From Breoghania corrubedonensis (GTDB taxonomy: Bacteria; Pseudomonadota; Alphaproteobacteria; Rhizobiales; Stappiaceae), in contig NZ_QAYG01000001.1 in NCBI RefSeq assembly GCF_003053845.1, positions 1,184,078 to 1,248,077 on the forward strand: a stretch of DNA of 64,000 nucleotides, in the 5' to 3' direction. The notes beneath the pieces were generated by a model. The model did no database searches, was not told where the DNA came from, and saw only the letters and a list, made by a program, of their open reading frames with translations. Both the position numbers and the translations under genes were made by a program. Below, one piece after another: positions 1 to 64,000 of this stretch (position 1 is its first letter; every line of letters starts with the position of its first letter).

Positions 1-475
1 AGCGCTTCACCGCAAACCAGAAACATTCGTTCTTTGCCGCGACACCGTTGGCGCCGCGTCCCTGCATCCGTGATAATGGACATGGCACCACCGTCCCTTG
101 ATCCACGGGATGGATGATGCCTGTTCGCCGAGGGCGGGAGATGGGGCAATCCCAGCACCGCCTGCTTGGTGGCCAACGCAATCGCCGACCGCTACAACAG
201 GCTCATCCTTGCCGAGATTTGTTCTTCCGCCGCCATTGCACCCGAAGGGCCGCCTGAAACAGGCCGGGTCCGGGCACCTTGCCGTCAGCCGGCCGAAATA
301 CCGGATCCGGCGACGTGGCGGCACCGCGTTGCGAGACTGCGCGGCGGGATCTCCTCTATTGGCGCTACATCCGCCACAGCGGCCGCGGATTGTCAATAAA
401 TAAATCACTTTGATTTTGATATTAGTTCCCGGGTAGCATCCAGCCTCCCGCGACCGAGAACGATGGAGGGCCTTG
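1..475. other. Intergenic region upstream of the ROK regulator
   Basis: No gene is recognised here. Frames that stay open on both strands have no family resemblance and look like GC-driven artefacts. The only notable signal is an AT-rich patch at about 390-425, rich in AATAAAT and TTTTGAT, just before the regulator. Autoregulatory operators of ROK repressors are often AT-rich, so this patch is the likely promoter/operator, but no convincing -35/-10 pair with normal spacing was found. Confidence 0.4.
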
Positions 476-1699
476 ATGCGAGGCGGTGATACCACGGGTC
501 TGCGCGCCTACAACGAACGGCTGATCATGAACGCCCTGCGCCGGGCGGGCGCGCTCTCACGCGCCGAAATCGCCCGGGAAACAGGGCTTTCGGGACAGGC
601 GGCGTCGGTCATCGTCAGCCGTCTCATCGAGGCGGGGCTCGTCGTCAAGCGGGAGAAAGTGCGCGGCCATGTCGGCCAGCCCTCGACGCCGATCGCGCCG
701 AATCCGGCCGGAGCCTATTCTCTCGGCGTGAAGATCGGACGTCATTCGGTGGAGGCCTTGCTGGTCAATCTGACCGGCGACGTCATCGGAAGCTGCCGCG
801 AGCGCTTCCCCGCGCCTCTCCCCGACCGCACGATCGCGACCGTGATCACCCAGGTCCGGGACCTGCTTGGCCTCCTCGACGAGGAGGCGCGCCGGCGCGT
901 GATCGGCGTCGGCATCGCCATGCCGGGCGAGATCGAGGCCTGGGCGACAGAACTCGACCTGGCGCCGGGCTCTCTCGACGGCTGGCGCACCGCGGATGTC
1001 CCGGGTGCGCTCTCGGCCGCGACAGGTCTCGAGGCCTCGCTCTACAACGACGCCACGGCGGCCTGCGCGGCGGAGATGATCGCCGGAACGTCGATCACCA
1101 CGCGCAGCGCGCTCTATGTCTATATGGGCACCTTCATCGGCGGCGGCGTCGTGCTCGACGGCAAGCTCTATGTGGGCGAACAGGCCAATGCCGGGGCGAT
1201 CGGTTCCATGCCCACGGGCAGGGCGCAGGGGCGCAGGCGCGCGGGACAGCTCATCCACTGCGCCTCGGTGCTCCAGCTCGAACGCGCCCTTGAGGCGGCC
1301 GGCTTCAACAGCCAGGAAGTTCTCTTTACGGGAAACACGACGCCGGAAATCGAGGCGGTCTTCGCGCGCTGGATGGAGGGGACTTTGCCGGAATTCGCGC
1401 GCGCCGTGGTCGCCGCGCTGTCGATCATCGACTTTGAAGCGGTGGTGGTCGACGGATTGCTGCCGCCGGCCTGGCGCAACCGGCTGACGGCCGGCCTTGA
1501 GGAATCGCTGGCGGATTTCAACCTGTCCGGCCTGTCGTCGACACTGGTCACGGCGGGAAGCATCGGCCCGATGGCCCGCGTGCTGGGCGCCGCCATGCTG
1601 CCGCTGGAGGCGCGTTTTTCCCCCGATACCGACCTGCTGGTACGCTCCAGCCAGCGGCCTGCACTCGAACCGCGCGAGGCGGTGCGAAAGGCCGGCTGA
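476..1699 (+). CDS. ROK-family transcriptional regulator (XylR/NagC type)
   Basis: A DNA-binding winged helix sits at about residues 10-60 (ALSRAEIARETGLSGQAAS region), followed by a ROK sugar-kinase-like fold to the C-terminus, about 407 residues, normal for the family. The ATG at 476 is preferred because GGAGGG lies 5 nt upstream; a TTG at 473 would be too close. The phosphate-binding DxGxT signature is replaced (KIGRHS) and the CxCGxxGC zinc motif is missing, although YNDATAA resembles the catalytic NDxxA segment. I infer a repressor that senses a sugar but no longer phosphorylates it. No sugar transport or catabolic gene adjoins it, so the ligand is unknown. It converges on truB. Confidence 0.85.
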   Translation: MRGGDTTGLRAYNERLIMNALRRAGALSRAEIARETGLSGQAASVIVSRLIEAGLVVKREKVRGHVGQPSTPIAPNPAGAYSLGVKIGRHSVEALLVNLTGDVIGSCRERFPAPLPDRTIATVITQVRDLLGLLDEEARRRVIGVGIAMPGEIEAWATELDLAPGSLDGWRTADVPGALSAATGLEASLYNDATAACAAEMIAGTSITTRSALYVYMGTFIGGGVVLDGKLYVGEQANAGAIGSMPTGRAQGRRRAGQLIHCASVLQLERALEAAGFNSQEVLFTGNTTPEIEAVFARWMEGTLPEFARAVVAALSIIDFEAVVVDGLLPPAWRNRLTAGLEESLADFNLSGLSSTLVTAGSIGPMARVLGAAMLPLEARFSPDTDLLVRSSQRPALEPREAVRKAG

Positions 1700-1703
1700 A
1701 CCG

Positions 1704-1720
1704 GTTGCCCCCCGGGGGGA
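1704..1720. other. GC palindrome between convergent ROK and truB ends
   Basis: A perfect C6/G6 palindrome (1708-1719) lies just after the ROK stop and about 70 bp from the truB stop. It could fold at the 3' ends of both convergent transcripts. There is no T-tract, so it is not a classic intrinsic terminator. Confidence 0.3.
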
Positions 1721-1788
1721 GGGGAATTCGCGCGTTCCGCTCATGCCCCGCCCGATGCCGGGGGCGCGCTATGTGTCGGCTCTGCGCG

Positions 1789-2739
1789 TCAGCTCTCCGT
1801 GGCGCCGATTGAGAAAACCCGCCTGGGCTGCAGTTCGCCACGCGCCGCCGTGCAGATGGCGACCAGACGGCCCTGGCAGGTGACGTAGACCTCGCCGCCC
1901 AGCACCGGCGCGTCGCGCCCACGCACGATCACGCTCTGGCCACGGCGCAGGCGCGCCTCGTCGTTGCGATTGACCGGCACTTCCATGAGGGCTTCTTCAA
2001 GCGCCGTCTCCACCGGCATAAGCTCCGCCTGCGCGGCCTCCACGGGCGTTTCCGCCTCTTGCACGGCTTCCGCCAGTTCCTCGAGCGTCACCATGTCGTC
2101 TTCGCCAAAGGGGCCGACAAGGAGGCGGCGCAGTTCGACCACGTGGCCACGGGTGCCGAGACGGCGGCCCATGTCGCGCGCAAGCGCACGGACGTAGGTT
2201 CCCTTGCCGCATTCCGTTTCGAAGATGGCGGTGTCGTCATCGGGCTGATCGGCCAGATCGAGCCTGTGGACCTCGATCTCGCGCGATTTCATCTCCACGT
2301 CCTGCCCCTCGCGGGCCAGATCGTAGGCGCGTTCGCCGGCGATCTTGATGGCGGAGAATTTCGGCGGCACCTGTTCGATCGTGCCGGTGAACTCCGGCAG
2401 GATCTCGCGGATCTCGTCGCCCGAGGGGCGGACCGGCGAGGTTTCGATCACCTCGCCCTCGGTGTCGTCGGTATTGGTTTCCTCGCCCCAGCGCACGGCG
2501 AAACGATAGACCTTGCGACCGTCCATGACGTAGGGCACCGTCTTCGTCGCCTCGCCGAAGGCGATCGGCAGACAGCCGGACGCCGCCGGATCGAGCGTAC
2601 CCGCGTGCCCCACCTTCTTTGGATGGAACAGACGCTTCAGCCGTGACAGCGCGTCGTTGGAGGTGAGGCCGACCGGCTTGTCGAGGACGAGCCAGCCATC
2701 GATATCGAATTTGGGGTGCTTCGTCTGCTGACGCTTCAT
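1789..2739 (-). CDS. truB: tRNA pseudouridine(55) synthase TruB
   Basis: Converts U55 to pseudouridine in the T-loop of tRNAs. The catalytic motif GHAGTLDPAASG carries the nucleophilic Asp near residue 50, preceded by GWLVLDKPVGLTS, and KGTYVRALARD further on is the usual second family motif. Length is about 316 residues, normal. The frame stays open a further 48 codons upstream, but that part runs into an intergenic repeat and resembles no TruB, so the ATG at 2739 (MKRQQTKHP) is taken. No strong Shine-Dalgarno is visible. It is the last gene of the rimP-nusA-infB-rbfA-truB block. In many Rhizobiales rpsO-pnp follows, but here the next gene is an unrelated convergent regulator. Confidence 0.95.
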   Translation of the reverse strand: MKRQQTKHPKFDIDGWLVLDKPVGLTSNDALSRLKRLFHPKKVGHAGTLDPAASGCLPIAFGEATKTVPYVMDGRKVYRFAVRWGEETNTDDTEGEVIETSPVRPSGDEIREILPEFTGTIEQVPPKFSAIKIAGERAYDLAREGQDVEMKSREIEVHRLDLADQPDDDTAIFETECGKGTYVRALARDMGRRLGTRGHVVELRRLLVGPFGEDDMVTLEELAEAVQEAETPVEAAQAELMPVETALEEALMEVPVNRNDEARLRRGQSVIVRGRDAPVLGGEVYVTCQGRLVAICTAARGELQPRRVFSIGATES

Positions 2740-2804
2740 GGAGTGTCGTTCGTTAGGGCGGTCGAGCCGCCGAAGGTTTCTTCCGGATAATGATGCCTGG
2801 CTCG

Positions 2805-2911
2805 TTGTCATTCCCGCCAGAGCGGGGACCCGGCAACCACGGAAGGCACAGCAATTCCGTGGGCTTGGTCCCTTGAGCCGCATACCATCCCCGCCCTTGC
2901 GGGGATGACAA
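2805..2911. repeat. Inverted-repeat-bounded intergenic element
   Basis: A segment of about 107 bp between truB and rbfA is bounded by near-perfect 13-bp inverted ends: TTGTCATTCCCGC at 2805-2817 and GCGGGGATGACAA at 2899-2911, one mismatch. The right end is itself a perfect 9-bp hairpin (2886-2894 with 2899-2907, loop CCTT). The left end also folds (CCCGC...GCGGG). This is typical of short palindromic interspersed repeats in alphaproteobacterial intergenic DNA. It lies inside the presumed operon and may affect mRNA processing. Confidence 0.6.
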
Positions 2912-2967
2912 TCGTGGATGAGGCGGCACCGGAGAAAAGGCCGCCGGCCTTGCGCGTGCCGGAGCGC

Positions 2968-3390
2968 CTAGTTCTCCGCGCCGTCCTCGTCGTCGTCGTC
3001 GTCGAGATCGCGCGCCACTTCCGGGCGATGCAGCAGCTGGGTGATGCGGTCGTCGTCGTCGAAACGGGTGTCGAGGCGGAAATGCAGGTCGGGCATGTAC
3101 TTCATGGTCATGCGCCGCGCCACCTGGCCGCGCAGATATTTGCGATGCCGGCCGAGCGCGTCGACCACCTTGTCGGCATCCACGCCGCCAAGCGGCATGA
3201 CAAGCACGGTGGCGTGCTTGAGGTCGGGCGCGACGCGCACCTCCGGCACGGTGATGACGTGGGTCTCGAGCACCGGATCGCGCACGTCGCCGCGCGAAAG
3301 GATGTCGGAAAGTTCCTTGCGCAGCAATTCGCCGACGCGAAGCTGGCGCTGCGAGGGCATGCCCTGCGCCTCGTCCTTGAAGCGGCTCAT
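2968..3390 (-). CDS. rbfA: Ribosome-binding factor A
   Basis: RbfA binds the 30S subunit and assists late 16S rRNA maturation. The KH-like fold is recognisable from QLRVGELLRKELSDIL at the N-terminus, VLETHVITVPEVRVAPDLKHA centrally, and the MPDLHFRLDTRFDD segment; an acidic D/E-rich tail ends the protein. Length is about 140 residues. The ATG at 3390 (MSRFKDEAQ) is chosen; an upstream TTG at 3405 would add five residues but has no ribosome-binding site. It sits between infB and truB, the usual order. Confidence 0.95.
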   Translation of the reverse strand: MSRFKDEAQGMPSQRQLRVGELLRKELSDILSRGDVRDPVLETHVITVPEVRVAPDLKHATVLVMPLGGVDADKVVDALGRHRKYLRGQVARRMTMKYMPDLHFRLDTRFDDDDRITQLLHRPEVARDLDDDDDEDGAEN

Positions 3391-3468
3391 GATCGTCTCG
3401 TCCAATACGAGGACGCCGGCGGGGATCGAACCACGCCGGCGTCGCTGAAGTGTCTGCGGCCCCGTACG

Positions 3469-6120
3469 CTAGAGCGTACGGGCGATCTGCTCGACGCGGA
3501 AACACTCGATGACGTCACCAGGACGCATGTCCTGATACTTCTCGAAGTTCATGCCGCATTCCTGGCCGGACTCGACGCTCTTGACGTCGTCCTTGTAGCG
3601 CTTGAGCGTGGCGAGCTTGCCTTCGTGCACCACCACGTCGTCGCGAATGAGGCGCACTTCCGCGCCGCGTTCCACGATGCCCTCGGTGACCAGGCAGCCG
3701 GCGATCTTGCCGACCTTGGAGATGTTGAACACCTGCAGCACCTCGGCATTGCCGAGGAAGGTCTCGCGACGCTCCGGCGACAGAAGTCCCGACATCGTCG
3801 CCTTCACGTCGTCCACGAGGTCGTAGATGACCGCGTAGTAGCGGATCTCGATGCCTTCGCGTTCCGCAGCTTCACGGGCCTGCTTGTTCGCACGCACGTT
3901 GAAGCCGATGATCGGAGCGTTGGACGCCGCCGCCAGCGTGACGTCGGCCTCGGTGATGCCGCCGACGCCGGAATGCAGCACGCGGGCCGCGACCTCGTCG
4001 GTGCCGAGCGCGTCGAGCGCGCCGACAATGGCTTCCGCGGAGCCCTGCACGTCGGACTTGATGACCAGGGAGACTTCCTTCTTACCCTGCTCCTGCAGAC
4101 GGTTCATCATCTGCTCGAGCGAGCCGCGCGTTCCGGCCGCCGTGATCGACGCCTTCTCGCGCTTCTGACGCTGACGGTAGTCGACGATCTCGCGGGCGCG
4201 GCCCTCGTTCTCGACCACCGCAACCAGATCGCCGGCTTCCGGCGTCCCCTGGAAGCCAAGAACCTCGACAGGCTTGGACGGCGGGGCTTCCTTCACCTGG
4301 TTGCCGTTCTCGTCGAGCATGGCACGCACGCGGGCCCACTCGGAACCGGCGACGAGGATGTCGCCAACCCGCAGCGTACCCTTCTGCACCAGAACGGTCG
4401 CGACCGGGCCACGGCCCTTGTCGAGCTGGGCTTCGATGACCGTGCCTTCCGCGGTGCGGTTCGGGTTGGCCCTGAGTTCCAGCACTTCCGACTGCAGCAG
4501 GATCATCTCGAGCAGCTTGTCAAGATTGGTCTTCTCCTTCGCGGAGACCTCAACCTCGATCGTGTCGCCACCCATCGATTCCACCACGATCCCCTCGGAG
4601 AGGAGTTCGGTGCGCACCCGGTTGGGGTCGGCACCCGGCTTGTCGATCTTGTTGATCGCGACAATGATCGGAACATCGGCCGCACGCGCATGGGCGACCG
4701 CTTCCTTCGTCTGCGGCATGACGCCATCGTCGGCTGCCACCACGAGGATGACGATGTCCGTCGACTTGGCGCCACGGGCACGCATCGCGGAGAAGGCGGC
4801 GTGGCCCGGCGTATCGATGAAGGTGATCTTCTGGCCGTTCTGCACGACCTGATAGGCGCCGATATGCTGCGTGATGCCGCCGGCCTCGCCGGACACCACG
4901 TTGGCGTGGCGCAACGCATCGAGCAGCGACGTCTTGCCGTGGTCGACGTGACCCATGATGGTCACCACCGGCGCACGCGGCTGAAGATCGGTGTCGTTGT
5001 CGGTCGCGGAGAAGAGACCCTCCTCGACGTCGGATTCGGACACGCGCTTGGCCGTGTGGCCCATTTCCTCAACGAGGAGCTGTGCCGTGTCGGCGTCCAA
5101 AACGTCGTTGATCTTCAGCATCTGGCCCTGCTTCATCAGCAGCTTGATGACGTCGACCGAACGCTCGGACATGCGGTTGGCGAGTTCCTGGATGGTGATC
5201 GCATCCGGGATCGTCACTTCACGCATGACCTTCTCGCGCACGACCTGCTGGCCGGCACGCTTTTCCTTTTCGCGACGACGACGCAGCGCCGCGAGCGAAC
5301 GGCCGCGCTGGTTGTCGTCGGAGAAGTTGGAGTTGATGGTCAGCTTCGACTTGCGACGGTCATCGACGCGCGGTGCCGGCTTGTTCGCGGGCACCGCCGG
5401 CTTGGCCGGGGCACGCTTGGCAGGACGCGCGGCGCCACGTTCGGACGACTCGTCCGCCTTGGCGGCGGGACGGGACGGCTGTGCGGGCGCAGACGAAGGC
5501 GCGGCGCGTGCCGGGGCCCTGGCCTGTGCCGGGGCGGGCTCGGGTTGAGGCGCGGAGGCGGGGTTGGCCGCCTCTTCCGCCTTGCGCTTGGCCTCTTCCT
5601 CGGCCTGACGCTTGGCTTCCGCCTCTTCTTCCTTGCGGCGAGCCTCTTCCTCGGCCTGGCGCTGGGCCTCTTCCTCGGCGCGGCGCTTGGCGTCGATCTC
5701 TGCCTGCTTGCGCTCCTCGACGGCACGCACCTGCGCGTCGCGCAGGGCTGCTGCGCGCGCGGCAGCCTCGTCGGCCGTCAGCGTGCGCAGCACGTTACCG
5801 CCGCTACGCTGCCTGCCCTGCTGGGAGGACGAGCCATGGCCATGACGCTGCTTGTTCTGCTGAGGCGGCCGCTTGGGCTGCTCTGGCTTTGGCTGCTGGG
5901 GAGCAGCGGGCTGCGCCGCCGCGGCCTCGGCCTTCGCCGCTGCCGCCTGCTCGCCTGGCGTCATCATACGCCGCTTCTTCTTCTCGACGACAACCTGCTT
6001 CGTCCGCCCATGGGAGAAACTCTGCCGCACAGTCCCAGCCTCCACGCCACGGGAAAGGGACAGCGTCTTCTTACGCTCCACGGGAATCGTCTTGTCGCCG
6101 GTGTCTTTGGTATCGCTCAT
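3469..6120 (-). CDS. infB: Translation initiation factor IF-2
   Basis: GTPase that places initiator tRNA on the 30S subunit and promotes subunit joining. The 883-residue protein has a long low-complexity N-terminal region (about residues 55-270) rich in Ala, Glu, Pro and Arg, with [12 protein letters not shown]-type coiled-coil repeats. The G domain follows: P-loop GHVDHGKTS near residue 393, DTPGHAAF and the NKID specificity motif. The C-terminal beta-barrel and IF2-C domains complete it. An SD-like GAAGGCAAG lies just upstream of the ATG. It is cotranscribed with the upstream ylxR-type gene (36-bp gap). Confidence 0.97.
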
Positions 6121-6156
6121 TCTTGCCTTCAGTCCTGCGCCGCCGCTCCTGGCGCC

Positions 6157-6789
6157 CTACCTGTCGTCCGTCATGCGTCCGTTCGCGGCGGAATCTGCCC
6201 GGAACCTGTCCAGCGCGCAAGCGCACGCCATGAAACTTCTGCTCGCCCGGCCCGCGAGAATTGCAGCATGTATCACATTTGCCCGCCCCAATGCCAAATC
6301 CATTTGGCCGGAGGTAAACGAGCGCAAGACCGGGGGTCCGCCGGCCGGTCCAAAGCGCGCCACCCGGATGGCGGCGAGCTTGCGTATTCCATCCTCCGCC
6401 GCATCCGATGCGTGCACCAGCGCGGCAAGCTCTTCCTTCTTCAGCGCGCTCTCCACCTTGGAGAAGCCGGTCACCACGGCGCCCGCCTTGCGTGCAAGCC
6501 CCAATGCGCCCAGGGCCTGAGCCCGGAGCCGTTCCTCGACGCGGTCAGCCAGACCCGGTTCGACGCGTGCCTCGGCCTTGAAACCGCGGGAAAAGACCCG
6601 CTTCTTCTCAGCCGCTTCCACTGCGCCCCGCGTCGCCGTCACCCAGACGCCGCGGCCGGGAAGATCCCGCTTCAGGTCCGCCACCACCGTTGCATCCGGC
6701 GCCAGCACAAACCGTATCATCTCATCGACGGGGCGTTGCTCGCGGGTCACCGCGCATTGCCGCTCCGTCGGCTCGCTCTGCCGGGGCAT
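6157..6789 (-). CDS. RNA-binding protein, YlxR domain fused to L7Ae-like domain
   Basis: The N-terminal half (about residues 8-90) is a YlxR/DUF448 domain: ERQCAVTREQRP, then DLPGRGVWV. The C-terminal half (about 100-190) resembles the ribosomal L7Ae/L30e fold, with ALGLARKAGAVVTGF as its opening. This two-domain form is standard in alphaproteobacteria between nusA and infB. Single-domain YlxR proteins are implicated in RNA binding and RNase P regulation; the function of the fused form is inferred. The ATG follows the nusA stop by 12 bp, so the genes are cotranscribed. Confidence 0.9.
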   Translation of the reverse strand: MPRQSEPTERQCAVTREQRPVDEMIRFVLAPDATVVADLKRDLPGRGVWVTATRGAVEAAEKKRVFSRGFKAEARVEPGLADRVEERLRAQALGALGLARKAGAVVTGFSKVESALKKEELAALVHASDAAEDGIRKLAAIRVARFGPAGGPPVLRSFTSGQMDLALGRANVIHAAILAGRASRSFMACACALDRFRADSAANGRMTDDR

Positions 6790-6801
6790 GGCCGCGCGCG
6801 C

Positions 6802-8574
6802 CTAGCGCGCCTCCTCGTCCTCGTCGCTCTGCGTATCCGCCTCTTCGGCGGGCGCAGAGAACATGGCCTCGGCCGCTTCCAGGGCCTCGGTTGCTTCCGG
6901 CGCGAGTTCCTCGTCGGAAGCCGCTTCCAACGCCAGCGTCTCACCGTCTTCGGCGACGCCTTCGTCTTCACCCGCGTCCTCGACGGCCTCGTCGTCTTCC
7001 GCCTCGGGCTCCTCGACGATCAGATCCTCCGCCGAAATCCAGCCGGCGGCAACACGCGCCTGCATGATGATCTGCTCGGCCTCGGTCTTGGACAGATCGA
7101 AACCGGACAGCGCGCCCTTGAACCGGGTCACTTCGCCGTCCTTGCGTTCCGACCAGCCGATCAGGTCGTCGGTGGCGCAGCCGGCGAGATCCTCGATCGT
7201 CTTGATCCCGTCCTTGCCGAGCGCGACCATCATCGCGGTGGTCATGCCGTCGAGCTCGCGAAGCTCGTCGGCGACGCCGAGTTCGCGGCGCTCCTCGTCG
7301 AGCTTGGCTTCCAGTTCGTCCAGGTGCTCGCGGCCGCGGGCCTGAAGTTCCTCTGCGGTCTCGACGTCGAAGCCCTCGATGGAGGCAATCTCGTCGGGAT
7401 CGACATAGGCCACTTCCTCAACGGAAGAAAAGCCCTCGGACGCCAGAAGCTGAGCGACCATCTCGTCGACGTTGAGCGCCTCGGTGAAGAGCTGGCTGCG
7501 CTCGGTAAATTCCTTGTGACGGCGCTCGCTCTCGTCGGCTTCCGTCATGATGTCGATGTCCCAGCCGGTCAGCTGGGAGGCAAGCCGCACATTCTGGCCG
7601 CGACGGCCGATGGCCAGCGACAGCTGGTCGTCCGGCACCACCACCTCGATGCGCTCGGCATCCTCGTCGAGCACCACCTTGGCGACTTCCGCCGGCTGCA
7701 GCGCGTTGACGATGAAGGTCGCCGCATCCGGGTTCCATGGAATGATGTCGATCTTCTCGCCCTGAAGCTCACCGACGACCGCCTGGACGCGCGAGCCGCG
7801 CATGCCGACGCAGGCGCCGACCGGATCGATCGACGAGTCGCGCGAGATCACCGCGATCTTGGCGCGCGAACCCGGGTCACGGGCAACCGAGCGGATCTCG
7901 ATGATGCCGTCGTAGATCTCCGGCACTTCCTGGGCAAAGAGCTTCGCCATGAACTGCGGATGCGTGCGCGACAGGAAGATCTGCGGTCCGCGCTGTTCGC
8001 GCCTTACGTCATATATGTAGGCACGGATGCGATCGCCAGTGCGGAAGGCCTCGCGCGGGATCAGCTCGTCGCGGCGCACGATCGCTTCCGCGCGGCCCAT
8101 GTCGACGATGACGTTGCCGTATTCCACCCGCTTGACCACGCCGTTGGCGATCTCGCCGATGCGATCCTTGAACTCGTCGTACTGGCGGTCGCGCTCGGCC
8201 TCGCGGACCTTCTGCACGATCACCTGCTTGGCGGACTGGGCGGCGATGCGGCCGAAATCAAGCGGCGGCAGCGGTTCGGAAATGAAATCGCCAAGCTGCG
8301 CTTCCGGGTTGCGGACATGCGCATCCTCGAAGGAAATCTCGGTGGAAACGTTCTCCACCTCTTCCACAACCTGCAACAGCCGCTGCAACCGGATCTCGCC
8401 GGTCTTGGGGTTGATCTCGGCCTTGACCTCGGTCTCCGATCCGTAGCGCGAGCGTGCGGCCTTCTGGATCGCGTCTTCCATCGCCTCGATGACGATCTGG
8501 CGATCGATCACCTTCTCGCGCGCAACGGCATCCGCAATCTGCAGCAATTCCAGGCGGTTCGCACTGACAGCCAT
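6802..8574 (-). CDS. nusA: Transcription termination/antitermination factor NusA
   Basis: NusA binds RNA polymerase and modulates pausing, intrinsic termination and antitermination. The N-terminal polymerase-binding domain begins [15 protein letters not shown]; an S1 domain ([18 protein letters not shown]) and two KH domains (the [15 protein letters not shown] and [12 protein letters not shown] motifs) follow, then helix-hairpin repeats and a very acidic tail. Length is about 590 residues. The start is fixed by AAGGAG with a 7-nt spacer to ATG 8574; an in-frame ATG at 8580 overlaps that SD too closely. It lies downstream of rimP, but across an unusually long 255-bp gap. Confidence 0.96.
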
Positions 8575-8829
8575 CGTCATTCTCCTTGCATCGCGAAGGG
8601 CCCTTGCGCCCCGTCCGTCGCGATTGCTTGTCTTTTCTCTCCTAGAGAGCGTCCCGCCAAGGCGCATGCGCCTCACCGAAAAATGCACTCAAGATCAATT
8701 CCTCGAGCCTGTTGCGGCCGATCCGGCCACTTCGACCGCTTCAACCCGATCGTAACATGCTCTCGTGCGGGCGCCGCCGGCGCCCTTCCTCCCCGCCGCG
8801 CCCGAGCGGGCACCGCGCAGTATCTCTCG
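8575..8829 (-). other. Long rimP-nusA intercistronic gap with palindrome
   Basis: rimP and nusA are usually nearly adjacent, but here 255 bp separate them. No gene is seen. The gap contains a perfect 14-bp palindrome AGGCGCATGCGCCT at 8660-8673 and a GC-rich inverted repeat near 8770-8790. A separate nusA promoter or a processing site is possible, but no clear promoter was identified. Confidence 0.4.
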
Positions 8830-9387
8830 TCAGTTGTCGCCAGCACCCGGCGCGACGCCCTCGTTCTGGGCCGCCGCGATCAGTGCATCGGTGAGAACAA
8901 GCTTCGCCTCGCCGATATCGGTGAGCGGCAGCCAGAAGGTATCCGGCTTGTCGTCCGGGGCATCCGGGAGCCGGATCCCGGCCGCGTCGTCCTTCATGCC
9001 CAGCAGAATGCCGCGAAAGCGCTTGCGGCCATCGTGCGGCATGTCGAGCTCGATCTTCGCCTCGTGCCCCGACCAGCGGTCGAAATCCTCGGCGCGCACC
9101 AGCGGCCGGTCGATGCCGGGAGAGGAGACTTCCAGATTGTAGGCGTCGGAAATCGGATCCTCGACGTCGAGCACCGGAGAAAGGGCCCGGCTGATCGCCT
9201 CGCACCCTTCCACGTTCATGGTACCGTCGGGCCGTTCGGCCATGATCTGCAAGGTACCGCCGTTCAGGGCCAGATAGCGCACCCGCACCAGACGGAAACC
9301 CAGATCCTCGACGACCGGTTCGGCAATCGCGGCGATGCGGGCATCCAGTCCCTTTTCCTGAACGATGCGCGGAGCGTGTGCGGACAT
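8830..9387 (-). CDS. rimP: Ribosome maturation factor RimP
   Basis: RimP assists 30S subunit assembly. The family pattern is clear: [32 protein letters not shown] and [12 protein letters not shown] (near residue 85-100), then an Sm-like C-terminal domain. Length is 185 residues. The ATG at 9387 has AAGAGGTG upstream with good spacing; the frame continues upstream through the leader terminator, which argues against a longer protein. It heads the rimP-nusA-ylxR-infB-rbfA-truB unit. Confidence 0.95.
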
Positions 9388-9467
9388 GGCACCTCTTGTA
9401 AGCAACCTGTCCACCGGCAAGGGCGCCCGCAATGCGCAAGCGGCGGCGCCGAAAGCGGGCCCGACTA

Positions 9468-9501
9468 ACAAAAAAGAGCGGGACCCGCCGGGACCCACTC
9501 T
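9468..9501 (-). terminator. Intrinsic terminator/attenuator in the rimP leader
   Basis: On the minus strand a GC-rich hairpin (stem GAGTGGG with CCCGCTC, inner CCC/GGG, 9476-9500) is followed directly by a run of T residues (9475-9470). It lies about 80 bp upstream of rimP and about 40 bp downstream of a predicted promoter, so it may act inside the leader as an attenuator as well as ending trmB transcription. Confidence 0.65.
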
Positions 9502-9544
9502 CTAACTGCCGGTATCGGCCGATGGAGAATTTGAACTTGCCGGG

Positions 9545-9572
9545 AATATAGTCAAATACGCCGAAGACGCAA
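9545..9572 (-). promoter_or_regulatory. Candidate promoter of the rimP-nusA-infB operon
   Basis: Minus strand: -35 TTGCGT (9572-9567), 16-bp spacer, -10 TATATT (9550-9545). The predicted transcript would start near 9538 and read through the hairpin at 9500-9476 before rimP. The match is by eye; the -10 is good and the -35 moderate. Confidence 0.45.
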
Positions 9573-9638
9573 GCCCGCAGATGCCTTTCGGGCCGATTGC
9601 CGCCCGGCGACACGTCGCATCACACCTCCTGCAACGGC

Positions 9639-10325
9639 TCAAAAGCGCCGAAACGTCAGGTAATATCCCCGCCGCCCCTCGTGGATTGCCTTGGCCTCGT
9701 AGCGGGTACCCGGCCAGCCCTGCCATGGCTCGCGCCAATCCGCCGCGCACTCCGCGCTCCATTCGAAAGCGGGGTGGGCGCGCACGTGCCTGAGCGTCCA
9801 GTCGACATAGGTGTCGATGTCGCTTGCGAAGCGGAACTCGGCGCCCGGCTTCAGCGCCCGGGCCAGCCGGTCGAGATTGTCGGGCCCGACGAAACGGCGC
9901 TTCCAGTGGCGCTTTTTTGGCCAGGGATCGGGATAGAGCAGGTAGGCGCGGTCAATGGAAGCCGCCGGCAGCCAGTCGAGCAGGCCGATGGCGTCGTCGT
10001 CGTGAAGGCGGATGTTCTCCAGCCCCGCCGCCTCGATCGCGGCGAGCGCCTTTGCCATGCCGTTGACGAAGGGCTCCACGCCAATGAAGCCGGTGCGCGG
10101 CGCCTCGCCCGCCCGGTGGACCAGATGCTCGCCGCCGCCGAAGCCGATTTCCAGCGTGATATCGTCCACGGCCCCGCTAAAGAGCCGCCCAAGCGGCGCG
10201 GGCGCCGGCTCGTGCAGATCGACGGCGAGCCGCGGCAGCAGCTTGCCCATCCGTTTCGCCTGTGCGGGGCGCAGTGTCTTGCCCTTGCGGCGCCCGAAAA
10301 ACGCGCCTTCGTAAATATCGTTCAT
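9639..10325 (-). CDS. trmB: tRNA (guanine-N7-)-methyltransferase TrmB
   Basis: SAM-dependent enzyme that makes m7G46 in tRNA variable loops. The SAM-binding motif [11 protein letters not shown] is near residue 60-70, and the family motif [17 protein letters not shown] is intact at about residue 135. [13 protein letters not shown] near the C-terminus is the substrate-binding T-x-Y/F-E segment. About 228 residues from the ATG at 10325. The frame is open back to the metK stop, but the extension covers the metK terminator hairpin, so the shorter start is preferred. The start codon lies only a dozen bases beyond that terminator. Confidence 0.93.
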
Positions 10326-10337
10326 ACCGTCCGACCA

Positions 10338-10369
10338 TAGAAAGAAAGCCGGCCAGAGGGGCCGGCTTT
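10338..10369 (-). terminator. Intrinsic terminator after metK
   Basis: Minus strand: perfect 10-bp stem AAAGCCGGCC / GGCCGGCTTT (10369-10360 with 10354-10345), 5-nt loop, then a T-rich CTTTCTTTCT tract. It lies 29 bp after the metK stop and ends just ahead of the trmB start, so trmB is presumably expressed by read-through or from its own promoter. Confidence 0.8.
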
Positions 10370-10397
10370 CCGCATCAGTTCCTGTCCGTGCGACCAA

Positions 10398-11570
10398 TCA
10401 GGCCATCGCGCTCTTCAGCGCATCGACCAGGTCCGTCTTCTCCCAGGAGAAGCCGCCGTCGCTCTCCGGCGCGCGACCGAAATGGCCGTAGGCCGAGGTG
10501 CGGGCGTAGATCGGGCGGTTGAGCTGCAGATGCTGGCGGATGCCGCGCGGCGTCAGGTTCATCACCTCGCGCAGAACCTTTTCGAGCTTCGCCTCGTCGA
10601 CGTTGCCCGTGCCATGCAGATCGACATAGACAGACAGCGGCTCGGAAACGCCGATGGCGTAGGAAAGCTGGATCGTGCAGCGCTCGGCGAGGCCGGCCGC
10701 GACCACGTTCTTGGCGAGATAGCGCGAGGCATAGGCCGCGGACCGGTCCACCTTGGTGGGATCCTTGCCCGAGAAAGCACCGCCGCCATGAGGTGCGGCA
10801 CCGCCATAGGTGTCGACGATGATCTTGCGGCCCGTCAGCCCGGCGTCGCCGTCAGGCCCGCCGATGACGAACTTGCCGGTCGGGTTGACGTGCCATTCCG
10901 TATCGGAAGAGAGCCAGCCGTCGGGCAGAGTCCGGATGATGTAGGGCTCGACGATCGCGCGCACGTCGGCGGAGGAGAGGTCGGGGTCCGTGTGCTGCGT
11001 CGACAGCACGACCGAGGTGATGCCGACCGGCTTGCCGTCGGCATAGCGAACGGTGACCTGGCTCTTGGCATCGGGGCCCAGCAGCGGCTCGCGGCCGGAT
11101 TTGCGGGCCTCGGCCAGCACCTGCAGGATCTTGTGCGCGAAATGGATCGGAGCCGGCATCAGCTCATCGGTCTCGCGGCAGGCGTAGCCGAACATGATGC
11201 CCTGATCGCCCGCGCCTTCGTCCTTGTTGCCGGCGCTGTCGACGCCCTGGGCGATGTCGGCGGACTGGGTGTGCAGATGCACCTTCACATCGGCCGTCTC
11301 CCAATGGAAGCCGTCCTGTTCGTAGCCGATATCCTTCACCGCGAGGCGGGCGAGATGCCCGATATATTCGTGGGTGATTTCTGCCGGACCACGGGTCTCG
11401 CCCGCGATCACGATCCGGTTGGTCGTCGCCAGTGTCTCACAGGCGACGCGCGCCTCCGGCATTGCTGCGAGAAATGCGTCCACGACGGTATCGGAGATAC
11501 GGTCGCAGACCTTGTCCGGGTGCCCTTCGGACACCGATTCGCTGGTGAAAAGATAGTCTTTGCGGGCCAC
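10398..11570 (-). CDS. metK: S-adenosylmethionine synthetase
   Basis: Makes SAM from methionine and ATP. Signature motifs are intact: [14 protein letters not shown] at the N-terminus (catalytic His, ATP site), [12 protein letters not shown] near residue 115-125, and the [19 protein letters not shown] loop near residue 260. Length is 390 residues. The GTG at 11570 is chosen because AGAAGGA lies 8 nt upstream; a GTG two codons earlier is too close to it. Loci around metK in alphaproteobacteria sometimes carry SAM riboswitches, but none could be recognised upstream here. Confidence 0.96.
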
Positions 11571-11971
11571 TGTCACGGTCCTTCTGGGAAATGGGTATAG
11601 GAGTGCCGGCGGACGGCCGCCCGCCAAAAGGCCATGAGGAAGTTGCAGGGATTGCGGGGAACGTCAAGTCCCGTGACGGACGATGGACCGGCGAAGTTTC
11701 ACGTAAAGCACGCCGTTTCACGCGCACGAATGCTCCGCTCCCGACCCCGCATGGCGACCCGGACAAGGGCGCAAGCCGGCTCCCTTACGGCACAAGGCGG
11801 CGGGAATGTTCGCGGGCGACACCGCCTCGTATTCGCGAACGAATTCAAGGCGGACACCAGGGTCCGGACCTTCCGGACGACGTTTCCTTCGGGGAATTCG
11901 GTACGTTCGGGAAGCCGGCCGTGCCCCGGTTTCGGGCGTGGCCCGCCTCCCTTGGCAAACAACCGGCGCAG
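11571..11971 (-). other. metK upstream region
   Basis: About 400 bp between the PhrR-like gene and metK, without a recognisable gene. On the minus strand CTTGACG at 11668-11662 is a good alphaproteobacterial -35, but the element 17 bp downstream (AACTTC) is a poor -10, so the promoter call is weak. No SAM-II, SAM/SAH or other riboswitch consensus was recognised by eye. Confidence 0.35.
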
Positions 11972-12379
11972 TCAGGTTTCCTCGCCGGCCACGGCACGCA
12001 CCAGATCGACGATCCGCCGCCGCACCCGGCTGTCCTCGATGCGCACGAAGGCCCGGTTGAGCGCCAGCCCCTCGGAACTGGAGAGGAAATCGACGACATA
12101 GGACGTCGGCTGGGACTCGGCGAAACCGGGCTGGTCCTCCCCCACCCCCGGCGCATCCTCGAAAAAGAACGAAATCGGCACGTTCAGGATGGTGGCGATG
12201 TGCTGAAGCCGGCTGGCGCCGACGCGATTCGTGCCCTTTTCGTATTTCTGGATCTGCTGAAAGGTGATCCCCAGATGCTCGCCCAGCTTCTCCTGGGACA
12301 TGCCGAGCATCATGCGCCTCAGCCGGATCCGACTGCCGACATGGACGTCTACGGGATTGGGTGCTTTCTTACTGGGCAT
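11972..12379 (-). CDS. XRE/Cro-type transcriptional regulator (PhrR/PraR-like)
   Basis: A 135-residue protein with an XRE helix-turn-helix at about residues 15-72 (RIRLRRMMLGMSQEKLGEHL, then ITFQQIQKYEKGTNRV), followed by a short helical domain with SSEGLALNRAFVRIED. Size and position between lnt and metK match the PhrR/PraR regulators of rhizobia; phrR of Sinorhizobium lies next to the lnt homologue actA and responds to acid, and PraR controls biofilm and quorum-sensing genes. The target genes here are unknown. Palindromic boxes upstream suggest autoregulation. Confidence 0.85.
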   Translation of the reverse strand: MPSKKAPNPVDVHVGSRIRLRRMMLGMSQEKLGEHLGITFQQIQKYEKGTNRVGASRLQHIATILNVPISFFFEDAPGVGEDQPGFAESQPTSYVVDFLSSSEGLALNRAFVRIEDSRVRRRIVDLVRAVAGEET

Positions 12380-12389
12380 TTTTCGCCTT

Positions 12390-12449
12390 CATTGTTCTCG
12401 TCAATGTCTGCGGCCTGCTCCGGCGGGCCGGAACATCCTCGACAATGTT
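12390..12449. promoter_or_regulatory. Two operator-like palindromes ahead of the PhrR-like gene
   Basis: Box 1 (12390-12406) is CATTG-N7-CAATG and box 2 (12432-12449) is AACAT-N8-ATGTT. Read on the minus strand, both contain ACATTG(A/T)CGAG, so they look like two copies of one site. Their centres are about 42 bp apart, close to four helical turns. Box 1 is about 10 bp upstream of the start codon. Inferred autoregulatory operators. Confidence 0.4.
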
Positions 12450-13050
12450 AGCCACCGGCGCCCGGCCCGGCCCCAAACGGAACCGCGACAGACGGAATGG
12501 CGACAGACTGCCGCAACGGCATCAGCCGTCGCGAATGATCCCCTCTCACCTTTGCGGATCTCTCCTGTGTGTCCTCCTCCTTGCCTCGCGCCCTCGCATG
12601 ACAGCCCCCTCGCGCGGTCGCGCCTCGCGCAGGTGTCATGAGCGCCCTCTCTCCCCGCCTCGTCACCTGCAGGCCTGACTGCCACTCCCGCGTCCGGGCG
12701 TGCCGTGTCGCTGCGCCGCGCGCGCCCTGCCCGCAAGCGGGCGGGGGGCAAGGCGCCCAACCGACGCCTTCCGCCTCAGATCGGCGCCACCGGGGCGGAG
12801 GGAACGCTTTTCAGGAAGAATCGACGCGCCCGTGCTGGCATTGCGAGCCTCCAATGTCTTGCCAGCCGCACTTTTTCCTGCAGCAGCGGCGGTCGAACAC
12901 GTGCTTTCACTCCACCCGACGCTCGGGCAGGATGCAGGATCGTGCTTGAGCCACTCGCTCGATCACTTGTGACCCGCAAATAATGCCCGCAGCGGAGCCC
13001 CCTCGTCAATTGCTGCAATTTGCTGCGTTTTGTCCGGTCACATCAGGCAA
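12450..13050. other. Non-coding gap between PhrR-like gene and lnt
   Basis: About 600 bp with no supported gene; open frames here are arginine-rich GC artefacts. It holds a third CATTG-N8-CAATG palindrome (12839-12856) resembling the boxes near the regulator, and an AT-richer patch (12985-13030) with two TTGCTGC-type direct repeats just downstream of lnt. A small RNA cannot be excluded, but nothing identifies one. Confidence 0.35.
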
Positions 13051-14670
13051 TTAGGAAAGACCGCGACGACGTGTCCGCGCAACCCCCGCAACCGCGAATA
13101 TCGTAATAAATATCAAGGCCAGAGGCCAGTCGCCAACCTTCACGTAAAGAGTCGGCGCGTCCGCTCCCGGCAGCGCGGAATCGAAGGCGCCCTTGCGGCC
13201 CAGCGGCAATTGGGCACGGATCCGCCCGCGGGCATCAATGACGGCGGAAATGCCGGTATTGGCGTCGCGCACCAACGGCAACCCTTCCTCCACGGCGCGC
13301 AGCCGCGCCTGGCGAAGGTGCTGGTGGGGGCCCGGCGTATCGCCGAACCAGGCATCGTTGGTGAGGTTCAAAAGCCAGCCCGGCCGGTCATCGCGATCGG
13401 CCACGGCACCGGAGAAGATCGCTTCGTAGCAGATCAGCGGCGAGAATTCCGGCGCGCCGGGCGGGCTCAGCTCGCGGTGACGGAAGCCGGGCGTGAAACC
13501 GCCGGGCACGCGCACCAGGTTCTCGAGCCCCAGCCTTGTGAGCAGGGCGCGCAACGGCAGGTATTCCCCGAAGGGGACCAGATGCACCTTGTCATAGGCG
13601 TCGACGATGGTGCCGTCGTCGGTGATCACGTAGATGGAGTTGTAGAAATCGGTCTTGTGCCCCGATGCGCCCGCATCGGCCGCCGGTTCCGCTCGCGCGG
13701 CGCCGGTGATCAGCACGGTTCCTTCGGGAAGCAGCGCCGCGATGGAGGAAAGTGCGCCGGGCTCCTGGGTCAGGATGAAGGGAAAGGCGGATTCCGGCCA
13801 GATCACGTGGGTGATCTTGTCGAGACGGGTATCGTCCGGCCCCAGCGGCGCGGAGGAAAGATCGAGATAGCGCTCGAAGATCCAGCGGGCATTGCCGGGC
13901 ACCCATTTTTCCGCCTGCGGGATGTCGGGCTGAACGATGCGCAGCCGGACATCGGCCACATCCGCCGGCCCCGGCTGGTTCAAACGCCAGGCGCCATATC
14001 CCAGACAGGCCGCGAACAGCACCCCGACGGCGGCGAGGAAGGCGAGGCGGCGGGCGGGGCGCCCCGTATCGGCAAGCACCGCCGGCGCGGCGAAGACCAG
14101 CACGGCGATGAAGCCAAGACCATAAACGCCGACGAGCGCGGCGGGCTGCATCATCACCGTATTGGCGGCGAAACCGTAGCCGATGGCATTCCAGGGAAAC
14201 CCGGTCAGCACGTGGCCGCGCAGCCATTCCGCGCCCGAAATCGCCGCCGCCAACACCAGGATGCGCAAGGGCCCTTCCATCCACAAGAGACGGGAAAGCG
14301 CCGTCGCGCCAGCCCAGAACAGCGCCAGTCCCGCCGGCATCGCCAACACCGCGAACGGCATCATCCAGGCGAAATCGTCGGCCTCCACCAGGAAGGCGGA
14401 GCCGATCCACCACAACCCGGCCAGAAAATAGCCGAACCCGAACCACCAGCCGACGGCCGCCGCACCGCGCACCGCGTTTCCCATCCGCCCTCCATCGTCG
14501 GACACGGTCGCGTCGATCAGCCAGACAAGACCGGGAAAGCAGAGCCAGAGGACGAAGAAAAGATCGAAGGGCGCCTGGGACAGCGCCGCCAGCGCGCCAA
14601 GCAGAAAGGCCGCGCCCCAACGGCGCCAGCCCCAGCTCAAGATCAGCGTATCGGCCAGGCTCTGGATCAT
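13051..14670 (-). CDS. lnt: Apolipoprotein N-acyltransferase
   Basis: Inner-membrane enzyme that N-acylates the diacylglyceryl-cysteine of lipoproteins. The N-terminal half has about six to seven membrane segments; the periplasmic nitrilase domain follows. The catalytic triad is visible as Glu in WPESAFPF, Lys in YDKVHLVPFGEYLP and Cys in ICYEAIF. A last membrane helix precedes the basic C-terminus. Length is about 539 residues from ATG 14670 (MIQSLADTL); in-frame starts at 14688 and 14712 are possible and no SD decides. The rhizobial homologue actA is needed for acid tolerance. It is separated from its usual neighbour corC by two inserted plus-strand genes. Confidence 0.93.
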   Translation of the reverse strand: MIQSLADTLILSWGWRRWGAAFLLGALAALSQAPFDLFFVLWLCFPGLVWLIDATVSDDGGRMGNAVRGAAAVGWWFGFGYFLAGLWWIGSAFLVEADDFAWMMPFAVLAMPAGLALFWAGATALSRLLWMEGPLRILVLAAAISGAEWLRGHVLTGFPWNAIGYGFAANTVMMQPAALVGVYGLGFIAVLVFAAPAVLADTGRPARRLAFLAAVGVLFAACLGYGAWRLNQPGPADVADVRLRIVQPDIPQAEKWVPGNARWIFERYLDLSSAPLGPDDTRLDKITHVIWPESAFPFILTQEPGALSSIAALLPEGTVLITGAARAEPAADAGASGHKTDFYNSIYVITDDGTIVDAYDKVHLVPFGEYLPLRALLTRLGLENLVRVPGGFTPGFRHRELSPPGAPEFSPLICYEAIFSGAVADRDDRPGWLLNLTNDAWFGDTPGPHQHLRQARLRAVEEGLPLVRDANTGISAVIDARGRIRAQLPLGRKGAFDSALPGADAPTLYVKVGDWPLALIFITIFAVAGVARTRRRGLS

Positions 14671-15046
14671 GAACGCGTCCCGAATCATCCCCTGTGCGCG
14701 GGAATGCATCATGTGCGCGGGCCGGCTTGCCCGGTCAAGAGCGGGGGAGGCCGGCGGCCTGTCGCCCCTCCGAACCGCTTTCGCCGACGCGCACCCGTCA
14801 TCTCGCCCGTCATCTCGCCCGTCATCTCGAATGTCGCAGGCCGGGAAAGGACAATATTAGGAGTTGCGGTGGTAAAATCTGACGTAATCGCGGTTGCCCG
14901 CCAGATCAGGTGCCGGATCCCCCGTCAGTTTACGCGGATGCGCCTGACAGGGAATCTCCGCAGGTGCCCTGGAGCAACCAGTTCAAACAAAAGGGGAAAG
15001 TTCTGCTTTTCCCACCCTTACGTGATCACCCTGCCAGGAATGCCAG
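14671..15046. other. Divergent region between lnt and the FIST gene
   Basis: About 375 bp, no gene. It contains a 12-bp tandem repeat, CCCGTCATCTCG, three exact copies at 14794-14829; an AT-richer stretch (14850-14890) likely to hold promoters; and a hairpin GGGGAAA...TTTTCCC (about 14991-15013) shortly before the FIST start. No -35/-10 pair was convincing. Confidence 0.4.
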
Positions 15047-16258
15047 ATGCGGGCTGCCTCCATCATCGTCGACGCGACATCTCAACACGATCTGTCCGGC
15101 AAGCTGGAAGCCGCGCTGCGCACCACCGACATTTCGGCCGACGTCGTCTTCGCGTTCTACGGACAGAACCAGGACGGCGACCGGATCAGCCTGCTCGTTA
15201 CCGACCGTTTTCCAGATGCCACACTGATCGGCGGCAGCTCCTCGCACGGCGTCATGGACCAGTACGGACTGCACCAACCCGACTCCATCGGCCTGCTGAT
15301 GATCGAGGACCCGGACGGCGACTACGGATCCGCCTCCCGCCCGCTGGGAGACGATCCGGCAGGAGCGGCGGAGGAGGCGTTGCGCGCGGCGCTGGAGGAT
15401 GCCGATTGCGCGGGGGAGCTTCCGGATCTGGTGTGGACTTACCAGGCGCCCGGACACGAGGAACAGGTCATGGCCGGGCTCAAGCACCTGGTCGGCGATC
15501 GCTGTCCCGTCATCGGCGGCAGTTCCGCCGATGATGATGCGACCGGCGTGTGGACGCAGATCTCGAGACAAGGCGCGACCCGCGATGCGGTGGTCGTGTG
15601 CGTGCTGTTTCCCTCCCGCCCGCTCGGACACGGTTTCCAGGGCGGATACGAGCCCAACGGCCACACCGGCAAGATCACCCGGATCGACGGAGGCCGGGTG
15701 ACCAAGGTCGAGGGGCCGCGGCACAGCCGCATCATTCTGGAAATCGACGGAAGGCCGGCCGCGGCGGTCTACAATGGCTGGATTGGCGGAGAGCTTGACG
15801 GCAAGCTTGCGACCGGCGGCACAATTCTCGCGGAGACCACCCTGGCACCGCTTTCAGTCTTCGCGGGCGTGGAGGACGGGATAGATCAGTTCCTGCTCGT
15901 CCATCCCGAAGCGGTACGCTCGGATGGCGCGTTGACCACCTTCGCCGACGTGGAGGAAGGCAGCGAGATCTACTGCATGCGCGGCGATGCCGATCACCTG
16001 ATCCGCCGTGCAGGCCGCGTCTCGCGCCATGCGATCAAGCAGATCGAGGATGCCGAGCCCGCCGCCGCCCTGATCATTTTCTGCGGCGGTTGCCGGATGG
16101 CGGTGCGCGACCAGATCGGCGAGCTGTGCGGCACGCTGAAGGCGGAACTCGGCGACACCCCGACAATCGTCTGCTTCACCTTCGGCGAACAGGGGCCGGT
16201 CCTCGGAGTCAACAAACACGGCAACCTGATGATTTCCGCCGTCGTTTTCGGATCATAA
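15047..16258 (+). CDS. FIST-domain sensor protein (NosP-like)
   Basis: A soluble 403-residue protein made of FIST_N (about residues 25-225, with ATLIGGSSSHGV and CPVIGGSSADDD) and FIST_C (about 230-385, with ALIIFCGGCR and TFGEQGPV). No signal peptide or membrane segment. FIST domains were predicted to bind small ligands; the FIST protein NosP binds heme and senses nitric oxide, and is often encoded beside a histidine kinase or a c-di-GMP enzyme. Here the next gene starts 4 bp after the stop and encodes a GGDEF-EAL protein, which supports a NosP-like role, though heme binding is unproven. An SD (CCAGGA) lies 8 nt before the ATG. Confidence 0.85.
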   Translation: MRAASIIVDATSQHDLSGKLEAALRTTDISADVVFAFYGQNQDGDRISLLVTDRFPDATLIGGSSSHGVMDQYGLHQPDSIGLLMIEDPDGDYGSASRPLGDDPAGAAEEALRAALEDADCAGELPDLVWTYQAPGHEEQVMAGLKHLVGDRCPVIGGSSADDDATGVWTQISRQGATRDAVVVCVLFPSRPLGHGFQGGYEPNGHTGKITRIDGGRVTKVEGPRHSRIILEIDGRPAAAVYNGWIGGELDGKLATGGTILAETTLAPLSVFAGVEDGIDQFLLVHPEAVRSDGALTTFADVEEGSEIYCMRGDADHLIRRAGRVSRHAIKQIEDAEPAAALIIFCGGCRMAVRDQIGELCGTLKAELGDTPTIVCFTFGEQGPVLGVNKHGNLMISAVVFGS

Positions 16259-16262
16259 GCGT

Positions 16263-18167
16263 ATGGACAGACTGCAGACCACAGAAGCTCTTCGCGACAT
16301 CCTGCAGGACCTGCAGAGCGAGAACGCATCACTGCGGCTGCAGGCCTACCAGGCGAAGCTGCTGTTCACCGCGCTGCAGTCGCTGCTGTCGCTGGACACC
16401 GGCAACGATCCCTTTGCCATCGCCTTCTCGTCGCTGCACGCGGTGTTCGAATTCCATGCCGCGGCGGTGCTGGAGGAAGAAGGCGAGACGCTGGAGTGCA
16501 TCGCAGCCACCGAACCCGTGCTGGTGGGCACGCATTGGGAAAAGACCCGGCTGATGTGCAAGGTCATGGGCGGGCGTGCGGTCGCGCGGATCGAGGGCGG
16601 CGGACGGTCCCCCACCCCGTCGTGCCCCACGCGCGTCTCGTCGGACCAGCCGGCCATGTTCCTGCCGATCCGCCTGGAGGCAAAGCGCGGTGCGATCGTG
16701 CTCCTGCGCAAGGTCGGACAAGACGAGTTCACGCGCGATGACGCCACGCTGGGCGAACGTTTCTCTCTGCTCGTCTCCCAGGCCCTTGCCATCCGCCGGC
16801 GGCATCTGAGCGAAACGGAGAACCAGCGGCTGCAGGAAATCACCCGCAAACTGGAACACCGCGCGCAGCACGATGACCTGACCGGGATCGGCAACCGGGC
16901 GATGCTGGAAAAACACGGCACCGAGGCGCTGGCGGCACGGCGCGAGGACGAGATGATCGCGCTGGTCTTCATCGACGTCGACCGGTTCAAGCGGATAAAC
17001 GACTATTTCGGCCACGAGACCGGCGACGCGCTGTTGAAGGAGATCGCGGAGCGGCTGTCGGTGGAGGCACGCCCCGCCGACTGCGTCGTGCGGATGAGCG
17101 GCGACGAATTCGTCATGCTGATCAGCGAACTGCCGGATATGGAGGCAGCGCGGGCGCGGGTGGAGCGGGTGCGCCGGACGCTGTGCAGCGCCTATGAGGT
17201 GGAGGGCAACCGGATCGACGTGACCTCCTCGATCGGCATCAGCGTGTGTCCGGAACACGGCACCGATTTCCAGGAATTGCGGCGCAACGCCGATTTCGCG
17301 ATGTACCGTTCAAAGGCCGAGCGGCACGGCGCGGCGGTGTTCTTCTCCACCGAGATGGGCCGCGACCTCTACAGCTCGATGCAGCTCGAACGGCTGCTGC
17401 GCGAGGCGGTCGCGGACAAGGCCTTCGAGGCGGCGCTTCAGCCCAAGGTGCGCATCGCCGATCGCAAGGTGGTCGGTTTTGAAGCGCTGGCGCGCTGGCG
17501 CGAGGCGGACGGAACGATACGCTCGCCGGCCGAGTTCATTCGCGCGGCGACGGAGCTGGGGATTCTCAACGCGGTGACGTTCGCGGTCACCGACGACGCG
17601 CTGACGGCGTTCGACACGCTTGATGCGCGCTTTGGCGACGAAACGTCCATTTCGCTCAACATCGCCGGCGTGCAGGCGAACGATCCCGCCTTCATGTCGG
17701 AACTGGTCGCCCGGATCGCCGCCAGCGGGCGCGCCAACCGGATGATTCTGGAACTGACGGAGGACGCGATGGTGCAGGCGCCGCAATTCCGTGCCCTCGT
17801 CCAGCCGATGCTGGGCGCGGCCGGCATTCGCGTCGCCATCGACGATTTCGGCACCGGCTATTCGTCGCTGTCGGTGCTGGCCGAACTGGACGCGAACGAG
17901 TTGAAGATCGACCGTTCCTTCGTCACCCGCATCCAGCACAATCCGGTCAACCAGCGCATCCTGCGTGCCATCGAGAAGCTGGCGCACGCCATCGGGCTGC
18001 AGACGGTGGCGGAAGGCGTGGAGACCCAGGAGGAACTCGCCTACCTTCAGGCGGAAAGCTCCGTCGACATCGTTCAGGGCTACTACTTCTCCCCGCCGAT
18101 GATGGTGGAAGACCTGATGATCTGGACGCGACCCGACACCTCGCGACGGATCTACCGGATCGGCTGA
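16263..18167 (+). CDS. GGDEF-EAL bifunctional c-di-GMP enzyme with GAF-like N-terminus
   Basis: 634 residues. The N-terminal part (about 1-185) has a short coiled coil and a GAF-like sensor region. GGDEF (about 195-355): DDLTGIGNRAMLE, then SGDEF near residue 279 in place of GGDEF, with an intact inhibitory I-site RPAD exactly five residues before it. EAL (about 375-620): FEALARWR, NIAG, ELTED, DDFGTGYSSL, KIDRSF, AEGVET and QGYYFSPP, so the phosphodiesterase residues look complete. It may hydrolyse c-di-GMP with GTP or c-di-GMP regulation through GGDEF, but both activities are possible. Cytosolic. Translationally close to the FIST gene. Confidence 0.93.
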   Translation: MDRLQTTEALRDILQDLQSENASLRLQAYQAKLLFTALQSLLSLDTGNDPFAIAFSSLHAVFEFHAAAVLEEEGETLECIAATEPVLVGTHWEKTRLMCKVMGGRAVARIEGGGRSPTPSCPTRVSSDQPAMFLPIRLEAKRGAIVLLRKVGQDEFTRDDATLGERFSLLVSQALAIRRRHLSETENQRLQEITRKLEHRAQHDDLTGIGNRAMLEKHGTEALAARREDEMIALVFIDVDRFKRINDYFGHETGDALLKEIAERLSVEARPADCVVRMSGDEFVMLISELPDMEAARARVERVRRTLCSAYEVEGNRIDVTSSIGISVCPEHGTDFQELRRNADFAMYRSKAERHGAAVFFSTEMGRDLYSSMQLERLLREAVADKAFEAALQPKVRIADRKVVGFEALARWREADGTIRSPAEFIRAATELGILNAVTFAVTDDALTAFDTLDARFGDETSISLNIAGVQANDPAFMSELVARIAASGRANRMILELTEDAMVQAPQFRALVQPMLGAAGIRVAIDDFGTGYSSLSVLAELDANELKIDRSFVTRIQHNPVNQRILRAIEKLAHAIGLQTVAEGVETQEELAYLQAESSVDIVQGYYFSPPMMVEDLMIWTRPDTSRRIYRIG

Positions 18168-18234
18168 GGGACGCGCACTCTTACGGGCGACGTGTGAACG
18201 ACGGAAAGGTGGGAAAGGGTATGCCCCCCGCCCG

Positions 18235-19350
18235 CTACTCCGCCGCCTGTTCCTCGCCGTCGATCTTGCGGGCGCGGCGGCGGGCGTCGGCGGTCGGCAG
18301 GCCTTCAGCCCCCTCGCGGATGATCTTCACCCGCTTCACCCGGCGCGGATCGGCGTCCATCACCTCGAATTCCAGGCCCGGGATCATGTCGGCCGAGATC
18401 AGCTCGCCACGCACCGGCACCCGGCCGACGATGGTGAACAGAAGGCCGCCGAGCGTGTCGATTTCCTCCGACAGCTCGCCCACGTCGAAGCCCGCGCCGA
18501 GTTCCGCCTCGAGGTCCTCGATGGTGACGCGCGCATCCGCGACCCAGGCGCCCTCGCCCTGGCGCACCAGCATCGGCTCCTCGTCCTCGTCGTGCTCGTC
18601 CTCGATGTCGCCGACGACCGTCTCCACCAGATCCTCCAGCGAGACCAGACCGTCCGTGCCGCCATATTCGTCGATGACCAGCGCCATCTGCACGCGTGAC
18701 GCCTGCATCTGCGCCATCAGATCGGCCGCGCGCATGGAGGGCGGCACGAACAGCACCGTGCGGATGATGTCGAGACCGGCGAGCGGGCGGGCAAGATCCA
18801 GATGGACGGGTTCATGGTCGTCGTCGTCGCCCGCCTTCGCCGCCGCGTTCGCGTCGCCGGGGCTCTCCTCCACGCCGTGCGGCGTGCCGTTCAGCGCGCC
18901 GGTAAAAAAGGAGAGAAGGTCCTTGATGTGGACCATGCCGCGCGGATCATCCAGCGTCTCGTGATAGACGGGCATGCGCGAATGGCCGGAAGCGCGGAAT
19001 TCCTCCATCAGGTCGCCCAGCGAGATATTCTCGTCGACCGCATCGATATCGGCGCGCGGGACCATCACGTCCTCCACACGCACCTCGCGCAGGCGCAGGA
19101 TGTTGCCCAGCAGCACGCGCTCCTCGGGCGAGAAGTTGGCATCGCCGCCGTAATCGGCGGCCAGCACATGTTCGAGGTTTTCGCGCAGGGAGCCGTTTCG
19201 GCGCAGCACGAGCTGGCTGATCAGCCGGGACAGCCAGGGGCGGGAATCGCGCTCGATCTCCGTCTCGTAACGGGAGGCCGGCGCGGTGGAACTTTGGCCC
19301 GGTTCTTCGGGCGAAGAAGGCTCGGGAGTTGAACTCTCAGGCAATGTCAT
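18235..19350 (-). CDS. CorC/HlyC-family CBS-domain protein (YbeX-like)
   Basis: Cytosolic protein with two CBS domains (about residues 85-230; VMVPRADIDAVDEN and GHSRMPVYHETLDDPRGMVHIKDLL typify the first) and a C-terminal CorC_HlyC/transporter-associated domain (about 265-345). Length is about 371 residues. CorC/YbeX relatives are linked to Mg/Co efflux and to ribosome homeostasis; TlyC/hemolysin labels are historical. The loop between the CBS domains carries an Asp/Ala-rich insertion. ATG 19350 is taken; the frame upstream overlaps ybeY. It belongs to the ybeZ-ybeY-ybeX-lnt order, but lnt is displaced here. Confidence 0.9.
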   Translation of the reverse strand: MTLPESSTPEPSSPEEPGQSSTAPASRYETEIERDSRPWLSRLISQLVLRRNGSLRENLEHVLAADYGGDANFSPEERVLLGNILRLREVRVEDVMVPRADIDAVDENISLGDLMEEFRASGHSRMPVYHETLDDPRGMVHIKDLLSFFTGALNGTPHGVEESPGDANAAAKAGDDDDHEPVHLDLARPLAGLDIIRTVLFVPPSMRAADLMAQMQASRVQMALVIDEYGGTDGLVSLEDLVETVVGDIEDEHDEDEEPMLVRQGEGAWVADARVTIEDLEAELGAGFDVGELSEEIDTLGGLLFTIVGRVPVRGELISADMIPGLEFEVMDADPRRVKRVKIIREGAEGLPTADARRRARKIDGEEQAAE

Positions 19351-19387
19351 TGTCTCGCACGGCCCCATCGGGAGGCCGGTTTTCGTC

Positions 19388-19963
19388 CTATGCTGATGGA
19401 TCAAGCCGGTAAGGGTCGGCAATGCCGAGGCTCGCCAGGATCCGTGTTTCGAGGCCTTCCATTATTTCGGCCTCCTGGTCAACTTGGTGATCATACCCGA
19501 AAAGGTGAAGGATTCCGTGTACAATTAAATGAAGAAGATGGTCTTCGAAGCCGCCCGCGGCCTCTTCCGCCTCGCGCGCCACCGTCTCGCGCGCCAGCAC
19601 GATATCCCCCAGAAGCGGCCCGAAGACGGGACCGTCCTCGTCGCCGCCGGGAAAGGAGAGCACGTTCGTCGGCTTGTCCTTGCCTCGATAGTCGCGGTTG
19701 AGCACCTGCACGGCCGCGTCGTCGGAAAAGACGAGACTGAGTTCGGAACCCGGCAGATAGCGCAAGTCCGCCTCGCGCCGCGCGGCGGCAAAGGCGCGCG
19801 CGGCCAGCGGATGAAGCCTCTCCTCATCCGGCCAGCCGTCCGCGTTGATCGTCAGATCGATCTCTATATCGCCCGCAAGATCGTCCCCGGAGGGATCGTC
19901 ACGAGAGAGATCGTGTCTGGGCAGATCGCCGGTCGTGCCCGTCGCCTGTGTCACGTTGGTCAT
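19388..19963 (-). CDS. ybeY: Endoribonuclease YbeY
   Basis: Zinc-dependent RNase used in 16S rRNA 3'-end maturation and ribosome quality control. The HHH metal motif is intact: HGILHLFGYDH near residue 145-155. NRDYRGKDKPTNVLSFP is the usual substrate-binding segment. 191 residues, with a longer Asp-rich N-terminus (about 30 residues) than enterobacterial YbeY. The ATG overlaps the phoH stop as ATGA, so the two are translationally coupled. Confidence 0.95.
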   Translation of the reverse strand: MTNVTQATGTTGDLPRHDLSRDDPSGDDLAGDIEIDLTINADGWPDEERLHPLAARAFAAARREADLRYLPGSELSLVFSDDAAVQVLNRDYRGKDKPTNVLSFPGGDEDGPVFGPLLGDIVLARETVAREAEEAAGGFEDHLLHLIVHGILHLFGYDHQVDQEAEIMEGLETRILASLGIADPYRLDPSA

Positions 19964-21056
19964 CCCCTGCGCGGTGGCGTCGTCGGTCCGTCGCCGGTCC
20001 TGCCCGCGGTCGAAGCCGCGGCTTCCCCGGCGGCGGCACCCGCCTTGTCGTAGGCGGCGACAATACGCGCGACCAGCTCGTGGCGCACGACGTCCTTTTC
20101 GGTAAAGCGCACCCGGGTGATGCCCTCCACGCCTTCCAGCACCTCCAGCGCCTCGCGCAGGCCCGAGACCATGCCGCGCGGCAGGTCGACCTGGGAGGGA
20201 TCGCCGGTGACGATCATCTTGGCGTTGTCGCCCAGCCGGGTGAGGAACATCTTCATCTGCATGGCGGTGGTGTTCTGCGCCTCGTCGAGGATCACCACGG
20301 CGTTCTGCAGCGTGCGTCCGCGCATGAAGGCCAGCGGCGCCACCTCGATGACGCCCGACAGCATGCCGCGTTCCACCTTCTCGCCCGGCATCATCTCGTA
20401 GAGCGCGTCGTAGAGCGGGCGGAGATAGGGATCGACCTTTTCCTTCATGTCGCCGGGCAGGAAGCCGAGCCGTTCGCCCGCCTCCACGGCCGGGCGCGAC
20501 AGGATGATACGGTCGATCTCGCCGCGCTCCAGCAACGCCGCCGCATAGGACACGGCCAGAAAGGTCTTGCCCGTGCCGGCCGGTCCGATGCCGAAGACGA
20601 GATCGGCGCGATCCATGGCGCGGATATAGGCGTCCTGCGCCGGGGTGCGCGCGACGATGGTCTTGCGCTTGGTGGAAATCTGGGCGAAGGCGAGGCGCGA
20701 ACGCGGCTCGAGCGTGGGCAGCGAGAGCTGGCCGGCCTCCGTCGACGCCATGCGGATGGCGCCTTCCACGTCGCCGGGATGCAGCTCGTGGCCCTGCTGC
20801 AGGCGCTGGTAGAGCGCCTCCAGCGCCAGACGCGCCTGCTCGCAACCTTCGTGCCCACCCTTGATGATCACCTGGTTGCCGCGTCCGACCGCTTCGATGC
20901 CGAGCCGGCGCTCCAGGAGCGCCAGGTTCTGGTCGAACTGGCCGAACAGATCGCCGATCAGCCGGTTGTCGTCGAAGGCGACGACAACATGGGTCATGTC
21001 GGATGCCGGAACCGTCTCACGAACGTCCGTGCCATCCTGCACTGGGGTATCCCCCT

Positions 21057-21060
<4 letters not shown>
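19960..21060 (-). CDS. phoH: PhoH-like ATPase (YbeZ)
   Basis: P-loop ATPase associated with YbeY and RNA metabolism. Walker A is GPAGTGKT near residue 155-162 and Walker B is [11 protein letters not shown] near residue 255-265; the N-terminus has a KH-like segment ([13 protein letters not shown]). 366 residues. The start is a TTG at 21060 that forms a TTGA overlap with the miaB stop; AGGAGG lies 6 nt upstream, which supports this unusual start over an internal ATG at residue 22. Confidence 0.93.
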
Positions 21061-22475
<1,415 letters not shown>

Positions 22476-22675
22476 TGTACGTTGAAACCGGGCCTCATCG
22501 GGCGTTTGCCTTATCGGCGATTGTCAGGGGGCAGGCGGATCAGGGCCTGCCGGGAACCGCTATCGGCGAAATTTCGGGCCGTTTTGTGAAGGGCGCCGAT
22601 CACCCGCGGCATTTCACCTGCGGCGTTCATTCGTCTCAAGCACTAGCGGGTTTTGTCGCGATTGAGAATAGGCGC

Positions 22676-23647
22676 TTATTGCGACGCGGCAACGTTTTGC
22701 TCTTCATCGGCGTTTTCCGCACCAGATGTGGCTTCGCGCCCCGCTTCAAGACCCGATCCGGCGAGGGGGCCGGCGAGGGGCCCGGCGAGGGGCCCGGCGC
22801 GAGATTCGGCGCGGGGTTCAGGTTCGGCTTCCGCGATACGCTCGCGGTTTCCAAGCAGCGTGTCCGTCACCGCCGTGCGCACCGTTTCCTCAAGCGCGCG
22901 CGCAAGCGTCTTGCGGTCCGTGCCGGGCGCGACCGCGACCGGTTCGCCCCACACCAGCTCCACATCGACCGCCCCTTCCTTGAGAAGCCGCCAGAGATGC
23001 GGCGCCAGGTCCATGTCGCCGTACCAGGCGATCAGCGGGCGCGTGCGCCGGTTGAGCGGCAGGCCCTGCAGATGCGTGTAGATGATGGCGAGCGGCTGCA
23101 CCCAGACCGTGCCCGCGCCGCTATCGGTCTTGACCGCGCCGCCGGACAGGGCCGCCTGGGCCGCGCCGATCAGCGCCGTTCGAAACGGCAGTACCGAAGC
23201 CGCATCCGACGAGGTGCCTTCCGCAAACAGCACCATCGCATCGCCGTTGGTGAGCCTTTCGGCGATTTCCGACATGGTTCGGCCGGTGGCGGAGCGGCGC
23301 TGGCGATCGACGAAGACGGAGCGCTGAAGGCGCGCGAAGGTGCCGAAAAGCGGCCAGCTCGCCACTTCCGATTTGGCGACGAAGGAGAGCGGCACGCGCG
23401 AACCGAGCACAAGAATATCGAGCCAGGAAGAATGGTTCGAGGTCAGCAGCAGGGGGCGTTGCGCGCCGATGCGTCCGCGCTCACTCACCCGCACGCCCAG
23501 CAACCCGCACGCGGCACGATGAAAAATGACCGGGATCGTGCGCCGTATCGGCCACGCGTAGCGCACCGCGAGCCACTGGAGCGGCAGCAAAACGAGGGTC
23601 ACCACCGTCAGACAGGCGGTCGCCAGACAGGCTCGCAGAGCGGGCAT
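22676..23647 (-). CDS. plsC: 1-acyl-sn-glycerol-3-phosphate acyltransferase
   Basis: Membrane acyltransferase converting lysophosphatidate to phosphatidate. After an N-terminal hydrophobic segment (about 8-30) comes the HX4D catalytic motif NHSSWLD near residue 70. FAEGTSS takes the place of the more usual FPEGTRS substrate-binding motif. The last 50 residues are low complexity with AGPLAGPLAGPLAG, encoded by three 12-bp tandem units (22760-22795). About 323 residues from ATG 23647. An AGGAG lies a rather long 11 nt upstream. A related acyltransferase such as OlsA (ornithine lipids) cannot be fully excluded, but the position beside miaB favours PlsC. Confidence 0.85.
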   Translation of the reverse strand: MPALRACLATACLTVVTLVLLPLQWLAVRYAWPIRRTIPVIFHRAACGLLGVRVSERGRIGAQRPLLLTSNHSSWLDILVLGSRVPLSFVAKSEVASWPLFGTFARLQRSVFVDRQRRSATGRTMSEIAERLTNGDAMVLFAEGTSSDAASVLPFRTALIGAAQAALSGGAVKTDSGAGTVWVQPLAIIYTHLQGLPLNRRTRPLIAWYGDMDLAPHLWRLLKEGAVDVELVWGEPVAVAPGTDRKTLARALEETVRTAVTDTLLGNRERIAEAEPEPRAESRAGPLAGPLAGPLAGSGLEAGREATSGAENADEEQNVAASQ

Positions 23648-23757
23648 GACGTCATCATCTCCTGCATGGCCCTTGCAAGGAGCGGGTGAGAGAGGGCCGC
23701 AGCCTTGCCATAGCGGCACCGGACAGGCGCGTCAAACCCGCAAGGGCCGCGATCCGG

Positions 23758-24318
23758 TCAATCGCTCCTGCGCGTCTTTCCACCGGGCGCGGATGGCGGC
23801 ACAGCCTGCTTTTTCGGCCGCGCCGGCGGCGTCATCGTGTAGCGCATGACAAGGGCGGTCGAGGGGCCGCCATCGCCGTCGTGATAGTAGCCCTTGCGCT
23901 CACCGACGACCTTGAAGCCCAGCCTGTCGTAAAGCCCCCGGGCGGACGCGTTGCCGGCATCGACTTCCAGAAAGACATTGAGCACACGGTCGCCATAGAG
24001 CCGGCGCATGGCGGCCTCCATCAACCGCTTGCCGTGGCCGCGACCGCGCCAGCGCGGGTGAACGGCGATGGTCAGGATCTCCGCCTCGTCGGCGACGGCA
24101 CGCACCAGCACGAAGCCGATCGGCCGGCGCGAGGCGGTGGGCGCACCACGCCGGGTGACCAGCGCGAAGACGCCGTCTCCGGCCATCAGCGCGGCGATCT
24201 CCTCCTCGCTCCATTCGCGCGAGAACGACAGGCTGTGCAGCTCGGCAAGCTCTGCGAAATCCTCCCGCCCGGCTTCGTCGATGCGCGGCGGCAGGGAAGA
24301 GAACCAGCCCCCGATCAT
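23758..24318 (-). CDS. rimI: Ribosomal protein S18-alanine N-acetyltransferase RimI-like
   Basis: GNAT-fold acetyltransferase. The acetyl-CoA-binding loop is RWRGRGHGKRLM near residue 88-100, followed by EVDAGNASARGLYDRLGF, typical of RimI. 186 residues, longer than E. coli RimI because of a basic Pro/Lys-rich C-terminal tail. The ATG overlaps the tsaB stop (ATGA), the classic tsaB-rimI arrangement. Confidence 0.9.
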   Translation of the reverse strand: MIGGWFSSLPPRIDEAGREDFAELAELHSLSFSREWSEEEIAALMAGDGVFALVTRRGAPTASRRPIGFVLVRAVADEAEILTIAVHPRWRGRGHGKRLMEAAMRRLYGDRVLNVFLEVDAGNASARGLYDRLGFKVVGERKGYYHDGDGGPSTALVMRYTMTPPARPKKQAVPPSAPGGKTRRSD

Positions 24319-24992
24319 GCGTACGCGATCCGGAAACGGGTCTGCGGCTTGGCGTCGGGCGGCTTCAGGTAGAGCGGCACGGGCGGCGTTTCGGGGGACG
24401 GCGCGGCCAGCCCCAGCCGGGCGACGGCGGCGATGTCGGGTGCGGCCGCACGGTCGACGATCTCGAGATCGGGGCGAAATTGCGCGAGCGCTTCGGCGCC
24501 CGCGCCGGCGAGACGTGCATCTGCGGGAAGGGCGGCGGCGAAGGTTTCGGCCGCGATCGCCGCCGGCTCGCCCGCGGGCAGGCCGCCCGCGGCAAAGAGC
24601 TGGGCATAGACCTCGCCGCCGCGCGCAGGCAGCGCAACGGCAAGCGGACGATCCTGCGCACCGGCGTCCATTCCGGCCTCACGCACACCTTGCGCGATCG
24701 CGGCGAGGGTCGTCACGCCGACGAGTTCCACCGGCCAGACGACAGCAAAGCCGCGCGCCACCGAAAGCGCGACGCGCAGGCCCGTGAAGCTGCCCGGGCC
24801 GACGGTGACCGCGATGCGGGAGAGATCGGAAAAGGCGACGCCCGCTTGCGCCATAACCTCCTGCACCATGCCCGCGAGCCGTTCCGCATGGCCACGGCCA
24901 AGCTCCTCGCTGAGCATGACAAGCGAACCGTCGTCACGCAGGACGGCGGCGGAACAGCGCGAAAGCGCGGTATCGAGAGCAAGCAGGGTCAT
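24315..24992 (-). CDS. tsaB: tRNA threonylcarbamoyladenosine biosynthesis protein TsaB
   Basis: Partner of TsaD in t6A37 modification of tRNA. The N-terminus MTLLALDTALSRCSAAVL and the motif GPGSFTGLRVALSVARGFA near residue 68-86 are diagnostic. 225 residues. It lacks the metal-binding histidines of TsaD, as expected for TsaB. It is the first gene of the tsaB-rimI pair and lies about 135 bp from the Nfu gene. Confidence 0.94.
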   Translation of the reverse strand: MTLLALDTALSRCSAAVLRDDGSLVMLSEELGRGHAERLAGMVQEVMAQAGVAFSDLSRIAVTVGPGSFTGLRVALSVARGFAVVWPVELVGVTTLAAIAQGVREAGMDAGAQDRPLAVALPARGGEVYAQLFAAGGLPAGEPAAIAAETFAAALPADARLAGAGAEALAQFRPDLEIVDRAAAPDIAAVARLGLAAPSPETPPVPLYLKPPDAKPQTRFRIAYA

Positions 24993-25129
24993 GACGCATG
25001 GCTAGCGCCGGGGAGCCGTTCTGTCGAGTGCGGAATTGGCACAAGACGGGGCTGATGAGGCGATGCCGGGACGATAGCGGACGCCGCGATGCGCGCAAGA
25101 CGCCCACCGCGTGTCGACAGGACGCGTCG

Positions 25130-25684
25130 TCAGACGGCGCGAACCTCTTCCACTTCCGGAATGAAGTGGCGCATCAGGTTCTGGATGCCGTGGCGCAGGG
25201 TTGCCGTGGAGGACGGGCAGCCGGCGCAGGCGCCGCGCATGGAGAGGTAGACGATGCCATCCTTGAAGCCGCGGAAGGTGATGTCGCCGCCATCCTGTGC
25301 AACCGCCGGACGCACGCGCGTCTCCAGCAGTTCCTTGATGGTTTCGACCGTCGCGCTGTCGCCGTCGGCGAAGAACTCTTCCGACTTCTCCGCCTCGCTG
25401 TCGTGGCGCAGCACCGGCTGGCCGGACATGAAATGCTCCATGATCGCGCCCAGAACGGCCGGCTTCAGGTGCTGCCAGTCTTCGTCGGTCTTGGTCACGG
25501 TGATGAAATCGTGGCCGAAATAGACGCCGGTGACGCCGGGCACCTGGAACAGCTTTTCGGCAAGCGGCGAATCGTGGGCACCCTCGGCCTCGCGGTAGTC
25601 GCGCGTCTCGCCTTCGAGCACCACGCGGCCGGGAATGAATTTCAGCGTCGCCGGGTTCGGCGTTGCTTCGGTCTGAATGAACAT
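25130..25684 (-). CDS. Nfu-type iron-sulfur cluster scaffold protein
   Basis: 184 residues: an Nfu_N domain (about 1-90; MFIQTEATPNPATLKFIPG) and a NifU C-terminal-like domain (about 110-180) with the cluster-binding CxxC in GACAGCPSS. This alphaproteobacterial and mitochondrial NFU1 layout differs from E. coli NfuA, whose N-terminus is A-type-like. It carries and delivers 4Fe-4S clusters. ATG 25684 has AGGGACAG upstream. A candidate promoter lies about 290 bp upstream. Confidence 0.92.
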   Translation of the reverse strand: MFIQTEATPNPATLKFIPGRVVLEGETRDYREAEGAHDSPLAEKLFQVPGVTGVYFGHDFITVTKTDEDWQHLKPAVLGAIMEHFMSGQPVLRHDSEAEKSEEFFADGDSATVETIKELLETRVRPAVAQDGGDITFRGFKDGIVYLSMRGACAGCPSSTATLRHGIQNLMRHFIPEVEEVRAV

Positions 25685-26063
25685 CGGATCTGTCCCTGGT
25701 GTCGCCGTCTCTCGTTCGGCCTGGAGCGCCTCCTTGGCACGCGGATCGGCGTGGGTCGATCCAGGCGGCCAGGCGGTGCGGTAGAAAACCGGTCCCCGGT
25801 CGGGCGGCGCGCTTGCGCCTGATGATGCCGCAACCCCGGGCATTGCAACTCAACATTGCAACTCCGGGGCCCGGAACAAGGTGACATAGGGTCGCCGGGC
25901 AGCGCCCGGTCCGTCCCATGTCCGAAATCTTATCCCTCGATCGTCCGCGAGCCAGTTTTGAACGCTTCTATTCTAGCCCAAATAGGACGCTTGGCAAAGC
26001 AAACAAGAGGACATCCGCCCCTTCTGTCAACGCAAGAAGCCGAAAAGCGCGCTGGCGCCCGCC
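25685..26063 (-). other. Nfu leader region with tandem repeat
   Basis: About 380 bp with no supported gene. It holds the candidate promoter at 25970-25997 and, within the leader, two exact copies of CATTGCAACTC (25841-25851 and 25854-25864) with 13-bp periodicity. The repeat could be a regulatory site; no known iron-response operator was recognised. Confidence 0.4.
25970..25997 (-). promoter_or_regulatory. Candidate promoter upstream of the Nfu gene
   Basis: Minus strand: -35 TTGCCA (25997-25992), 16-bp spacer, -10 TAGAAT (25975-25970). Both boxes are close to consensus. The leader to the Nfu start would be about 280 nt, which is long. Confidence 0.5.
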
Positions 26064-26555
26064 TCAGGCGAGCGTCGCGATTTCCTCGTCCGACAACGTG
26101 CCTGGAACGATGGTGACGGGAATGGGGAAGGAGCCGGCGCTTTTCGAGGCGAAGGAGGAAACCAGCGGCCCCGGCCCCTCCGAGCTGGTGCCGGCGGCCA
26201 GCACCAGAATGGCGATGTCCTGATCCTGCTCGATGAGCTTGACGATCTCGCTCGACAGCGTGCCCTCGACGACGACCGATTCGGGATCGATACGCGCGAC
26301 GGCGCGGATCTTTTCCGCCGCGCGCGCCAGCGTCGTTTCCGCCTCTTCCATCGCCTCGGCGCGCATGATGTTTTCCACGCCGATCCAGTGCTGGAAATCG
26401 GCCGGCGCGATGCAATAGAGCATGACCACGGCGCCGCTGGTGCGCTCCGCGCGCATCGCCGCATAGCTCAAGGCCCGGTCGCATTCCGGCGTCTCGTCGA
26501 CAACGACCAGAAACTTGCGGCGGTGGCCTTCCTCGAAACTTCGTCTTTTCAACAT
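26064..26555 (-). CDS. Universal stress protein (UspA family)
   Basis: 163 residues with one Usp domain: KFLVVVDETPECDRALSYAA at the N-terminal strand, LVLAAGTSSEGPGPLVSSF near residue 125-145 (a loose form of the ATP-binding GxGxxS/T loop) and IPVTIVPGTLS at the end. Probable cytosolic stress protein binding ATP or a related nucleotide. The ATG at 26555 is chosen because the frame upstream is non-homologous and Arg/Pro-rich; no SD is visible. Confidence 0.88.
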   Translation of the reverse strand: MLKRRSFEEGHRRKFLVVVDETPECDRALSYAAMRAERTSGAVVMLYCIAPADFQHWIGVENIMRAEAMEEAETTLARAAEKIRAVARIDPESVVVEGTLSSEIVKLIEQDQDIAILVLAAGTSSEGPGPLVSSFASKSAGSFPIPVTIVPGTLSDEEIATLA

Positions 26556-26747
26556 GCGCGCATGCTGCCACCGGGCCCGGTGTGCGGCAAGTGCTCGTTT
26601 CGAATGACCGGAAAGGGGCGCAGCCGGGGCGGGAGCGTCACATGGCTGGCGCGCTCGCCGTGCCCGCCCCCCCTTGCGCCACGCTCCACCCGTGTGGGCA
26701 GGGCGATCACCTCTTCCCTTAGGGGCGAGGTCGGGCCGGAGGTTCGG

Positions 26748-26795
26748 GTGAGGGGTTTCGGGTTCTCCGTATCCACGAAACCCGGCCCCCCTCAC
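26748..26795. terminator. Inverted repeat downstream of the hydroxylase gene
   Basis: GTGAGGGG...TTTCG (26748-26760) pairs with CGAAA...CCCCTCAC (26776-26795). It lies about 30 bp beyond the hydroxylase stop and would fold in its 3' UTR. No T-tract follows, so rho-independent activity is uncertain. Confidence 0.4.
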
Positions 26796-26826
26796 CCCAT
26801 AAATGCGACAGGAATGGTTCGCCCGT

Positions 26827-28788
26827 TCACACGGCCGGGATCAGGAACCGCGCAAAGAATGCGGTCAGTTCCTTCAGCGCGCCAAGCGGCAGAACGTGAG
26901 CGACATACTGGTCCGGCCGGACCACGACGAGGGCGCCATGCGCACGGTCGATCGCCCGTGTGTCGAAAATGTCGCCGGCACTGGGATCCGGGGCGCTGGG
27001 ATCGGGGCAGAACATCTTCTCGTAGTCGGTCAGCCCGTAGCGCCCTTTCTTCGGCAGCAGGAAGGCCGGCATCGCCTCGAGGCGCAGGTCGCGGTGGCCC
27101 TGCTGAAAGATCGCCCGCACATCGATCACCGCGTCGATATCGCCGCCTTGCGGCGTGAAGCGGCGCACGGGCGATGCGGGATCGTCGGCGAGGAAGGTGC
27201 AAAGACGCGATATCGCCGAGCCCGGATCGGCCGGATCGCTCTCGTCGGCGAACGCGAAGAGCCGCCAGCGGCCATCGGCCTCCACCGTGTGTCCCAGATG
27301 CAGGGGTTTGGCGTCGGCCAGCCGCACGACGGGGGCGGAGTGAAACCGCATACCGATCGGAAAGCCCTCCGCCAGCGCCTGATGCGCCGCATCGCCCGTC
27401 AGCACCGAGGGCCGGTAGCGGGTCGCGGTTCCGGCGGTGAAGCGGCCGAACCTGATGAAATAGTCCTGAAAGACCTGCGGGTCGACGCCTTCGCCGTCGC
27501 CATCACCGGCCCGCCTGGGCGCGGCGGAGAACATCTTCGCCCAGTCCCGGTCGAAGTCGATCAGCTCCTGCGCGATCGCCCGGCGTTCGGCGGAATAGGT
27601 GGCAAGCAGCTCCGGCGCGGCACGGCCCTTGAGCACGTAGGCGAGCTTCCAGGCGAGGTTGAACGTGTCCTGCATGGAAACGTTCATGCCCTGACCCGCC
27701 TTGGGACTGTGGGTGTGGCAGGCGTCGCCGGCGATGAAGACGCGGGGCGCGCGCGTGGCGGCGTCCGCCTCCGGTACGTCGTCGAACCGGTCGGTCAGCC
27801 GCTGGCCGATCTCGTAGACCGACCACCACGCGACCTCCTTCACCTCCAGCGTGTAGGGCGACAGAATCCTCTTCGCGGCGGCGATCAGATGGTCGACGGT
27901 GATGTTGCGCGCCGCGACCCGTTCGTCGCTGGCGAGCTTGTCCATCTCGACATAGAGGCGGACCAGATAGCCGCCCTCGCGCGGGATGATCAGGATGTTG
28001 CCTTCGCTGGCCGAATGGATCGCCGATTTCAGGCGGATATCGGGAAAGTCGGTGAGCGCGAGAACGTCCATCACACCCCAGGCCTGATTGGCCGAGTCAC
28101 CCGTCAGCGTGCGTCCCAGCGACTGACGCACCATCGAGCGCGCACCGTCGCAGCCCACCACGTATTTCGCGCGCACGGTCTCGATCCGGCCCTGATGCGC
28201 CGCATCGGTGCGCTCCAGCCGCACATGCACCGGGTAATCGCCGCCGTTCTCGGTATCAATGGTGAGGTCGACAAGGCGGCGCGCATGGTCCGGCACAAGC
28301 CGGCGCGGCGATTTCGCCATGAAATCCAGATAGCAGTCATGCACGCGGGCCTGGTTGAGGATCACGTGGGGAAATTCCGAAAGGCCGTCCTCCACGTCCT
28401 GCACCCGGCCATGGCGGGTGATGGCCTCGGGCGCCGTCTCGTCGGGTTTCCAGAACGTCGTCTCGTTGACCCAGTAAGCCTCTTGCGCGATGCGGTCGGC
28501 GAAGCCGAAGGCCTGGAACATCTCCATTGTACGGCAGGCGATGCCGTCGGCCTGGCCGAGTGTCAGCGGCGCGTCCTTCTGTTCCACGATCCGCGTCTCG
28601 ATGTCGGCGAACACGGAAAGCTGGGCGGCGAGCGTCAGCCCGGCGGGGCCGCTGCCGACGATCAGCACATCGACCGTTTCCGGCAGGCCATCGGCGCGCG
28701 GGGCCCGTCCCGCATCGGGCGCCACGTCGGAGGCGGGCGCGGAAATCCGTGGATCCCCCGTCTGAAATCCGTTCAGGTGAAACTGCAT
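26827..28788 (-). CDS. FAD-dependent aromatic hydroxylase (3-hydroxybenzoate 4-monooxygenase-like)
   Basis: 653 residues, class A flavoprotein monooxygenase. The FAD-binding GSGPAG is at residues 45-50, GCDGARS follows near 220, and FIAGDACHTHSPKAGQG near 350 binds FAD. A thioredoxin-like C-terminal domain (about 460-650) is as in phenol hydroxylase and MobA. The N-terminus MQFHLNGFQTGDPRI and the motif GQADGIACRTMEMFQAFGF resemble MobA, which turns 3-hydroxybenzoate into protocatechuate with NADPH and O2; a phenol-type substrate is the alternative. AGGAG lies 8 nt before the ATG. It is divergent from a MarR gene that shares its promoter palindrome. Protocatechuate would feed the lower pathway at 58-64 kb. 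Confidence 0.85.
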   Translation of the reverse strand: MQFHLNGFQTGDPRISAPASDVAPDAGRAPRADGLPETVDVLIVGSGPAGLTLAAQLSVFADIETRIVEQKDAPLTLGQADGIACRTMEMFQAFGFADRIAQEAYWVNETTFWKPDETAPEAITRHGRVQDVEDGLSEFPHVILNQARVHDCYLDFMAKSPRRLVPDHARRLVDLTIDTENGGDYPVHVRLERTDAAHQGRIETVRAKYVVGCDGARSMVRQSLGRTLTGDSANQAWGVMDVLALTDFPDIRLKSAIHSASEGNILIIPREGGYLVRLYVEMDKLASDERVAARNITVDHLIAAAKRILSPYTLEVKEVAWWSVYEIGQRLTDRFDDVPEADAATRAPRVFIAGDACHTHSPKAGQGMNVSMQDTFNLAWKLAYVLKGRAAPELLATYSAERRAIAQELIDFDRDWAKMFSAAPRRAGDGDGEGVDPQVFQDYFIRFGRFTAGTATRYRPSVLTGDAAHQALAEGFPIGMRFHSAPVVRLADAKPLHLGHTVEADGRWRLFAFADESDPADPGSAISRLCTFLADDPASPVRRFTPQGGDIDAVIDVRAIFQQGHRDLRLEAMPAFLLPKKGRYGLTDYEKMFCPDPSAPDPSAGDIFDTRAIDRAHGALVVVRPDQYVAHVLPLGALKELTAFFARFLIPAV

Positions 28789-28965
28789 GGCCGGTCTCCT
28801 CCCACTCGCCACTGGCCGGACGCCGCGCGCCATTTCCCTGGTCCCCGGTTGCTGTCCCGGACCATCGCCCCGATATCCGCGCCCCGGGTCGCGGCCGCGA
28901 TATCCGGCCTTGACCAGGGCGCACGAAAACGGGTCGGCGCGGCCTTGTCCCGATTGCTCCTCTAA

Positions 28966-28998
28966 TTGATCAGCATACTGATTATCGGTATGCTTGCA
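28966..28998. promoter_or_regulatory. MarR operator over divergent promoters
   Basis: Perfect 7-bp inverted repeat AGCATAC-N9-GTATGCT at 28972-28994. It overlaps two opposed promoter candidates. Plus strand: TTGATC (28966-28971), 17 bp, TATGCT (28989-28994). Minus strand: TTGCAA (28998-28993), 16 bp, TATGCT. A repressor on this site would block both genes. The assignment to the adjacent MarR protein is inferred. Confidence 0.6.
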
Positions 28999-29041
28999 AC
29001 AGCTCTTGCAAAGTGACCGGCGGATGGCGGAGATTGAAGAC

Positions 29042-29500
29042 ATGGCAGACATCGCGAACATGCCGGGGCATCTGATCCGCCGGTTTCAGCAGATCGCCGT
29101 GGCGATCTTTCACAGGGAAGTGGAGGCGGCGGGGTTCGACCTGACGCCGGTGCAATACGCCGCGCTGGAATGCGTCGCGCGGGCGCCCGACATCGACCAG
29201 GCGACGCTCGCCGGGCTTATCGCCTATGACCGCACGACGATCACCGGCGTGGTCGACCGGCTGGTCGCAAAGGGCCTGCTGACGCGCAAGGTGAACGAGA
29301 AGGACCGCCGCGCCCGCACCTTGCACGCGAGCGATGCGGGGCTGGACGTGCTGCGCCGGGTCGCGCCGTCGGTGGAGGCGGCACAACGCGCGATGCTGAA
29401 GGGGCTGAGCGAACAGGAGGCGGACGAATTCCTGCGCCTCACGCGGAAGGCGCTCGGCGCGGTCAACGATCTCAGCCGCGCCCCGCTCAGGCAGCGATGA
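29042..29500 (+). CDS. MarR-family transcriptional regulator
   Basis: About 152 residues with a winged helix: LTPVQYAALECVAR, ATLAGLIAYDRTTITGVVDR (recognition helix near residue 55-75) and the wing RKVNEKDRRARTL, all typical of MarR proteins that respond to aromatic acids. Start 29042 is favoured by GGAG 9 nt upstream; in-frame starts at 29024 (ATG) and 28994 (TTG) exist. It is divergent from the aromatic hydroxylase, which suggests it represses that gene and itself until a phenolic ligand binds. Confidence 0.9.
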   Translation: MADIANMPGHLIRRFQQIAVAIFHREVEAAGFDLTPVQYAALECVARAPDIDQATLAGLIAYDRTTITGVVDRLVAKGLLTRKVNEKDRRARTLHASDAGLDVLRRVAPSVEAAQRAMLKGLSEQEADEFLRLTRKALGAVNDLSRAPLRQR

Positions 29501-29575
29501 CGCAATCTCCACGCATCCATCGCCACGCCGTCTGCGGGGTGCTATAGCGGCGCACCACAAACCGAAAGCCGCGTC

Positions 29576-30829
29576 ATGACCGAAGTCCCGCAGTCCCCGT
29601 CCCCTTCCCGCGTCACCATTGTCGGTGCCGGACCGGCGGGGCTGATTGCGGCCGAAACGCTCGGCCGCGCCGGTCACCGGGTCACGGTCCACGACCGGCT
29701 GGCCTCGCCCGCGCGCCGCCTGCTGATGGCCGGGCGCGGCGGGCTGAACCTCACCCATGACGAGGATCTCGACCTCTTCGCATCGCGCTATGGCGACGCG
29801 CGCGCGCGGATTGAGCCGCTGATCCGCGCCTTCCCGCCGGACGCCTTGCGCGCCTGGGCCGACGAACTGGGCGCGGAGACCTTCGTCGGGTCCTCCCATC
29901 ACGTCTTTCCCAAGGCGATGAAGGCCTCGCCGCTGCTGCGGGCCTGGCTCGTCCGGCTGAACGAGCTCGGCGTGACGATCCTGCCGCGTCACCGCTGGAC
30001 CGGCTGGAGCGCAGAGGGCGCGCTTTCCTTCGAAACGCCCGAAGGCCCGCTCACGGTCAAGAGCGACGCGACGCTGCTGGCGCTGGGCGGCCTGAGCTGG
30101 CCGAGACTTGGCGCCGATCCCGCCTGGCCCGGTCTGCTGCGCGGTGCGGGCGCCGAGGTCAGCCCGGTAAAGCCGGCCAATTGCGGCTTCGCCGTTGCCT
30201 GGACGTCCGTCTTCGTGGATCGCTTCGCCGGCGCGCCATTGAAGACCGTCGAGCTTTCATTTGCCGGCAAACAGACGCGCGGCGACATGATCGTGACCGC
30301 CTCCGGCATCGAGGGCGGCGCGGTCTATGCGCTTTCCGCCCCCTTGCGCGATGCGATCGCCGCTGACGGCGCGGCCATGCTCGAAATCGATCTTCGTCCC
30401 GATATCACGCAGGAAGCCCTCGCCGCGCGGCTTTCGCGCCCGCGCGCCAAGCAGTCGCTCTCCAACTTCCTTCGCAAGGCGGCGGGCCTGCAACCGGTCG
30501 CGGTGGGGCTTTTGCGCGAGGCGGGTCCGCTGCCGGAAGCGCCCGAGGCGCTTGCCGCGCGGATCAAGGCCTGCCCCGTCCGCCTCACCGCCACAGCCGG
30601 CATCGAGCGGGCTATATCGAGCGCGGGAGGCGTCGCCTTTTCCGGGCTGGACGAGGCGTTGATGATGCGCGCGCGGCCGGGGGTTTTCGTGGCCGGCGAA
30701 ATGCTCGACTGGGAAGCGCCAACGGGGGGCTATCTGCTCCAGGCGAGCTTCGCCACCGGCGTGGCCGCCGCGCACGGCATGATCGACTGGCTTTCCGCGA
30801 ACGCCCAGAGCATATCCCGATCAGATTGA
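29576..30829 (+). CDS. TIGR03862-family flavoprotein (HI0933-like)
   Basis: 417 residues with an N-terminal Rossmann FAD site, VTIVGAGPAGLIAAETLGRA (residues 13-32), the motif MAGRGGLNLTHDE near 59-71 typical of HI0933/BaiN-type flavoproteins, and a C-terminal GEMLDWEAPTGGYLLQASF that closes the FAD site. This fits the TIGR03862 group. The reaction is unknown; a reductase or oxidase role is inferred only from the fold. It stands alone, convergent with the K+ channel gene. Confidence 0.85.
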   Translation: MTEVPQSPSPSRVTIVGAGPAGLIAAETLGRAGHRVTVHDRLASPARRLLMAGRGGLNLTHDEDLDLFASRYGDARARIEPLIRAFPPDALRAWADELGAETFVGSSHHVFPKAMKASPLLRAWLVRLNELGVTILPRHRWTGWSAEGALSFETPEGPLTVKSDATLLALGGLSWPRLGADPAWPGLLRGAGAEVSPVKPANCGFAVAWTSVFVDRFAGAPLKTVELSFAGKQTRGDMIVTASGIEGGAVYALSAPLRDAIAADGAAMLEIDLRPDITQEALAARLSRPRAKQSLSNFLRKAAGLQPVAVGLLREAGPLPEAPEALAARIKACPVRLTATAGIERAISSAGGVAFSGLDEALMMRARPGVFVAGEMLDWEAPTGGYLLQASFATGVAAAHGMIDWLSANAQSISRSD

Positions 30830-30869
30830 ACCAATCCGATCGATAAGGATATGCGCAAGGTATTGATCT

Positions 30870-30919
30870 GGAGCGGTTTCTTGTCGTTCAGACGGTTCCG
30901 TCTGAACGACAAGCGCTCC
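30870..30919. repeat. Long palindrome between convergent genes (intergenic repeat, copy 1)
   Basis: A perfect 16-bp stem (30880-30895 with 30898-30913, 2-nt loop) is flanked by an outer GGAGCG/CGCTCC pair. It resembles the palindrome at 46785-46842 in architecture (outer AGAGC-like/GCTC arms, inner stem ending in ACGG/CCGT and a CGACAAG segment). It probably belongs to an interspersed repeat family and may end both convergent transcripts. Confidence 0.65.
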
Positions 30920-30941
30920 AGGGTGTGTCCCCGCACACCGG

Positions 30942-31784
30942 CTACCACTCGCCTTCGGTCGGGATTTTCAGGAGCCGGCCGCAATGCTTGCAGTGGACGG
31001 CATCCGGGTCGTGCCGGCTCAGGCCGCAATCCGGGCAGGTGAAGGGATACTTGCTCGGCCGGAAGATCGTCTGCACCAGCCGCAGGAACAGGGCGACGCC
31101 GATCACCATGATCGCCACCGTCAACAGCCGCCCGAAGGTGTCGGAGATGGTGATATCGCCGAAACCGGTCGTCGTCAGCGTCGTCACCGTGAAATAGAGC
31201 GCGTCGACATAGGTGTTGATGTTGTCGTTGCGGTGTACCTCGGCGACATAGACGACCGCCGTGACGATGAAGACGAAGACGACCAGGTTGACGGCCGACT
31301 GGATGACCTCCTCGTTGCGCTTGAACCACCGCGAGCTGCGGCGCAACTCGCGCAGCACGTGGTAGGAGCGCAACAGCCGCAACATGCGCAGGATCCGCAG
31401 GAAGCCGAGGTTTTCGACAAAGGCGGCGGCGAACAGCGAGACGATGACGACGAGGTCGGCGAGCGCGGCGAATTCCAGCGCCGTCCTTACCGGGCGCACG
31501 GATATCGCCAATCGCACGACATAGTCGGCGATCAGGATCAGCGCGATGAGGAAGTCGGCCACGTGCAGCGTCGGATGCGGATCGAGCACCGAGGAGCCGA
31601 CGAAATAGATCACCGTGACGATATCGAACGTTATCAGCAGCGTGCGAAAGAGGCGCGGTCTCGGGCCCTCGCCGAAATAGAGCCGGCGCAGCGCCATCCG
31701 CACCGGGCCGAACCGGCCGCGATGGCGTGGGTATTCCTCGGCGTGGAGCTCTTCTTTCGACCGTTCGGGGCTTGGGTCATTCAT
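30942..31784 (-). CDS. Voltage-gated-type K+ channel with C-terminal zinc ribbon
   Basis: 280 residues. Six membrane segments: S4 is arginine-rich (FLRILRMLRLLRSYHVLREL, near residue 125-145), and the pore filter is TLTTTGFGDI near 205-214, a TxGFGD variant of TVGYGD. After S6 comes a short cytosolic tail with a four-cysteine zinc ribbon, CPDCG and CKHCG. Likely a voltage-sensing potassium channel; the ribbon is an unusual addition for the class. ATG 31784 (MNDPSPERS) overlaps the MscS stop by 8 bp, so the pair is translationally coupled. Confidence 0.87.
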   Translation of the reverse strand: MNDPSPERSKEELHAEEYPRHRGRFGPVRMALRRLYFGEGPRPRLFRTLLITFDIVTVIYFVGSSVLDPHPTLHVADFLIALILIADYVVRLAISVRPVRTALEFAALADLVVIVSLFAAAFVENLGFLRILRMLRLLRSYHVLRELRRSSRWFKRNEEVIQSAVNLVVFVFIVTAVVYVAEVHRNDNINTYVDALYFTVTTLTTTGFGDITISDTFGRLLTVAIMVIGVALFLRLVQTIFRPSKYPFTCPDCGLSRHDPDAVHCKHCGRLLKIPTEGEW

Positions 31785-33171
31785 CACGGTCTCCCTGCGG
31801 GGCTCGGCTCTCTCCCTGCGGGGCTGGGCTCTCTCCCTGCGAAGCCGGGCTGCCTGCCAGCGGCTCCCGGTAGACGAGCTCCACCGGCCCGCGGACATGG
31901 ATGTCGTGCTGACGATAGGGCAGCGCGATGCCCGCCTCGTGCAAGGCGTCCCAAAGCGCCAGCAGCACCTCGCCCTTGACGTTCACCACCCCCTTGCCGG
32001 GATCGTCGATCCAGAAGCGCAGCAGGAAGTCGACGGACGATTCCCCGAAGGCGGTCAGGTGGCAGACCGGTGCGGGGTGCGCCTCCACTCGCGAAACACG
32101 CGCCGCCGCCTTCGCCGCCAGCTCCCGCACGATGCCGGGATTGGCGTCGTAGGAGACCCCGAAGGGCACGTCGAGGCGCACCTTCTGGTCGGAATAGGTC
32201 CAGTTGATGACCTGGTTTGTGATCAGATCCTCGTTCGGAATCAGGTACTCCCGTCCGTCGCGGGTGACCACCGAGACATAGCGTGCGCCAAGCGAGGTGA
32301 TCGAGCCGTAGGTTTCGCCGAGCGAGATCACGTCGCCGGGCTTGATCGACTTGTCGAGCAGAAGGATGACGCCGGAGACGAGATTGGAGACGACCTTTTG
32401 CAGACCGAAACCGAGGCCGAGGCCGACGGCGCCGGAAAAGACGGTGATGGTGGTGAGGTCGAAGCCGATGGTCTGAAGGCCCAGCACCACGGCGATGGTG
32501 AAGAGGCCGATGCGCGCGAACTTGCCGGCCAGCACGCGCATGGAGGGCGAGAGATCCTGCACCCGCTCCATGCGCCGCTCCGTCGCCCGGCTCAGCACCC
32601 CGGCGAGCCACAGGAGCGCGGTCAGTGTCACCAGCGCCTTCAGGATCAGCAGGGCCGAAATGCGCAGCGAGCCGACCTGAAAGGCCATGGAATCGAGCAG
32701 CAGGACGGCCTGCGGCATCAAATCGAGAATGGACAGCGCGGCGAAGATCCAGCAGCCCAGCGCCACGGTCCGCGCCGCCAGCGGATTGCGGATGATGCGC
32801 GACGAGATCGAGATGATCACCCAGACCGCAGCCAGATTGCCGATGACCAGCAGGAGATAGCTGCGGCTCGGCCACGTCACCTCACGCATCACCACGACCG
32901 CAAGCCAGACGATCGCGACGAACACGATGATCCTCAACCGGCGCAACACGAGCGCCAGAAAGCGCATGCGGCGCATGGAGGTTTCCTGCGCGCGCACCCA
33001 GTTTTCAAGATGCGGGCGGGCCCAGCGCGCACCGTAATGGGCAAGTGCCGTGGCAAGGATCAGAATGAGAAGCTGGACGATGCCGGAAGGCTGGGTCAGC
33101 GCGCGCAGCGACAGCACGAGTTGGGGAACAGTCGCTTCCAGCGCCTTGAGAAATTCTTCCCAGGTGACCAT
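31777..33171 (-). CDS. MscS-family mechanosensitive channel
   Basis: 464 residues: several N-terminal membrane segments (about 20-190), then the MscS core. The pore helix is GAVGLGLGFGLQKVVSNLVSG near residue 245-265, followed by LLDKSIKPGDVI, the conserved beta-domain start. IPNEDLITNQVINWTYSD is also typical. It releases solutes at hypo-osmotic shock. The C-terminus carries three 7-residue repeats (GESPAPQ type) encoded by 21-bp tandem units at 31791-31853. AGGAGG lies 12 nt before the ATG. It overlaps the downstream K+ channel gene. Confidence 0.92.
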   Translation of the reverse strand: MVTWEEFLKALEATVPQLVLSLRALTQPSGIVQLLILILATALAHYGARWARPHLENWVRAQETSMRRMRFLALVLRRLRIIVFVAIVWLAVVVMREVTWPSRSYLLLVIGNLAAVWVIISISSRIIRNPLAARTVALGCWIFAALSILDLMPQAVLLLDSMAFQVGSLRISALLILKALVTLTALLWLAGVLSRATERRMERVQDLSPSMRVLAGKFARIGLFTIAVVLGLQTIGFDLTTITVFSGAVGLGLGFGLQKVVSNLVSGVILLLDKSIKPGDVISLGETYGSITSLGARYVSVVTRDGREYLIPNEDLITNQVINWTYSDQKVRLDVPFGVSYDANPGIVRELAAKAAARVSRVEAHPAPVCHLTAFGESSVDFLLRFWIDDPGKGVVNVKGEVLLALWDALHEAGIALPYRQHDIHVRGPVELVYREPLAGSPASQGESPAPQGESRAPQGDRDE

Positions 33172-33380
33172 CCGGTCCGTGTCCTCCTGCGTCGCGCCAC
33201 CTTGTCCGGTCTGCGCCCTCCTTCGAGACGGCAGCGGCCGTCACCATGCGGCACTCTAAGCCATTCCGCGGAAAAGCGGAAATGAAGTGGCCGGGGTTGC
33301 GGCTGAACAAGCCCGTGCGCCGCCGCCTCCGTCGTCATCAACTCTGTTTTCCGAAAATGCGGAAGCCGGAGACCAATCCC

Positions 33381-33412
33381 TCCACCGTCATCACCCGGCT
33401 TTGTCCGGGCCA
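33381..33412. repeat. Short GC hairpin repeat
   Basis: A GTCATCACCCGG...TCCGGG hairpin lies just downstream of the FAD-linked oxidase stop. The GTCATC-CCGG start resembles the repeats at 59426 and 59545. Weakly supported as a family member. Confidence 0.3.
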
Positions 33413-33421
33413 TACGGCGGG

Positions 33422-34816
33422 TTATGCGGCGGGCTCTGCCGGGGGCTCCACGGCCGTGTCGGGAGCCGGCCAGTCGACCAGCTTTCCCGGGTTCATCAGG
33501 CCGAACGGGTCGGCCGCGGCCTTGAAGTCGGGCTGCGGCGCGTCGATCCGTTTCCAGCCGGCGTTGTCGAGCCGGCAGGTGTGCGGATTGGAAACGGACG
33601 CGCCGATGGCGTCGAGCTTTTCGATCATCTTGTAGAGAGGGTCGCGCCCCGAGTAGCGCACCAGCGACAGCGCCGAAACCCCGACGCGGCCGAAACGGCG
33701 CTGGAATTCCAGATGGGTGATGAGATCGTCGGGAAAGGCGCGCGCGGCCTTGTCGATCACGGCGAGGTCGTTGTCGGGCGGATAGCGGATCTGCAGGTAC
33801 GTGAGGGTCGGGTCGTGCCGCATCGCATGCAGCGTCGTGTGGTTCCAGGTGTATTCGTAAAGCGGCGGCATGGCGCCGATGGCGGAAAAGGCGGCGGCGT
33901 CCGTCTCCTGCGCGCTGCGCTCGAAGACGCATTCGCCGTCTTCCATTTCCGCCAGCCTCGTGGCGATTGCTGCCTGCGGCTCCGACACCATGACGATCGC
34001 CATCGCCGAACCCGCCGGCACGATCGGCGAAAGCCGCTTGATCAGCGGGGGAATGCGCGCATCGTGAATGGAGACGAGCTTTCTGGCGATGGCGTCGGCC
34101 GCCGTCAGCGCCTTGCCGAATGCGGCCGCTTTCGCCAGCGAGGGAAAGGCGTAGATCCGTTCCGCCCAGGGCTGGACGGGGGCAAGCGCAAGCTCGACCT
34201 CGGTGATGATGCCGTTGACACCGTAGGCATGGATGACGCGCATCACGTCGTCGCCGGAAAGTTCCAGGATGCGCGGCTCTTCCTCCAGCGTGACGACCTC
34301 CACCGACAGCACCGCTCCGCGATCGGAGATCTGGCCCCAGGTGCAGCTGCCCACGCCGGCCGCGCCGCCGGCGAGAAATCCGCCGATGGTCGCGCTCTGA
34401 CGGGTGGAGGGATGAAGCCGAAGCTCCCAGCCGGTGGGTTTCAGCGCCCGGTCGATCTCCAGCATGGTGGCGCCGGCTTCCATCCGCGCCGCGCCAGGCA
34501 TGACCCGGACGAGCCGGTCGAGATGGGTCATGTCGAGCACGACACCGCCGGCAAGCGGCACCGCCTGGCCGTAATTCCCCGTTCCCCCGCCGCGAACGGT
34601 CAGCGGCAGCCGGGCACGCGCGGCGGCGGCGGCCACCCGCAGCAGATCCCGCTTGTCGCGCGGGCGCACGACAATATCCGCGACACGGCCTTCCAGCTCG
34701 GCGCGCAGGACCGGCGAGAACCAGAAGAAGTCACGGCTCTTTATCCGCAGCGTCGCCGCATCATCACTGAAAGGAATGCCATCAATCTCCGCGCGAAAAT
34801 CTTTCAGTCTGTCCAT
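33422..34816 (-). CDS. FAD-linked oxidase (GlcD/D-lactate dehydrogenase type)
   Basis: 464 residues. The PCMH-type FAD domain spans about 45-225: LPLTVRGGGTGNYGQ (pyrophosphate loop), then HPSTRQSATIGGFLAGGAAGVGS and GDDVMRVIHAYGVNGIITEV. The C-terminus ends in DPFGLMNPGKLV, a hallmark of D-lactate/glycolate-type oxidases. It probably oxidises a 2-hydroxy acid or related compound; the substrate is not evident. GGGGAG lies 6-7 nt before ATG 34816. It is divergent from the cyclase gene, sharing a 245-bp upstream region. Confidence 0.83.
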   Translation of the reverse strand: MDRLKDFRAEIDGIPFSDDAATLRIKSRDFFWFSPVLRAELEGRVADIVVRPRDKRDLLRVAAAAARARLPLTVRGGGTGNYGQAVPLAGGVVLDMTHLDRLVRVMPGAARMEAGATMLEIDRALKPTGWELRLHPSTRQSATIGGFLAGGAAGVGSCTWGQISDRGAVLSVEVVTLEEEPRILELSGDDVMRVIHAYGVNGIITEVELALAPVQPWAERIYAFPSLAKAAAFGKALTAADAIARKLVSIHDARIPPLIKRLSPIVPAGSAMAIVMVSEPQAAIATRLAEMEDGECVFERSAQETDAAAFSAIGAMPPLYEYTWNHTTLHAMRHDPTLTYLQIRYPPDNDLAVIDKAARAFPDDLITHLEFQRRFGRVGVSALSLVRYSGRDPLYKMIEKLDAIGASVSNPHTCRLDNAGWKRIDAPQPDFKAAADPFGLMNPGKLVDWPAPDTAVEPPAEPAA

Positions 34817-35060
34817 GCCGGCTCCCCGTTTGGGCCATTTAAGACCGGACCCGAGATCCTTAGCAAGTAAAGTGGTGCATGGATCTTCGCGAACCGGGAG
34901 GGATCCTTCTGGCCGAACACCCGGCGCATCCCGCCCGCGCCGGGCAGGCGCGTGACGCCACCCGTGCAACTCCGGCGGGACCGCTCGGCCCTGGCGGGTT
35001 ATGCTGGGCGCACGAGCGGTCCGGCGCGAAGCCGAACGGGGTACGAACGGGAGGGCGGCG

Positions 35061-36893
35061 GTGGCAAGGAATGCGGCAGCGGATGGCGGGACGGGCGCCG
35101 GCGGCAAGGACGCGCGACGAAAGCCGGGCGCGGGTACCATCGCCCAGCGCTTGCGACTGGCGGCGGGGCTCGTCCTCTTCACCTTCGTGCTCACCCATTT
35201 CCTCAACCATGCGCTTGGAAACGTTTCGCTGGCCGCCATGCAGGCCGGACAGGATCTGCGCTTCGTGGTCTGGTCGTCCTGGCCGGGGCAGATCCTGCTC
35301 TACGGCGCGCTAGGCGTTCACGTTTCGCTGGCGCTCGTCAAGCTGGCCCGCCGCCGGACATGGCGCATGCCCGTGTGGGAAGGGCTGCAGATCGCGCTTG
35401 GACTGGCCATCACCTGCATCCTCATCAAGCACATCGTCGCCACCCGCGGCGCGATGACCGCCTTTCACACCTTTGTCGACTATCGCCACGAACTCTCCGC
35501 GCTGTGGCTCGGTTACGCCTTCTGGCAATCGGTGCTGCTTCTCATCGTCTGGGCCCATGTGGTTCTGGGTCTGCATTACTGGCTGCGGCTGAAGCGCTGG
35601 TATTCCCACGCAAGACCGTGGCTTGCGACCGGCGCCGTGCTGGTTCCCGCCCTTGCCCTGACGGGCTGGCTCAACGCCGCCCGGCTGCTCGACGAGACGG
35701 GCGGACTGAAGGTCAACGTGACGGCGGACGAGGCGGCGGCTCTCGGGCGATGGATCCATCTCGGCCGCTGGGGTCTCGTCGCGGTTCTGGCGGGTGTCGC
35801 CGCCGCGATCCTCGCGCGCCGGATTTCAGACCGGTTCGCGGGCGGTTTTTCCGTTTCCTACGTGGACGGGCGGCGCGTGGTGGGGCGGCCCGGAGCGACG
35901 CTGCTGGAAATCAGTCGCGTCCATGGCGTTCCCCATCTTTCCATCTGCGGCGGCCGGGCGCGATGTTCGACCTGCCGGGTGGAGATCCTTGCCGGGGCGT
36001 CCGGCCTCGAGCCGCCCGCGAACGCGGAACGTACCGTTCTCGCCCGGCTCGGCGCCGGCCCCGAGGTCCGGCTCGCCTGCCAGATCCGGCCCGCCGGCGA
36101 TCTCGTGGTCCGGCCGCTTCTCGACCCCGCGCGCGCCGGTCGCCAACGGCCAAGTGCCGACGACCGCTACCGATGGGGCGTGGAACAGCCGGTCACCGTC
36201 ATGTTCGTCGATTTGCGCGGTTTCACCGCGCTTTCCGAAGGACGGCTGCCCTATGACGTGGTTTTCATCCTCAACCGCTATCTCGACAGCGCGGCGGCCG
36301 CGATCCGGGCGGCCGGGGGCATGATCGACAAGGTCATGGGCGACGGCATCATGGCGCTTTTCGGGGTGGAGACGGGGCGCGAGGAGGGCGCACGTCAGGC
36401 GCTTGCCGCGGTTCTGGGGCTCGCCGGCGCGCTGGAGCGGGTCAACGCGGACCTGACCGCGCAACTGGAGGCGCCGCTTCGCCTCGGCGTCGGCGTGCAT
36501 ACCGGGCCGGCGATTCTCGGCCGGATCGGGCTTGCCGGCGACATCGGTGCGGCGGCCCAGCTCACCGCGCTCGGCGATACGGTCAACGTCGCAAGCCGGC
36601 TGGAGGGAGCGTCCAAGGAACTCGACGGCTTCGCCGTCATCTCCGCGCAGACGCTGCTTGCAGCAGGAATCCCCGATCTCGCGCGCGACGGCGCATGGGC
36701 CGTGCCGGTTCCCGCCTCCCCGCACGCGCTGGCCGTGCGCGGACGCGCGCAGGCGCTCCAGGTGTGGGCGGTGCGCGATCCGGCCGTACTCGCCGCAGCG
36801 CTCGATGCCACGCACGTTCCCTCGCCGGGGATCGCCGAGAATTCCGTTGAGGCACCCTCCCCGGCGGATGCATCCGGCCCTCTCCCGCGCTGA
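35061..36893 (+). CDS. Membrane cytochrome b-like / 2Fe-2S ferredoxin / class III adenylate cyclase fusion
   Basis: About 610 residues in three parts. Residues 30-255: about five membrane segments with many histidines (HFLNHALGN, HVSLAL, IKHIVATR, WAHVVLGLHYW), like the heme-b anchors of succinate/fumarate reductases. Residues 260-345: a 2Fe-2S domain with cysteines in ICGGRARCSTC and LACQ. Residues 370-545: a class III cyclase with metal Asp residues in FVDLRGF and MGDGIMALFG, substrate Lys in IDKVMGDG and the Asn/Arg pair in LGDTVNVASRLE, so it looks active. I infer a redox- or quinone-sensing cAMP producer. GTG 35061 is chosen because GGGAGG lies 6 nt upstream; an ATG at 35001 would add 20 residues. 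Confidence 0.88.
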   Translation: MARNAAADGGTGAGGKDARRKPGAGTIAQRLRLAAGLVLFTFVLTHFLNHALGNVSLAAMQAGQDLRFVVWSSWPGQILLYGALGVHVSLALVKLARRRTWRMPVWEGLQIALGLAITCILIKHIVATRGAMTAFHTFVDYRHELSALWLGYAFWQSVLLLIVWAHVVLGLHYWLRLKRWYSHARPWLATGAVLVPALALTGWLNAARLLDETGGLKVNVTADEAAALGRWIHLGRWGLVAVLAGVAAAILARRISDRFAGGFSVSYVDGRRVVGRPGATLLEISRVHGVPHLSICGGRARCSTCRVEILAGASGLEPPANAERTVLARLGAGPEVRLACQIRPAGDLVVRPLLDPARAGRQRPSADDRYRWGVEQPVTVMFVDLRGFTALSEGRLPYDVVFILNRYLDSAAAAIRAAGGMIDKVMGDGIMALFGVETGREEGARQALAAVLGLAGALERVNADLTAQLEAPLRLGVGVHTGPAILGRIGLAGDIGAAAQLTALGDTVNVASRLEGASKELDGFAVISAQTLLAAGIPDLARDGAWAVPVPASPHALAVRGRAQALQVWAVRDPAVLAAALDATHVPSPGIAENSVEAPSPADASGPLPR

Positions 36894-36907
36894 CCACTTG
36901 TGCGTCA

Positions 36908-36944
36908 CAGGCCCCCCGAAGGTGCCTTCGTCGGGGGCGCATTT
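36908..36944 (+). terminator. Terminator-like hairpin after the cyclase gene
   Basis: GCCCCCCGAAGG...CCTTCGTCGGGGGC forms a strong stem about 15 bp after the cyclase stop and is followed by GCATTTT. The short T-run makes it a moderate intrinsic terminator. Confidence 0.55.
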
Positions 36945-37245
36945 TGACGCATATGCCCCAGAAAGGCCTCAATTTTCGCCGCCGGGCAGGTTGAGGGTGG
37001 ACCTGCCGGATTTAACACTACAAGATGTTATATATGTGCTCGTGACCTGCGATCGCTGTCCCGCCCGTCGGGGCTGCTGAAAATCGCCGACACCGGACTA
37101 CGAAGCCGGCTGGAGGCGGTGCGAAGGGCAACGGGAACGATACGGAAAAACTGAGAAACGGTCGCGTTCGACAAGAGCAGGAATGCCGGCGACGGCGACC
37201 GGACCACGGGAACAGAACTGAATTCCAGCCAGGGAGCATCGGGAC
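36945..37245 (+). other. Upstream region of the ABC importer operon
   Basis: About 300 bp without a gene. An AT-rich patch (37010-37040; TTTAACAC...TGTTATATATG) is the likely promoter, with TTATAT/TATATG as -10 candidates, but the -35 spacing is poor for every pairing tried. An AACA-N8-TGTT inverted repeat overlaps it and could be an operator. Confidence 0.4.
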
Positions 37246-38835
37246 ATGCGAATTCGCAACGCCGCCCTTGCAGCGGGCATCGCCGCCGCCTTGCTTGCCG
37301 CCGCGCCGGCCAGCGCCAAGACTTTCAAATATGCCTTCCAGGGCGTCCTCAACACGCTCGAACCCTACGCGCTCAACGAGACCTTCACGCTGGGCACGCT
37401 CGGCAATGTCTACGAGGGGCTCATCTGGCGCGACAAGGACCTGAAGATTCATCCCGCGCTTGCCGAAAGCTGGGAGGTCCTCTCGCCCACCAAATGGCGC
37501 TTCCACCTGCGCAAGGGCGTGAAGTTCCACAACGGCAACGACTTCAATGCCGACGACGTGGTCTTTTCCGCGAACCGCGTGCGCTCCAAGGGCTCCGACC
37601 TCACCAATTACCTGAATGCGGACGTGAAGGTGACCAAGGTCGACGACTACACGGTCGACTTCGAACTGTCCGGTCCCAACCCCATCCTGAACTATCAGTG
37701 GGAGTTCTGGTACATCCTCGACAAGGAGTGGACCGAGGAGCACGACGCCGTCTCCGTGACCTCGGCCTCCGACACGAGCCCGAATTACGCGGCCCTTCAT
37801 GCCAACGGCACCGGCCCCTACAAGGTGGTCAGCCACGAGGCCGGCGTGAAGACGGTGTTCGAGAAGAACGAGAACTACTGGGGCAAGGTCGAGGGCAACG
37901 CCGACCGGGTGGAATTCACGCCCATCACCCAGGACGCGACCCGTGTCGCAGCGCTCCTGTCGGGCGAGATGGATCTCGTCTATCCGATCCCGGTGCAGGA
38001 CATTCCGCGTGTCGATGGCAACCAGGGCACCCGGGCGATGACCGGGCCTGAGCTGAGGACCATCTTCCTCGGCATGGACCAGCGCCGCGACGAGCTTCTG
38101 TATTCCAACGTCAAGGGCAAGAACCCGTTCAAGGACGTGCGGGTGCGCAAGGCCTTCTATCAGGCGATCGACGAGAACGCGATCGTCAAGAAGGTGATGC
38201 GCGGGCTCGCCACCCCCTCGGCGCTGATGATCTCGCCGTTCCTTTACGACCGCGCCGGCGAGTTCAAGCGGTACCCTTACGATCCCAAGGCGTCCAAGGC
38301 GCTGCTGGCGGAGGCCGGTTATCCGGACGGGTTCGAGGTCGGCATGGATTGCCCGACCGACCGCTACGTCAACGACGAGGCGATCTGCCAGGCCGTGACC
38401 GCCTATCTGGCGCGCGTCGGCATCAAGGTGGATCTGAACGCCCAGCCCAAGGCGAAATACTTCGCCAAGATCCTGGCCTCGGGCGGCTATGACACCTCGT
38501 TCTATCTGCTCGGCTGGACACCGTCGTCCTTCGACGCTCACAACGTCTTGTTCTCGCTGATGAACTGCCGCGACGATTCCGGTGCCGGCTCGCCCTTCAA
38601 CAATGGCGGCTGGTGCGATGAGAAAGTCGATGATCTCACCGCCAAGATATTGGTCGAGAACGACAAGACGAAGCGGGACGAGATGATCTACGAGGCCTTC
38701 AAGAAGGCGAACGATGACGTCCGCTACATTCCGCTGCACCAGCAGGGGCTGGCCTGGGGCGTGTCCGACAAGGTCGACGTGGCCCAGCGCGCCGACAACG
38801 TCCTCAGCTTCCGCTATGTGGATGTGAAGGAGTAG
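37246..38835 (+). CDS. Peptide-type ABC transporter substrate-binding protein
   Basis: 529 residues, SBP family 5 (DppA/OppA type). A signal peptide (residues 1-24, AAAPASA cleavage region) targets it to the periplasm. Family features: LNTLEPYALNETFTLGTLGN at the N-terminus, WRFHLRKGVKFHNGNDFNADDV near residue 85-105, and GTGPYKVVSHEAGVKTVFEKN near 185-205. The ligand may be a dipeptide, oligopeptide, nickel-chelate or glycoside; the sequence does not decide. GGAG lies 10 nt upstream of the ATG. It is first in an operon with permeases, an acetyltransferase and two ATPases. Confidence 0.93.
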   Translation: MRIRNAALAAGIAAALLAAAPASAKTFKYAFQGVLNTLEPYALNETFTLGTLGNVYEGLIWRDKDLKIHPALAESWEVLSPTKWRFHLRKGVKFHNGNDFNADDVVFSANRVRSKGSDLTNYLNADVKVTKVDDYTVDFELSGPNPILNYQWEFWYILDKEWTEEHDAVSVTSASDTSPNYAALHANGTGPYKVVSHEAGVKTVFEKNENYWGKVEGNADRVEFTPITQDATRVAALLSGEMDLVYPIPVQDIPRVDGNQGTRAMTGPELRTIFLGMDQRRDELLYSNVKGKNPFKDVRVRKAFYQAIDENAIVKKVMRGLATPSALMISPFLYDRAGEFKRYPYDPKASKALLAEAGYPDGFEVGMDCPTDRYVNDEAICQAVTAYLARVGIKVDLNAQPKAKYFAKILASGGYDTSFYLLGWTPSSFDAHNVLFSLMNCRDDSGAGSPFNNGGWCDEKVDDLTAKILVENDKTKRDEMIYEAFKKANDDVRYIPLHQQGLAWGVSDKVDVAQRADNVLSFRYVDVKE

Positions 38836-38875
38836 AGGCCGCCCGCGCCTCTTCGTGTCCGCGACTTCGTTGCCC

Positions 38876-38908
38876 GCTCCCCTCTCCCTCACAGGGCTTG
38901 AGGGGAGC
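38876..38908 (+). promoter_or_regulatory. Intercistronic stem-loop after the binding-protein gene
   Basis: Perfect 9-bp stem GCTCCCCTC/GAGGGGAGC (38876-38884 with 38900-38908), 15-nt loop, in the 139-bp gap before the first permease gene. No T-run. Such stem-loops commonly protect the 3' end of binding-protein mRNA and lower downstream expression; that role is inferred. Confidence 0.55.
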
Positions 38909-38974
38909 ATGGCGACGTTCACGGACAGGGCTCCGTCCCGACCGGACTTGCTCTGACCGCATCAGGATCCATCC

Positions 38975-39955
38975 ATGCTCGCCTTCATCATCCGGCGTCT
39001 TCTGCAGGCCGTTCTCGTCATGCTGGCCGTGGCGCTGATCGCCTTCACCCTGTTTCGCTTCGTCGGCGATCCGGTCAACCAGATGGTCGGACAGGACACC
39101 ACGCCAGCCCAGCGCGCGGAGCTGCGCGAAAGCCTCGGGCTGAACGACCCCGTTCCCGTGCAGTTCGCCCGATTCATCGCCAACGCCGCCCGGTTCGATT
39201 TCGGCCGCTCCTACCAGTTCAAGCAGCCGGTTTCCGATCTCATCGGCTCGCGCCTGCCGGCGACCTTCGAATTGTCCTTCGTCTCGGCGCTTTTCGCGCT
39301 TCTCGTCGGCATTCCGATGGGTGTCTATACCGGGCTCAACCGCACCTCCATCCTGTCCAAGCTGTTTCTGACGATCTCGCTGATCGGCATTTCGTTGCCG
39401 ACCTTCTTCATCGGCATCCTGCTGATCTTCGTCTTCTCCGTGACGCTGCAATGGCTGCCGAGCTTCGGGCGCGGCGAGGTGGTGGACCTCGGCGTCTGGA
39501 CGACGGGGCTGCTGACCGTTTCCGGGCTGAAGGCGATCATCATGCCGGCGATCACGCTCGGCCTCTTCCAGATGACGCTGATCATGCGGCTGGTGCGCTC
39601 CGAAATGCTGGAGGTGATCCGCGCCGACTACATCAAGTTCGCCCGCGCGCGCGGGCTGCCGGACCGCATCGTCCATTTCCGCCACGCGCTGAAGAACACG
39701 CTGGTGCCGGTCATCACCATCACCGGCCTGCAGCTCGGCTCCATCATCGCCTTCGCCATCATCACCGAGACGGTGTTCCAGTGGCCGGGCATGGGCCTTT
39801 TGTTCCTGCAGGCCGTGCAGAACGTCGATATCCCGATCATGGCGGCCTACCTGATGCTGATCGCCTTCGTCTTCGTGGTGATCAACCTCATCGTCGACAT
39901 CCTCTATTTCGTCGTCGATCCCAGGCTCCGCGTGGAGCGGGCGGTGCAATCATGA
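38975..39955 (+). CDS. Peptide-type ABC transporter permease (DppB-like)
   Basis: 326 residues with six membrane segments, starting MLAFIIRRLLQAVLVMLAVALI. The BPD_transp_1 domain spans about 95-315; the EAA loop that contacts the ATPase is visible as IRADYIKFARARGLPDRIV near residue 215-235. AGGA lies 8 nt upstream of the ATG. It pairs with the second permease at 40461, but an acetyltransferase gene sits between them, starting within its stop codon (ATGA). Confidence 0.94.
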   Translation: MLAFIIRRLLQAVLVMLAVALIAFTLFRFVGDPVNQMVGQDTTPAQRAELRESLGLNDPVPVQFARFIANAARFDFGRSYQFKQPVSDLIGSRLPATFELSFVSALFALLVGIPMGVYTGLNRTSILSKLFLTISLIGISLPTFFIGILLIFVFSVTLQWLPSFGRGEVVDLGVWTTGLLTVSGLKAIIMPAITLGLFQMTLIMRLVRSEMLEVIRADYIKFARARGLPDRIVHFRHALKNTLVPVITITGLQLGSIIAFAIITETVFQWPGMGLLFLQAVQNVDIPIMAAYLMLIAFVFVVINLIVDILYFVVDPRLRVERAVQS

Positions 39956-40464
39956 CCGTGACCGGTTTGCACGCCGCCGACCTTTCCTTTCGCCCGATCA
40001 AGGCGGGTGATCTGCCCGCCCTTGCCGCACTCTGGCACGAGGCCTGGCGCGCCGGTCACGTCTCCTTCGCCCCGCCGGAGCTGACGGTCGCCCGCACGCA
40101 GGAGCGGTTTCTCGCCCGGCTGCAACCCTTCGCCGGGGGCGGCCTCGTGGCCTGGCTCGATGGCGCGATCGCGGGCTTTGCCTACTGGGACGGCGCCGAG
40201 CTCGACCAGTTCCATGTCGGCGCCAATGCGCGCGGCACCGGCCTTGCCGCCCGGCTGATGGCTGCGGCCGAAGCCGCGATGGCCGCCGATGGCGTGACCT
40301 CGGCCCATCTCTTCTGTGCCGAAGGCAATACGCGCGCGCACCGCTTCTATCAAAAGGCCGGCTGGCGCGACGCCGGGCTGGAGGCCACCCGCGTATCCGA
40401 CGGCGCCGGCGGCTGGCTTCCCGTCACCTGCCATCGTTTCGTCAAGGAGCTCGCCTGCGCATGA
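39952..40464 (+). CDS. GNAT-family N-acetyltransferase inside the ABC operon
   Basis: 170 residues with a GNAT fold: LSFRPIKAGDLPALAALWHE at the N-terminus, FHVGANARGTGLAARLMAAAE (acetyl-CoA loop, near residue 83-103) and NTRAHRFYQKAGWRDAG near the C-terminus. The substrate is unknown. Its start overlaps the upstream permease stop and its stop overlaps the next permease start, both as ATGA, so it is translated as part of the transporter operon. I infer that it modifies the imported compound, for example an amino group on a peptide or toxic analogue. This placement is not standard for dpp/opp operons. Confidence 0.87.
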   Translation: MTVTGLHAADLSFRPIKAGDLPALAALWHEAWRAGHVSFAPPELTVARTQERFLARLQPFAGGGLVAWLDGAIAGFAYWDGAELDQFHVGANARGTGLAARLMAAAEAAMAADGVTSAHLFCAEGNTRAHRFYQKAGWRDAGLEATRVSDGAGGWLPVTCHRFVKELACA

Positions 40465-41408
40465 CCGACACCCCTTCCGATACCGAAGCGAAGGCGCCGG
40501 GCCTCATGGCGCGGGTCGCCGACAGCGACATCCTGCATTCGTTCCTCGCCTCCAAGGTCACGGTAGTGGCGGCGCTGGTGGCGCTGGCCTTCTTCATCGG
40601 CGCCGCCTTCGCGCCGTGGATCGCGCCACACAATCCGTTCGATCTGGCGAGCGTCGATCTGATGGATTCCCTGCTGCCGCCGGCCTGGCAACCCGATGGC
40701 GACATGCGCTTCCTGCTCGGCACCGACGATCAGGGCCGCGACATCTTCTCCACCATTCTCTACGGCGCGCGCATCTCCATCGGCGTCGGCATCGTCTCCG
40801 TCCTCTTCGCCGCCGCGCTCGGCATCACGCTCGGGCTCATCGCGGGCTATGCGGGCGGGCGGATCGATGCCTTCATCATGCGGCTCGCCGAAGTCCAGCT
40901 CACCTTCCCCGCGATCCTGATCGCGCTGCTGGTCGACGGCGCCGCGCGCGGCATCTTCGGCAATCTCAACCGCGAGAACTCCGCCTTCTGGATCCTGGTG
41001 TTTTCCATCGGGCTCAGTTTCTGGGTGCAATACGCGCGCACCGTGCGCGGCTCCACCATGGTGGAGCGCAACAAGGAATACGTGCAGGCCGCCCGCCTCA
41101 TCGGCATCCGCCCCGGGCTGATCATGCTGCGCCACGTGCTGCCCAACGTCATGAGCCCGGTGCTGGTGATCGCCACCATCAATCTGGCGCTCGCCGTCAT
41201 CACCGAGGCGACGCTCAGCTATCTCGGCGTCGGCGTGCCGCCGACCCAGCCCTCGCTCGGCACGCTGGTGCGCATCGGCAACGACTTCCTGTTCTCCGGC
41301 GAATGGTGGATCGCCATCTTTCCCGGCATCGCGCTCGCCGTTCTGGTGCTCGCCGTCAATCTCATCGGCGACTGGCTGCGCGATGCGCTCAACCCGAGAC
41401 TGAGGTGA
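40461..41408 (+). CDS. Peptide-type ABC transporter permease (DppC-like)
   Basis: 315 residues. An OppC-type N-terminal segment with the first membrane helix (about 33-55) is followed by the motif FLLGTDDQGRDIFSTILYGAR, near residue 83-103, typical of DppC/OppC. The EAA loop is YVQAARLIGIRPGLIMLRHVLP. Six membrane segments. Overlaps the acetyltransferase gene by ATGA and is followed by the ATPase gene after 5 bp. Confidence 0.94.
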   Translation: MTDTPSDTEAKAPGLMARVADSDILHSFLASKVTVVAALVALAFFIGAAFAPWIAPHNPFDLASVDLMDSLLPPAWQPDGDMRFLLGTDDQGRDIFSTILYGARISIGVGIVSVLFAAALGITLGLIAGYAGGRIDAFIMRLAEVQLTFPAILIALLVDGAARGIFGNLNRENSAFWILVFSIGLSFWVQYARTVRGSTMVERNKEYVQAARLIGIRPGLIMLRHVLPNVMSPVLVIATINLALAVITEATLSYLGVGVPPTQPSLGTLVRIGNDFLFSGEWWIAIFPGIALAVLVLAVNLIGDWLRDALNPRLR

Positions 41409-41413
41409 GATCC

Positions 41414-42439
41414 ATGAGCGTCCCGCTTCTGTCCGTGCGCGACTTGCACGTCGAGTTTCCCACCCGCCGCGGCCGGCTGAAGGCGATCGACGGCGTTTCC
41501 TTCGATCTGGCGCCCGGCGAGGTGCTGGGCATGGTCGGCGAGAGCGGGGCGGGCAAATCGCTCACCGGCGCCGCCGTCATCGGCCTGCTGGAACCGCCAG
41601 GCCGCATCGCGGACGGCGAGATCTGGCTGAAGGGCGAGCGCATCGACAACGTATCCAGAAAGGCGATGCGGCAGATCCGGGGCCGGCGCATCGGCATGGT
41701 CTTCCAGGACCCGCTGACGAGCCTCAACCCGCTCTTCACCGTCGGCGACCAGATCGTCGAGACGATCATGACGCATCTGCCCGTGTCCGCCCGCGAGGCG
41801 CGCGACCGGGCGGTGTCGCTGCTTGAAGCCGTCGGCATTCCGGCAGCCTCAAAACGCCTGACCGCCTATCCGCACCAGTTTTCCGGCGGCATGCGCCAGC
41901 GTGTCGTCATCGCGCTTGCGCTTTGCGCGGAGCCCGAACTCGTCATCGCGGACGAGCCGACGACCGCGCTCGATGTGTCCGTACAGGCGCAGATCATCGA
42001 CGTTCTAAAAGAGCTCTGCAGCGCGCGCGGCGCCTCCGTCATCCTGATCACCCACGACATGGGCGTGATCGCGGAGACGGCGGACCGGGTGGCGGTGATG
42101 TATTCCGGCCGCATCGCCGAGATCGGCCCGGTCGCGCAGGTGGTCAAGGCACCGCACCATCCCTACACGGTTGGGCTGATGGGCTCGATCCCGAGCCTCA
42201 CCGGATCGGTCGACCGGCTGGTGCAGATCCCGGGCTCCATGCCGCGTCTCGACGCGATTCCGCCCGGCTGCGCCTTCAATCCGCGCTGCCCGCACGCCTT
42301 CGAGCGCTGCCGCGTCGAGCGGCCCGAGCCGATGGAGATGGAGGGTTCGCGCGTCGCCTGCTGGCTTCATGAGGCCGGCGACGAAGCACAAACCGTGGCG
42401 GAGCAAGGCCTCGCGGGTCGTGCGGGAGGCGAGCGATGA
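41414..42439 (+). CDS. Peptide-type ABC transporter ATP-binding protein (DppD-like)
   Basis: 341 residues. Walker A GESGAGKS, signature FSGGMRQR, Walker B ELVIADEPTTALDV, and the H-loop ITHDMGV are all intact. The oligopeptide-type C-terminal extension has PGCAFNPRCPHAFERC, whose cysteines bind a 4Fe-4S cluster in DppD-like proteins. ATG 41414 is preceded by GAGGTGAGA. Overlaps the next ATPase gene as ATGA. Confidence 0.95.
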   Translation: MSVPLLSVRDLHVEFPTRRGRLKAIDGVSFDLAPGEVLGMVGESGAGKSLTGAAVIGLLEPPGRIADGEIWLKGERIDNVSRKAMRQIRGRRIGMVFQDPLTSLNPLFTVGDQIVETIMTHLPVSAREARDRAVSLLEAVGIPAASKRLTAYPHQFSGGMRQRVVIALALCAEPELVIADEPTTALDVSVQAQIIDVLKELCSARGASVILITHDMGVIAETADRVAVMYSGRIAEIGPVAQVVKAPHHPYTVGLMGSIPSLTGSVDRLVQIPGSMPRLDAIPPGCAFNPRCPHAFERCRVERPEPMEMEGSRVACWLHEAGDEAQTVAEQGLAGRAGGER

Positions 42440-43467
42440 GCAAGACGATTGCGCAAATCAGGCCGGCGGAAACCGGAAAGGCCGTGGTGGAGGTCGAGGG
42501 ACTGTCGCGGACCTTCGATGTGTCCCGCCCCTGGCTCAACCGGGTTCTGGAGCGCGACACGCGCCATTTCCTGCGCGCGGTGCAGGATGTCTCCTTCGAG
42601 ATCGCCCGCGGCGAGACCTTCGCGCTTGTTGGCGAGAGCGGATCGGGCAAATCGACGGTCGCGAAGATGGTCGTCGGCCTGCTGCCGCCCTCGCGCGGGG
42701 CGATCCGCATCGACGGCCTCGACATGCAGAGTGCGCAACAGGCGCATGCCATGCGCTCGCTGCGCCGCCGCATCCAGATGATCTTCCAGGACCCGTTCGC
42801 GAGCCTCAATCCGCGCTGGCGGGTGGGACGCATCATCGCCGAACCGATCCGCGCCTTCTCGCTGGAGCCGGACGGCAAGGCGCTGGAGCGGCGGGTGGGC
42901 GAGCTTTTGAGCCTCGTCGGTCTCGATCCGCGCGACGCGAAGAAATATCCGCACGAGTTTTCAGGCGGCCAGCGCCAGCGCATCTGCATCGCCCGCGCGC
43001 TGGCGTCGAAGCCGGAATTCCTGGTCTGCGACGAGCCCACCTCGGCGCTCGACGTGTCGGTGCAGGCGCAGATCCTGAACCTGATGCGCGATCTGCAGGA
43101 TGAGTTCGCGCTCACCTACCTCTTCATCAGCCACGATCTCGCCGTGGTGCGCCACATGGCGACGCGGATCGGGGTGATGTATCTGGGCCGGCTGGTGGAG
43201 GTGGCGGACGCGGAGGCCCTGTTCAGAACTCCGCGCCATCCCTACACGCGCATGCTGCTCGACGCGGTTCCCGATCTCGCCATGACGGGCACAAGCCGCA
43301 AGCAGGTGGAGGGCGAGATCCCGAACCCGATCTCGCCGCCGCCGGGCTGTGCCTTCCATCCGCGTTGCCCGCTGGCAAACGATCGCTGCCGCAGCGAACA
43401 ACCCCAGGCGCTTGCCGCCGGCGATGCGGTGGTGCGGTGCCACGCGGTTGAGGAAGGACGGGGCTGA
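42436..43467 (+). CDS. Peptide-type ABC transporter ATP-binding protein (DppF-like)
   Basis: 343 residues. Walker A GESGSGKST, signature FSGGQRQR, Walker B FLVCDEPTSALDV, H-loop ISHDLAV, and a C-terminal PGCAFHPRCPLANDRC cysteine motif. With the preceding ATPase it powers the importer as a heterodimer. It is the last gene of the operon; no intrinsic terminator with a T-tract is visible directly after it. Confidence 0.95.
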   Translation: MSKTIAQIRPAETGKAVVEVEGLSRTFDVSRPWLNRVLERDTRHFLRAVQDVSFEIARGETFALVGESGSGKSTVAKMVVGLLPPSRGAIRIDGLDMQSAQQAHAMRSLRRRIQMIFQDPFASLNPRWRVGRIIAEPIRAFSLEPDGKALERRVGELLSLVGLDPRDAKKYPHEFSGGQRQRICIARALASKPEFLVCDEPTSALDVSVQAQILNLMRDLQDEFALTYLFISHDLAVVRHMATRIGVMYLGRLVEVADAEALFRTPRHPYTRMLLDAVPDLAMTGTSRKQVEGEIPNPISPPPGCAFHPRCPLANDRCRSEQPQALAAGDAVVRCHAVEEGRG

Positions 43468-43819
43468 AATCCGGCCGGTTGGCGGGCGGGATCCGCCGGC
43501 CCGCGTCCAGCCCGTCGACTGGAGCCGATCAGTGATCGCGATCGCGTGGAACGCGCCACGGTTTGGCCCGTTTGTCGCCACATTTCACTTGCGGTACGTG
43601 CCGGTTTGTCCGATTAAGCTCGAGGGATCAAAATAGACGTTCGATTTCCGGGACGCCCGGAAATCGCGACGGCACGGGTCGGCGTGCGGAGGGGAGCAAT
43701 CGCATCCGCCAACCGTTGGTCTCGCGACACAGTCCGTTCGTCTTCGGTTCCCACGTGTTTCCGCCCCGCCTTTCCTTTCCTTCGCGCTTTCCCTTCGCCC
43801 GCCCAAGGATGTCCGCCCG
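43468..43819 (+). other. Upstream region of the autotransporter gene
   Basis: About 350 bp, no gene. A candidate promoter is TTGCGG at about 43589, 17 bp, GATTAA; it is weak. A perfect hairpin GATTTCCGGG-ACG-CCCGGAAATC lies at 43643-43665 and would sit in the leader of the autotransporter mRNA, or end the ABC operon message. No T-tract follows it. Confidence 0.4.
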
Positions 43820-46789
43820 ATGAATTCTCTCTCCCGCCGCGCCCGTCGGCTCCCGTTTCGGCTGCTTTCAGGCAAGAGACTTGGCGTGCTCTTGGGGTCG
43901 ACGGCTCTCGTTCTGGCACTTGCTCCGGCGGCGGGCGCGGCGGATCTCGATCTGGCAACCGGCACCTACGATGTGCTCGGCACCGAAAATTACGGCAACG
44001 TCACGGTTTCGGGAACGACCGCTCCGGTGGTCGATGTCAACTCGGGCGCTACGCTGAACGCGACGGCCGATCTGACTCTGGGTGACACCGCCGGCGAAAG
44101 CGGCACGGTCACTGTCACCTCCGATGGTGTAAGCGCAGCCACGGTCACAGCCGATCGCGTCTATGTCGGACTTTCGGGCACAGGCACGCTCGACCTGACC
44201 GGCGGGACGTTGACGACCTCGGGAACGAACAAGATCTACCTTGGCTGGTTCGAGGGCAGCGAAGGCATCCTCACCGCCACCCACGGGTCGGAGATCACGA
44301 CGAGCCAATTCGATGTCGGCAACTCGGGAAACGGAACCGCGACGATCTCCGGCGGTTCGACCGTCACCGTCGCCGGGGATGCCGAGATTGCGATCAATGT
44401 CGCCAGCACGTCGAGCGTCACCGTGACCGGCACCGGCAGCACGATGACCGCCAGCCGGCTCTATGTCGGCATGTATGGCCATGGCACGCTCAATATCGAA
44501 GATGGCGCCAGCGTTTCCACCTCCGGCACGAACAAGACCTATCTCGGCTACAATGAAGGCGGCAGCGGTACGGTGACGCTGCGCGGCACGTCCTCGCTCT
44601 CGACGGAAAACCTCTATGTCGGCTGGAATGGCGCCGGCACCTTGAATGTCCACGACACCTCCAACGTGATCGTTGCCCAGGACATCCAGCTGGCCACCTA
44701 TGGCCCGAGTTCCGCGACCGTCGCTGTCAAAGGCGGCTCGATGACGTCCGACCGGCTTTATGTCGGCATGTCCGGCACTGCGACGCTCCAGATCACCGAT
44801 GGCGGCACCGTGTCCACCGCGGGCACGAACAAGACCTTTGTCGGTTACGACGCGGGGGGGTCCGGCACTCTCGCTGTCTCCGGTACCGGTTCGACGTTCA
44901 CGACGGGCGAATTCGATATCGGCTGGAACGGTACGGGATTGGTGGCGGTCGGGATTGGCGGCACCATCACGACCACCGGTTACATCAACCTCGGCACCTA
45001 TTCCGGCAGTGACGGCACGCTGGCCGTGGTGGCCGGCGGCACGGTCAATGTCGACGGAGGAACCGGCACGATCCAGATCGCAAGCGATGCCGGCTCCAAA
45101 GGCGCGCTTGTGCTCGGCAATCTGGCAGGCGAGACCGCGCTCGAAGCCGGTAGCGTCAATGCGGGGCGCGTGCTTTTCGGCAATGGTGACGGCAGCATCG
45201 TCTTCAACCACACCGGGACCAACTACGAGTTCGACCTGGATGTGGAGGGCAACGGCCTCATCGCCTTCTATGCCGGCTACACGCTGCTGACGGGCGATTA
45301 CTCAGCCTTCACCGGCTCCGCCGCCATCTACGGTGGCACCATGGCGGTCGATGGCGACTTCACCTTCGTCTCCGGGTCGACGCTGACGGTCGGTGTGAAC
45401 CCCGACGGGTCCGGCGGCACGCTTGACGTTGACGGCCAGCTTACCATCGACAGCGGCTCGACACTCGACATCTCGGCCGCCGATCTTGCCGACACCAGCT
45501 ATTCGAACCTGACGAACGTCACGATCGCGACGGCCACGAGCATCGACGGGACATTCGACACGGTCACCGACGACTTCGCCTTCCTCGACGTGCGTGCCAG
45601 CTATACCGACACGACCGTGTCCGTCGAGCTTGAGCGCAACGATGTGGAGTTCGCCAGCACCACGTCGACGCCGAACGGCCGCGCGGCGGCCAACGCCATC
45701 CAGAGCCTGGGCAACACCAACGCCCTCTACAAATCCGTGCTGGCATTGCCCGACGGGGAAACCAACCAGGCTTTCCGCGATCTGTCCGGCGAGCCCCTCG
45801 TCTCCATGCAGCAGCAGCTCTCCGTCGGCCCGACCCAGGGCAACACGATCGTCGCCCAGCGCCTGCGCGGCGCCTTCGGCGGGGTCGATTCCGGTTCGAT
45901 GCCCCAACTCGCCTTCCACGGCAAAGATACCCCGTCATACGCCGAGATCTTCGCCCCCGTCATCTGGGCCAAGGCCTACGGCTCCTTCGGCAAGACGGAC
46001 AGCACTTCGCGGACGGCTTCGCTCAGGAGCCAGAGCGGCGGCGTCTTCGCCGGTGCCGATGTCCGGGTGCTCGACGACTGGCGCGCCGGCCTGTTCGCGG
46101 GTTATGGCCACACCGCCTATGACGTGAAGTCGCTGGCCTCGTCCGGCGACCTCGACAACTACAGCCTCGGCGCCTATGGCGGCCGGCAGTTCGGTCCGGT
46201 GGGCCTGCGCTTCGGCGCCAGCTACACCTGGCACGACATTTCCAGCGACCGCACCGTCGCCTTCACCGGTTTCAGCGAGAGCCTGAGCGCCGATTACGAT
46301 GCGGCCACGGCGACCGCCTTTGCCGAGATCGGCTATACGCTGGGGCTGGAAACGCTCTCCCCTGGCGCCCGCCTCGAGCCGTTCGCCGGCGCGGCCCTCA
46401 TCCACCGCCACATCGACAGCTTCTCTGAAACCGGCGGCACCGCCGCACTGACCTCGGCATCGAACGACAGCGTGATGGGCACGACGACGCTCGGCCTGCG
46501 CGGCGAGACCCGGCTTGCGGCGCTGGAGGAGATGTCGAGCTTCCTGTTCGGCTCGGTCGGCTGGCGGCACGCCTATGGCGATGCGACGCCCGACAGATCG
46601 ATGCACTTCGACGGCGGCGATGCATTCACGGTCGCCGGCACGCCGATCGACCGCGACACCGCGCTGGTGGAAACCGGTCTGCGCTTCGACTTCACGAACG
46701 GCGCCAGCCTGAACCTCTCCTACCAGGGCGATATCGGCAAGGACAGCCGCGAGCATTCGGCTGTCGGCAACCTGTCGTTCCGCTTCTAG
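43820..46789 (+). CDS. Autotransporter (type Va secretion) with T5SS/PEP-CTERM-type repeats
   Basis: 989 residues. An extended signal peptide (1-40, ending PAAGA) precedes a Gly/Thr/Ser-rich, cysteine-free passenger (about 41-640) expected to form a beta helix. Units beginning YVG.SGTGTL...TSGTNK occur at about residues 114, 214 and 314, a ~100-residue period, and match the T5SS/PEP-CTERM-associated repeat style. The C-terminal beta-barrel (about 710-989) begins FAPVIWAKAYGSFG and ends in LSFRF, the terminal Phe signal for outer-membrane insertion. Surface adhesion or aggregation is inferred. No protease motif was seen in the passenger. Confidence 0.9.
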   Translation: MNSLSRRARRLPFRLLSGKRLGVLLGSTALVLALAPAAGAADLDLATGTYDVLGTENYGNVTVSGTTAPVVDVNSGATLNATADLTLGDTAGESGTVTVTSDGVSAATVTADRVYVGLSGTGTLDLTGGTLTTSGTNKIYLGWFEGSEGILTATHGSEITTSQFDVGNSGNGTATISGGSTVTVAGDAEIAINVASTSSVTVTGTGSTMTASRLYVGMYGHGTLNIEDGASVSTSGTNKTYLGYNEGGSGTVTLRGTSSLSTENLYVGWNGAGTLNVHDTSNVIVAQDIQLATYGPSSATVAVKGGSMTSDRLYVGMSGTATLQITDGGTVSTAGTNKTFVGYDAGGSGTLAVSGTGSTFTTGEFDIGWNGTGLVAVGIGGTITTTGYINLGTYSGSDGTLAVVAGGTVNVDGGTGTIQIASDAGSKGALVLGNLAGETALEAGSVNAGRVLFGNGDGSIVFNHTGTNYEFDLDVEGNGLIAFYAGYTLLTGDYSAFTGSAAIYGGTMAVDGDFTFVSGSTLTVGVNPDGSGGTLDVDGQLTIDSGSTLDISAADLADTSYSNLTNVTIATATSIDGTFDTVTDDFAFLDVRASYTDTTVSVELERNDVEFASTTSTPNGRAAANAIQSLGNTNALYKSVLALPDGETNQAFRDLSGEPLVSMQQQLSVGPTQGNTIVAQRLRGAFGGVDSGSMPQLAFHGKDTPSYAEIFAPVIWAKAYGSFGKTDSTSRTASLRSQSGGVFAGADVRVLDDWRAGLFAGYGHTAYDVKSLASSGDLDNYSLGAYGGRQFGPVGLRFGASYTWHDISSDRTVAFTGFSESLSADYDAATATAFAEIGYTLGLETLSPGARLEPFAGAALIHRHIDSFSETGGTAALTSASNDSVMGTTTLGLRGETRLAALEEMSSFLFGSVGWRHAYGDATPDRSMHFDGGDAFTVAGTPIDRDTALVETGLRFDFTNGASLNLSYQGDIGKDSREHSAVGNLSFRF

Positions 46790-46842
46790 AGCGCTTTCCG
46801 ATCAAACGGACCCGTTTGATCGACAAGAATATATGCTCTAGA
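46785..46842. repeat. Long palindrome at the autotransporter 3' end (intergenic repeat, copy 2)
   Basis: Outer arms TCTAGAGC (46785-46792) and GCTCTAGA (46835-46842) surround a perfect 10-bp inner stem GATCAAACGG/CCGTTTGATC (46800-46821). The autotransporter stop codon TAG lies inside the left arm. The layout matches the palindrome at 30870. It may serve as terminator between convergent genes. Confidence 0.65.
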
Positions 46843-46917
46843 CCCAGGATCGCGAGCACCGGCCTCTCCGACGCATTTGCCGGAGCGGTCGGAATATGCT
46901 TTGGCTCGCGCGCGTGC

Positions 46918-47490
46918 TCAGGCGGAGACGCGGTCGATATAGTCGGCGAAGGCGGCCAGTTGCTTGCCGGCGAATTCGCGGGTTCCCTCATCGGTCAGCG
47001 CCAGGGTGTCCTTGTCGAACTTCTGGTGCCCGGCGCCCACGAAGACCTCCGGCGTGGTGAAGACGTCAGCCCCCAGAAACACCATGATCTGGCGCAGGTG
47101 ATACTGCATGCGCGCACCGCCGAGCTGGCCCATGGAAACCGACTGCAGGCACACGGGCTTTGCCGCAAACGGCTGGTTGTCGACGCGCGAGACCCAGTCG
47201 AGCGCGTTCTTCAAGACGCCCGGGACCGAGTAGTTGTATTCCGGCGAGACGATGATGATGCCGTCCGCCGTCCGGATCGCCTCGGCGAGTGCGGTCACCT
47301 CCGGCGGGAAGCCGTCGCCGTTCTGCACATCCGCATTGTAGGGCGGGATCGCGCCGATGGCGGGTCCTTCGGTGATGGTCATGCGCTGCGGCGCAAGATC
47401 GGGCAGCGCGCGCAACAGCGCATGGTTGAACGAGCCTTTGCGCAAGCTGCCGCAAAGACCGATGATGTTCAGCTTGTCTTTACTGGTCAT
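46918..47490 (-). CDS. NADPH-dependent FMN reductase
   Basis: 190 residues, flavodoxin-like fold (ChrR/azoreductase type). FMN phosphate loop: GLCGSLRKGSFNHALL at residues 12-27; the second FMN motif is SPEYNYSVPGVLKNALDW near residue 82-99. It reduces FMN, quinones or chromate-like substrates with NAD(P)H. It is divergent from the extradiol dioxygenase gene. AAGGAG is present 14 nt before the ATG, longer than usual. Confidence 0.9.
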   Translation of the reverse strand: MTSKDKLNIIGLCGSLRKGSFNHALLRALPDLAPQRMTITEGPAIGAIPPYNADVQNGDGFPPEVTALAEAIRTADGIIIVSPEYNYSVPGVLKNALDWVSRVDNQPFAAKPVCLQSVSMGQLGGARMQYHLRQIMVFLGADVFTTPEVFVGAGHQKFDKDTLALTDEGTREFAGKQLAAFADYIDRVSA

Positions 47491-47820
47491 TTGAGATTCG
47501 GAAACTCCTTATTTCGTAATGCCGGGTCTGGGTTTCGTGAAACCGGGTCGGCATCCAGATACCGGATTTTCGTCATGGTAGCGCTTGGCGGCGCCGTTTG
47601 GTTCCCCGCTCAACGCGAATATTCCCGATCGACCGGCGCGAGGTTGCGCCGGCGGCGGAATACGCGCGGTGAACCGGTACGGCAGATTGGCGGGGCAATA
47701 GCGAAAAACAATCGACCGGCGCACCATTGTCCGTTGCCTGACGATACGGAAGCGGGCGAGAAACGCAGTGCGCTCAACGTGAGAAACGCCAACTGGACGC
47801 GCACGGAGGAACCACACGCC
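47491..47820. other. Divergent region between FMN reductase and dioxygenase
   Basis: About 330 bp without a gene. It includes an imperfect inverted segment around TTTCGTGAAA (about 47532-47541) flanked by GGGTC/GGGTC and CCGG repeats. Promoters for both divergent genes must lie here, but none is clear by eye. Confidence 0.35.
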
Positions 47821-48780
47821 ATGTCCATGCCCGAGCCCTGCTTCGACGTCGCCCATCTGGGTCATGTGGAACTCTTCACCGACAAGCCGGAGGCGAGCCT
47901 GGACTTCTTTGTCAACATTCTGGGCCTGACGAAATCGGCCAGCGAAGGCGATAGCGTCTATCTGCGCGCCTGGGACGACTACGAATTTCACACCCTGAAG
48001 CTGACCGCGTCGAAGACGACGGGCGTCGGTCATATCGGCTATCGCTGCTCAAGCCCGCAGGCGCTGGAACGCAGGGTCCGAGAAATCGAGGCGCTGGGCG
48101 CCGGCATCGGCTGGAGCGACGGCGACATGGGCCACGGTCCGGCCTACCGGTTCCGCGATCCCGACGGCCATGTCTTCGAGATCTATTACGACACGCGGAA
48201 ATACGTCGCGCCGGAAGCGGAGAAACCGGCGCTGAAGAACCAGGCGCAGCGCTACCACGGCCGCGGCGTGTGCGTGCGCCGGATCGACCATGTCAATCTG
48301 CTCGCCAGTGACGTCGACGCCATCGCGGACTTCATGCCGCGTGCGCTCGGTAGCCGCATCACCGAGCGCATCATGCTGGACAGCGGGCATCTGGGCGGCT
48401 GCTGGTTCACGGTCAACAACAAGAGCTACGACATCGCCTATACGGGCGACCACACCGGCTCGCACGGCCGCTTCCACCATGTCACCTACGCGCTCGACCA
48501 GCGCGAGCAGATCCTTCAGGCCGCAGACATCTTTCTGGAAAACGGCGTCCACATCGAGACGGGGCCGCACAAGCACGCGGTGCAGCAGACTTTCTTCCTC
48601 TATGTCTACGAGCCGGCCGGCAACCGGGTGGAGGTCGCCAATGCCGGCGCCCGCCTGATCCTGGCACCCGACTGGGAGACGGTCACCTGGACGGAGGAGG
48701 AGCGCAGGAAGGGCCAGGCCTGGGGGCTCCAGACCATCTCCTCCTTCCATACGCATGGCACGCCGCCGGTGGGCGAATAG
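47821..48780 (+). CDS. VOC-family extradiol ring-cleavage dioxygenase (catechol 2,3-dioxygenase type)
   Basis: 319 residues with two vicinal-oxygen-chelate modules. The N-terminal one (about 10-130) starts HLGHVELFTDKPEASLDFF; the C-terminal one (about 153-290) holds the likely Fe(II) ligands: His in RIDHVNLL (~157), His in RFHHVTYAL (~219) and Glu in NRVEVAN (~270). YVYEPAGNRVEV is the family signature. It should open a catechol-type ring at the meta position; the exact substrate is unknown. GGAGGA lies about 10 nt before the ATG. The FMN reductase gene is divergent beside it. Confidence 0.88.
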   Translation: MSMPEPCFDVAHLGHVELFTDKPEASLDFFVNILGLTKSASEGDSVYLRAWDDYEFHTLKLTASKTTGVGHIGYRCSSPQALERRVREIEALGAGIGWSDGDMGHGPAYRFRDPDGHVFEIYYDTRKYVAPEAEKPALKNQAQRYHGRGVCVRRIDHVNLLASDVDAIADFMPRALGSRITERIMLDSGHLGGCWFTVNNKSYDIAYTGDHTGSHGRFHHVTYALDQREQILQAADIFLENGVHIETGPHKHAVQQTFFLYVYEPAGNRVEVANAGARLILAPDWETVTWTEEERRKGQAWGLQTISSFHTHGTPPVGE

Positions 48781-48820
48781 GCGGCACCGGCGCCCTTCGC
48801 GGCCCCCCCCTGTGCCCGCG

Positions 48821-49303
48821 CTATTGAAACAGCGGCGGGGGCGACGGGTCGCGGTTCATGTACCAGATCAGGACGTTCAGCAGCGTGGCATAGGAGGACC
48901 ACACCACGTAGGGCACGAACAGCCAGGCCGTAACGCGGTCGCGGCTCCAGGTCAGCTTGAGGAACCAGAAGATCAGGATGAGCATCATCACGATCAGCAC
49001 GAGCGCGCGATAGGGATCCTGAAAACGGAAAAACACCGGACTCCAGGTGAAGTTGAGCATGAGCTGGCCGACCCACAGCTTCATCTCGGTGCCCATCTTG
49101 TCGCGCTCGAAGGTGCGCCAGCCGACAATCGCGATCAAGACGTAGAGGATCGTCCAGGCCGGCGCGAAGAGCCAGTTCGGCGGGGTGATCGCCGGCTTTT
49201 GCAGGGCCGCGTACCACGCGCCGGGAACGGTCGCGAAGCCGATCGCAAGGCCGCCGCCCAGAACGACGACGAGAAACAGTGCAAGAACGATCCATCGACG
49301 CAT
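48821..49303 (-). CDS. tspO: TspO/MBR-family tryptophan-rich sensory protein
   Basis: 160 residues, five membrane segments. Family motifs: WYAALQKPAITPPNWLFAPAWTILY near residue 30-55 and LMLNFTWSPVFF near 80-95. TspO proteins bind porphyrins and cholesterol-like ligands; in Rhodobacter TspO modulates photosynthesis gene expression in response to oxygen. ATG 49303 has AAGGA 7 nt upstream. It follows the Fe-S protein gene on the same strand, about 140 bp away, with a hairpin between. Confidence 0.93.
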   Translation of the reverse strand: MRRWIVLALFLVVVLGGGLAIGFATVPGAWYAALQKPAITPPNWLFAPAWTILYVLIAIVGWRTFERDKMGTEMKLWVGQLMLNFTWSPVFFRFQDPYRALVLIVMMLILIFWFLKLTWSRDRVTAWLFVPYVVWSSYATLLNVLIWYMNRDPSPPPLFQ

Positions 49304-49332
49304 GGCCGATCCTTTCATGATGTCGGGTCACG

Positions 49333-49355
49333 GTGTCGGGCGAGAGGCCCGACAC
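49333..49355 (-). terminator. Hairpin between the Fe-S protein gene and tspO
   Basis: Perfect 9-bp stem GTGTCGGGC/GCCCGACAC with GAGAG loop. It lies 87 bp downstream of the Fe-S gene stop and 30 bp upstream of the tspO start on the minus strand. No T-tract, so a processing or stability element is as likely as a terminator. Confidence 0.4.
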
Positions 49356-49441
49356 AGGCGCAAGGGTCGGCGATCCCGGGCAACCCGGTGCCCATGTCTT
49401 CAACCGGGAGGCGCACTGATACCCAAAGGATGGCCGCCTGC

Positions 49442-50191
49442 TCAAGTTCCTTTGTTTGCGGACCCCGTGTCCCAGGCGGTGAAGGCGCGCATGTGGAAGC
49501 GGGCCTGCTCTTCCTGCTGCCTGTAGGGCATGCCCCAGGGACAGGCGACGCGGGCAAGACAGCCGGAAAGGCAGGCAGGCCCTGGCGTTGCGGCCAGATG
49601 TGCGAGGCAGCGCGGCACGTCGTAGCCGCGCGGGCCCAAAGCGTGCGCCGGGCAGGCCGCGATACACGGTTTTTCCTCGCACGCCGGGCAGGGGCCGGGC
49701 GTGCCGTCTTGCGCGAATGCGGCGAATCGCTCGCCCGACACGAAGGCGGCGCGCAAGCCCGCCCAGGGGCCGTAGCGATGGTGCGCGAGCACGCCCATCG
49801 GGCTTTGCGAAAAGCCGCCAACCGCCAGCGCCCAGCTCTGGAACGGCCACCACGGCCTGTCGAACGGAAAGACCACGGCAAGGCCCGAGGCCCCGGCGAC
49901 AGCACCCAGCGTGCGCCTTGTGTAGCGATCGAGCGGGTCGGGCGCCCCGTCGCTCGCTTCGGGCGCCGCGCGGAAGGCGCGCCACAGCGCGGGCCCCGCA
50001 TTGCCGGCGAGGATCAGGGTTCGCGCAACACGACCATCGCCCGCGCGCGGAAAGCGTTCCCCCGTATCACCCCCTTCCCCCGTATCACCGCCCTCCCCCG
50101 CATGGCCGGGCTGCGTATGGAATCCGCCCAGGATCAGGAACCCCACCGCCTCGACCCGCCGCGAAAGGGCCGCCAGCTTCTCAGGTCCCAT
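49442..50191 (-). CDS. Unrecognised Fe-S protein with ferredoxin-like cysteine cluster
   Basis: 249 residues. A cysteine pattern CPACEEKPCIAACP (near residue 180-193) plus later cysteines (CLAHLAATPGPACLSGC, VACPWG) suggests one or two 4Fe-4S clusters. The rest is not a known enzyme to me; the segment LAVGGFSQSPMGVLAHHRYGPW has the flavour of epoxyqueuosine-reductase-like ferredoxin proteins, but cobalamin-binding features are not seen. A GEGGDT hexapeptide is repeated near residue 33-45, encoded by 18-bp units at 50059-50094. ATG 50191 follows AAAGGAG with a 6-nt spacer. Confidence 0.7.
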   Translation of the reverse strand: MGPEKLAALSRRVEAVGFLILGGFHTQPGHAGEGGDTGEGGDTGERFPRAGDGRVARTLILAGNAGPALWRAFRAAPEASDGAPDPLDRYTRRTLGAVAGASGLAVVFPFDRPWWPFQSWALAVGGFSQSPMGVLAHHRYGPWAGLRAAFVSGERFAAFAQDGTPGPCPACEEKPCIAACPAHALGPRGYDVPRCLAHLAATPGPACLSGCLARVACPWGMPYRQQEEQARFHMRAFTAWDTGSANKGT

Positions 50192-50235
50192 CGTCATCTC
50201 CTTTCGCCGCCGGCCCTGTTGCGCGCCGTGCATGT

Positions 50236-50264
50236 GTATCCGTATCGCAACACGACTGTGTCAA
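50236..50264 (-). promoter_or_regulatory. Candidate promoter of the Fe-S protein gene
   Basis: Minus strand: consensus -35 TTGACA (50264-50259), 17-bp spacer, weak -10 GGATAC (50241-50236). The transcript would begin about 35-40 nt before the ATG at 50191. Confidence 0.45.
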
Positions 50265-50397
50265 AGTGTCATCGATAGCCAGCCCGGCCCCCCGAAACGG
50301 GACAGGCGGATTGCATCCGTCCCCGCAATGGGGAATGTTAGCCCCCTGTCCGTGACATGTTTCGCGGCGCATTTTTATCGAGGCCTTCAAGGTGCGG

Positions 50398-50979
50398 ATG
50401 TTTACTCTTACGAAGACGGTCTTTGTGGCGAGCCTTCTCGCCGCGACGTGTGCTCCGGCGGCCATCGCGGCCGACTATTACGGAGCACCGCCGCTCCAGA
50501 CCAGAAGCTTCGCGCCCTACAACGAAGTTCGCGGCGGCGTCTTCTACCACGACACGATGGATCGCGAGACCGGCGCCGATATCAACGCCGAGATCCTGCT
50601 GCGCTGGGGCGCGCTGGCGTGGAAGACGCCCTTCCTCGACACCCAGTCGATGCTGCGCCCGCATGTCGGCGGCAACCTGAACACGGCCGGCGACACCTCC
50701 ATGGTCTATGCCGGCTACACGCTGACGATCGACCTGACCGACCAGCTCTTCATCGAAGGGTCCTTCGGCGGCATGGCCCATAACGGCCACACCGAGGCGG
50801 GCCAGGGCGGTCTGGCGCTGGGCTGCAACGTGATGTTCCGCGAATCGGCTTCCGCCGGCTTCCGCATCAACCAGGCCTGGAATGTCTCGGCGATGATCGA
50901 GCACTCGTCCAACAACGGCTACTGCTCGGACAATGACGGGCTGACGAATGTCGGCGTCCGTCTGGGCTACGCGTTCTAG
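50398..50979 (+). CDS. PagL-like lipid A 3-O-deacylase / acyloxyacyl hydrolase
   Basis: 193 residues. A signal peptide (about 1-25, APAAIA cleavage region) and a beta-barrel of outer-membrane type ending in VGVRLGYAF. The catalytic His-Ser pair of PagL is visible in MIEHSSNNGY near residue 163-172. It would remove a 3-linked acyl chain from lipid A in the outer membrane. ATG 50398 follows AAGG; a GTG two codons upstream is an alternative. A strong terminator follows at 51034-51070. Confidence 0.85.
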   Translation: MFTLTKTVFVASLLAATCAPAAIAADYYGAPPLQTRSFAPYNEVRGGVFYHDTMDRETGADINAEILLRWGALAWKTPFLDTQSMLRPHVGGNLNTAGDTSMVYAGYTLTIDLTDQLFIEGSFGGMAHNGHTEAGQGGLALGCNVMFRESASAGFRINQAWNVSAMIEHSSNNGYCSDNDGLTNVGVRLGYAF

Positions 50980-50988
50980 GATACGGCC

Positions 50989-51020
50989 CTAGAGCACTCC
51001 CCGTTCATATCGAACAGGGG
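50989..51020. repeat. Hairpin with AGAGC arm (possible repeat copy 3)
   Basis: CTAGAGC followed by CCCCGTTC-ATATC-GAACAGGGG. The AGAGC start and inner stem recall the palindromes at 30870 and 46785, but the right outer arm is missing. Weakly supported as the same family. Confidence 0.35.
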
Positions 51021-51033
51021 CAGATCGAACACG

Positions 51034-51070
51034 GGCCGAGGGCCGGATTTTCCGGGCCCCGGCCTTTTTT
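51034..51070 (+). terminator. Intrinsic terminator downstream of the PagL-like gene
   Basis: GC-rich stem GGCCGG (51041-51046) with CCGGCC (51059-51064), directly followed by six T residues (51065-51070). Confidence 0.7.
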
Positions 51071-51171
51071 GTGCCCGGTGTGCGGCGTTCGAGAGCGCCA
51101 GTGCGGGCCCAGTACGAGCAAGGTCCGAGCGGACTGCCGCACACTCGGGCCACGCCCGGACCGCCCTCTCG

Positions 51172-52242
51172 CTAGCGCGGCAGGAGCTGCCAGGTATCCA
51201 GATCGAGGATCACCGCCGGGTCGTAGCGGCCGTCCGCATCCTTGTCGGGGAAATCGGCGCAGGGCCGGTCGACGGTCGCCACCGTGCGGATCCTGAGCGC
51301 GCCGATATCGTCGCGCCCGGCGATCGCGGCCTTGTCCAGCACCTGCGACCACGCGAAAACCGTGCCCCCGGCAAACAGCGGCGCCACGTGGCGGCCGCCA
51401 TTGATGCCGGCGACGTGGAAGGCCGGCGCCAGTCCGTTGAACGACAGCGCGCGCGCCAGGCTGATGACGTGGCCGCCATAGATCAGCCGCCGGCCGAACC
51501 GGCCCTTGCCTTCGGTGAACTGGTTGAAATGCACCTTGGCGGTGTTCTGGTAGAGCCGCGTCGCCAGCATGTGGTCGCTCTCCTCCACCGTCATGCCGTC
51601 GACGTGGTCGATCTTCTCGCCCACCTGATAATCGTCGAAGCGGTGCGGGCTGCCGGCAAGTTCGCCGTCCCAGGCCGAGATATCCAGCAGCGGAACGGCG
51701 TCGCCCAGCGCATCCGGCTCGATCGCGTCGGGCAGTTCCGGGATGACCGGTTCGGGCGCGGGCGATGCCTCGTCGCGCTTTCGCACCATCACCCAGCGCA
51801 CATAGTCCAGCACCTCCGTGCCGTCGGCCTTGTAGCCGGTGGAGCGCACGTAAACGACGCCGGTCTTGCCCGAGGAGGTCTCCTTCAGCCCGATCACCTC
51901 CGAGACCGCCGACAGCGTGTCGCCGGGATAGACCGGCGCCAGAAACCGCCCGCCCGCATAGCCGAGATTGGCGACCGCGTTCAGCGAGATGTCCGGCACC
52001 GTCTTGCCGAAAACGATGTGGAAGACCAGCAGATCATCGAGCGGGGCGTGCTCGTAGCCGAGCGACTTCGCCAGGGCATCGGAGGAGGAAACGGCAAAAC
52101 GCGGGCCATAAAGCGCGGTGTAGAGCGCGGCGTCGCCCGCGCTCACCGTACGCGGCGTGGCGTGGCGCAGGATCTGACCCAGCCTGAAATCCTCGAAGAA
52201 ATTGCCCGTATTCGTCTTGTTCACGCTCGTCTGGCCCGCCAT
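51172..52242 (-). CDS. mcd: Mesaconyl-CoA hydratase (beta-methylmalyl-CoA dehydratase)
   Basis: 356 residues with two MaoC/hot-dog halves. NPGN/NTGNFFEDFRLGQ, HATPRTVSAGDAALYTALYG, VFHIVFGKTVPDISLNAVAN and IDHVDGMTVEESDHMLATRL closely match the ethylmalonyl-CoA pathway enzyme of Rhodobacter. It hydrates mesaconyl-CoA to beta-methylmalyl-CoA during acetyl-CoA assimilation. Other pathway genes (ccr, ecm, msd, mcl1) are not in the window. It is divergent from a 2-hydroxyacid dehydrogenase that might use the glyoxylate the pathway produces. Confidence 0.92.
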   Translation of the reverse strand: MAGQTSVNKTNTGNFFEDFRLGQILRHATPRTVSAGDAALYTALYGPRFAVSSSDALAKSLGYEHAPLDDLLVFHIVFGKTVPDISLNAVANLGYAGGRFLAPVYPGDTLSAVSEVIGLKETSSGKTGVVYVRSTGYKADGTEVLDYVRWVMVRKRDEASPAPEPVIPELPDAIEPDALGDAVPLLDISAWDGELAGSPHRFDDYQVGEKIDHVDGMTVEESDHMLATRLYQNTAKVHFNQFTEGKGRFGRRLIYGGHVISLARALSFNGLAPAFHVAGINGGRHVAPLFAGGTVFAWSQVLDKAAIAGRDDIGALRIRTVATVDRPCADFPDKDADGRYDPAVILDLDTWQLLPR

Positions 52243-52449
52243 TTCTCACTCCCGCCGACAACTTTCCGTCGCGGCGATTTAGGGGCACGCTGCACCGCAA
52301 CGCAAGGGGACCTTTGTTTATGGGGCCGCCCGGTGCTTATGGAGCCGCCCCCGTGGCGCGCAGACGTCCCCATCCACTCCCGCACGCCTTTCGTTCGGCT
52401 GCGAAACGCTTTAGCCTCGCCGCATCGACTGTCATGCGCGAGGGGAAAC

Positions 52450-53409
52450 ATGGACCGTCAGCAAGTGCTCGTCATCGGGCCGATCTTGCCTTACGTCATC
52501 GCGAAGCTGGGGGAACGCTTCGACGTGGTGGAGCTTCACAAGGAGGCGGACCGCGCGGGCTTCCTCGAACGCGAGGGCAAACGCTTCAAGGCGGTGGCCT
52601 GCGGGTTGAAGGGCATCGACCGGGAGACGATCGCCGCATTGCCCGATCTCGAGATCATCTCCTCCTTCGGTGTCGGCTATGACGCGGTCGATGTGGCCGC
52701 GGCGGCGCAAGCGGGCGTCGTCGTCACCAACACGCCGGGCGTGCTGGACGAGGAGGTCGCCAATACCGCGCTCGCGCTGATGCTGATGACGGTGCGCGAA
52801 CTCAACCGGGCCGAGAACCACCTGCGCGCCGGGCGCTGGGCGAAGGACGGGCCCTATCCGCTCACCGCCGGCTCGCTCGGCGGTTCGGTGCTCGGCATTC
52901 TGGGGCTCGGGCGCATCGGCAAGGCGATCGCGCGCCGGGCCGAGGCCTGCGGCATGAAGATCCACTATCACGGCCGCCACGAGCAGGCCGGCGTCGCCTA
53001 TCGCTACCATGCGAGCCTCACGGAGCTGGCGCGCGCGAGCGACGTGCTGATGGCGGTGGTTCCCGGCGGGGCCGCGACGCATCACATGATCGACCGGCAG
53101 GTGCTGGAGGCGCTGGGGCCGAACGGATATCTGATCAATATCGGGCGCGGCACGGTGGTGGACGAGACCGCGCTGATCGAAGCGCTTTCCAAAGGCGCCA
53201 TTCGTGGCGCCGGGCTCGACGTCTTCGAGAACGAACCGGCCGTGCCGGAAAGCCTTGTGGTCCTGGAAAACACGGTCCTGCTACCCCATGTAGGATCAGC
53301 CTCCGTGGCAACACGCCAGGCCATGGGACAGCTTGTCGTCGACAACATCGTGGCCTGGACGGACACGCGCCGCGCCATGACGCCCGTGCCGGAAACGCCC
53401 CAGCCATAG
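52450..53409 (+). CDS. D-2-hydroxyacid dehydrogenase (glyoxylate/hydroxypyruvate reductase type)
   Basis: 319 residues. The NAD(P) loop is GILGLGRIGKAIARRA near residue 150-165. Catalytic residues: Arg in INIGRGTVVDE (~233), Glu in DVFENEP (~262) and His in LLPHVGSAS (~281). GVGYDAVDVAAAAQAGVVVTNTP near residue 75-97 is typical. It reduces glyoxylate, hydroxypyruvate or similar 2-keto acids. GAGGGG precedes ATG 52450. Divergent from mcd. Confidence 0.9.
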   Translation: MDRQQVLVIGPILPYVIAKLGERFDVVELHKEADRAGFLEREGKRFKAVACGLKGIDRETIAALPDLEIISSFGVGYDAVDVAAAAQAGVVVTNTPGVLDEEVANTALALMLMTVRELNRAENHLRAGRWAKDGPYPLTAGSLGGSVLGILGLGRIGKAIARRAEACGMKIHYHGRHEQAGVAYRYHASLTELARASDVLMAVVPGGAATHHMIDRQVLEALGPNGYLINIGRGTVVDETALIEALSKGAIRGAGLDVFENEPAVPESLVVLENTVLLPHVGSASVATRQAMGQLVVDNIVAWTDTRRAMTPVPETPQP

Positions 53410-53518
53410 ACGCCCCCGACACGGGCTTCCAGGCGAAAGACGATCCGGACAGGGCGTCCCGCGCCGGAGGCGACGGGGAAATGGCCAAAGCGCCCGAAAC
53501 ACGATACATCACTTGTCT

Positions 53519-53562
53519 CTCCGCCATCCCGGCGAACACGGGAAACGGCCGGAGAGAACCGC
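53519..53562. repeat. Inverted repeat upstream of the LysE-family gene
   Basis: CTCTCCG...CGGAGAG arms enclose a CCCG...CGGG inner pair between the dehydrogenase and the exporter genes. It resembles the other short palindromic intergenic elements of the window in form only. Confidence 0.35.
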
Positions 53563-53584
53563 GAACGGCCATGGACTGACACAG

Positions 53585-54196
53585 ATGAACTGGATCGATC
53601 TCGCCACTTTCGCCGCCGCTCTCTTCGTCGCGGCGATGGCGCCGGGGCCGGGTATCGCGGCGATCGTTGCGCGCGTGCTCGCGCATGGCCGCAAGGGCGC
53701 GACGGCCTTCTGCACCGGCATGATGCTGGGGGACGTGGTGTGGCTTTCGCTGGCCGTGTTCGGCCTGGCGTTCATCGCCCACAGCTTCGCGTCGGTTTTC
53801 CTGGTGGTGCGCTACGCGGGCGCGGCCTATCTGCTCTATCTCGGCTGGAGGATGTGGAGCGCGCCGGCCTCGGCGATCCGCCTGCCGACGTCGGGCGCCG
53901 AACGCCCCTGTCGGCTCTTCTTCGGCGGGCTGGCCGTGACGCTGGGAAATCCGAAGACCATCGTCTTCTATCTGGCCTTGATGCCCAATCTCTTCGACCT
54001 CAAGCGGGTGACTCTGCTAGGATATGGCGAGCTCATGATGGTCACCCTGCTTATCCTGGGTTTCGTTTTCGCCGGCTATGTGGTTCTGGCGCATATGGCA
54101 CGCGGCCTGTTTTCAACCCCGCGCGCCCTGCGATGGCTCAACCGCGGCGTCGGCACCGTCATGGCCGGGGCAGCGGCCGCCATCGCCTCCCGCTAG
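53585..54196 (+). CDS. LysE/RhtB-family amino acid exporter
   Basis: 203 residues, about six membrane segments. The family opening is LFVAAMAPGPGIAAIVAR near residue 12-30, followed by GRKGATAFCTGMMLGDVVW and VRYAGAAYLLYLGWRMW; GGLAVTLGNPKTIVFYLALMP is also diagnostic. Probably exports an amino acid or homoserine-lactone-like compound; the substrate is unknown. ATG 53585 (MNWIDLATF) is taken although its SD is weak. Confidence 0.9.
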   Translation: MNWIDLATFAAALFVAAMAPGPGIAAIVARVLAHGRKGATAFCTGMMLGDVVWLSLAVFGLAFIAHSFASVFLVVRYAGAAYLLYLGWRMWSAPASAIRLPTSGAERPCRLFFGGLAVTLGNPKTIVFYLALMPNLFDLKRVTLLGYGELMMVTLLILGFVFAGYVVLAHMARGLFSTPRALRWLNRGVGTVMAGAAAAIASR

Positions 54197-54271
54197 GCCT
54201 GAAAGCAGGGCCCCTCTCTCCGCCCGCACCGGACGGAGAGCCTGCGCGGAATCGCACGCGTTCTCCTCATG

Positions 54272-54299
54272 TTGAACCCGCGCGCGAAGCCCTTATAAC
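54272..54299 (+). promoter_or_regulatory. gyrB promoter candidate
   Basis: -35 TTGAAC (54272-54277), 16-bp spacer, -10 TATAAC (54294-54299), about 30 bp before the gyrB ATG. Both boxes are near consensus. Confidence 0.65.
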
Positions 54300-54303
54300 C
54301 TAA

Positions 54304-56766
<2,463 letters not shown>

Positions 56767-56804
56767 TGAAGGCCGAAGAGGCCGCGAATTCCTGATGATC
56801 GGCA

Positions 56805-56846
56805 GACGAAACGAGAAGGGTTGACGACATCCTTCTCCGTTTCGTC
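56805..56846 (+). terminator. Long stem-loop downstream of gyrB
   Basis: GACGAAACGAGAAGG (56805-56819) pairs with CCTTCTCCGTTTCGTC (56831-56846) with a single-base bulge and an 11-nt loop, about 40 bp after the gyrB stop. No T-run follows, so termination efficiency is uncertain. Confidence 0.55.
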
Positions 56847-56881
56847 AGATGGTTGGGTGCGCGGGATCTGGGATCGCGCTG

Positions 56882-57451
56882 ATGGAATCCGTGTTCGTCC
56901 TCATATGGGTCTGGATTCTTGCAGCTCCCGTGGTTGCGTTTGTCGCCCGCCGGCCCCGACCGCTTTCCCCCCAGGCTCTCACGATTTGTTCAATCGGCCT
57001 GCTTTCGGCGGTGGCACTCGCCGCTGTTTTCAACATCAGTTTCGTCCGGGTCGAAGCCAATATTCTCACACTGTGTGCGGCGTACCTGGCGTACTGTTAC
57101 CTTGCATTTTTCCCGGTTCCAGAAGGCAGGAAACCAGCCAGATACCTGGTGCGTTTCATTGCGTCCGTTCCAATATTCGGCGGATACCTGCTGGCAACCG
57201 TCGGAGTGCTGGGACTAGGCCTCATCATCGCCGATGCCACTGAGCCTCCATGGCGGGTCACGCCCCTCGAAGGAGGGCTGGTTTGCAAGGTGAACGGCTG
57301 GGGCGCAGCAATGACGGACAGCGGATACACTGTCAGTGCTTATCGCCGGTATGGTTCGCTTCTGGAGCGCAGGGTCACGAAGGTGACAGTCAACCAGAGC
57401 GCCGGAGAGCCTGAAGCGGAGTGCGCCGATATCGCGAAATCGCTACAGTGA
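56882..57451 (+). CDS. Hypothetical membrane protein
   Basis: 189 residues from ATG 56882; not recognised. Three or four hydrophobic segments occupy the first ~115 residues (VFVLIWVWILAAPVVAFVA, ALTICSIGLLSAVALAAVF, TLCAAYLAYCYLAFF, FGGYLLATVGVLGLGL). The remaining ~70 residues are soluble with two cysteines (VCKVNG and AECAD). Base composition is visibly lower in G+C than in neighbouring genes and codon use is less biased, which suggests recent acquisition. No partner gene suggests a role. Confidence 0.6.
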   Translation: MESVFVLIWVWILAAPVVAFVARRPRPLSPQALTICSIGLLSAVALAAVFNISFVRVEANILTLCAAYLAYCYLAFFPVPEGRKPARYLVRFIASVPIFGGYLLATVGVLGLGLIIADATEPPWRVTPLEGGLVCKVNGWGAAMTDSGYTVSAYRRYGSLLERRVTKVTVNQSAGEPEAECADIAKSLQ

Positions 57452-57579
57452 TGGAGGTTACGGGGCGTCGCCCGGCGACAGAACACCATGCCTCCTTCGG
57501 TTCCTGCAGACAGTGCGGTTGACGTTCGACCTCAAGGCAGCATCTTTACTAGCATGACGAGGGCGGGCGTTCCGGCCTA

Positions 57580-57600
57580 AGCTGACGGCAATTGTCAGCT
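57580..57600. promoter_or_regulatory. Palindrome AGCTGAC-N7-GTCAGCT
   Basis: A perfect 7-bp inverted repeat in the 250-bp gap between two small membrane-protein genes. A TTGACG lies about 60 bp upstream (near 57519). It could be an operator or a small hairpin; no regulator is adjacent. Confidence 0.35.
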
Positions 57601-57701
57601 GTCTGGGTGCCTTGCAGCCTCGTGATGCGGCATGGCGTTCCTTGACGCTGCGACACTTCATCGCATTTCGGGCATGGTGGCGACGCCCCAGAGTGTCTCA
57701 G

Positions 57702-58058
57702 ATGCACGGGCTGAAGAGGAGGCTTCATTTGCGCACGTTTTTCCGCAATCCGCTTTTCCGTCTGCTTGCCATCAACTGGCTTGCGGGCTTTGTCGTTACC
57801 GTCCTTCTTGTCGCGGGGTTCTACCTCACCGATATCGGCGGACTGTGGTCGCTGATCATGCGCTCGGAAACGCCGTTCGTACCGATCGCGATGCTGTTCT
57901 TCGGTTTTCTCATCACCTTCACCAGCGCCGCCATGGGCACGGCGATCATGTCCATGCCGAGCGACGGCTCGGGCGGCGGCGGACGCCGTCTCAGGATCCG
58001 CGCGCCGGAGCTGGTGCCGATCCGGGTCAAGGCGAACGCCAATCCCCGGCGGGGATAA
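57702..58058 (+). CDS. Small membrane protein, unknown function
   Basis: 118 residues from ATG 57702 (MHGLKRRLHLRTFF). Two hydrophobic helices (about 18-42, LAINWLAGFVVTVLLVAGFYL; and about 58-82, PFVPIAMLFFGFLITFTSAAMG) are followed by a Gly-rich linker and a basic tail (RLRIRAPELVPIRVK). Not recognised beyond this; the pattern is like small conserved membrane proteins of Rhizobiales. An upstream TTG (57612) would give 30 extra Arg/Trp-rich residues. A bidirectional terminator follows. Confidence 0.6.
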   Translation: MHGLKRRLHLRTFFRNPLFRLLAINWLAGFVVTVLLVAGFYLTDIGGLWSLIMRSETPFVPIAMLFFGFLITFTSAAMGTAIMSMPSDGSGGGGRRLRIRAPELVPIRVKANANPRRG

Positions 58059-58145
58059 AGCCCGTACAAGCCTGGGGACAGGGCGGGGATAAAATCCGCC
58101 TCTCCCGTGCGCCCGCCTTCCTCATTCCAGCCGCGTCACGTCATG

Positions 58146-58173
58146 AACGGGCATCCCCAGGATGCCCGTTTTC
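58146..58173. terminator. Bidirectional terminator
   Basis: Perfect 11-bp stem AACGGGCATCC/GGATGCCCGTT (58146-58156 with 58160-58170), 3-nt loop, with TT runs on both strands. It lies between the plus-strand membrane-protein gene and the minus-strand tautomerase gene, which converge here. Confidence 0.75.
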
Positions 58174-58280
58174 GTATTTGATGAATTTTCGCATTTGAAG
58201 CGAATACGACGAAATACGACGCCTGTTCGAGACAAATGTTAATCGACGACAAAACGCTCGTTTGAAGCCGCAGCCCCCCC

Positions 58281-59357
58281 TCACGGCAAGGCGAAGACCG
58301 TGCCGTCGAAGAGCTTGCGCGCCGTTCTGACGATGCCCGAGCGCACCGGCACAGGGATGCCATCCCGCATCTCCGTCTCGATCTCGACGCCGAGTTTTCC
58401 GCCCGGATGCTCGATATCGGCGCGCAGCGGATTGGCCGCAACCGGAGCCGCCACCTCCGCCGCCGTCGTGCCGGGTACGAGGGCCGCGGCCGCGACCGTG
58501 GCGGCTGCCAGCACGCCGACGGACTGGTGCACGCGGTGGGGAATGAACGAGCGCGTGGCGATCAGCCCGCCCTCGCGCGGGCCTGAGACGAGGCACATTT
58601 TCGGCACCGTCTGCTTCTCCACGTCGCCGAGGTTCATCAGCGGCCCGCATTTCAGCCGGATCGCCTCCAGCCGCGCCTTCAGCGCCGCATTCTCCTCCAG
58701 ATCGGCAACGCTCTCCCCCCCGGTAAGCCCGAAGTCCTGCGCCTTGATGATGACGTTGGGCATGCCGTTGTCGATCATGGTGACGCGCACGCCGTCGATC
58801 TCGTCGGTGGCGTTGCCGCTCGGCAGAAGCGCGCCGCATTGCGCGCCGGCGGTCTCGAAATAGTTCTGAATGATCGGCGCATGGATGCCGGGCACGCCGT
58901 CGATCGCCGCATCGCCGTCATAGGCCACCTCGCCGCCGGGCGTGCGCACATCGAGATCGGCGCGGCTGTCGGAGTTCACCATGTAGACGCTGACGGTCGT
59001 CACGCCGTCCTTTGCCGTGACCAGCCCGCGTTCGATGGCGAAGGGGCCGATGCCGGCCAGGATATTGCCGCAGTTCTGGGTATCCGACACGACCGGCTGA
59101 TCGGGTGTCACCTGCAGAAAGAGGTAATCGACATCGACGCCCTCGCGCATCGACGGGCTGACGACGGCGACCTTGGAGGTCAGCGGATGGGCGCCGCCGA
59201 TACCGTCGATCTGGCGCGGATCGGGCGAGCCCATGACCTTCAAGAGCAGCGCATCGCGCTCTTCCCTGTCGGCCGGCAGGTCGGATTTCAGGAAATAGGC
59301 CCCCTTCGACGTGCCGCCGCGCAGCAACATGCAGGGGATGGCGATCTGGCCTGGCAT
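58281..59357 (-). CDS. galD: 4-Oxalomesaconate tautomerase (PrpF/GalD family)
   Basis: 358 residues with the PrpF/DAP-epimerase-like fold: IPCMLLRGGTSKGAYFLKSDLP at the N-terminus, DGIGGAHPLTSKVAVVSPS near residue 50-68, and QNCGNILAGIGPFAIERG near 93-110. The relation to GalD (keto to enol 4-oxalomesaconate, gallate/protocatechuate 4,5-cleavage) is inferred mainly from the neighbours, PDC hydrolase and a CHA-type aldolase; PrpF aconitate isomerases share the fold. AAGGA lies 8 nt before ATG 59357. Confidence 0.82.
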   Translation of the reverse strand: MPGQIAIPCMLLRGGTSKGAYFLKSDLPADREERDALLLKVMGSPDPRQIDGIGGAHPLTSKVAVVSPSMREGVDVDYLFLQVTPDQPVVSDTQNCGNILAGIGPFAIERGLVTAKDGVTTVSVYMVNSDSRADLDVRTPGGEVAYDGDAAIDGVPGIHAPIIQNYFETAGAQCGALLPSGNATDEIDGVRVTMIDNGMPNVIIKAQDFGLTGGESVADLEENAALKARLEAIRLKCGPLMNLGDVEKQTVPKMCLVSGPREGGLIATRSFIPHRVHQSVGVLAAATVAAAALVPGTTAAEVAAPVAANPLRADIEHPGGKLGVEIETEMRDGIPVPVRSGIVRTARKLFDGTVFALP

Positions 59358-59425
59358 AGCGGGTTTCCTTACGTCAGACGGCAAAGAGACAAAAAACGGA
59401 GCGCCCGAGCGGGTGCACCCGGTCG

Positions 59426-59472
59426 CGGGATCCCGGATCGGCGCTCGGCTCCGCCTCGCTTGTCCGGGATGA
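59426..59472 (-). repeat. GTCATCCCGG-type interspersed repeat, copy A
   Basis: Read on the minus strand this segment begins TCATCCCGGACAAGCGAGG and ends with GATCCGGGATC, forming a long hairpin. The same start and end occur at 59545-59595 in the opposite orientation. Typical of palindromic intergenic repeats in alphaproteobacteria. Confidence 0.55.
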
Positions 59473-59544
59473 GGACGGAAGGTTGAAACCACACGGAGAA
59501 GCCCGGTCGGCTTCAGGACCTGCGTTTGTCTTCAACTCTTCGGC

Positions 59545-59595
59545 GTCATCCCGGGCGGTCTGCGCCGCAGGCGCATGGCCAGACCCGGGATCCGG
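59545..59595 (+). repeat. GTCATCCCGG-type interspersed repeat, copy B
   Basis: Starts GTCATCCCGGGC and ends ACCCGGGATCC, with an internal GCGCCGCAGGCGC hairpin. It is inverted relative to copy A, about 75 bp away, both between the tautomerase and hydrolase genes. Confidence 0.55.
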
Positions 59596-59647
59596 CGACC
59601 AGTCGGCGCGAAAGCGCCTCCTCATCTTCTTCCCGGCCCCGCCGCCG

Positions 59648-60526
59648 CTAAACCTCGTCCGGCCAGTAGAGCCGCATCGGGTTGTCGACCACGAGCTTCT
59701 TCAAAAGGTCCGGCGTCGGGGCGATCTGGCCGAGGAGATCGACAAGCTGACCGTCGTCCGGCACCCATTTCTTCATGTTCGGGTGCGGCCAGTCGGTGCC
59801 CCAAAGAACCTGATCGGGGAATGTTTCCACCAGATGGCGCGCCTGTTCGACGCAATCGGCGAAGGGCGGGCCGTCATGGGAAAGCCGCTCGGAGCCCGAC
59901 ACCTTGACCCGGATGTCCTTGCGCGCCTCCAGGAGCCCTTCCAGCAGCTTCATGCCCGGCTGTTCAAGCCCCAGTGCGGGATCCACCCGCCCCATGTGGT
60001 CGATGACGACCGGCACCGGCACCTTTTCGATGATCGGGGCCAGTTCGTGGATCTTTTCGGTATCGAAATAAATCACCACATGCCAGCCCAGCGCGCCATA
60101 GCGCTTTGAAAGGCTTTCAAGCGCCGCGAGCGCCGCGTCGGAACCCAGATGCTTGACGAAGTTGAAGCGCGAGCCGCGCACACCCGCCGCATCGAGCCGC
60201 TTCAGCTCCTCGTCAGAGACCTCCGGCTTCACCATGGCGATGCCGCGATAGAGACCCTTGCCCCATTCCAGCGCATCAACGAGCGCGGCATTGTCGGTGC
60301 CGTGGCAACTCGCCTGCACGATCACGGCGCGCTCGAAACCGAGATGATCGTTCAGCTCGCGAAGCTTCTCCTTTGGCGCATCGACGGGCGTGTAGGTGCG
60401 GGTCGGCGCGAAGGGAAATTTCGCCGCCGGGCCAAAGACATGGCAATGGGCATCGACGGCGCCGGCCGGCAGCGTGATGTCCGGCGTCTTCGGGTTCGGG
60501 TGGAATGCGAGATACTCTGCACTCAT
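59648..60526 (-). CDS. ligI: 2-Pyrone-4,6-dicarboxylate hydrolase (LigI-like amidohydrolase)
   Basis: 292 residues, amidohydrolase superfamily. The HxH motif is AVDAHCHVFGP near residue 23-33, and the catalytic Asp is in LWGTDWPHPN near 245-254. KFPFAPTRTYTP following the HxH segment is typical of LigI, which opens PDC to 4-oxalomesaconate. The N-terminus MSAEYLAFHPNPKTP and neighbours support the call. The ATG overlaps the TRAP permease stop (ATGA). Confidence 0.83.
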   Translation of the reverse strand: MSAEYLAFHPNPKTPDITLPAGAVDAHCHVFGPAAKFPFAPTRTYTPVDAPKEKLRELNDHLGFERAVIVQASCHGTDNAALVDALEWGKGLYRGIAMVKPEVSDEELKRLDAAGVRGSRFNFVKHLGSDAALAALESLSKRYGALGWHVVIYFDTEKIHELAPIIEKVPVPVVIDHMGRVDPALGLEQPGMKLLEGLLEARKDIRVKVSGSERLSHDGPPFADCVEQARHLVETFPDQVLWGTDWPHPNMKKWVPDDGQLVDLLGQIAPTPDLLKKLVVDNPMRLYWPDEV

Positions 60527-62457
60527 GTCCGCGCGGGCTCCTGTACGGGCGACTTGGAAGAAAGATAGGCCTGGAAGACGACGAAGCCGGCGAGCGCCAG
60601 ACCGGCAAGGCGGATGGCGAGCGAGATAGGATCGTAGTCGGGCATGCTGGTCGGCCACAGCAAAAGCGCGGCGCCGGCGACGAGCCCGAAGCGCGCGAGC
60701 ACGCCAAGCGGCACCATCAGCCAGCCGGTGAAGGCGGTGGCCAGCGCGGAAACGCCGATCACGGCCGCGATCGTCTGCAGCACGATGGAGGCAGGCGAGC
60801 CGATCAGCAGCAGACCCGGCGAGTAGATGAAGACGAAGGGGATGACGAGCTTGACGAACCCGAGGCGGATCGCCTCGAACGCCGTCTCGTTCGCCCCGGC
60901 GCCTGCGATGCTCGCCCCGGCATAGGCGGCAAGCGCCACCGGCGGCGTGATCGCCGAGATCAGGCCGTAGTAGAAGATGAACATGTGGCCTGCGATGGTC
61001 GGCAGGCCGAAACCCTCGAGCGCGGGCGCCACCAGAATGGCGAGCAGCAGGTAGGCCGCCGAGGTGGGCAGGCCGAGCCCGAGAATGAAGGAGGCGAACA
61101 TGGTGAAGACCAGCACCAGGAACATGCTGTCGCCGCCGACATCGAGGATCAGGCTGGAGATCTGCAGCGCCAGTCCGGTCAGCGTCAGGACGCCGATCAG
61201 AACGCCGGCTGTGGCCACGGCCGCAACCACGGACAGCGTGTTGCGCATGGTCTCCGTCGTCGCCAGCAGCAGGTTCTTCGGCGAGACGCGGGTCGCTTTG
61301 GAAAGCGGCATGATGACGAGCGCCATGGCGATGGCGAAGACCACCGACTTCATCGGCGTGTAGCCGTAGATCAGGAAGCCGACCAGCACGACGAGCGGGG
61401 CGAGCATGTAGCCGCGCGTTGACAGGACGTTCCACACCGACGGCACGTCTTCATCGCCCGCGCGCGCCATGTTGAACTTTCCGGCCTCCAGCCTGACGGC
61501 CACCAGCAGCGCTAGAACGTAGAGAAGCGCCGGGATCAGCGCCGCGAGAGCGATGGTCACGTAGGGGATTCCGGTCATTTCCGCCATCAGGAAGGCGGCG
61601 GCCCCCATGACGGGCGGCATGATCTGGCCGGCGGACGAGGCGGCGGCTTCGATGGCGCCGGCTGTCTTGGCGCGGTAGCCCGCCCGCTTCATCAAGGGAA
61701 TCGTGAAGGTGCCGGTGGTGACCACGCCTGCGACCGCCGAGCCGTTGATGGACGAAAACAGCGTGGAGGAAACGACGGCGGTCAGCGCCGGACCGCCCTG
61801 CACGCGGCCGGTGAGGGCATGCGCGAGATCGACGAAGGTCTGGCCGAGGCCGGATTTCATCAGCAGCACGCCGAGGAAGGAGAACAGGAAGATATATTGC
61901 GCCGCCACGCCCATCGGGATGCCGAAGACGCCTTCGGTGCGCAGGAACAGGTTGGAGGCGAGACGCCCGGTGGAATAGCCCGAATGGCCGTATTCGCCCG
62001 GGATCAGATAGCCGAAATAGGCATAGGCCAGCGCCAGAACGGAGATGGCGACCATGGTGCGCCCGATATAGGCGCGCGCCATGACCAGCACGATCACCAT
62101 CGTGGCGACGAACAGCGCCTTGTCGACATCGTTGGCGATGGCGCCGCGCCGGATGATCTGGGTGTAGTTCTCGTAGAGATAGGGCCCGGGCAGCAACGCC
62201 ACCACCGCCAGCACATAGCACAGGACGCGCAGGGGCGTGATGCGCGTGCCGGCCGCGATGACCAGCAGGCCGGCGGCAGCCATCAGCGAGAAGAACATCG
62301 AGCGCAGCAGAAGCGCTGTCAGGCCGCCGAAATAGGAGGTGTAGAGCAGCATGGCCGTGACCGCGAGCCCGAGGGCCGAGATCACCAGGGCGACGGCCTT
62401 CTTCTCCGCGCCACGGATATGGGCGGCGGGAAGCACCTGCGAGGCGAATTGTTCCAT
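60523..62457 (-). CDS. TRAP transporter fused permease (4TM/12TM)
   Basis: 644 residues with about 16-18 membrane segments. It fuses the small DctQ-like and large DctM-like subunits, the form that partners with TAXI binding proteins. Typical motifs: MKRAGYRAKTAGAIEAAAS, GQIMPPVMGAAAFLMAEMTG (near residue 265-300) and GLGLPTSAAYLL near 450. It uses an ion gradient. ATG 62457 has GGAG upstream; a TTG six codons earlier is possible. It sits between the TAXI gene and the PDC hydrolase, so it probably imports an aromatic-derived dicarboxylate such as PDC. Confidence 0.92.
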   Translation of the reverse strand: MEQFASQVLPAAHIRGAEKKAVALVISALGLAVTAMLLYTSYFGGLTALLLRSMFFSLMAAAGLLVIAAGTRITPLRVLCYVLAVVALLPGPYLYENYTQIIRRGAIANDVDKALFVATMVIVLVMARAYIGRTMVAISVLALAYAYFGYLIPGEYGHSGYSTGRLASNLFLRTEGVFGIPMGVAAQYIFLFSFLGVLLMKSGLGQTFVDLAHALTGRVQGGPALTAVVSSTLFSSINGSAVAGVVTTGTFTIPLMKRAGYRAKTAGAIEAAASSAGQIMPPVMGAAAFLMAEMTGIPYVTIALAALIPALLYVLALLVAVRLEAGKFNMARAGDEDVPSVWNVLSTRGYMLAPLVVLVGFLIYGYTPMKSVVFAIAMALVIMPLSKATRVSPKNLLLATTETMRNTLSVVAAVATAGVLIGVLTLTGLALQISSLILDVGGDSMFLVLVFTMFASFILGLGLPTSAAYLLLAILVAPALEGFGLPTIAGHMFIFYYGLISAITPPVALAAYAGASIAGAGANETAFEAIRLGFVKLVIPFVFIYSPGLLLIGSPASIVLQTIAAVIGVSALATAFTGWLMVPLGVLARFGLVAGAALLLWPTSMPDYDPISLAIRLAGLALAGFVVFQAYLSSKSPVQEPART

Positions 62458-62586
62458 GTGAGCTCCGCTCGACAAGACGACACGCGGAGGGAATCAGCCG
62501 TCGAAATCAGCTCTCCGCTTTCAATGGACTGAGTGCCGGCCGGTTCCGACAGGGAGATGTCCGCGTGTTCCGAGAGCCATCGTCAT

Positions 62587-62617
62587 GGACCCCTCTCCCA
62601 CAAGGGGAGCGGGGTCC
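62587..62617 (-). promoter_or_regulatory. Stem-loop between the TAXI and TRAP permease genes
   Basis: GGACCCC(T)CTCCC (62587-62599) pairs with GGGGAGCGGGGTCC (62604-62617) around an ACAA loop, with one mismatch. It lies in the 212-bp gap after the binding-protein gene. No T-tract. Probably limits downstream expression or protects the upstream mRNA. Confidence 0.55.
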
Positions 62618-62669
62618 AAGCGGCAGGCGCACGGATCAATCCCTGTTCGGGAGCCGGAAAGGCTCCGCG

Positions 62670-63596
62670 CTACTTCGCGACTTCGTCGAAGTAGCGCTTG
62701 GCGCCCGGGTGCAGCGCGATCGGGGTTTTCGGGCCCTTCTTGAGCGAGATCAGCTTCGCCATGGGATGGACGGCACCCAGTTCCTTCAGGTTGTCGAACA
62801 GCGTCTTGGTGACATTGTAGACGAGGTTCTCGTCCGCATCGGCTGCCGTGAACAGGATCGCCGGGTCGGCGAGCTGCGGGGTGTCTCCGTCCTCGCCGCG
62901 ATAGGTGCCGCCGGGCAGCGTATCGACCGCGTAGAAGGGATAGTCCTTCAGGAGCTGGGCGATCTTGGCTTCGTCAACAGGCACGAAAGTGACGTCCTCT
63001 GAGGTCGCCAGCTCGATCAGGGCCGAGGCCGGGATGCCGGCCAGCACCATGGTCGCGTCCAGGTTGCCGTCCTTCATGGCATTGGTCGCTTCCGAATAGG
63101 AAAGGTACTGGATGTTGGATTCGTTATAGGCGCCATAGGCCTTGAGCAGGCGTTCGGCGATAACGGAAGAGTTCGAGCCCGGAGGGCCGACGGAGATGCG
63201 CTTGTCCTTCAAATCGGCGATCGACGTGACGTTCGCATCCTTCAGTGCCGCGATCTGCAGCATCGCCGGATAGAGATAGGCGATTGCCGCGACGTTCTGC
63301 TTCTCCTCGAACGGATCCTCGCCATTGGCGCCCGCATAGAGCACGGAAGCCGAAGAGAACCCCATCGTCATCTCGCCCATGGAGACGCGGCGGATATTCT
63401 CGATGGAGGCGCCGGTCACCTCGGCCTTGGCCGTTATGCCGTCGGCATGCTTGTTGATGACGTCGGCCATCCCTGCGCCCACGGCGTAGAACACGCCGCC
63501 GGTGCCGCCGGTGCCGATGGCCACGCGTTCGGCAGCCTGGGCGGCGCCGACGGCAAGGCCGGCGGCCATGAGCGTAGTCAGAATGAGTTTCTTCAT
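62670..63596 (-). CDS. TAXI-family TRAP transporter solute-binding protein
   Basis: 308 residues. A signal peptide (1-21, AAQA cleavage) leads to a periplasmic binding protein. TAXI hallmarks: VAIGTGGTGGVFYAVGAGMADVIN near residue 25-48, TGASIENIRRVSMGEMTMGF near 62-81, and LKDKRISVGPPGSNSSVIAERLL near 128-150. It delivers its ligand to the fused permease encoded next. A GGGAGG sequence lies about 10 nt upstream of the ATG. Confidence 0.93.
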   Translation of the reverse strand: MKKLILTTLMAAGLAVGAAQAAERVAIGTGGTGGVFYAVGAGMADVINKHADGITAKAEVTGASIENIRRVSMGEMTMGFSSASVLYAGANGEDPFEEKQNVAAIAYLYPAMLQIAALKDANVTSIADLKDKRISVGPPGSNSSVIAERLLKAYGAYNESNIQYLSYSEATNAMKDGNLDATMVLAGIPASALIELATSEDVTFVPVDEAKIAQLLKDYPFYAVDTLPGGTYRGEDGDTPQLADPAILFTAADADENLVYNVTKTLFDNLKELGAVHPMAKLISLKKGPKTPIALHPGAKRYFDEVAK

Positions 63597-63844
63597 GGGT
63601 CAGATACCTCCCGGTTCTAATGCTTTTCTCGACGGAAGACCCCGAAGGGGCCCTATATGGCGCTGGCGGCGCGCCTCCCGTATTCCGTCATGGTACCCCG
63701 CGATACGGCGGGGCATTCGGTGGCCACCGGCCATTCCGGCCGGTCATCTTGCCGCAATCGCCATCTTGCAGGCATTGTCAGTCCCGACGAGGCGGCGAAA
63801 CGACACAATTGCGGCCATTGCGTGGTGCGCGATCGCATCGGGCC

Positions 63845-64000
63845 TCAGATGTATTTCAGCCCCTTCTGGGCGAGGCGTTCGCGCATGTTGTAGATGTCGA
63901 GGCCGAGTTCGCCGGAGGCCAGTCGCTCGCGCTTGGAGGTTTCGTTCACCTCGCGTGCCTGCGCCTTTTCCAGCGCCAGCGTCGCGTGTTCGCGCGCCAC
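63845..64000 (-). CDS. ligK: 4-Carboxy-4-hydroxy-2-oxoadipate aldolase (LigK/GalC-like), 3' end
   Basis: The last 51 codons of a minus-strand gene cut by the window edge. The C-terminus reads AREVNETSKRERLASGELGL, then DIYNMRERLAQKGLKYI, which is the characteristic end of RraA-like CHA aldolases (LigK, GalC) that split 4-carboxy-4-hydroxy-2-oxoadipate to pyruvate and oxaloacetate. The stop is at 63845-63847. Its presence upstream of the TAXI gene supports the 4,5-cleavage pathway reading of the cluster. Based on a short fragment only. Confidence 0.7.
   Translation of the reverse strand: MAREHATLALEKAQAREVNETSKRERLASGELGLDIYNMRERLAQKGLKYI

Follow-up and report, generated by a model that had tools for sequence, protein, structure and literature searches.

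Two genes that lie between lnt and corC in Breoghania corrubedonensis (NZ_QAYG01000001.1), on the strand opposite to both, raise the question of what a FIST-domain protein does beside a presumed c-di-GMP enzyme, and whether it acts there as a sensor of nitric oxide (NO). In the window that we analyzed, meaning the whole stretch of 64,000 nucleotides to which all coordinates refer, a FIST ORF is followed after a 4-bp gap by a GAF/GGDEF/EAL ORF, both on the plus strand, an arrangement given in a preliminary description of this DNA and confirmed by ORFs and Pfam domains. The features are as follows.

13051..14712, minus strand: lnt, flanking gene (ORF call and relatives)
15047..16258, plus strand: FIST protein, 403 aa, presumed cytosolic sensor with a Toblerone-like fold (Pfam FIST and FIST_C; AlphaFold2; structural match)
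15140..15715, plus strand: FIST N domain, residues 32-223 (Pfam)
15644..15646, plus strand: Gly200 codon, in the column of the NosP-family histidine
15758..16198, plus strand: FIST C domain, residues 238-384 (Pfam)
15902..15904, plus strand: His286 codon (clade alignment)
16082..16084, plus strand: Cys346 codon (clade alignment; alignment with FBXO22 C326)
16187..16189, plus strand: Glu381 codon (aligned with FBXO22 E362)
16217..16219, plus strand: His391 codon (clade alignment)
16263..18167, plus strand: coiled coil-GAF-GGDEF-EAL protein, 634 aa, presumed c-di-GMP phosphodiesterase/cyclase (Pfam, AlphaFold2)
16263..16862, plus strand: N-terminal coiled coil-GAF-coiled coil, proposed FIST docking domain (common to kinase partners of other FISTs)
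16863..17324, plus strand: GGDEF domain (Pfam)
17070..17081, plus strand: I-site RPAD, R270-D273 (motif reading)
17097..17111, plus strand: SGDEF active-site motif (motif reading)
17394..18098, plus strand: EAL domain, catalytic residues present (Pfam, residue check)
18235..19422, minus strand: corC, flanking gene (ORF call and relatives)

The locus and its origin

The first protein matched Pfam FIST (PF08495) at 91.6 bits against a cut-off of 23.2 and FIST_C (PF10442) at 75.2 bits against 28.5, while its partner matched GGDEF (140 bits) and EAL (195.8 bits) above the Pfam cut-offs. The partner carries E407, N466, E497, D527, D528, K548, E584 and Q605, which we take to be the EAL catalytic positions, and its GGDEF motif reads SGDEF (S279) with an I-site at R270/D273, so that the complete EAL motifs, SGDEF and intact RxxD I-site noted previously all held on inspection of the residues. 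Its residues 1–200 were predicted to form a coiled coil-GAF-coiled coil (AlphaFold2 pLDDT 91.3), the top Foldseek matches of which were GAF structures; Pfam GAF_3 matched weakly (E = 0.00049, below the curated cut-off), and 57 of the 72 members of this partner domain matched GAF_2 (E ≤ 0.1). Promoter and terminator scans at the locus gave no signal beyond chance.

The same description had regarded the pair as acquired at this site and had proposed comparing the corC-lnt spacing of relatives. We found the junction closed (4–223 bp) in 17 of 18 relatives from the genus and family, and we therefore rejected corC-FIST-GGDEF-lnt as the ancestral order; judged from this gene order, the insertion is derived. 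The sole open junction belonged to a Breoghania metagenome-assembled genome (MAG) with the same pair in frameshifted form, and the pair entered corC-lnt in an ancestor shared by two of the three congeners examined, a lineage that is probably Breoghania. In comparison with the sister Breoghania genome, the aligned pieces of the pair show purifying selection (pN/pS 0.34 and 0.36), with values of 0.39 for corC and 0.21 for lnt in the flanks. Both the FIST and the GGDEF-EAL genes of the sister MAG carry frameshifts, which means either that the pair is dispensable there or that the MAG contains sequence errors.

Relation of the FIST protein to NosP

If the FIST protein were a NosP-type heme protein, the pair would be an NO switch for c-di-GMP. 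NosP reportedly binds heme and NO by means of its FIST domain and controls kinases and c-di-GMP enzymes (PMC12570481, PMC8846402), the FIST-containing phosphodiesterase CdpA is reportedly inhibited by heme (PMC8846402), and the NosP profile gave a match of some kind to 74 of the 77 members of the FIST clade studied here (B. corrubedonensis plus 76 of 80 loci, L031, L055, L059 and L108 being left out), the best at E = 2.7e-15. Against this, the NCBIfam NosP model (NF041558) gave the protein only 27.5 bits where 450 are required, over profile positions 135–238 of 368, and the genome already encodes a separate NosP-like protein (386 bits, E = 1.9e-115) that adjoins its own hybrid kinase-like ORF. 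Moreover, a histidine present in all nine NosP-family proteins compared is replaced by glycine in 77/77 clade members (Gly200 in B. corrubedonensis) and in all four other non-NosP FISTs; these nine were the readable ORFs among 11 fetched (L127 and L136 gave none), and six of them scored at or above the cut-off. We infer that this histidine is a defining mark of the NosP family. The earlier label "NosP-like" thus gave way to a FIST protein of another family, and the alignment to NosP that had been suggested as a check on the heme-ligand histidine gave an indirect answer, a glycine in the column of the histidine kept by the NosP family. By these comparisons the clade is distinct from NosP, heme or NO binding by it is unsupported, and we consider an NO switch of the NosP type distinctly improbable. 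What survives of the earlier proposal of an acquired NO- or ligand-controlled c-di-GMP switch is the acquisition, together with ligand control as the best reading of the partner; the NosP and NO part does not.

The arrangement nevertheless resembles NosP-NahK-NarR and NosP-NosK-NosR, described as systems in which a FIST gene adjoins a signalling enzyme gene and the output is c-di-GMP (PMC12570481, PMC11237717, PMC8846402), yet here no kinase stands between the sensor and the GGDEF-EAL protein. It also differs from the genome's own NosP-like pair, in which the kinase-like partner has a start that looks, by eye, coiled coil- and PAS-like instead of coiled coil-GAF.

A recurrent module with exchangeable outputs

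Among the best 80 of 125 FIST relatives found, which were fetched for analysis and span several phyla, the next ORF could be classified in 71, as GGDEF-EAL in 33, kinase in 28 and hybrid kinase in 10, with a gap between FIST and partner of -88 to +68 bases, counted from the first possible start codon. The nine loci that had no classified partner comprised two with a short ORF that had no match, two at a contig edge, the frameshifted Breoghania copy, one missed by the start-codon filter in which GAF, GGDEF and EAL matches were present, and three from Nannocystis with only weak GAF-domain matches. With B. corrubedonensis included, SGDEF was found in 27 of 34 GGDEF-EAL partners, the G, D, E and F of the motif in all 34, and each EAL catalytic residue in 33 or 34. 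Plasmid carriage of the module was considered and rejected, the one such record being an Aeromonas sequence of 4.9 Mb, which is chromosome-sized.

To judge from profile searches, an N-terminal coiled coil-GAF domain is common to nearly all classified partners. At E < 1e-3, an HMM of this domain built from the 34 GGDEF-EAL partners alone picked up 27 of 28 kinases, with a median E of 9e-32, and 10 of 10 hybrid kinases, with a median E of 6.7e-28. Of the 38 kinase-type partners it therefore recovered 37, missing only the kinase at L091 (E = 0.2), whereas none of the 459 decoys fell below E = 0.01. The reciprocal HMM from kinases matched all 34 GGDEF-EAL partners. Two of the 80 loci, L067 and L106, had contributed their FISTs to the query alignment and their kinases as domain queries. 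When the FIST tree was split in two at a 33-row branch, N-terminal domains from the same side with different outputs shared a mean identity of 29.8% (277 pairs), compared with 21.0% (272 pairs) for those from different sides with the same output; by this measure, the GAF domain tracks the FIST lineage and not the output. The tree, drawn without 7 of 81 rows (L031, L047, L055, L076, L096, L107 and L108) and with three more unscored for output, requires at least three output changes.

That the FIST and GGDEF-EAL proteins are merely co-transcribed and act independently is highly improbable, given adjacency with the same GAF domain in 71 of the best 80 loci, across several phyla and with differing outputs. 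Nor did any other neighbour keep steady company with the pair: in a scan for hints of a ligand, no Pfam family occurred in more than three of the 89 ORFs of 110–700 aa that flank the pair at the 33 GGDEF-EAL loci, where up to two per side were taken within about 3.2 kb. A link to methylotrophy or denitrification, hinted at by some host names, was dropped.

The GAF domain is not confined to FIST neighbourhoods. A search of 289 genomes of the class found a related GAF in five others, and in all five the 1.5 kb to each side of it contained no FIST match. All five encode a FIST protein elsewhere, and in three of them we read about 10 kb of neighbouring sequence by eye.

A proposed switch and its possible sensing site

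We consider it probable, with moderate confidence, that the pair constitutes a two-gene, two-protein switch that works without a phosphorelay. The FIST protein would be a soluble ligand sensor. Its docking site would be the coiled coil-GAF N-terminus of the partner, whose gene follows after 4 bp, and the helices on both flanks of the GAF domain would pass the state of the sensor to the enzyme, which may then shift between c-di-GMP breakdown by EAL, with its residues complete, and synthesis by SGDEF, which is possibly active. FIST plus GAF forms the constant core of the clade, onto which GGDEF-EAL, histidine kinase or hybrid kinase outputs have been swapped. Reports on SGDEF go both ways: ECA3270, which has it, is cited as active and VCA0965 changed to Ser as having lost activity (PMC3974145), while the SGDEF domain of MbaA is described as needed in vivo (PMC8079147). 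The NspS-MbaA system of Vibrio cholerae provides a precedent, in that a separate sensor is reported to act directly on the enzyme of the adjoining gene, which bears SGDEF and EVL motifs (PMC8079147); NspS is, however, described as a periplasmic polyamine-binding protein and MbaA as an inner membrane protein, whereas in Breoghania a FIST protein is the presumed sensor and would dock through GAF. CdpA, as described in PMC8846402, likewise couples a FIST input to a c-di-GMP phosphodiesterase output, but carries FIST-FIST_C and EAL in one polypeptide in place of two ORFs. A second FIST clade set apart from the NosP-type heme sensors, present in several phyla and usually partnered by a proposed GAF docking domain, suggests that FIST signalling is modular, with one proposed interface and several outputs, in a way that can be tested.

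The roles might instead be reversed, with GAF as the sensor and FIST as an enzyme that produces or removes the ligand of GAF; its Toblerone fold is that of cyanuric acid hydrolase, barbiturase and chorismatase. The AlphaFold2 model of the FIST protein (pLDDT 94.8) does resemble cyclic amide hydrolases and chorismatases (Z 12.8–15.1, cyanuric acid hydrolase highest), a Cys, a Glu and a His are conserved across the kinds of FIST compared, and a GAF domain that occurs without an adjoining FIST could sense on its own. Identity to the matched structures is only 8–14%, however, the structure that ranks first, FBXO22 (Z 20.3), acts as a substrate receptor and not as an enzyme, and the characterised FIST proteins described in the literature cited here work as sensors. 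We regard a FIST enzyme as unlikely.

Under the two-protein switch that we prefer, the resemblance to FBXO22, a human ubiquitin ligase, points to a candidate sensing site. Its FIST domain has the same fold at 10–12% identity, though FBXO22 serves as substrate receptor of an SCF ligase. No FIST structure came up when the PDB was searched by sequence with this FIST, the clade profile or two single FISTs; among the queries tried, only a profile built from 10 mixed FISTs ranked FBXO22 first (E = 0.022). Cys346, which is Cys in 77/77 clade members, aligns with the aldehyde-reactive C326 of FBXO22, and Glu381 aligns with E362, the neighbour of C326. The Glu381 and His391 columns also hold Glu and His, respectively, in 9/9 NosP-family and 4/4 other FISTs; both residues lie within patterns used to scan for relatives, so the invariance of Glu381 in the clade set is partly a product of selection. 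It is tempting, if rather unlikely, that this kind of FIST is a thiol-based sensor of electrophiles, including aldehydes, in which Cys346 and Glu381, perhaps with His391, would be the bacterial form of the C326/E362 site, and a covalent or redox change would be the signal, which a specialised GAF docking domain would relay to exchangeable outputs, in this case a c-di-GMP enzyme. Were this so, it would supply a ligand chemistry for a domain that mostly lacks an assigned ligand, and would link bacterial sensing to a human ubiquitin ligase site now used for targeted degradation. For FBXO22, the available description reports no obvious pocket and BACH1 binding that is insensitive to heme (PMC11185555). 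One further residue belongs to the clade alone among the FISTs compared: the His286 column holds no His in the nine NosP-family and four other FISTs, and His in 77/77 clade members.

A FIST-partner gene pair between lnt and corC

The gene pair between lnt and corC in the window is real, its insertion there is derived, and its FIST protein is not a NosP; we further conclude that it belongs to a modular FIST-GAF group in which the output is exchangeable. The 5.33-Mb genome of B. corrubedonensis carries the window within contig 1. The pairing proposed in the preliminary description was confirmed as two ORFs 4 bp apart, flanked, as also described there, by lnt and corC on the other strand:

15047-16258, + strand, FIST gene (403 aa)
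16263-18167, + strand, GAF/GGDEF/EAL gene (634 aa)

By eye, a 12-base unit, cccgtcatctcg, stands in three tandem copies in the lnt-FIST intergenic stretch (14794-14829).

We located corC in 30 and lnt in all 31 of the genomes searched, and corrected the distances between them for unaligned match ends. The two genes were 4-223 bp apart on one strand in 17 of 18 other genomes of the genus and family, among them the congener G001 (110 bp), against 3525 bp in B. corrubedonensis and 5199 bp in G002, a Breoghania MAG (NZ_JASJAV010000005) with the same pair, so that the insertion claimed earlier stands as a derived state. Elsewhere in the order, both genes were located in 11 more genomes, where they were adjacent in 8 and not in 3; one of these 3, G068, counts neither way, as its corC and lnt lie on different contigs. 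A corC search of G063 at E <= 1e-40 gave no match. Between B. corrubedonensis and G002 the Lnt proteins were 83% identical and the CorC proteins 76%, versus 65% and 67%, respectively, with G001. The simplest reading is a single insertion before B. corrubedonensis and G002 split. At E <= 1e-10, the window FIST had matches in 4 of the 101 genomes of the relatives search (own genome included) and none in G001; it matched 8 of 385 genomes of the class, again including its own, with G410 the sole other strong match.

In G002, a single frameshift interrupts the FIST gene and several interrupt the enzyme gene, and the xre gene has frame changes too; the lnt and corC matches each lie in a single frame, although an in-frame stop was reported within the corC match. 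These frameshifts may reflect either recent decay or errors in sequencing. The aligned pieces of the pair gave pN/pS values of 0.34 and 0.36, indicating purifying selection. In G002, but not in the window, a broken-looking MFS-like gene (by eye; locus L009, about 11955-13400) separates the pair from corC.

Relation of the FIST protein to NosP and FBXO22

The preliminary description had considered the FIST protein NosP-like. This identity did not hold: the NosP model (NCBIfam NF041558) gave 27.5 bits against a cut-off of 450, covering profile positions 135-238 of 368, and Gly200 occupies the position of a His present in all nine NosP-family proteins compared. That comparison, which had been suggested as a check, used an alignment of 77 clade members (the window FIST and its relatives), nine NosP-family proteins (six at or above the cut-off) and four other FISTs. 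All nine NosP-family proteins have His at two columns; the first is His in every FIST compared (His391 in the window protein), and the second is Gly in 77/77 clade members and 4/4 other FISTs. This comparison is an indirect test of NosP identity, since the NosP literature as excerpted does not name the heme ligand.

Run across the whole genome, the NosP model found three FIST proteins, at 386, 112 and 20.9 bits, the last being the window FIST. The 386-bit protein (C1:35272-36372; locus L011, 8210-9388, outside the window) matches the model at full length, below the cut-off, and has a hybrid histidine kinase-like ORF directly after it, the order of published NosP-kinase systems as excerpted (PMC12570481, PMC11237717). 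The 112-bit FIST (C1:1256991-1258097; locus L012, 8791-10854), about 9 kb past the window's end, is fused, by eye, to a chemoreceptor signalling-like domain; two double-receiver-like ORFs follow this gene.

The closest structural match to the model of the window FIST (pLDDT 94.8) was FBXO22 (Z 20.3, rmsd 3.3 over 257 residues); cyanuric acid hydrolase, barbiturase and chorismatase came next, with Z 12.8-15.1. When PDB sequences were searched with a profile built from 10 mixed FISTs, FBXO22 ranked highest, with a marginal E of 0.022. With the count starting at residue 301 of the 403-residue chain, the alignment set the bacterial Cys column on FBXO22 C326 and the GE-motif Glu on E362. PMC13316043, as excerpted, reports that aldehyde degraders and C326 form a hemithioacetal and that the E362A change abolishes the degraders' action; the published FBXO22 structure is described, in PMC11185555 as excerpted, as without an obvious pocket. 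Cys346 is Cys in 77/77 clade members and 4/4 other FISTs, and the invariant Cys of the NosP family falls in this column in one alignment (with one NosP-like row) and two columns off in another. Glu381 and His391 are kept in 9/9 NosP-family proteins and 4/4 other FISTs; their invariance within the clade arises partly by selection, because both lie inside the patterns of the species-level scan. On a bolder reading, bacterial FISTs might use the Cys equivalent to Cys346, the counterpart of C326. Term searches of three FBXO22 papers (PMC13316043, PMC11208438, PMC11185555), one of which remarks on prokaryotic occurrence of FIST, turned up no passage that sets C326 against bacterial proteins; no FIST with a GAF partner appeared among the literature titles listed, which may miss older FIST papers.

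FIST genes with exchangeable partners

A species-level scan with FIST alignment A1, covering 84,980 species with a single genome apiece, gave 160 matching stretches, of which 125 were relatives. The best 80 of these 125, which we fetched, came from Alpha-, Beta- and Gammaproteobacteria, Nitrospira, Chloroflexi, Nannocystis and others. An ORF directly followed FIST in 73 of the 80, encoding a GGDEF-EAL protein in 33, a kinase in 28, a hybrid kinase in 10 and neither in 2 (L096, L107). Of the other seven, two lie at contig ends (L047, L076), one is the Breoghania copy with its frameshifts (L031), one was excluded by the start-codon filter though GAF, GGDEF and EAL matches were present (L059), and three, all from Nannocystis, have only weak GAF-domain matches (L094, L102, L104). 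Beyond the partner, no other gene family was found as a steady neighbour, and lnt and corC flanked the pair only in the Breoghania record among these best 80 of 125. At L082, from a Polyangia MAG, a weak lnt-like match (3752-4675, 29.6%) immediately precedes a FIST-kinase pair, probably by coincidence. Separately, a more distant FIST (L025, 6004-8007; G122) precedes, by eye, a nucleotide cyclase-like ORF with a coiled coil, possibly a further output type.

The N-terminal ~200 residues are the part common to GGDEF-EAL and kinase partners, and this domain is a coiled coil-GAF-coiled coil. An HMM built from GGDEF-EAL partners alone matched, at E < 1e-3, 37 of the 38 kinase partners, all but L091 (E 0.2), and none of 459 decoys (reversed partners and other ORFs from the same loci) at E < 0.01; the reverse, kinase-built HMM matched 34/34 GGDEF-EAL partners. 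Sequence identities indicate that the domain tracks FIST lineage rather than output: that of the kinase at L036 averaged 43.5% identity to its counterparts in 28 GGDEF-EAL proteins from the same FIST clade and 21.2% to those in 33 kinases elsewhere. The trend was the same in the remaining three kinases nested within this clade and in three Nitrospira-type GGDEF-EAL partners nested among kinases. The FIST tree, a quick-method tree of 74 of 81 rows with several long branches and open forks, implied at least three changes of output type. A related GAF domain occurs also without an adjacent FIST, and thus is not exclusive to FIST. At L124 and L125 (G142, G269), a related GAF belongs to kinase-like proteins that have no FIST nearby and, by eye, a receiver-type protein alongside.

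The window enzyme retains intact EAL catalytic positions, in keeping with the complete motifs described previously. Across 34 partners, the window's included, the active-site motif was SGDEF in 27, GGDEF in 6 and NGDEF in the remaining one, while the I-site had its Arg in 30 and its Asp in 34; with 27/34 sharing it, SGDEF is a group trait and not decay in B. corrubedonensis. As excerpted, PMC3974145 cites the SGDEF protein ECA3270 as active, and PMC8079147 reports that the MbaA response requires its SGDEF domain. Judged from these motifs, the enzyme would be two-way, with phosphodiesterase the safer activity.
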